Shown: piece by piece, positions 1 to 23,030 of the stretch
How the letters are laid out: each line of letters opens with the position of its first letter
Numbering within the stretch: the first letter of the stretch is position 1
DNA from: a virus
Strand: one strand, 5' to 3'
IMG/VR virus record: IMGVR_UViG_3300042301_000263
Coordinates: 1 to 23,030 of that record
Length of the DNA: 23,030 nt
The notes under the pieces: model-generated
Database searches by the model: none
What the model was told of the DNA's origin: nothing
What the model saw: the letters and a program-made list of their open reading frames with translations, nothing else
Translations under genes and position numbers: made by a program

Positions 1-44
1 AACGACTAAAAGACGAAGTAAAAACCTTTAAACAAGACCTATGA
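1..44 (+). CDS. C-terminal end of a gene cut by the window
   Basis: Only the last 13 codons are visible, in the frame starting at base 3; they read RLKDEVKTFKQDL and then TGA at 42-44. The stop overlaps the methyltransferase start at 41 as ATGA, the junction type used throughout this window, which supports a real gene end. The tail TFKQ matches the TFKQQEQ tails of the methyltransferase and of the 38-residue ORF downstream, and the DNA here (22-35) matches the start of the 24-base repeat described below. The function cannot be told from this fragment. Confidence 0.6.
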   Translation, partial: RLKDEVKTFKQDL

Positions 45-790
45 AAATAATACACGGAGAAGTTATTGAAAAACTAAAAGAGCTTCAGAATAACTCTATT
101 GACTGCGTTATTACGAGCCCTCCTTATTGGAAAGGTTTTGGATATGAAGCATATTTTAATTCTTATGCACAATACTTAAGGTGGTCTGAACAATGGTTTA
201 AAGAAATTAAAAGAGTTCTAAAACCAAATGGCACTTTTTACTTGAATGTTATTAATGATTCCGAAATAACAATTAGAGCATTTGAGTTAATGCAAATAGC
301 TACAGAGATACTTATGTTTAAATTGCACGACACAATAATTTGGTATAGGTATAATCAACAACCAGCTAACACGAATAGGCAATTAACTAATCAATGCGAG
401 TATATTTTTATGTTGAGGCACACTTCGGACGGCGTTGATATGAATAAGAAAGACGCATATAATTTAAACCCACAAATATTTAAAACGAAAAATGTAGGTA
501 ATGTTTGGGAAATACCTTTTAATAGTGGAGCAAAAGCTCAAGTTGAATTTGGTAGAAAGGAAACAAAATCTAAGTTTGGACATAGTGGATTTCCGCTTGA
601 AATACCTGAAACTTGTATTGCATTAAGCACAAAAGAAAATGATGTCGTTTTAGATTGTTTTTTAGGAACTGGGCAAAGTGCTTTAGCTGCTATGAAATTG
701 AATAGAAACTTTATAGGAATTGACTTAGACGAAAATGCAATTAATATATCAAAAAAACGAATAGAAACCTTTAAACAACAAGAACAATGA
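41..790 (+). CDS. DNA methyltransferase, N4-cytosine/N6-adenine type, beta-class order
   Basis: This 249-residue protein is a DNA amino-methyltransferase that would move a methyl group from S-adenosylmethionine to an exocyclic base nitrogen. The catalytic motif TSPPYW is at residues 25-30. The SAM-binding motif DCFLGTG is at 205-211 and is followed by GIDLD at 226-230. Catalytic motif before SAM motif is the beta-class order, and SPPY rather than DPPY favours N4-cytosine methylation, although N6-adenine is not excluded. No restriction endonuclease lies beside it, so it is an orphan enzyme, perhaps protecting phage DNA from host restriction. It uses more A/T-ending codons (aat, tat, ttt, aaa) than the structural genes, suggesting separate acquisition. 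It overlaps both neighbours by ATGA. The target site cannot be predicted. Confidence 0.93.
   Translation: MKIIHGEVIEKLKELQNNSIDCVITSPPYWKGFGYEAYFNSYAQYLRWSEQWFKEIKRVLKPNGTFYLNVINDSEITIRAFELMQIATEILMFKLHDTIIWYRYNQQPANTNRQLTNQCEYIFMLRHTSDGVDMNKKDAYNLNPQIFKTKNVGNVWEIPFNSGAKAQVEFGRKETKSKFGHSGFPLEIPETCIALSTKENDVVLDCFLGTGQSALAAMKLNRNFIGIDLDENAINISKKRIETFKQQEQ
766..789 (+). repeat. Gene-joint repeat, copy 1
   Basis: This is the first of three exact 24-base copies beginning AACCTTTAAACAA and ending ACAATG. It encodes the last residues of the methyltransferase (TFKQQEQ), and its final ATG is the start codon of the next gene. Copies 1 and 3 match over 27 bases (765-791 and 1101-1127). Confidence 0.95.
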
Positions 791-1017
791 AGACAGCAAT
801 TCAAACATTAATCTCTAAAATTGAAACTGAGATAAATAAAGGAGGCAATGGAGCTATGGCAACTGGATTTGACTATGGATTAAAAAAAGCCAAACAACTT
901 GCAGAAGAACTTTTAGAAATGGAGAAGGAGCAGATAGGTGATGCTTATGAAAGAGGATTTAATCAAGGATACAGAGACCCTGAATTTTTAAATACAAATG
1001 ATTCAGATGATGAATAA
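787..1017 (+). CDS. Small hypothetical protein (76 aa)
   Basis: I do not recognise this gene. It encodes a 76-residue charged, probably helical protein with no signal peptide, membrane segment or cysteines. The middle (about residues 28-60) is rich in Lys, Glu and Gln and could form a helix, and the C-terminus is acidic (DSDDE). It starts at the ATG supplied by repeat copy 1 and overlaps the methyltransferase stop, which fixes the start. Its own stop overlaps the 38-residue ORF at 1010. Between the gene-joint repeats it behaves like a self-contained cassette: recombination between copies 1 and 2 would remove exactly 255 bases (85 codons). Confidence 0.75.
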   Translation: MKTAIQTLISKIETEINKGGNGAMATGFDYGLKKAKQLAEELLEMEKEQIGDAYERGFNQGYRDPEFLNTNDSDDE

Positions 1018-1126
1018 AATAACCTTTAAACAACAAGAACAATGCAAGTGTGGTCAGCCAAAAGTTGGTGGATATAGTTGCCAAAGAACGGATTGTAATC
1101 AAACCTTTAAACAACAAGAACAATGA
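1010..1126 (+). CDS. 38-residue cysteine-containing mini-protein
   Basis: The reading frame starts at ATG 1010, overlapping the previous stop, and ends at TGA 1124-1126. The protein carries a CxC-x8-C-x4-C pattern (CKCG ... YSCQRTDC, residues 12-27), which could bind a metal such as zinc. The core lies between two copies of TFKQQEQ, encoded by repeat copies 2 and 3, which are 81 bases (27 codons) apart and so in the same frame. The ATG inside copy 2 (1042) would give only an 11-residue peptide, so I prefer 1010. It is small, but the overlaps at both ends and the ordered cysteines support translation. The function is unknown. Confidence 0.55.
   Translation: MNKITFKQQEQCKCGQPKVGGYSCQRTDCNQTFKQQEQ
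1021..1044 (+). repeat. Gene-joint repeat, copy 2
   Basis: This is an exact 24-base copy. It is translated as TFKQQEQ near the N-terminus of the 38-residue ORF. Here the base after ATG is C, so the TGA stop seen in copies 1 and 3 becomes TGC and the frame stays open. Confidence 0.95.
1102..1125 (+). repeat. Gene-joint repeat, copy 3
   Basis: This is an exact 24-base copy that ends the 38-residue ORF with TFKQQEQ-stop and supplies the ATG of the next small gene (1123). It has the same arrangement as copy 1. A diverged echo (AACCTTTTAAA ... ACAATG, 1225-1247) precedes the gene at 1245. Confidence 0.95.
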
Positions 1127-1239
1127 AACTAAACAAAGACGATAGACGAGAAGAGATGGCTGCTTATGGCACTATGGTTATTCTCGCAGTAGGTTTAATG
1201 CTAATAATCTACTCAATATTTTGTAACCTTTTAAATTAA
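1123..1239 (+). CDS. 38-residue single-span membrane peptide
   Basis: The frame starts at the ATG of repeat copy 3 and ends with TAA at 1237-1239. It has a charged N-terminus (KLNKDDRREE) followed by a hydrophobic stretch at about residues 17-36 that is long enough for one membrane span. The positive residues at the start predict an N-in orientation. The ATGA overlap with the preceding ORF and the space it fills before 1245 support it as a gene. Small phage membrane peptides can modulate the host envelope or exclude other phages, but nothing here shows which, so the function is unknown. Confidence 0.6.
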   Translation: MKLNKDDRREEMAAYGTMVILAVGLMLIIYSIFCNLLN

Positions 1240-1244
1240 ATACA

Positions 1245-1478
1245 ATGGAAAACAAGTTAAACACTGGAGCAATCTTTAAAAACGACAAAAAGACGAGCGA
1301 CAAGCACCCTGACTACAGAGGTAAAGTAAACGTAAACGGTAAAGAAATGGAGGTTGCCCTATGGGTAAAGCAAGGTAAGAACGGAAGTTTTTTCTCAGCA
1401 TCATTTAGCGAACCTTACGTAGCACCAGTAGAGCGTGCACCAATCGGAGATAGTATTGATTCGGACTTACCATTTTAG
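1245..1478 (+). CDS. Small protein with SSB-like acidic tail (77 aa)
   Basis: The 77-residue product begins MENKLNTGAIFKNDKKTSDK, continues with a short beta-rich segment (about 24-56), and ends DSIDSDLPF. The final DSDLPF resembles the acidic DDDIPF tip with which bacterial single-stranded DNA-binding proteins recruit repair and replication partners. The body is shorter than a typical SSB OB-fold (about 110 residues), so it is either a very small phage DNA-binding protein or an unrelated protein using the same partner-docking tail. The start follows an A-rich leader without a Shine-Dalgarno sequence. It would act in the cytoplasm. The tail match is seen directly; the role is inferred. Confidence 0.75.
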   Translation: MENKLNTGAIFKNDKKTSDKHPDYRGKVNVNGKEMEVALWVKQGKNGSFFSASFSEPYVAPVERAPIGDSIDSDLPF

Positions 1479-1479
1479 T

Positions 1480-1701
1480 ATGTACATAAACGATTCGGAC
1501 TTACGGAAGCAGATTCACATCATCCTCAATAGGAAAACACGAAACCAAATAGTTGAGGAGATAAAACAATCAGGTGTAAAGATGCACCACTTCCAAGTAA
1601 ACAACTTTCTAAACGGTAAAGACGTCACTCTAAGCACACTTCACAAGCTGGATAGATACGTAAGCCGAGAGATTTATTTGAATGATTTAGAGCCACTTTA
1701 A
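1480..1701 (+). CDS. Small HTH-like DNA-binding protein (73 aa)
   Basis: I place the start at ATG 1480, one base after the previous stop, rather than at the upstream in-frame ATG (1435), which lies inside the preceding gene. The 73-residue product is mainly helical and basic. Residues about 18-62 (TRNQIVEEIKQSGVKMHHFQ, then NNFLNGKDVTLSTLHKLDRY) resemble a phage Cro/XRE-type helix-turn-helix, in which short helices are followed by a 'fixed position, then leucine-rich helix' pattern. It could be a small repressor or activator of this region. The stop codon lies inside the intrinsic terminator that ends this transcription unit. The HTH assignment is a pattern judgement. Confidence 0.75.
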   Translation: MYINDSDLRKQIHIILNRKTRNQIVEEIKQSGVKMHHFQVNNFLNGKDVTLSTLHKLDRYVSREIYLNDLEPL

Positions 1702-1715
1702 CGAGTGGCTTTTTT
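1691..1715 (+). terminator. Intrinsic terminator
   Basis: A perfect 7-base-pair stem, AGCCACT (1691-1697) with AGTGGCT (1704-1710), has a six-base loop and is followed by five T residues. The stop codon of the preceding gene (1699-1701) sits in the loop. It separates the left-end genes from the late unit. Confidence 0.9.
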
Positions 1716-1725
1716 CGTAGGCAAC

Positions 1726-1755
1726 TTGTTAGATTAAAATATAGTCATATATTTG
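1726..1755 (+). promoter_or_regulatory. Bacteroidota-type promoter for the late unit
   Basis: TTG at 1726-1728 is followed by 19 bases and then TATATTTG at 1748-1755, matching the Flavobacterium/Bacteroides vegetative consensus TTG-N17-23-TAnnTTTG. It lies directly after the terminator and 18 bases before the sigma-like gene, in the only intergenic gap of this part of the window. The expected transcription start is near 1760-1763, giving a very short leader. Confidence 0.8.
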
Positions 1756-1773
1756 TTTAGAAATTAACCAACT

Positions 1774-2301
1774 ATGGATGCACTTACAATACTATCTAAG
1801 CACCACAAAGAGTGGGTAGGCATAGTGAAAGGCTTTGGCGAAGTGGACTATGCAGACGATGTAGTGCAAGACGTTTATCTCCGATTACATAAATACGAAT
1901 ACCTCGAAAAAATAATCAAAGACGGAGAACCAAACAGAGCTTTGATGTGGATTATGCTTAGGAACGCTACTCATACGAATAACAAAAAGTATTTTAAGGA
2001 GTTAATATGTGTAGACGAGTTGAGAGATGTGGCAGACGAAACACCAGAGGTAGAAAAACACGAAGCATACGAAAGGTTAGACGCAAGAATAAAACAAGAG
2101 ATACTGAATTGGCATTGGTACGACACCAAACTATTTACTCTCTACCTCAAAGAAGATATGTCAATGAGAGACATCGCAAGCGAAACTAACATTAGTCTAA
2201 CCTCAATCTACAACACACTAAAGAACTGCAAGGAACGTCTAAGAGAAAACGTAGGAGACGATTGGGAGGATTTCTTAAATAAAGATTTTGAGCTAATATG
2301 A
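1774..2301 (+). CDS. Small RNA polymerase sigma-70-family (ECF-like) protein
   Basis: The 175-residue protein has the two-domain layout of ECF-type sigma factors. Region 2 is around residues 26-72, with YADDVVQDVYLRL matching the core-binding helix and RALMWIMLRNATHTNNKK in the promoter-melting position. Region 4 is at about 118-155, where MSMRDIASETNISLTSIYNT forms a helix-turn-helix. A linker of charged residues (80-108) joins them, as is usual when region 3 is absent. It would direct host RNA polymerase to chosen promoters, or modify that choice. It is the first gene after a promoter and lies upstream of the terminase and structural genes, a good place for a late-gene activator. That regulatory role is inferred from position; the family match is by visible motif. 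Confidence 0.82.
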   Translation: MDALTILSKHHKEWVGIVKGFGEVDYADDVVQDVYLRLHKYEYLEKIIKDGEPNRALMWIMLRNATHTNNKKYFKELICVDELRDVADETPEVEKHEAYERLDARIKQEILNWHWYDTKLFTLYLKEDMSMRDIASETNISLTSIYNTLKNCKERLRENVGDDWEDFLNKDFELI

Positions 2302-2483
2302 AACATATACTGCAAGCATTAGACGAGAAGCTCGCAAGCTATAAAGAAAAGGCTAAAGCAAACGCAAAGTTTTTCAATGATATGGCTGATAGCATTGAGC
2401 AACTGAAACACGAAAACAAAATGCTCAGAAATGACCTAAAGGAATTAAGTAAAGAATATTTTAAAAACAAAAACAATGGCTAA
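2298..2483 (+). CDS. Small coiled-coil protein (61 aa)
   Basis: The 61-residue product is almost entirely helical and highly charged. Heptad-like spacing of leucine, isoleucine and methionine from about residue 5 to 50 (LDEKLASY ... IEQLKHENKMLRNDLKEL) points to a coiled coil and probable oligomer. No membrane or signal segment is visible. It overlaps the sigma-like gene by ATGA and the next gene by 8 bases, so it belongs to the same operon. I do not recognise the family; an accessory to the sigma-like protein or the packaging genes is possible but unsupported. Confidence 0.75.
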   Translation: MKHILQALDEKLASYKEKAKANAKFFNDMADSIEQLKHENKMLRNDLKELSKEYFKNKNNG

Positions 2484-2835
2484 AAGAAAAGCAAAAGGAC
2501 TTGGAGATACGATTGAGCAGATTACTGAGGTAACTGGTATCAAGAAGTTAGTAGAATTTGTAGCAGGAGAAGACTGCGGATGCGAAGAGCGTAAAAAGAA
2601 ACTCAATGAGTTATTTCCGTACAGAAACACGAACTGCTTAACTGAGGAGGAGTATACTTGGTTAAACGAATCAGGAGTACTCACTCAACAAACATTCAGA
2701 CCTACTGAACAAACAAGATTGATTGCAATTTACAACCGTGTCTTTAACTTACGTCAAGAGCCTACATCTTGTGCTTCTTGTTTCCGTGAGATTGTAATGA
2801 AGATGCAAAAGGTATTTGAAGAGTACAAAGGATGA
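2476..2835 (+). CDS. Hypothetical protein with CxC and CxxC pairs (119 aa)
   Basis: The start is basic (MAKRKAKGLG). A CxC pair (C34, C36) is followed by C54 and by a CxxC pair (C99, C102), which together could hold a structural zinc. The segment GDTIEQITEVTGIKKLVEF followed by DCGCEERKKKLNELFPY is of a type I recall in phages and prophages of Bacteroidota just upstream of the terminase genes, without an assigned function. No membrane segment is visible. It overlaps both neighbours (8 bases upstream, ATGA downstream). The basic start and possible zinc site would fit nucleic-acid binding, but that is inference. Confidence 0.82.
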   Translation: MAKRKAKGLGDTIEQITEVTGIKKLVEFVAGEDCGCEERKKKLNELFPYRNTNCLTEEEYTWLNESGVLTQQTFRPTEQTRLIAIYNRVFNLRQEPTSCASCFREIVMKMQKVFEEYKG

Positions 2836-3035
2836 GATACTACATATTAGACTACGGCAAAGATTTGATTGAGTACGCTCACTCTCTATCGGAAAGGATA
2901 CGAAAAGACGGACACCACTTAATTGAATACTTCACAGATGCTGATGGTTTAATGTGCTTAGAAGAAATAACAGAAGACGAATTCTTAGACCACTTTAAAA
3001 AAGTAAAAGATGCCTTTACCGACACCACTACCTAA
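2832..3035 (+). CDS. Small hypothetical protein (67 aa)
   Basis: The 67-residue protein starts at an ATG overlapping the preceding stop (ATGA). It is acidic towards the C-terminus and looks like a small alpha/beta domain, with a short strand (YYILDYG), a helix (LIEYAHSLSERIRK) and a second acidic helix (TEDEFLDHFKKVKDAF). I do not recognise a family. Its end overlaps the next gene by 26 bases in another frame. It is cotranscribed with the sigma-like gene and sits two genes upstream of the terminase small subunit. Confidence 0.72.
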   Translation: MRYYILDYGKDLIEYAHSLSERIRKDGHHLIEYFTDADGLMCLEEITEDEFLDHFKKVKDAFTDTTT

Positions 3036-3192
3036 AGAACAAAAAGGAGAGTTCCTCCAAAGATGTATGATTGATGACACTATGGTCAGGGAATACAAAG
3101 ACCAAGACCAGAGATACGCAATATGTAGAAACCAAATAGAAAAACACGAATTAACAAATGGCAAAAGTAGGAAGACCACGAAAAATAGATAG
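3010..3192 (+). CDS. Small phage protein with MPLP...RCM...YAIC pattern (60 aa)
   Basis: The 60-residue product begins MPLPTPLPKEQKGEFLQRCM and continues VREYKDQDQRYAICRNQ. Proteins starting 'MPLP.P...E....F..RCM.D..M..E..D..QR.A.C' recur in tailed phages near packaging and capsid genes, usually as a separate small protein or as the leader of a head-maturation protein. Cysteines 19 and 39 correspond to the two conserved ones. It overlaps its neighbours by 26 and 35 bases in different frames, which is long for this genome, but the recognisable pattern argues that it is real. The exact role is unknown. Confidence 0.7.
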   Translation: MPLPTPLPKEQKGEFLQRCMIDDTMVREYKDQDQRYAICRNQIEKHELTNGKSRKTTKNR

Positions 3193-3595
3193 TCCTGAAC
3201 ACCTCTTAGAACTATTCCAAAGCTACAAGAAATGGGTAAAAGAAAACCCAAGATACAAATACACCCTAAACCAAAGGACTGGAGATATGGTAGCTGAACC
3301 TCTTGAATGTCCACTCACAATGGAGGGCTTTGAAGTCTACTGCTTCAATAAGTTTGACCTGACAATCGAACACTACATAAGAAATACTCAAGGAGCTTAC
3401 GATGAATTTTGCGGTATCTCTACACATATAAAGCGAGAAATCCGCCAAGACCAAATCAACGGCGGCTTAGTTGGTCAGTACAATGCGAACTTAACCGCAC
3501 GTTTAAACGGACTAACTGAGAAGACTGAGAACACAATCGTAACCGAGCAACCGCTATTCAACTTTAATGTTTCAGGTAACAACGGCAATTCATAA
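3158..3595 (+). CDS. terS: Terminase small subunit (DNA-packaging protein)
   Basis: The 145-residue protein has a basic N-terminus (MAKVGRPRK), a helical middle (about 10-75) and a C-terminal helical part with IKREIRQDQINGGLVGQYNA, which I associate with gp3-like DNA-packaging small terminases of Bacteroidota phages. In the family the small subunit recognises viral DNA, forms a ring and hands the DNA to the large subunit. The context is strong: it overlaps the large subunit by 29 bases. The last residues (NFNVSGNNGNS) are low complexity. Family recognition is by pattern plus position. Confidence 0.85.
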   Translation: MAKVGRPRKIDSPEHLLELFQSYKKWVKENPRYKYTLNQRTGDMVAEPLECPLTMEGFEVYCFNKFDLTIEHYIRNTQGAYDEFCGISTHIKREIRQDQINGGLVGQYNANLTARLNGLTEKTENTIVTEQPLFNFNVSGNNGNS

Positions 3596-4727
3596 AATCT
3601 ACGAACTCCAAAAGAGAATCAAGATTATTCAAGGAGGTACGTCAGCGGGAAAGACATTCGGAATCCTGCCCGTACTAATTGATAAGTGTGCTCGTGAAAA
3701 AGGCTTAGAGGTTTCAGTAGTTGCTGAGACAATTCCGCATTTAAGGAGAGGTGCTTTAAAAGACTTCCTGAAGATTATGCGTTGGACTGGTAGGTATGTT
3801 GAAGACCGATTCAATGCAACTTTACTCAGATACGAATTTGCTAACGGAAGTTCAATAGAGTTTTTCTCTGCTGATAACGCATCTAAACTTCGAGGTGCAA
3901 GACGTGACATCTTATACATCAACGAGTGTAACAACGTAACCTTTGACGCTTACCTTGAGCTTTCAATACGTACAAAGAAAGAGATATACTTAGACTTTAA
4001 CCCTGCAAATGAGTTTTGGGTTCATACCGAATTAAAAGACGAACCTGACGCAGATTTCATCATCCTTACTTACAAAGATAACGAAGCGTTAGACGAGAGC
4101 ATTGTACGTCAAATAGAAAAGAACCGTGACAAAGCAGCTACGAGTTCTTATTGGGCGAATTGGTGGCGAGTGTATGGTCTCGGAGAAGTAGGTATGCTTG
4201 AGGGTGTAATCTTTGACAATTGGAAAGAGATTGACAAGATACCTGACGATGCAAGATTGGTAGGCATAGGACTTGACTTTGGTTACACGAATGACCCAAC
4301 GGCAGCGATAGAAATATACAACTGGAATGGTCAACGCATAGTAAACGAAATTGTTTACCGAACGGGAATGCTGAACTCGGACATTGCTAAGGTGCTTCCG
4401 TCAAGCGTAACTATCTATGCTGATTCCTCAGAGCCTAAATCCATAGACGAGATTAGACGCTACGGAAAGACGATTAAAGGAGTAACGAAAGGCAAGGATT
4501 CAATCAACTACGGGATAGACGTTATGCAACGCCAGAACTACTTAGTAACCAAGCAGAGTACAAACCTAATCAAAGAGCTGAGGTCATATTGTTGGGATGT
4601 AGATAAACACGGAGTAAGACTAAACAAACCTGCAGGAGGAAACGACCACGCTATTGACGCACTTAGATACCACGAGATGGAAAGTCTCGGCTTAAATTCA
4701 AACTATGGACAATACGCAATCCGATGA
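3567..4727 (+). CDS. terL: Terminase large subunit (packaging ATPase and nuclease)
   Basis: This 386-residue protein drives viral DNA into the prohead and cuts the concatemer. Walker A GGTSAGKT is at residues 23-30, and Walker B with the catalytic glutamate, DILYINE, is at 114-120. The C-terminal RNase H-like nuclease shows its acidic residues at D237 (GLDFGY), D286 (YADSSEP) and D360/D364 (GGNDHAIDALRYH). The start at 3567 places Walker A only 22 residues from the N-terminus, so the protein is compact for the family (usually 400-550 residues) but has every expected motif. It overlaps the small subunit upstream and the small gene at 4705 downstream. Confidence 0.97.
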   Translation: MFQVTTAIHKIYELQKRIKIIQGGTSAGKTFGILPVLIDKCAREKGLEVSVVAETIPHLRRGALKDFLKIMRWTGRYVEDRFNATLLRYEFANGSSIEFFSADNASKLRGARRDILYINECNNVTFDAYLELSIRTKKEIYLDFNPANEFWVHTELKDEPDADFIILTYKDNEALDESIVRQIEKNRDKAATSSYWANWWRVYGLGEVGMLEGVIFDNWKEIDKIPDDARLVGIGLDFGYTNDPTAAIEIYNWNGQRIVNEIVYRTGMLNSDIAKVLPSSVTIYADSSEPKSIDEIRRYGKTIKGVTKGKDSINYGIDVMQRQNYLVTKQSTNLIKELRSYCWDVDKHGVRLNKPAGGNDHAIDALRYHEMESLGLNSNYGQYAIR

Positions 4728-4890
4728 GTTGCCTAAAATGAAAGCAGTAGTAGAGGAGTACATCTACAACGAGAAAGGCAAAAAGGTCAAGATAGTCTTT
4801 GACGACATCTACAAGATACGAATGCACTCACAGATGCTGGCAGCAGCATACGCCTATGTACTACAAAAACAAGAACAAAAAGTTAAATAG
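4705..4890 (+). CDS. Small hypothetical protein after terminase (61 aa)
   Basis: The 61-residue product is charged and probably helical, with a short beta-like segment in the middle (KKVKIVFDDIYKI) and an alanine-rich helix (MLAAAYAYVLQKQ). No membrane segment or metal motif is visible. It overlaps the terminase end by 23 bases in a different frame and lies immediately before the frameshift gene. Small genes in this position are common in phages, but I do not recognise this one. Its codons match those of the terminase, which supports a long-resident gene. Confidence 0.7.
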   Translation: MDNTQSDELPKMKAVVEEYIYNEKGKKVKIVFDDIYKIRMHSQMLAAAYAYVLQKQEQKVK

Positions 4891-4892
4891 AT

Positions 4893-5648
4893 ATGGAAAT
4901 CCAAGTAAAAGTACCTACCTCACTAAACGAAATCCCACTTAAGCACTATGTGGACTTCTTGAACGTGCAGAAAGGTTCAAACGATGAAGAGTTTATTGCT
5001 CAAAAGATGATTGAGATTTTCTGTGGCATCAGGTTATCGGATGTAGCTAACATCAAGCTGACGTCACTTAACGAAATGGTTGCTCACTTTACAAACCTAT
5101 TCAGCCAAAAGCCAGAGTTCACACAGAAGTTTAAAATCGGAGATGTTGAGTTTGGTTTTATTCCGAACTTAGAAGAGATTTCTTTCGGAGAGTATGTGGA
5201 CTTAGAGAACAGTCTACAAAGTTGGGAAACCTACAACAAGGCTATGGCAGTAATGTACAGACCTATCAAAAAACGAAAGGGAGACAAGTACGAAATACAC
5301 GACTACAAACCAAGTAAAGACCATCAGGAGTTGATGCAGTTCGCTCCGCTTGATGTATGCATAGCAGCATCGGTTTTTTTTTACAATTTAGGAAACGAGT
5401 TACTGACGGCTACCCTGAATTATTTGGAGAAGCAGATGAAGATGGACAAGAGCCTATCAATGACTTTAGCGAAACAACTCAATTTGCAAAACGATGGGGA
5501 TGGTATCAGTCAATATATGCACTCGCTAAAGGAGACGTTACAAGATTCGATGAAGTTACCACACTTCGACTTACTAAATGTCTCACCTATCTCACATTCG
5601 AGAAACAAAAAAACGAAATTGAACAAAGACAACTCCAAAGACAATTAA
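4893..5648 (+). CDS. Tail-assembly-chaperone-like protein, frame-0 product
   Basis: Read without a shift, this is a 251-residue protein. The first 160 residues (MEIQVKVPTSLNEIPLKHYV ... LDVCIAASVFF) look like an ordinary folded domain. A run of nine T residues (5374-5382) falls at codons 161-164. After it, frame 0 continues for about 87 codons with a basic, Asn/Lys-rich tail ending SRNKKTKLNKDNSKDN. The -1 frame is open over the same DNA and looks more protein-like (see the next entry). Frame 0 stops at 5648, five bases short of the next start. A common N-terminus with alternative C-termini is the pattern of phage tail-assembly chaperones, although these normally lie just before the tape measure, which here is 4.6 kb away. 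The assignment is tentative. Confidence 0.75.
   Translation: MEIQVKVPTSLNEIPLKHYVDFLNVQKGSNDEEFIAQKMIEIFCGIRLSDVANIKLTSLNEMVAHFTNLFSQKPEFTQKFKIGDVEFGFIPNLEEISFGEYVDLENSLQSWETYNKAMAVMYRPIKKRKGDKYEIHDYKPSKDHQELMQFAPLDVCIAASVFFYNLGNELLTATLNYLEKQMKMDKSLSMTLAKQLNLQNDGDGISQYMHSLKETLQDSMKLPHFDLLNVSPISHSRNKKTKLNKDNSKDN
5374..5382 (+). promoter_or_regulatory. Probable -1 slippery site (T9 run)
   Basis: Nine consecutive T residues are read in frame 0 as GTT TTT TTT TAC. Both TTT codons can re-pair after a one-base backward slip. The same run could also cause polymerase slippage. I see no clear stimulatory hairpin immediately downstream. Confidence 0.6.
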
Positions 5649-5656
5649 GACGATGA
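5381..5656 (+). CDS. -1 frame extension of the 4893 gene
   Basis: After a -1 slip the ribosome would add 91 residues from 5381, giving a fusion of about 254 residues. The extension starts LQFRKRVTDGYPELFGEADE, with an acidic linker, followed by a folded-looking segment (KRWGWYQSIYALAKGDVTRF, then LTYLTFEKQKNEIEQRQL). This is the kind of sequence I expect from a real phage protein, with GAA, GAT, GAC and CAA codons in place. It ends at TGA 5654-5656, which overlaps the next gene's ATG (5653) as ATGA, the junction used throughout this genome; the frame-0 stop has no such overlap. An in-frame ATG at 5357 could also start it as a separate 99-residue protein. A homopolymer sequencing error is the main alternative. 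Confidence 0.65.
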   Translation, partial: LQFRKRVTDGYPELFGEADEDGQEPINDFSETTQFAKRWGWYQSIYALAKGDVTRFDEVTTLRLTKCLTYLTFEKQKNEIEQRQLQRQLRR

Positions 5657-6108
5657 CAGGATTTTACACTATAACAGAAGCTCTACAAACACATTTCAAC
5701 AATGACGTGTTAGTAAACACCGTTACTGAGGGCGATATATTCGAGGTAGACTTAAACAAGCAGACTATCTTTCCGCTTGTACACGTAATGGTCAACAATG
5801 CGACCTTTGAAACTAACGTAGTACGCTTTAACATCAGCCTATTGGCTATGGATATCGTCAACATATCAAAAGACGAAACCACAAATATCTTCAGAGGTAA
5901 CGCAAACGAGCAAGACGTACTCAACACTCAGTTAGAAATCTTAAACCGTGCTTATGCTCAAATGCTTCACGGTAACTTATGGGATTCTAAAGTCGTAGTA
6001 GATGGCAATCCTAGTTGTGAACCGTTTACTGAACGCTTTGAAAACTACTTAGCAGGATGGACTATGACATTTGACGTTCTGATTCCTAACGAGGTTACTA
6101 TCTGCTAA
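5653..6108 (+). CDS. Probable tail terminator / neck protein
   Basis: The 151-residue product starts MTGFYTITEALQTHFNNDVL and continues with beta-rich segments (IFPLVHVMVNNATF, VVRFNISLLAMDIV) and a helix (QDVLNTQLEILNRAYAQML), ending LAGWTMTFDVLIPNEVTIC. One helix packed on a sheet, about 150 residues, encoded next to an HK97-gp10-like gene, matches tail-terminator or tail-completion proteins (lambda gpU type), which cap the tail tube and join it to the head. It overlaps the frameshift product upstream (ATGA) and the next gene downstream (TAATG). The fold is inferred from pattern and context. Confidence 0.68.
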   Translation: MTGFYTITEALQTHFNNDVLVNTVTEGDIFEVDLNKQTIFPLVHVMVNNATFETNVVRFNISLLAMDIVNISKDETTNIFRGNANEQDVLNTQLEILNRAYAQMLHGNLWDSKVVVDGNPSCEPFTERFENYLAGWTMTFDVLIPNEVTIC

Positions 6109-6626
6109 TGGAAAAGAGCGAAGTTCAAAAGGCTTTAGAGAGGTTTAGAGACCACGTTGTGAGCATCTCTAAGCGTAACCTTACAAACAAGCAAAAGAAC
6201 TCATCTAAGAAGCTCTATAACTCGATTCAAGGCAAGGTAAAGGCGAACCCTAATAGCTTTGAAGTAGAATTTACAATGGAAGACTACGGAGTTTTCCAAG
6301 ATGCTGGGGTGTCAGGTACAAAAAAGAAGTACAATACTCCCTACTCATATAAATCTAAGATGCCACCGCCTAAGGCATTTGACAAGTGGTTGGTAAAAAA
6401 AGGTATTGCACCGCGAGACAATGGCAAGTTCACTTCTCGTAAGAGTTTAGCTTTCCTGATTGCAAGAAGCGTATATAGAAACGGAATAAAACCAAGTTTA
6501 TTCTTTACTAAACCATTTGAGGCAGCATACAAAAACCTACCTCAAGAGTTAATAGATAAGTACGGTTTGGATGCGATAGAGTTATTCAACGAACAAATAG
6601 ACGAAATATTAAGAAAAAATGGCTAA
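6108..6626 (+). CDS. HK97 gp10-like neck/tail completion protein
   Basis: The 172-residue protein is basic and opens with a helix (EKSEVQKALERFRDHVVSIS). The middle, VEFTMEDYGVFQDAGVSGTK, and the later GIKPSLFFTKPFEAAYKNLP are the features I associate with the HK97-gp10 family, which helps close the head-tail joint. It overlaps the terminator-like gene by TAATG and the next gene by 8 bases. A pairing of gp10-like and gpU-like proteins next to each other is the usual neck arrangement in siphoviruses, and each supports the other's assignment. Confidence 0.78.
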   Translation: MEKSEVQKALERFRDHVVSISKRNLTNKQKNSSKKLYNSIQGKVKANPNSFEVEFTMEDYGVFQDAGVSGTKKKYNTPYSYKSKMPPPKAFDKWLVKKGIAPRDNGKFTSRKSLAFLIARSVYRNGIKPSLFFTKPFEAAYKNLPQELIDKYGLDAIELFNEQIDEILRKNG

Positions 6627-7662
6627 CATATTTGCAAGAAGTCCTTACATCATAGAAATAAACGAAACGGGGCAAGTAGAAACAAAGATTGAATTAAGAC
6701 TATGGAATGGAACTGGCTCTGCACCTACTGCACCTCAGTACATTCTAAGTAAATTGATTCCTGCTACTAACGCACCTGCTACTTACTACGATTTATCTCC
6801 GTACGTTCGTGAGTTTATTGAACACAACTCACTACAGACTCAACCTACAAGTAATGCTGCAACACCAAGTGTTCAGTGGTGTAATGTACAAGTAAAGAAA
6901 TACAAGCGAGTGACTAATACTTTCACTCAGGTAGGTTCTACGGAAACGTTTTATGGTTTTGAGGGTTACGGATACTTTGAGCAAGGCTACAATCCTACCT
7001 TGTCTGAAATACTACTACCTCAAGGAGACTACTACTATGCTTATGGAGCGGAAGTTGGGTGGATTACAGTAAACACCGCTTATGCAGAAAAGGTTAAATA
7101 CACGAACCTTTCAACTGCGGCAACACAAACGATAACACTTGCTACTGATGTAATCCGTGACGTTACACGTGTTTACTCAGGTTGGGAAACTGTAGGAAAT
7201 AAAGTAGAGTTTTTAGATGCGTCTAACGCAGTTTTATGGACTTCTTATTTTTACCCAAAGACGGAGTGTAAATACGACCCTGTACAAATTGACTTCGTTA
7301 ACAAGTTTGGAGCTTGGCAACGTGAGTGGTTCTTTAAGGCGTCTTATGATAACTTCAATGTAGAGAACAAAGAGTACAATACTTTGCCATCGCAGTACCC
7401 TAACTATTTAACAACTGAGGGTCAACGTAAGGTCTTCAATTCAAACGGAAAGCAAACTATCCGAGTGAACACTGACTGGGTTGAGCAAAGCTACTCGGAG
7501 ACAATTAAGCAAATCCTACTAAGCGAGAAAGTTTTAATCAACAAGAAAGCAGCCAAGATAAACACGAAAGCTACTGAGTTATTCAAGAGCATAAACACTC
7601 ATATGATTAACTACCAATTAGAATTTGAATACGCATTTGATACTATCAACTCAGTAATGTAA
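6619..7662 (+). CDS. Tail structural protein, probably distal tail/tip
   Basis: The 347-residue product is rich in aromatic residues and beta-strand patterns, with no signal peptide. The N-terminal half (about 1-120) looks like a receptor-side beta domain (IIEINETGQVETKIELRLWN). The segment CKYDPVQIDFVNKFGAWQRE, continuing WFFKAS, is one I recall from uncharacterised tail proteins of Bacteroidota phages. The C-terminal third is helical and lysine-rich. It sits between neck proteins and the 805-residue protein, with TAATG and 8-base overlaps, so it belongs to the tail-tip module. The exact position in the tail is inferred. Confidence 0.72.
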   Translation: MANIFARSPYIIEINETGQVETKIELRLWNGTGSAPTAPQYILSKLIPATNAPATYYDLSPYVREFIEHNSLQTQPTSNAATPSVQWCNVQVKKYKRVTNTFTQVGSTETFYGFEGYGYFEQGYNPTLSEILLPQGDYYYAYGAEVGWITVNTAYAEKVKYTNLSTAATQTITLATDVIRDVTRVYSGWETVGNKVEFLDASNAVLWTSYFYPKTECKYDPVQIDFVNKFGAWQREWFFKASYDNFNVENKEYNTLPSQYPNYLTTEGQRKVFNSNGKQTIRVNTDWVEQSYSETIKQILLSEKVLINKKAAKINTKATELFKSINTHMINYQLEFEYAFDTINSVM

Positions 7663-10079
7663 TGGATAGACAAGTACAACTATATGTCAGCACGACAAGC
7701 TACCAGAATATAACTACATCAGTAGTAAACACTTTCTTTACTAACGTAACTGCAAACGGAGGAACTTGTGAAAGTGGTCAATGTATGCTTGACTATCTTG
7801 AATCTCTCGGAGGTCTCTATGGCAATTTATCAACCGCAGAAAGACTTGAGCTATTTAATGACGAACAAATAAATGTAACAAGCACCGTTCAAAACGTACA
7901 AGACATCTCTAAGACGTTTACGGACTTTTCACAGTCGTTTACAATTCCTGCTAATGACCACAACAACGGAATCTTACAACACTTCTATCAGTCCGATGTC
8001 AATGCTTTGATTGATTACAACATCCGTTTAGATTCATTCATTGAGATTGACTTCACGTTCTTTAGACGAGGCAAGCTGCAGGTTGAAAAGGCGAACCTAA
8101 AAAACGGAAGACCTGAAAGCTACTCTGTAACATTCTACGGAGATGGGCGTACTTTGAAGGACTACTTTGGAGAGGACTTACTTTCTGATTTAGATTTAAC
8201 TGCAATTTCTCACAACTTCGTTTCATCTGAAGTAATTGCGAGAATCACGAATGCAACGAACTTATATGATGTCAAGTACCCTTTAATTACTTCAAATAGA
8301 ATTTGGCAGTATCAGTCAGTGCCTTTAGGAGCTCCAGTACCTAACTGGCTAACATCAACCTTAACTCAAAATGACATTCACTCTAACTCAGGTGCTATAA
8401 ACAAAAGTGAGTTGTTTCCTGCAGTAAGAGTGAGCAAGATATTTGAAGCTATAGAGACAAGGTACGGAATTACATTTGATAGCACTTTCCTAAATGATGA
8501 GAGATTCACTAAGTTGTTCTTATGGTATAAAGGAAAGAATACTTTGGTGCGTACTTCCTATGGATATGATTTAACTGCAGATACGGTCACACCAACTTTT
8601 GTGAATTACGATTTGACTTCAAGTTATGATTCGGCTACTAATCAGGTAACAATTCAAGAATTAAATGGTGTTCTTACACATAACTTAATCTACAATGTAA
8701 CTGCCACAACGAGTTCAGACGATTACTATATTGACGTGTATCAAAACGGATATTTATTCAACACTATAACTGGAAGTGGCACGGGTACTTATACGTTAAG
8801 CACCGTCAATCAGGTAGCAGGATTATACCAAACTTATACAGTCAAAATACGTACAACGGGAACTAACACAATAACATCTAATCTCGTTTATGAAGTAGAA
8901 TATATCACAACGGGTACTCTCAATGTTGATTATTTGACAATTACTTACGATGATTTGAGTATGTTGTTGATTCTCGATTTATCAGCTAACGCACCTCAAA
9001 TGAAGATTGCAGATTTCTTTGCAGGTATCTTAAAGGTGTTCAACTTAGTTTGTGTAGGCACAGAGAAAAACGTGTATCAAATTACGCCAATAGACGATTG
9101 GTACGGACAAGGAGCTATTGTGGACATCACAGAATTTACGGATGCTGAGAGCATTGAGGTTTCTCGTATGCCACTCTATAAAAAGATAACTTTCAAGTAT
9201 CAAGATTCTGAAAGCGTATTAAACAAATACTTCTCACAAACATTCAACAGAAGTTACGGAGATTCAACATATCAGTATAATTACGATGGCGGGGAGTTTA
9301 CGGTTGAGCTTCCTTTCGAGAATTTATTGCAAACTGAGTACAATAGTAGTGGAACGCAAATTCAGTTAGGTTATTCCTTAAATAGTGAATTAAGTCCATA
9401 CCTACCAAAACCCGTATTGCTCTATCAGTATACCAATCAAACAACTAACTTTAAATTCGCAAACGATGGAGGTGGTCACACTACAATCAATTCTTACACT
9501 CCGCTTGCTCAAGACTTACGCTACAACAACACGGACTTAACTCTAAACTTTGCAGCAGATACGAGTAGCCTTTTACTTGTGCCAATACAAAACACACTCT
9601 TTGCTCAGTACTACTTCTCATACCTTTACAACCTTTACAACCTAAAGCAAAGACTAATTAACGTCAAGACTATAATGCCAGTAGGGTTACTGACGAACCT
9701 AAGATTGAATGACCGTGTAATGATACGAGACAAGCGTTACATCATTAACGATATGAAATCAAACCTAACAAACGGAGAGGTTGACTTGTCTTTGTATCTT
9801 GACTTCAGACCTATGATTAACAAAATACCGTTCTATCAAACACCTGCATCAGGTGGCTCAGTTGCAACTGCCATAAACTTACCAAACGGAGGAGGTTCAG
9901 CAGTATTGACGCCATCAAGTTCAGACGTTACATTGAGTGCGTACACGTTAACGAATAGCCAAATAGTTGAAGTTACTACACCGCCTGCTACCGCTGGGGA
10001 TGTCTTTTCAGTTGTAGTAGCGTACACAAGCACAACGGGAATAAGAACAAGTGAAACAATAAACATCGTAGTACAATGA
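7662..10079 (+). CDS. Large tail-tip / baseplate-hub-like structural protein
   Basis: This is the largest product in the window (805 residues). After a short Ser/Thr-rich N-terminus come VQNVQDISKTFTDFSQSFTI and FFRRGKLQVEKANLKNGRPE, then DYFGEDLLSDLDL. I recall this series from Bacteroidota phage tail proteins. A beta-rich, Thr/Ser-rich segment at about 305-420 reads like an inserted Ig-like domain. The later part (about 430-720) again looks hub-like, with short loops and aromatic strands, and the C-terminus (about 740-805) is a small Ser/Thr/Gly-rich beta domain. It probably forms the tail tip through which DNA passes. Domain limits are approximate. Confidence 0.75.
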   Translation: MDRQVQLYVSTTSYQNITTSVVNTFFTNVTANGGTCESGQCMLDYLESLGGLYGNLSTAERLELFNDEQINVTSTVQNVQDISKTFTDFSQSFTIPANDHNNGILQHFYQSDVNALIDYNIRLDSFIEIDFTFFRRGKLQVEKANLKNGRPESYSVTFYGDGRTLKDYFGEDLLSDLDLTAISHNFVSSEVIARITNATNLYDVKYPLITSNRIWQYQSVPLGAPVPNWLTSTLTQNDIHSNSGAINKSELFPAVRVSKIFEAIETRYGITFDSTFLNDERFTKLFLWYKGKNTLVRTSYGYDLTADTVTPTFVNYDLTSSYDSATNQVTIQELNGVLTHNLIYNVTATTSSDDYYIDVYQNGYLFNTITGSGTGTYTLSTVNQVAGLYQTYTVKIRTTGTNTITSNLVYEVEYITTGTLNVDYLTITYDDLSMLLILDLSANAPQMKIADFFAGILKVFNLVCVGTEKNVYQITPIDDWYGQGAIVDITEFTDAESIEVSRMPLYKKITFKYQDSESVLNKYFSQTFNRSYGDSTYQYNYDGGEFTVELPFENLLQTEYNSSGTQIQLGYSLNSELSPYLPKPVLLYQYTNQTTNFKFANDGGGHTTINSYTPLAQDLRYNNTDLTLNFAADTSSLLLVPIQNTLFAQYYFSYLYNLYNLKQRLINVKTIMPVGLLTNLRLNDRVMIRDKRYIINDMKSNLTNGEVDLSLYLDFRPMINKIPFYQTPASGGSVATAINLPNGGGSAVLTPSSSDVTLSAYTLTNSQIVEVTTPPATAGDVFSVVVAYTSTTGIRTSETINIVVQ

Positions 10080-10237
10080 TAAAACAAATAGTAGCTATGC
10101 TTCAGCTTGATGATTTCTACGGAGAATCCAAGTTGATTGACATCGCAAAAGGAAAATACGAGTACACAACATCTATGAAAAAAATGTGGAAACAAGGAAA
10201 ACGAGACTTAACAAATAAACGAAATGGCAGAGGTTAA
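10076..10237 (+). CDS. Small basic protein before the tape measure (53 aa)
   Basis: The frame starts at ATG 10076, overlapping the previous stop (ATGA), and ends at TAA 10235-10237, 14 bases inside the tape-measure gene. The 53-residue product begins MIKQIVAMLQLDDFYGESKL and is very basic at the end (MKKMWKQGKRDLTNKRNGRG). It fills what would otherwise be a 144-base gap in a genome with almost no gaps, and both junctions follow the local overlap style. The position directly before the tape measure is where tail-assembly chaperones normally lie, but this protein is too small for a classical one. The function is unknown. Confidence 0.6.
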   Translation: MIKQIVAMLQLDDFYGESKLIDIAKGKYEYTTSMKKMWKQGKRDLTNKRNGRG

Positions 10238-12065
10238 AACAATCAAGATAGACGTAGACACAAAAGGTGCAGTAGATGCGATGGAGAACCTCTCCAAAGC
10301 GACTCACGACGTATCAGCAAGTTTCGAGGAAGTGTATGGCGATTTACAACCGCTTACAACTCGTATGGGCGAAGCGGAAGACCGTTTGTATGAATTAGCT
10401 AACGCTGGTCAAACTGCAACTCAAGAATATCAAGACCTCTTACAAACCGTAGGTCAGTATCGCAAAGTTCAGATTCAGACTGATATGGCAGTTGATGCTG
10501 CTGCTACCACGATGAGCCAAAAACTCGGAGGTGCATTAGGTGGTGCTACTGCAGGTTTCCAACTCGTTCAGGGTGCTATGGGTGCTTTCGGTACGGAATC
10601 CGCTCAAGTAGAGGAAGCCTTACTTAAGGTGCAGTCCGCTATGGCTATTGCTGAGGGTGTTCAAGGATTCAAAGAAGCTATCCCATCAATCAAGGCTTTC
10701 GGTATGGCTTTGAAAGGTGCTATCGGTGCATCAGGTATTGGACTACTTGTAATTGCTTTAGGAACTGTAGCAGCGTACTGGGATGATATTAAGGGTGCAG
10801 TTAGTGGAGTATCAGATGAACAAGAAAAACTAAACGCTAAGGCACAAGCTAACGTAAACATTCAGCAAAAGAAATTTGATTCAATCTCTGGTCAAGAAAA
10901 CATCTTAAGACTTCAAGGTAAATCAGAAAAGGACATCACTGAACTCAAGCTCAAGCAGATTCAAATGGTCATTAAGGCTACTGAAGCTCAGTTAGTCCAA
11001 CAAGAAAACACAAAGAAAGCTGAGGTCGCTGCTACAAAACGAAACCAAGATTACTTAAAGATAGTACTTAGAGTAGGTTTGGAAATGGCTGCTTTAGTAC
11101 TTAGATACTTAGCTGCTCCTATTGACTTAGCTATTATGGCTGCAAACAAAGTTTCTGAGGTATTAGGATTCGGTAAGATTACTGCTTTTAATATAAATTC
11201 AGAGATTACTAAGTTGACTTCAGGTGCTGCTCAATCAATGGCGGAGTATTTCTTTGACCCTAAAGCTACCGCAACAGAAGCAGACAAAACTATAAACGAA
11301 ACAAAAGCCAAACTCGGAGAACTTAAAAACCAAGCAGCAGGATTCCAACTCTCGTTAAATGAGATGAACAAACCTGCGGAAACGGTAGTTAAGGATAGCG
11401 GAAAGAAAGTTCAAGAACAAGCTGAAGAAGAAGTTAGGTTGTTAGCAGATTTTGAAGCTCAAAAAATAGAAACACGAAAAGCTACCTTAGATAAAACTTT
11501 ACAATTCCAAGAACTTGAAAACAAAGGCTTAAGAGATGGTCTTGCTTTAAAATTACAGATAGCTCAATCAGAAAGAGAATTAAATAAGCAGAAAATAGCT
11601 GATATGAATGAAGCCTTACAAGCTACTTCAGATACATTAGGTCAGTTAGCAAGTTTATTTGGAGAACAAACCGCAGCAGGGAAAGCAGCAGCTATTGCAC
11701 AAGCAACTATAGATACTTATTTATCTGCACAAAAAGCCTATGCTTCAACTATTGGCGTGCCTATTGTAGGACCAGTATTAGCTCCAATAAATGCAGGTAT
11801 TGCAATCGCAGCAGGTATCAAAAACATCAAAGCTATTGCATCTGTAAAAACACCTAATGGAGTTGACCCTCCAGTAAATCTACCAAACACATCTACGGGT
11901 GGCGGTATGCAAATGCAAGCTCCATCATTCAACGTAGTAGGCAACTCAGGCATCAATCAGTTAGCACAACTTCAGCAAACGCCAGTACAAGCGTATGTAG
12001 TTAGCGGAAATGTAACGACTGCTCAGAGCTTAGACCGTAACCGCATAGAAAATGCAACATTGTAA
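10224..12065 (+). CDS. Tail tape-measure protein
   Basis: The 613-residue protein is helical and Ala/Gln/Glu-rich, typical of the ruler that sets siphovirus tail length and leaves with the DNA. The N-terminal part (about 15-100) is coiled-coil-like. Hydrophobic segments are at about 160-185 (ASGIGLLVIALGTVAAYW), 288-306 (MAALVLRYLAAPIDLAIMA) and 508-535 (GVPIVGPVLAPINAGIAIAA), consistent with membrane passage during ejection. Between them are long charged helices (200-285, 335-460). At the usual ratio of about 0.15 nm per residue, the tail would be near 90 nm. The head module follows directly, which is an unusual order. Confidence 0.9.
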   Translation: MAEVKTIKIDVDTKGAVDAMENLSKATHDVSASFEEVYGDLQPLTTRMGEAEDRLYELANAGQTATQEYQDLLQTVGQYRKVQIQTDMAVDAAATTMSQKLGGALGGATAGFQLVQGAMGAFGTESAQVEEALLKVQSAMAIAEGVQGFKEAIPSIKAFGMALKGAIGASGIGLLVIALGTVAAYWDDIKGAVSGVSDEQEKLNAKAQANVNIQQKKFDSISGQENILRLQGKSEKDITELKLKQIQMVIKATEAQLVQQENTKKAEVAATKRNQDYLKIVLRVGLEMAALVLRYLAAPIDLAIMAANKVSEVLGFGKITAFNINSEITKLTSGAAQSMAEYFFDPKATATEADKTINETKAKLGELKNQAAGFQLSLNEMNKPAETVVKDSGKKVQEQAEEEVRLLADFEAQKIETRKATLDKTLQFQELENKGLRDGLALKLQIAQSERELNKQKIADMNEALQATSDTLGQLASLFGEQTAAGKAAAIAQATIDTYLSAQKAYASTIGVPIVGPVLAPINAGIAIAAGIKNIKAIASVKTPNGVDPPVNLPNTSTGGGMQMQAPSFNVVGNSGINQLAQLQQTPVQAYVVSGNVTTAQSLDRNRIENATL

Positions 12066-12085
12066 ATACTAAAAGTTATTATTTT

Positions 12086-12661
12086 ATGAACGTATTAGAG
12101 TTAATCATTGACGAGAAAGACTTTCAAAGCGGAATCAACGCAGTATCTGTAGTTGAATCTCCTGCGATTGAGGAGAACTTCATCGCCTTAGCAAAACACG
12201 AAGTTGAACTCAAAGAAGTAGACACCGAGAAACGTATCTTAATGGGTGCTGCTCTTATCCCTAACAAGAAGATTTACCGCAGAAACAAAGACGAAGAGTT
12301 TTACATCTACTTCTCGGAAGACACGGTGCGTAAAGCTATGGAGTTATTCTTCAAGAAAGGCAATCAAAACAACGCTACCTACGAACACAAAGACGCTATC
12401 AAAGGAATGAGCGTAGTAGAAAGCTGGCTAATCGAAGACGAAACACACGACAAAAGCAAGCTCTACGGATTTAGTCTACCGAAAGGAACTTGGATGATTT
12501 CTATGAAAGTAGATAACGATGAGGTATGGCAAGATGTAAAAGACGGAAAGGTAAAAGGATTCTCTATTGAGGGTTACTTTGCTGACAAGTTAGACAATTC
12601 TCCACGTGAGGAACAAGAGAAGCATTCAATCATCGAACAACTTAAAGATTTACTAAAATAA
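12086..12661 (+). CDS. XkdF-like prohead (capsid maturation) serine protease
   Basis: The 191-residue protein matches the XkdF-like phage serine peptidase pattern: VESPAIEENFIAL near the N-terminus, ILMGAALIPNKKIYRR at about 50-65, a candidate catalytic His in YEHKD (H101), VVESWLIEDE, and a candidate catalytic Ser in KGFSIEGYF (S160). These enzymes cleave scaffold and capsid arms during head maturation. It is encoded just before the scaffold and capsid genes. Residues 35-42 read LAKHEVEL, a motif that recurs near the N-termini of the next small proteins. The catalytic residues are assigned by family pattern. Confidence 0.85.
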   Translation: MNVLELIIDEKDFQSGINAVSVVESPAIEENFIALAKHEVELKEVDTEKRILMGAALIPNKKIYRRNKDEEFYIYFSEDTVRKAMELFFKKGNQNNATYEHKDAIKGMSVVESWLIEDETHDKSKLYGFSLPKGTWMISMKVDNDEVWQDVKDGKVKGFSIEGYFADKLDNSPREEQEKHSIIEQLKDLLK

Positions 12662-12666
12662 AAACA

Positions 12667-13047
12667 ATGAACAATATCCTAAACAAAATCGCTCAAATGG
12701 AGCGTAATTCAGCAGAGATTCAAGGTGTAGAATTAGCATCACATAAAGTTGAATTAGCTACAATTAAAGAATTAGAAAATTCATTTAAAGCATTGACATT
12801 GCCTTATGCTGATATGAATAAAGCTCAAACATATGTGAGGTCAGTACAATCTGTATTAAGAAAATCAGAAGCTGATTTAAATGATAAAATCAAAGAAGCT
12901 ATTGATGTAGACAAAAAAGCTAAAGAGCTCGGTCTTGATAGTGGGATACTTCCTCTTGTAGATATGGCTAAAGCTAAATTAAAAGATATTGCAGCTCTTA
13001 ACGGAATTTTTGCTCGTTTTGCTGCAGATGTAGAAAAGTATAAATAA
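12667..13047 (+). CDS. Helical head-module protein of unknown function (126 aa)
   Basis: The 126-residue product is almost all helix, with no cysteine or membrane segment. Residues 23-30 are LASHKVEL, nearly the LAKHEVEL seen in the protease. It is distantly like the protein at 13300 in length, helix pattern and this motif, so the two may be old paralogues. After the first dozen codons it relies on tta, aaa, gaa, aat and gat, which makes it more A/T-rich than the capsid and tape-measure genes. It starts five bases after the protease stop, on an A-rich leader. Its place between protease and scaffold suggests a role in head assembly. Confidence 0.75.
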   Translation: MNNILNKIAQMERNSAEIQGVELASHKVELATIKELENSFKALTLPYADMNKAQTYVRSVQSVLRKSEADLNDKIKEAIDVDKKAKELGLDSGILPLVDMAKAKLKDIAALNGIFARFAADVEKYK

Positions 13048-13058
13048 AAACAAATAAA

Positions 13059-13262
13059 ATGGGATTATTCAAAACACCAAGTAAGGCAAGTCCAAGACCA
13101 GGTTCAAGAAGAGGCTGCCTATGTTCGGACGGAAAGTACTCAACTAAATGTTGTGACGGAAGTTTAGAAGCACAAGGCATCGGAGCTACTGAATCAGCTA
13201 CTCAAGTAGTAACTAATACTGAGAACAACGGAGTGAGAACTATCGTACGTCAAAACGGATAA
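13059..13262 (+). CDS. Small conserved phage protein with GCLCSDG...KCCDGS motif
   Basis: The 67-residue protein has a Pro/Ser/Arg-rich start (MGLFKTPSKASPRPGSRRG) followed by GCLCSDGKYSTKCCDGSLEA. The four cysteines (CxC and CC) could bind a metal or form disulfides. I recall this GCLC...KCCDGS pattern from small proteins encoded near capsid genes in Bacteroidota phages and prophages, with no assigned function. It is separated from its neighbours by short A-rich gaps (11 and 37 bases). A minor capsid component is a guess from position only. Confidence 0.78.
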   Translation: MGLFKTPSKASPRPGSRRGCLCSDGKYSTKCCDGSLEAQGIGATESATQVVTNTENNGVRTIVRQNG

Positions 13263-13299
13263 AAATACAACAAGCGTAAAATCTAAAAGTTATACATAT

Positions 13300-13689
13300 A
13301 TGAACACAATGAAATCAGTTTACAATAAGTTGTTTAAAGAGGAAACTCAATTAGCTGCTCACGAGGTTAATTTGGGATTAGTTGACGATATAGAAAAAGA
13401 CGTATTGGCTAATGGGAAAAGTGCTGATAAAGCAAGACCATCAATTAGAAATGCTGCTGATGAATTAAGAAAAGCTTACGAAGATTTTTCAAACATAAAA
13501 AAACGAAACGAAAGCATCATTAAAAATAGTAATGTATTTAAAGCAAAAATAAAAGAATTAGGAATTGAACCAACAGACCAATTTCAAAAAAACATTATTG
13601 CTGATTTATATGTAGATAAAAATATTGATGCAAAACTTCAAGCAATTTCAACAGCTTTAAGCTCATTAAAAAATACGGGAGAAATTTAA
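13300..13689 (+). CDS. Helical head-module protein, possible paralogue of the 12667 gene
   Basis: The 129-residue helical product has LAAHEVNL at residues 18-25, matching the motif in the protease and in the 12667 protein, and then a run of charged helices to the end. Its codon use is even more A/T-rich (aat, aaa, ata, tta) than its neighbours. The leader contains CTAAAAGTTAT before the ATG, as does the protease leader at about 12067-12077. The upstream ATG at 13300 is chosen over the second in-frame ATG (13309) because it follows that leader. It lies immediately before the scaffold. The function is unknown; assembly or internal head protein is plausible. Confidence 0.72.
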   Translation: MNTMKSVYNKLFKEETQLAAHEVNLGLVDDIEKDVLANGKSADKARPSIRNAADELRKAYEDFSNIKKRNESIIKNSNVFKAKIKELGIEPTDQFQKNIIADLYVDKNIDAKLQAISTALSSLKNTGEI

Positions 13690-13699
13690 TTAAAAACAA

Positions 13700-14302
13700 A
13701 TGAACGAAAAATCAATCTTAAACAAAGTCCGCACACTTTTAGGTTTAGAAGTGAAGTTGGAAACTATGCGTCTTTCGGATGGCGTATCTATGCTCGAAGC
13801 AGAAGTATTTGAAGCAGGTCAACCAGTATTCATCTTAACTGAAGACGAACAACGTATCGCACTTCCTATTGGAGATTACGAACTCGAAGATGGTCGCATC
13901 TTGGTAGTTATCGAAGAGGGTGTTATCGCTGACATTCGTGAAGCTGCTGAGCCAGAAGTTGAAGTAGAAGTTGAAGCTCCTGAAACTGAAATGCCTGCTG
14001 AAGAGGAAATGGCACAAGAGTCTGCTACACCGCAAGCTAAAAAAATCATCGAATCAGTAACTAAGGAATCTTTCTTTAGCGAAATCGAAGCTCTTAAAAA
14101 AGAAAACGAAGAGTTGAAAGCACAAATCGCTTTATCAAAAACTGAAGTTGCAGAAGAAGTCGCACCAGTTGAATTGAGCGAAGAGCCTAAACCAATTTCA
14201 TTCAACCCTGAAAACGAAACTAAAGTAGAAGCGTTCAAAGTATCTAAGAACCGTCAACGCTCTACAATGGATTCTATCTTTGAGAAATTTAACAATATTT
14301 AA
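13700..14302 (+). CDS. Capsid scaffold-like protein
   Basis: The 200-residue protein looks like a phage scaffold. It has a short N-terminal domain (about 1-80, with DGRILVVIEEGVIADI), a highly acidic stretch (about 84-107), a helical coiled coil (about 120-148, SEIEALKKENEELKAQIALS) and a conserved-looking C-terminus (KPISFNPENETK ... NRQRSTMDSIFEKFNNI). Scaffolds guide capsid assembly and are removed by the protease. It is encoded directly before the major capsid gene, 22 bases apart, as expected. Residues 13-20 read LLGLEVKL, a weak version of the motif shared by the three preceding proteins. Confidence 0.83.
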   Translation: MNEKSILNKVRTLLGLEVKLETMRLSDGVSMLEAEVFEAGQPVFILTEDEQRIALPIGDYELEDGRILVVIEEGVIADIREAAEPEVEVEVEAPETEMPAEEEMAQESATPQAKKIIESVTKESFFSEIEALKKENEELKAQIALSKTEVAEEVAPVELSEEPKPISFNPENETKVEAFKVSKNRQRSTMDSIFEKFNNI

Positions 14303-14323
14303 TAACTAAAATCAAAACAAGAA

Positions 14324-15274
14324 ATGGCTACTACCACTTCAATTACTACTACTTACGCTGGTGAATTCGCAGGTAAGTACATCGCTGCAGCTTTATTGTC
14401 TGCACCAACACTTGACAAAGGCGGAATCACTGTTATGCCTAACGTGAAGTACAAGCAAGTTATCAAAAGAGTTGCTACTGATTCTATCATCAAAGACGCA
14501 ACTTGTGACTTCGACCCTACTTCTACAATCACATTGACTGAGCGTATCCTTCAACCTGAGTCTTTCCAAGTTAACTTGCAACTTTGTAAGTCTGACTTCC
14601 GTTCAGATTGGGATGCCATCCAAATGGGTTACTCTGCATTTGACGTACTTCCTAAGTCTTTCGCTGACTTCTTAATCGCACACGCTGCTGAGAAAGTTGC
14701 TGCAGGTATGGAAACTTCAATTTGGCAAGGTGTTAACGCTACTGCTGGTCAGTTCGCAGGTATTATGACTCAGTTGACTACTGATGCTTCTTTGCCATCT
14801 GCACAAGAAGTTGCTGGTACAACTGTTACTGCTGCTAACGTAATCACAGAGCTTGGTAAAATCATCGATGCTTGTCCTGCTGCTCTTTACGGAAAAGAAG
14901 ACCTTACACTTTATGTATCTTCTAACATCTACCGTGCTTATGTACGTGCTTTGGGTGGCTTCGCTGCTTCAGGTGTAGGTGCTAACGGTTACGACAACAA
15001 AGGAACTAACCAAACTTTAGGTGATGTTTACTTTGATGGTGTTCGTGTATTTATGGCTAACGGTCTTGCTAACAACACAGCTCTACTTTCTCAAAAATCT
15101 AACCTTTACTTCGCTACTGGTCTTTTGAACGATATGAACGAAGTTAAAGTTTTGGATATGGGCGATTTAGATGGTTCACAAAACGTACGTGTAATTATGC
15201 GTTTCACTGCTGATGCTAAATACGGTTTTGCAACTGACGTTGTTACTTACGGTATCACAAACTCTGCTAACTAA
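14324..15274 (+). CDS. Major capsid protein, HK97-fold type
   Basis: The 316-residue protein has the layout of an HK97-fold capsid subunit: an N-terminal arm (1-25), a helical segment, a central beta domain and a C-terminal strand-rich end (NVRVIMRFTADAKYGFATDV). Segments such as FADFLIAHAAEKVAAGMETS, followed by IWQG, are typical of Bacteroidota phage capsids. The gene uses preferred codons (gct, act, ggt, cgt, aac, ttc, gac) far more than neighbouring genes, consistent with very high expression. It follows the scaffold and is closed by its own terminator (15299-15325). A TAtcTTTG -7-like box lies 42 bases before the start, but with no -33 partner. Confidence 0.93.
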   Translation: MATTTSITTTYAGEFAGKYIAAALLSAPTLDKGGITVMPNVKYKQVIKRVATDSIIKDATCDFDPTSTITLTERILQPESFQVNLQLCKSDFRSDWDAIQMGYSAFDVLPKSFADFLIAHAAEKVAAGMETSIWQGVNATAGQFAGIMTQLTTDASLPSAQEVAGTTVTAANVITELGKIIDACPAALYGKEDLTLYVSSNIYRAYVRALGGFAASGVGANGYDNKGTNQTLGDVYFDGVRVFMANGLANNTALLSQKSNLYFATGLLNDMNEVKVLDMGDLDGSQNVRVIMRFTADAKYGFATDVVTYGITNSAN

Positions 15275-15298
15275 TCTTAGCTTAACTTAAACTAAACG

Positions 15299-15325
15299 GG
15301 GAGGGGTATACGCTCCTCCCTTTTT
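15299..15325 (+). terminator. Intrinsic terminator after the capsid gene
   Basis: GGGAGGGG (15299-15306) pairs with CTCCTCCC (15313-15320), with one G-T pair and a six-base loop, followed by TTTTT (15321-15325). It would reduce read-through from the capsid gene. Confidence 0.9.
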
Positions 15326-15348
15326 AATAACATTTAAAACTTAAAAAT

Positions 15349-15906
15349 ATGTCTTGTGAAGTCGCTAATGGTAGACTCGAAGTATGTAAGGACAGCGTAG
15401 CAGGAATTGATGCTATCTACTTTATTAACTACGGAGATTTTTCTGCCGCTGATATTACTTATGTTGCTGGTACTGATACTATTGATACAGTCGCTAACGT
15501 AACTAACCTATACAAATACGAACTCAAAGGAACTAACTCTTTTGACCAAGTATACAACTCATCCCGTGAGAACGGAACTACATTCGCTGAGCAAACCCTT
15601 ACTATTACCCTTAAAAAACAAGATGCTACAACTCACAAAAACGTGAAATTGATGGCATACGGAAGACCTCACATTGTAGTTAAAAACCGTAACAACCAAT
15701 TCTTCCTTGCAGGTTTAGAGCACGGAATGGAAATCACTACTGCATCTGCTGTAAGTGGTACTGCGATGGGTGACCTTTCTGGTTACAATTTGACTTTCGT
15801 TGGAACTGAGAAACTTTACGCTAATCTACTTGACTGCTCATCTGAGGCAGGTCTTGCAGGTGGTGCTGGAGATGTTTTCGGAACTGCTACAATCGTTACT
15901 TCATAG
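15349..15906 (+). CDS. Probable major tail tube protein
   Basis: The 185-residue protein is beta-rich and Thr/Ser/Gly-rich. It reads IDAIYFINYGDFSAADITYV, then YKYELKGTNSFDQVYNSSRE and LTITLKKQD, which fits the strand-helix-strand core of a tail tube subunit. The C-terminus (GGAGDVFGTATIVTS) is flexible-looking. Codon use is capsid-like, as expected for a protein made in hundreds of copies. It stands alone between two similar hairpin terminators, so it is likely expressed as a separate burst or with limited read-through. An alternative is a minor head-decoration protein, but length and composition favour the tube. Confidence 0.8.
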   Translation: MSCEVANGRLEVCKDSVAGIDAIYFINYGDFSAADITYVAGTDTIDTVANVTNLYKYELKGTNSFDQVYNSSRENGTTFAEQTLTITLKKQDATTHKNVKLMAYGRPHIVVKNRNNQFFLAGLEHGMEITTASAVSGTAMGDLSGYNLTFVGTEKLYANLLDCSSEAGLAGGAGDVFGTATIVTS

Positions 15907-15930
15907 TAAATAGTTTTCATAGCGTGAAAG

Positions 15931-15954
15931 GGGAGGCTTAGGTCTCCCTTTTTT
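15931..15954 (+). terminator. Intrinsic terminator after the tail-tube gene
   Basis: GGGAGGC (15931-15937) pairs with GTCTCCC (15942-15948), with one G-T pair and a four-base loop, followed by six T residues. The GGGGAGG...CTCCC-T design is close to that of the terminator before the gene. Confidence 0.88.
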
Positions 15955-15991
15955 ATTTAAAACAAACCCATAGCAAGTTAGTTATTATAGT

Positions 15992-16321
15992 ATGATAGTA
16001 CTAACTACATCTTCACTACCTCAAACTTTTGCCTGCATTCCAAGAAGCGGAATCAGTACAATGGTAATTACGGACGACCAAACTAACACACCAGTCACCG
16101 TAGCAATTACTCAAATTGCAGCTAATGACTATGTAGTAAATGTCACTGCTACATTTGATTTAACTGAGGGTCACTTCTACGACCTCGTACTAAAACAAGG
16201 AAACACAATCGTCTACAAAGACCGAATATTCTGTACAGACCAAAACGTAACTACATTCTCAGTTAACGCAGGTCAATACACTTCAAATACAACCTCTAAC
16301 ACTTATATAGTTTATGAGTAA
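15992..16321 (+). CDS. Small beta-rich structural protein (109 aa)
   Basis: The 109-residue protein is strand-rich and polar (TPVTVAITQIAANDYVVNVT), with two cysteines (C15, C90) and no signal peptide. It resembles a single Ig- or jelly-roll-like domain. It overlaps the portal gene start by 8 bases. Phages often encode a small decoration or fibre-like protein beside the portal or capsid, and this is a candidate, but I do not recognise the family. It follows the second terminator, so it needs read-through or an unseen promoter; no TTG/TAnnTTTG pair is visible in the 85-base gap upstream. Confidence 0.68.
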   Translation: MIVLTTSSLPQTFACIPRSGISTMVITDDQTNTPVTVAITQIAANDYVVNVTATFDLTEGHFYDLVLKQGNTIVYKDRIFCTDQNVTTFSVNAGQYTSNTTSNTYIVYE

Positions 16322-18104
16322 CAACGTACACGTACTAAATCTATCTGCCTACACCGCTCCTACAATCCAAGAAAGTAAGAGAGATGCTTGGGTAAACTAT
16401 GATAGTGCCAACGGAGATAACAACTACTACCAGTTTTTAATTGACCGCTACACCAACTCAACCACGAACAACGCTATCATTAACAACATAGCGAGACTTA
16501 TCTACGGAAAAGGACTTGCAGCTACTGACGGAAACAGAAAGCCGAATGAGTACGCTCAAATGATGACATTGATGTCTAAAGAGTGTCTTCGTAAGATTGT
16601 TTTTGACCGTAAGTTATTTGGTCAGTTTGCTATTCAGGTACACTACAATGACAAGCACGATAAAGTTCTAAAGGCTTACCACATTCCCGTGAATCTTTTA
16701 AGAGCTGAGAAATGCAATAAAGACGGAGAAATTGAGGGTTACTATTACTCTGATGATTGGTCAGACGTTAAAAAGTATGTACCTAAGCGTTTCCCTGCGT
16801 TTGGATTTAGCAACGAAAAGGTGGAAATCCTATTCTCTAAGCCATATTCAGTAGGAATGAAGTACTATGCTTATCCTGACTATCAAGGAGCAGTTCCTTA
16901 CGCACTATTGGAGGAGGAAGTATCGGACTATTTAATCAACGAAGTACAAAACGGATTCTCAGGAACTAAGGTTGTAAACTTCAACAACGGAGTGCCTACT
17001 TTAGAGCAACAAGAAATCATCTCAAGCAAAGTTCTTGGTAAATTGACTGGTTCTAAAGGTCAGAAAGTAATCGTAGCGTTCAATGACAATATGGACACAC
17101 GAACTACAGTTGAGGATATTCCACTTAATGACGCACCTGACCACTACACATATTTATCTGAAGAGTGTTTGCGTAAGATTATGCTCGGACACAATGTAAC
17201 TTCTCCGCTATTATTTGGAGTTGCATCGTCTAACGGATTCAGTTCAAACGCTGACGAGTTAGAGAACTCATTTGTATTGTTCAACAATATGGTCATTAAG
17301 CCTTTCCAAGAGGAAATAATTGATGCCTTAGACAAGATTCTTGCTTTCAACAACATTTCACTCAACTTATTCTTTAAGACGCTTAAACCGCTTGAATTTG
17401 TAGACCTTGAAAATGCTATGACTGAAGAGCAAGTAATCGAAGAGACGGGAACTGAGCTATCAAAACAAGAACCATTAGATAACGAGATTGCTGATGCCTT
17501 ACTTGAGTGCGGAGAAGAGCCAAACGAGAATTGGCTTCTAATAGACGAATATCCCGTAGACTATGATAACGATGACCAAGAGAACGAAATGCTCTCTAAC
17601 GAGCCGAAAAGCACCTTGTTATCGAAAGTATATAACTTTGTAACTACTGGTACTGCGAATCCTAATGCTAAATCAGAGCAAGACAAGATTGTTGACGGTG
17701 TTAAGTTCATCACTCGCTATGTTTACGCAGGAGAAACGAATGCTAAGTCTCGTCAGTTCTGTCAAAAGATGACTACTGCTAACAAGATTTACCGAAAAGA
17801 AGACATCGTTAGAATGAGCAACCAACCCGTGAATGATGGTTGGGGCCCGAAAGGTGCTTCTACCTATGACGTATGGAAGTACAAAGGTGGTGGTAACTGC
17901 CATCACAGATGGAACAAGCAGATTTACGCAAGTTTCGAGGGCGTTGGAATTGATGTTAACTCTCCTAAAGCTAAACAAATTGCAGGAGCGAAAGCAGAGA
18001 AGTTCGGTTACACAATCAAGAATGATAAACTTGTTTCTACACGACCTGTTGATATGCCTTTCAATGGCTTTTTACCTACTAACCCTATTTACGGAAAACA
18101 ATAA
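16314..18104 (+). CDS. Portal protein with MuF-like C-terminal domain
   Basis: The 596-residue protein is the dodecameric DNA gate of the head. The N-terminal part (about 1-370) has portal features, including QFLIDRYTNSTTNNAIINNI, a cored helical segment (KECLRKIVFDRKLFGQFAIQ) and SSNGFSSNADELENSFVLFN. An acidic linker (about 385-430) leads to a C-terminal domain (about 450-596) carrying C483, GWGPKG (509-514) and NCHHRW (528-533). The pattern C...GWGP.G...YKGGGNCxHxW is that of the MuF/SPP1-gp7 head-morphogenesis family C-terminus, where Cys and His may bind zinc. In many phages that protein is separate, so this looks like a fusion. It overlaps both neighbours (8 bases and TAATG). Confidence 0.88.
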   Translation: MSNNVHVLNLSAYTAPTIQESKRDAWVNYDSANGDNNYYQFLIDRYTNSTTNNAIINNIARLIYGKGLAATDGNRKPNEYAQMMTLMSKECLRKIVFDRKLFGQFAIQVHYNDKHDKVLKAYHIPVNLLRAEKCNKDGEIEGYYYSDDWSDVKKYVPKRFPAFGFSNEKVEILFSKPYSVGMKYYAYPDYQGAVPYALLEEEVSDYLINEVQNGFSGTKVVNFNNGVPTLEQQEIISSKVLGKLTGSKGQKVIVAFNDNMDTRTTVEDIPLNDAPDHYTYLSEECLRKIMLGHNVTSPLLFGVASSNGFSSNADELENSFVLFNNMVIKPFQEEIIDALDKILAFNNISLNLFFKTLKPLEFVDLENAMTEEQVIEETGTELSKQEPLDNEIADALLECGEEPNENWLLIDEYPVDYDNDDQENEMLSNEPKSTLLSKVYNFVTTGTANPNAKSEQDKIVDGVKFITRYVYAGETNAKSRQFCQKMTTANKIYRKEDIVRMSNQPVNDGWGPKGASTYDVWKYKGGGNCHHRWNKQIYASFEGVGIDVNSPKAKQIAGAKAEKFGYTIKNDKLVSTRPVDMPFNGFLPTNPIYGKQ

Positions 18105-18604
18105 TGGCAACTGCACTACTAATTACGAGAGACGATTTGGTGCGTTACACCGCAGTAAACGGAAATGTCGATGTTGACAAGTTCATTCAGTTTATCAAAA
18201 TTGCTCAAGACATCCATATACAAAACTACTTAGGCACGAAACTACTTGAGAAGATTCAAGCTGACATCATCGCAAATACTCTTTCAGGTAACTATGAGAG
18301 TCTTGTAGAGACGTATGTAAAGCCTATGCTGATACATTGGTCAATGGTTGAGTATTTACCTTTCGCAGCTTACACAATCGCTAACAAAGGCGTATATAAG
18401 CACTCTTCTGAGAACGCTGAAAACGTAGAGAAAAACGAAGTAGACTTTTTATTAGAGAAAGAGCGTCAAATTGCTCAACACTACACGGAGAGATTCATCA
18501 GTTATATGTCTTTCAACCAAGATTTGTTCCCTGAGTACAATCAAAATGTTGACCAAGATATGTATCCTGATACGACTAATAACTTCACGGGATGGTTCAT
18601 ATGA
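18104..18604 (+). CDS. Head-tail connector (gp6-like / DUF6712-like)
   Basis: The 166-residue protein is mainly helical. It begins with a short basic segment and ALLITRDDLVRYTAVNGNVD, followed by FIQFIKIAQDIHIQNYLGTK, a phrase I associate with Bacteroidota phage connectors. These adaptors bind under the portal ring and link the head to the tail. The position immediately after the portal gene (TAATG overlap) fits. The C-terminus (about 140-166) is polar and Asn-rich. Family assignment is by pattern and position. Confidence 0.82.
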   Translation: MATALLITRDDLVRYTAVNGNVDVDKFIQFIKIAQDIHIQNYLGTKLLEKIQADIIANTLSGNYESLVETYVKPMLIHWSMVEYLPFAAYTIANKGVYKHSSENAENVEKNEVDFLLEKERQIAQHYTERFISYMSFNQDLFPEYNQNVDQDMYPDTTNNFTGWFI

Positions 18605-18735
18605 AAAAACGGACATACACACCAAAGGAGAACAACGTAGAGAAATTAAAGTTATTTTTAAATAAGATAGAAAATGTCAAACAACATAAGCTGGGGCAAG
18701 ATATACGAATCAACGTGGTGGGGAGACCAAATTAA
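18601..18735 (+). CDS. Possible 44-residue basic mini-protein
   Basis: The frame starts at ATG 18601, overlapping the connector stop as ATGA, and ends at TAA 18733-18735. The product, MKKRTYTPKENNVEKLKLFL and onward, is basic and would be helical in the middle. It overlaps the better supported gene at 18674 by 62 bases in another frame, which is long for this genome, so only the first half is free of competition. The ATGA junction argues for it and the overlap argues against it. I do not recognise it. Confidence 0.4.
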   Translation: MKKRTYTPKENNVEKLKLFLNKIENVKQHKLGQDIRINVVGRPN

Positions 18736-18877
18736 CACCGCAGATTCTTTGTATGATTATGCAACTACAACCTTTAATGCACCTTTTGAACTTGAGTTAA
18801 GAGTAGCTGATGAGGGTGGAGTTATCGAATCGTCTTTTTGTATGTCTTTAACCATTTTAAACCTTTCTCAAATATGA
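18674..18877 (+). CDS. Small tail-associated protein (67 aa)
   Basis: The 67-residue product begins MSNNISWGKIYESTWWGDQI, a start I recall in short proteins before tail-fibre genes of Bacteroidota phages, where it is usually followed by a longer variable part. This copy is short and ends with a hydrophobic, signal-like stretch (SSFCMSLTILNLSQI) that lacks a cleavable pattern, so it could be a truncated version. Its stop overlaps the fibre start by ATGA. It probably forms part of the fibre attachment, but this is inference from position. Confidence 0.68.
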   Translation: MSNNISWGKIYESTWWGDQINTADSLYDYATTTFNAPFELELRVADEGGVIESSFCMSLTILNLSQI

Positions 18878-20595
18878 GCCTATTAGATACTGCCTCTTTA
18901 ATTGTAACGCCAAACGGATATAAGGAGGGAAAATTATATTCCGTTATTCCGTCCGATGGTTCTGGCGATTTGTCAGTAACACGAGCGACCACCGCAACAA
19001 GAGTTAACTCTGCTGGCTTGGTGGAGTTAGTGCCTTACAATTTTCAAACGCAAAGTGAATACCAAACTGGATGGGTTTCAGAAGAGGCTGACATAACAAT
19101 TAATAACACAACCGCACCAAACGGAACTTTGACTGGTGCTAAAATTGTAGCTACCGCAACTAATGCCGTACATAAAGGATACCCTCCAAATGTCATAGGT
19201 AGCTTAATAAGTGGTGCTACATACACTGCGAGTGTTTATATGAAAGCTAATGGGTACAATTTCGGATATATTCGAGATGGTTATTCTGGTTATTATGTAA
19301 TCTTCAACCTCCAAACTGGAGCGGTTTCATCTACAAATTCAGCGACGGGAAGTATTGAAAGTGTTGGTAATGGTTGGTATCGTTGTATTGCTACAATGAG
19401 CACTGTAACCGCTAACTTTAGAATGGATACTGGTATATGTCAAACAAGTGCACAAACAACTCAAACTAATTGGCTTGGAGATGGCGTGAATGGCATCTAC
19501 ATTTGGGGTGCTCAACTTGTAGAAGGCTCAACCGCTAAAGACTACCAAAAGACGGAAACAAGACTTAACATTCCAAGACTTGACTACTCAAACGGAACTT
19601 GTCCAAGTTTACTTGTAGAACCGCAGAGAACTAATATAGCAACCAATAGTGAAAACTTTGCTACCTATACAACTTTTCAAGCGTCTGTCACTTCAAATGA
19701 TACGACTGCACCAAATGGTTTACAAACTGCCGACAAAATTACCACAACTGGTAGTGGTTCGGGTTCGGTTTATATTCCTTCGGTGTCTTTAGCTACGGGT
19801 TCAAATACTGCTTCTTGTTATTTTAAAGCTGGAAATTCAAACCTTGTTGCCATAGATTCAAATGGAAGTGGTGGATATTGGGGTGCTTCTTTCAACTTAT
19901 CAAATCAAACTTATACGCTTTTTGGTATTACTTCAAGTGCATCAATAGAAGAGGTGGGTAATGGGTGGTATCGTTGTTCGGTTACCGCTTCAACAAGTTC
20001 AACTGCTTATCTTGCTTTCGGAGTTATTGGCAATACTGGAAGCACTGCGTATGCTTGGGGTGCACAACTCGAAGTCGGAAGCTACGCTACTTCATACATA
20101 CCTACAACCTCTGCAAGTGTAACACGAAACGCAGATGTTATATCAAAGACTGGTATTAGTTCGCTTATAGGCCAAACAGAGGGGACTATGTTCTTTGATG
20201 TTTACGCACAATTAAATACTGCTGACGAACAAGACTTAAGCATAAGTGACGGAACGGGTAACAACCGAGCAATTATTCGATTAACAAGTTCAGGTACTAT
20301 TCGTGGCATCGGTGTTTTTGGAGGCAACCTTGAGTTTAATATAGGTGGGTCGGCATACACTACTGGAACACGATACAAAATTGCTTTGGCCTATAAAAAT
20401 AATGATGTCGCTTTGTATGTCAACGGAACTTCGCAAGGTACTTCAAGTTCAACAACTATAAGCGGAACATTAAGCAGATTAGGTTTTGATGTTTACACGA
20501 ATGGTGCTCAAACTATTTGCAGTCCTACAAACGCAGTAGCCCTTTGGAAAACTCGCCTTACTAACACTCAACTCGCACAACTTACAACGATATGA
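18874..20595 (+). CDS. Receptor-binding tail fibre with duplicated binding domains
   Basis: I start the gene at ATG 18874, overlapping the previous stop (ATGA), rather than at the upstream in-frame ATG (18838), giving 573 residues. After an attachment region (1-60) come two similar domains of about 190 residues. Matching landmarks are TAPNG (80-84 and 278-282), VGNGWYRC (NGWYRC at 166-171 and 363-368) and WGAQL (211 and 395). This layout is that of carbohydrate-binding jelly-roll domains found in phage spikes and fibres. From about 435 to the end is a third, LamG/concanavalin-like domain (GTMFFDVYAQLN ... RYKIALAYKNNDVALYVNGT). It would bind surface polysaccharide of the host. The Ser/Thr/Gly-rich composition is typical of adhesins. 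Confidence 0.85.
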   Translation: MSLLDTASLIVTPNGYKEGKLYSVIPSDGSGDLSVTRATTATRVNSAGLVELVPYNFQTQSEYQTGWVSEEADITINNTTAPNGTLTGAKIVATATNAVHKGYPPNVIGSLISGATYTASVYMKANGYNFGYIRDGYSGYYVIFNLQTGAVSSTNSATGSIESVGNGWYRCIATMSTVTANFRMDTGICQTSAQTTQTNWLGDGVNGIYIWGAQLVEGSTAKDYQKTETRLNIPRLDYSNGTCPSLLVEPQRTNIATNSENFATYTTFQASVTSNDTTAPNGLQTADKITTTGSGSGSVYIPSVSLATGSNTASCYFKAGNSNLVAIDSNGSGGYWGASFNLSNQTYTLFGITSSASIEEVGNGWYRCSVTASTSSTAYLAFGVIGNTGSTAYAWGAQLEVGSYATSYIPTTSASVTRNADVISKTGISSLIGQTEGTMFFDVYAQLNTADEQDLSISDGTGNNRAIIRLTSSGTIRGIGVFGGNLEFNIGGSAYTTGTRYKIALAYKNNDVALYVNGTSQGTSSSTTISGTLSRLGFDVYTNGAQTICSPTNAVALWKTRLTNTQLAQLTTI

Positions 20596-20948
20596 TTTAC
20601 AAGCTAACATACACAGACAAGGAACAAGCACTCGCAGACTTGAAAGCAAAAGGCATTCTTGTAGAGGTGGAGTTCAACGGAGAAAAACACGAAGCATACG
20701 GAAACGGAGTACAAGCAGTTGTTGAGATAGGTGAGATACTACTCATTCCGCCTACATACAATGAGAATATGGAAGAGATAACTTTTCCCGTATACGCTGA
20801 CGGATATCATTACGATGTAATGTCGGATAACACCTATGACTTCGGAGCTAACCTTGTCGAACCAAAGAACCCAAAGCACGCATTCGCTGGTCATAGTGTT
20901 AAAGAGGAATTTCCATACGAACCGCAATTCTTAACTGATGAAAACTAA
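20592..20948 (+). CDS. Tail-fibre companion protein (118 aa)
   Basis: The 118-residue protein starts MIYKLTYTDKEQALADLKAK and is mixed alpha/beta, with short strands (EAYGNGVQAVVEIGEILLIP) and an acidic, proline-containing C-terminus. Proteins of this pattern, 'YKLTY.DK..A..DL..KG', are familiar to me downstream of tail fibres in Bacteroidota phages. It overlaps the fibre by ATGA and the holin by 11 bases. It could be a fibre chaperone or an attachment protein, but that is inference. No membrane segment is visible. Confidence 0.75.
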   Translation: MIYKLTYTDKEQALADLKAKGILVEVEFNGEKHEAYGNGVQAVVEIGEILLIPPTYNENMEEITFPVYADGYHYDVMSDNTYDFGANLVEPKNPKHAFAGHSVKEEFPYEPQFLTDEN

Positions 20949-21363
20949 AATAGTATTATTCGTGTTTGCATTGTTTAGCGTTCTCGCTCCCGTGAAGCCG
21001 ATGGTACTCATCGCAGTTCTTACAATCATCTTAGATATGTGTTTCGGTATATGGAGAAGCGTAAAGAAAAACGGATGGGTATCTATCCGCTCTCGTAGGC
21101 TATCTAACACGATTTCTAAGAGTCTTTTGTATAGTGGTGCGATAGTATTTATCTTCTTGCTTGAAAAGTTCGTTATAGCCGATATTTTAGCTTACTTCAT
21201 TTCAGTAGATTTAGTCTTAACTAAAGCGTTCACATTCTTTTGCGTATTCACGGAAGTAAAATCAATCAACGAGAATTACTTTTCAGTTACGGGAATCAAT
21301 GTTTGGGATAGATTTATCCAATTCATTAAGCGAGGTAAAGAACAACTCGAAGACTTAAAGTAA
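20938..21363 (+). CDS. Holin (phage_holin_4-like)
   Basis: The 141-residue protein has hydrophobic segments at about residues 4-17, 21-39, 62-77 and 84-105 and a charged C-terminal tail (KRGKEQLEDLK). The two middle segments flank a basic loop (SVKKNGWVSIRSRRLSNTIS). This layout fits the phage_holin_4 class, which opens the inner membrane to end infection on schedule. The neighbours support it: it leads a cassette with a wall enzyme and a lipoprotein spanin, with overlaps throughout (TAATG to the next gene). Which segments truly span the membrane is uncertain. Confidence 0.85.
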   Translation: MKTKIVLFVFALFSVLAPVKPMVLIAVLTIILDMCFGIWRSVKKNGWVSIRSRRLSNTISKSLLYSGAIVFIFLLEKFVIADILAYFISVDLVLTKAFTFFCVFTEVKSINENYFSVTGINVWDRFIQFIKRGKEQLEDLK

Positions 21364-21938
21364 TGGTAAGACCGTACACAGACAAGCAACTACTTGAGAG
21401 AGTTAAATCTCTTCCGTCTTTTACTAAGATACCTGACGGATATTGGTTACTTGGTGTGCGTTCATTAGACGACATCCCTAACACTTTTGACGATAAGATT
21501 TACTTATTCAAAGGCGAGGAGTTTGTTTTAGTCACTTCAGCAACTACAAACGCAGGTACTCCAACACTTAAGCAATTCGAGAAAGTGAACAAAGACGGAG
21601 CTGCCGTGTTAAAAGCTGATGAATGGTATCACAATGTCTGGAAGTATGGTAAACATAACGGGAAAGTCGAAGCCTTGTTACAACTCGGAAACAAAGTGCG
21701 AGTTTATAGAGACACGGACAAAGATTCAAAAAGCGAAGAGCAAGGAAAACTTCAAGAAGGTTACTTTGGCATTAATTTTCATCCTAACACCTACGATTTA
21801 AGCAAGCCATCAGGAACTAACATAGGTTGGTGGTCCGCAGGATGCCAAGTAGTCAATAGAGTTGACCTTTACAAAATAATGATTAAGCTCCTAAAAACGG
21901 AGAAGTTCGTAACTTACTGCCTTATCAATGAATTCTAA
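21363..21938 (+). CDS. Probable lysis wall enzyme with YkuD-like (L,D-transpeptidase-like) motif
   Basis: The 191-residue protein has no signal peptide, so release probably depends on the holin. The C-terminal part carries GINFHPNTY (H140) and GWWSAGCQV (S158, C161). A histidine followed about 20 residues later by S-x-G-C is the catalytic signature of YkuD-type L,D-transpeptidases and related peptidoglycan-cutting enzymes, so it may cleave or rearrange wall peptides. The N-terminal half (about 5-80, KSLPSFTKIPDGYWLLGVRS) has a fold I do not recognise. It follows the holin (TAATG) and precedes the spanin-like lipoprotein, so it is the cassette's likely endolysin. No lysozyme motif is visible, and the enzyme type is inferred. 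Confidence 0.7.
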   Translation: MVRPYTDKQLLERVKSLPSFTKIPDGYWLLGVRSLDDIPNTFDDKIYLFKGEEFVLVTSATTNAGTPTLKQFEKVNKDGAAVLKADEWYHNVWKYGKHNGKVEALLQLGNKVRVYRDTDKDSKSEEQGKLQEGYFGINFHPNTYDLSKPSGTNIGWWSAGCQVVNRVDLYKIMIKLLKTEKFVTYCLINEF

Positions 21939-22356
21939 ACTACTATTCTCCGCACTTCTTGCGGTGCTTATTGCATCTTGCTCCGCAAACTACCATTTTA
22001 GAAAGGCAATCAAGAAAGGTTACCGATGCGATGAGATTTCTGATACAATCACTATAAACACGATAGATTCAATTCCTTACGTTTTAAGAGACTCTATTGC
22101 TTGGGAAAAGGTAATCATCCAAAAAGATACAATCGTTCGTTACAAGCGTTCTTTCGTGCCTAAAACGAGACTTGAGACACGTATTGAATACAAACTAAAA
22201 CGAGATACCTTGAAAATGATTGAAAAAGTAGAGGTAATTAAGTACAAAACACGTAAACAAGAAAACAAGAAACCTAACTTGTGGTTATTTATTATAGGCT
22301 TCGGTGCTGGCTTTGTTACAAAGTGGCTTCTAAAGTTTAGTAAATACACTCTATGA
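21928..22356 (+). CDS. Unimolecular-spanin-like lipoprotein
   Basis: The 142-residue protein has a lipoprotein signal: a basic start, a hydrophobic core (about 5-15) and the lipobox IASC with the lipidated cysteine at C18. Ser at +2 favours the outer membrane. A charged periplasmic region (about 20-115) is followed by one C-terminal membrane segment (about 117-134, LWLFIIGFGAGFVTKWLL). N-terminal lipid plus a C-terminal span in one chain is the layout of a u-spanin, such as T1 gp11, which joins inner and outer membranes in the last step of lysis. It overlaps the wall enzyme by 11 bases and the next gene by ATGA. The periplasmic region looks mixed rather than a long coiled coil. Confidence 0.8.
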   Translation: MNSKLLFSALLAVLIASCSANYHFRKAIKKGYRCDEISDTITINTIDSIPYVLRDSIAWEKVIIQKDTIVRYKRSFVPKTRLETRIEYKLKRDTLKMIEKVEVIKYKTRKQENKKPNLWLFIIGFGAGFVTKWLLKFSKYTL

Positions 22357-23030
22357 AACAAACAAGATACCGCTTAAAGCCTGACGAAGTTGACATCATT
22401 GACCAGTACAGAGCGATTAAGCGAGAAGCCAATGACTTAGGCTTAAATGACAAAGACGTTAAACACGGATGGTTGAAGTCTAAACAAGCGTCACTCTTTT
22501 TTAAGAACCCAAACTTTAACGGACAAGAAGACAAGTTCAACGAGTTCAAAGAAAAGTTAATCGGAGAGTTAGCTGAGTATAGTCCGTCTTACCCTACGAT
22601 AACACGAACAACGGGCAAAGATTCTCACTTATTAGTAATAGACCCTGCTGACATCCACATAGGTAAGCTATGCGATGCGTTCGAGACTGGAGAGGACTAC
22701 AACTCTCAAATAGCGGTACAACGTGTTTTAGAGGGCGTACAAGGCATTTTAGACAAGTCTGCAGGGTTTAATATAGACAAGATTTTATTCGTTGGTGGAA
22801 ACGATATTCTCCACATAGATACTCCAAGACGAACTACAACATCAGGAACTCCACAAGACACCGATGGAATGTGGTATCGTAATTTTCTAACCGCAAAAGA
22901 TTTATATGTTGACATTCTTGAGAGACTTATTGCTGTGGCTGATGTACATTTTGTCTTCAATCCTTCTAACCACGATTACACTCACGGATTCTTTCTTGCA
23001 GATGTTATCAAAACACATTTTCGTAAGGCT
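22353..23030 (+). CDS. Metallophosphoesterase (calcineurin-like), cut by the window
   Basis: The first 226 residues are visible, and the frame runs off the end. An N-terminal helical region (1-85) precedes the phosphoesterase core. Metal-binding motifs are DIHIGK (D100, H102), VGGNDILH (N150, D151, matching the GDxxH position) and NPSNHDYTHG (N206, H207, D208, matching GNHD). Such enzymes act as nucleases or phosphatases on DNA or nucleotides. It overlaps the spanin-like gene as ATGA and begins the next region. Its phage role (DNA processing or nucleotide-based host signalling) is unknown, and the missing C-terminus prevents a closer family call. Confidence 0.88.
   Translation, partial: MKQTRYRLKPDEVDIIDQYRAIKREANDLGLNDKDVKHGWLKSKQASLFFKNPNFNGQEDKFNEFKEKLIGELAEYSPSYPTITRTTGKDSHLLVIDPADIHIGKLCDAFETGEDYNSQIAVQRVLEGVQGILDKSAGFNIDKILFVGGNDILHIDTPRRTTTSGTPQDTDGMWYRNFLTAKDLYVDILERLIAVADVHFVFNPSNHDYTHGFFLADVIKTHFRKA

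Follow-up and report, generated by a model that had tools for sequence, protein, structure and literature searches.

A run of nine T residues (T9) at positions 5374-5382 of a viral genome raises the question of whether one gene is read to two different ends and, if so, by what means. The window, that is, the whole stretch of 23,030 nucleotides analysed here (positions 1 to 23,030 of IMG/VR record IMGVR_UViG_3300042301_000263), carries on its plus strand a frame-0 ORF of 251 aa (4893-5648) in which the run is read as GTT TTT TTT TAC. The N-terminal domain, shared by both predicted products, spans 4893-5380 (162 aa) and belongs to phrog_32199. Beyond it, frame 0 continues for 88 codons (5382-5648, with stop codon TAA at 5646-5648) and would give a G-like product of 251 aa. 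The -1 frame (5381-5656) is open for 91 codons (5381-5653) up to TGA 5654-5656 and would give a GT-like product of 254 aa. The latter stop overlaps the ATG at 5653 as ATGA (junction CGATGACAGG). This ATG starts the downstream gene (5653-6108, plus strand, 151 aa; phrog_30964, function unknown), and the overlap may couple the translation of the two. The run, its reading, the two long alternative C-termini and the overlap were all confirmed as described in the initial annotation. The ATGA junction, which it had found throughout the genome, is common but not universal, as four-base overlaps occur at some gene junctions and one-base overlaps at others. Predicted peptides of the frame-0 tail in this phage include LPHFDLLNVSPISHSR and QLNLQNDGDGISQYMHSLK, and those of the -1 tail include WGWYQSIYALAK and FDEVTTLR.

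The longest other A/T run in the window has at most seven residues. When the frame-0 protein was held fixed and codons were drawn according to the usage of this genome, the -1 frame was open in 0 of 20,000 simulations; with the -1 protein held fixed in the same way, frame 0 was open in 0.04 %. The double open frame therefore exceeds chance. The stop that is conserved in the +1 frame, three codons in, was considered as the mark of a third programmed product and rejected as uninformative, because it is dictated by a Leu in frame 0 together with an Arg in the -1 frame.

When IMG/VR was scanned, 411 stretches were found to encode a relative of the frame-0 protein, and the best 80 (64-98 % identity) were analysed. 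T9 is present in all 80, in one and the same register. On contigs of sufficient length, the -1 frame in these 80 is open for 90-91 codons and ends at ATGA, and both frames are open except in one contig (L036). In that contig, frame 0 has a stop at codon 110, upstream of the slip site, and the -1 domain is intact; a sequence error or a defective copy is likely. Scanning again from Nonlabens phage P12024L (27 % identity) added 63 loci down to 25 % identity, and a scan that started from a marine clade at greater distance added 80. Eight contigs, from MAGs of bacteria that are mostly Bacteroidota, came from a profile of the shared domain. Further genomes of the same class were then found with a profile of the -1 domain, with the gene in 28 of 101 genomes of one Bacteroidota family (that of G362); as this profile was built from the -1 domain alone, the slip site did not steer the search.

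In total, the scoring covered 260 loci in which a -1 domain could be recognised (181 distinct domains), from viral contigs and from Bacteroidota MAGs and genomes at about 25-98 % identity; six loci in which the contig or stretch ends too early were left out. The run is T9 in 256 of the 260 and T10 in four (L091, L147, L155 and L273), and it is shorter in none. Only eight other T9 runs occur in the 1.3 Mb of these loci. The alignment of homologues proposed in the initial annotation thus found the T run and the -1 frame conserved together, with no relative keeping frame 0 alone.

Two isolates carry the run too. Nonlabens phage P12024L has T9 and the -1 domain, its GenBank record giving the two halves as hypothetical proteins P12024L_40 and P12024L_41, and Nonlabens phage P12024S (both genus Inhavirus) has T9 as well. 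PHROGs lists two separate families of unknown function, phrog_32199 and phrog_38404, which correspond to the N-domain and the -1 domain of this one gene, the link between the frames being unannotated. All 20 diverse members tested match phrog_32199. The -1 product will be missed or split by gene callers.

At 6934-7626 of L276 (G1120), the T9 gene sits in a chromosomal region, with TonB plug, fasciclin, PepSY and IS21-type proteins nearby; its five tested neighbours match no PHROG, and the region is possibly a degraded or domesticated prophage. In Flavobacterium phage 6H (L234), the minus strand at 10044-10927 encodes a protein that is probably related in structure to the N-domain; an unannotated ORF of 105 aa comes after it in a different frame, and there is no T9. 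This may be a frame change of another type, several genes ahead of the one for the tape measure protein.

That a sequencing or assembly error hides a tenth T and a single continuous gene, the outcome which the initial annotation had set against its own reading, has a negligible chance, for although homopolymers are error-prone and L273 does have T10 with a continuous ORF, exactly nine are present in both isolates and in 256 loci that come from many independent samples, which refutes such an error for the family and rules it out as the explanation in the window, and selection acts on both frames downstream of the run (see below). Replication slippage, with the DNA itself switching between T9 and T10 in the population, is very improbable. 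Four T10 copies exist, and the two copies in one genome (G1203) differ, L257 having T9 and L273 T10. Such a switch, however, predicts mixed lengths, and 98.5 % of the loci have exactly nine; in three of the four T10 copies the extra T is compensated by the codon register, so that the frame is unchanged.

Synonymous and non-synonymous changes were then compared in each frame, as had been suggested at the outset. For the window's clade, 37 disjoint pairs were used, and the neutral rate was taken from frame-0-silent changes in the upstream frame-0 codons, which show the usual substitution pattern. Within the overlap, changes that are silent in the -1 frame and alter frame 0 occur at 0.31 of neutral (95 % interval 0.25-0.37, kappa 2.5-8), or 0.38 when only the more diverged pairs are taken. 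Changes that are silent in frame 0 and alter the -1 frame occur at 0.11 of neutral (0.08-0.15). Both predicted C-termini are thus under purifying selection in this clade, and the initial remark that the -1 product looks more protein-like is wrong in so far as it hints that only this end is.

The region past the frame-0 stop serves as a control within the same gene in the Bacteroidales-type prophages (a label guessed from their proteins). Here, in nine pairs, changes silent in the -1 frame and altering frame 0 are at 0.31 in the overlap versus 0.91 beyond the stop. In the marine L152 clade, the constraint on frame 0 is weak (0.51 in the overlap versus 0.72 beyond, with overlapping intervals). 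Across clades the frame-0 tail varies from 16 to 88 codons and the -1 domain only from 80 to 97 residues, so the -1 domain is the common part and the frame-0 tail depends on the clade; we infer that the tail was overprinted on the -1 domain.

The length range of the frame-0 tail and the weak constraint in the L152 clade would also suit a real -1 product with a frame-0 tail that is a mere by-product ignored by selection. This is unlikely in view of the 0.31 of neutral in the window's clade, the step from 0.31 to 0.91 at the frame-0 stop in the Bacteroidales-type prophages, and a frame 0 that is open against the simulated odds. Comparison shows, at the level of sequence, two predicted proteins from one start, both kept by natural selection. 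With the run kept in 256 of 260 loci as well, the programmed change of frame proposed for T9 stands.

The net change of frame is -1, as first described; it is probably not the ribosomal event that the word frameshift implies, and the evidence leans to transcriptional slippage. The change is probably made mainly during transcription, judging from the pattern of run lengths and registers. RNA polymerase would reiterate on the nine-T run, so that a fraction of the mRNAs would have ten U's and, translated normally, would give the -1 product. Transcripts with eight U's would stop within a few codons.

The run begins at codon position 2 in the window and most relatives, at position 3 (xxT TTT TTT TTR) in L239, L240, L244 and L245-L274 except L273, and at position 1 (ATG TTT TTT TTT) in L150 and L227. 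On a tree of 56 representatives below 80 % identity, the register changes at least five times and the length stays at 9-10 (the T10 form L091 was counted with position 1; branches are long and a few placements unsure). A run of at least nine is therefore kept whatever the codon register, as in a programmed transcriptional slippage gene. If the length may not drop below nine, intermediates such as the T10 forms L147 and L155 are to be expected, and no T8 intermediate between registers was found among the 260 loci. A need for the slippery heptamer only would predict T8 forms, with a small residue before and Tyr or Trp after; their absence favours polymerase slippage. Where the run starts at position 3, the two Phe codons are followed by TTA or TTG in 29 of 29 cases, and TTR makes up 34 % of the upstream Leu codons.

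According to Baranov et al. 2005 (PMC1088944), many bacterial genomes show selection against slippage once an A or T run reaches nine residues; the RNA-DNA hybrid is 9-10 bp long (PMC5009743). Known slippage genes with 9A or 9T (Thermus dnaX, IS elements, Shigella spa13 and mxiE; PMC1088944, PMC5009743) likewise have a homopolymer run, which is nine long in Thermus dnaX and the IS cases as it is here, and they reach the second frame through mRNA heterogeneity with no need for a complex RNA structure. Unlike those host or IS genes, the present one is a putative phage assembly gene kept across the phages of a phylum.

The same two products would arise if two tRNA-Phe slipped together at U_UUU_UUU on the ribosome, as in lambda G/GT. 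Such a -1 frameshift remains a serious though less favoured candidate. It is the established mechanism for phage tail chaperones (PMC5009743), and shifting of 6-7 % was measured in a bacterial gene cluster of the tail-chaperone kind (PMC3711429). T_TTT_TTT, a good ribosomal -1 heptamer, is present in frame in every register and at all loci. Hydrophobic residues flank the run in both frames (Val, Leu or Ile before; Tyr, Trp or Leu after; Phe in the -1 frame), and such neighbours alone tend to keep T's, which is the weak point of the slippage argument. Ribosomal slipping, however, leaves unexplained the absence of T8 and a length of 9-10 despite the register changes, and no other heptamer type (e.g. 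A_AAA_AAG) occurs in any relative. Nor was a stable or covarying structure found to either side of the run among pseudoknot-free folds: from -120 to +210 around it in 29 representatives, mean z-scores were near zero, and RNAalifold gave -0.8 kcal/mol and showed no base pair with compensatory changes.

In the AlphaFold models, the frame-0 product is predicted to have an alpha/beta N-domain (pLDDT mostly 77-94 over residues 11-160) and a long helix running through the slip point (pLDDT 78). The -1 domain is modelled as all-helical (pLDDT 80), with conserved FRxR...WGWY motifs. Eight viral models match both domains, some weakly: A0A516L5A8 (260 aa), A0A6J5N0W0 (267 aa), A0A6J7WDG4, A0A6J5SVK3, A0A6J5N3F3, A0A6J7WJY4, A0A6J5MY57 and A0A6J7XA66. 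Since each is a single protein matching both models, they are probable natural fusions, suggesting that both domains are encoded in one frame in other phages. In L273, the T10 run gives a continuous ORF of 253 aa for both domains, and the other copy L257 in the same genome has T9 and split frames; L273 is either a natural DNA-level fusion or an assembly slip.

Searches for known families gave little. No Pfam family was found at cut-off among 31 and 28 members (scattered weak matches were taken as chance), and no solved structure in the PDB matched by sequence search or by fold (Foldseek). Phrog_166, 'tail protein', was matched by only 3 of 20 members (best E-value 0.0012). Foldseek matches to annotated chaperones were weak (ctCpR1, E-value 0.23, probability 0.82; RcRhea, E-value 1.9).

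A G/GT-like tail assembly chaperone pair is nevertheless the role that we consider likely, by analogy. The analogy drawn in the initial annotation is judged right on architecture and context, the structural matches being weak. As in genes of the G/GT type, relatives conserve a pair of overlapping ORFs that a programmed frame change links, and the gene lies in the tail block. Homology gives no support yet, as no sequence match to a curated chaperone family was found in Pfam or PHROGs. The N-domain would be followed by the frame-0 tail or, after the net -1 shift, by the helical -1 domain. Like lambda gpG/gpGT, the pair would consist of a form without the T-like domain and a rarer form with it, and would help to load the tail tube protein onto the tape measure.

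The gene shares with lambda gpG/gpGT the single start, the common N-domain, the second domain in the -1 frame and a place in the tail gene region of a long-tailed phage. It differs in having no detectable sequence kinship, a T9 slip site, probable polymerase slippage, and a frame-0 stop up to 88 codons past the slip site, which gives two full overlapping C-termini. In the window's clade the products are of nearly equal length (251 versus 254 aa), so only the tail that each carries could set them apart. It also differs in position, adjoining the terL region 4.6 kb before the tape measure gene.

The gene for the terminase large subunit (3567-4727, plus strand; Pfam Terminase_3 and Terminase_3C, phrog_2) is indeed upstream, as first noted, but a 61-aa ORF (4705-4890) intervenes. 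The order is small terminase, terL, 61-aa ORF, T9 gene, proteins of 151, 172, 347 and 805 aa, 53-aa ORF, tape measure protein, protease, a phrog_11320 member (by position, presumably the capsid protein) and portal. The tape measure gene lies at 10224-12065 on the plus strand (phrog_24676, E-value 1.7e-13; phrog_3336). Tail chaperone genes usually lie just before the tape measure gene; here five ORFs stand between the two. The T9 gene opens the tail block, and the gene order is repeated in L275 between a terL-sized ORF and the tape measure gene. Elsewhere in the window are an N6/N4-type DNA methyltransferase gene (41-790) and, ahead of the terminase genes, an ORF (1774-2301) for a small helix-turn-helix protein of the YlxM/p13 type (Pfam UPF0122), which may regulate phage transcription. 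In P12024L, a sigma-70 region 2 protein is encoded ahead of terL.

Taken as a whole, the explanation by two products, a chaperone pair and a mainly transcriptional slip seems to us somewhat better than an even bet. Programmed frame changes in tail chaperones and slippage on nine T's are each already known. In the literature searched, which covered few subscription journals, no paper links phage tail assembly to transcriptional slippage and none describes a frameshift in Inhavirus. Nor were the combination, the range of phages or the long dual-coded ends found there, which is not proof that they are unreported. We give roughly even chances to the claim that an assembly gene of many Bacteroidota tailed phages yields two functional proteins through polymerase slippage on a fixed T9, with 70-88 codons dual-coded in at least two clades.

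The locus offers a long stretch of DNA in which two protein ends are selected simultaneously. Two orphan protein families become parts of a single gene, and the programmed frame changes in Bacteroidota phages gain a large family that had no annotation. The 260 loci in three registers form a natural series that separates the need for a run of nine from the need for a heptamer. If the claim is true, a transcriptional slip would serve the phages of one phylum in place of the ribosomal frameshift in the tail chaperone gene of other tailed phages.
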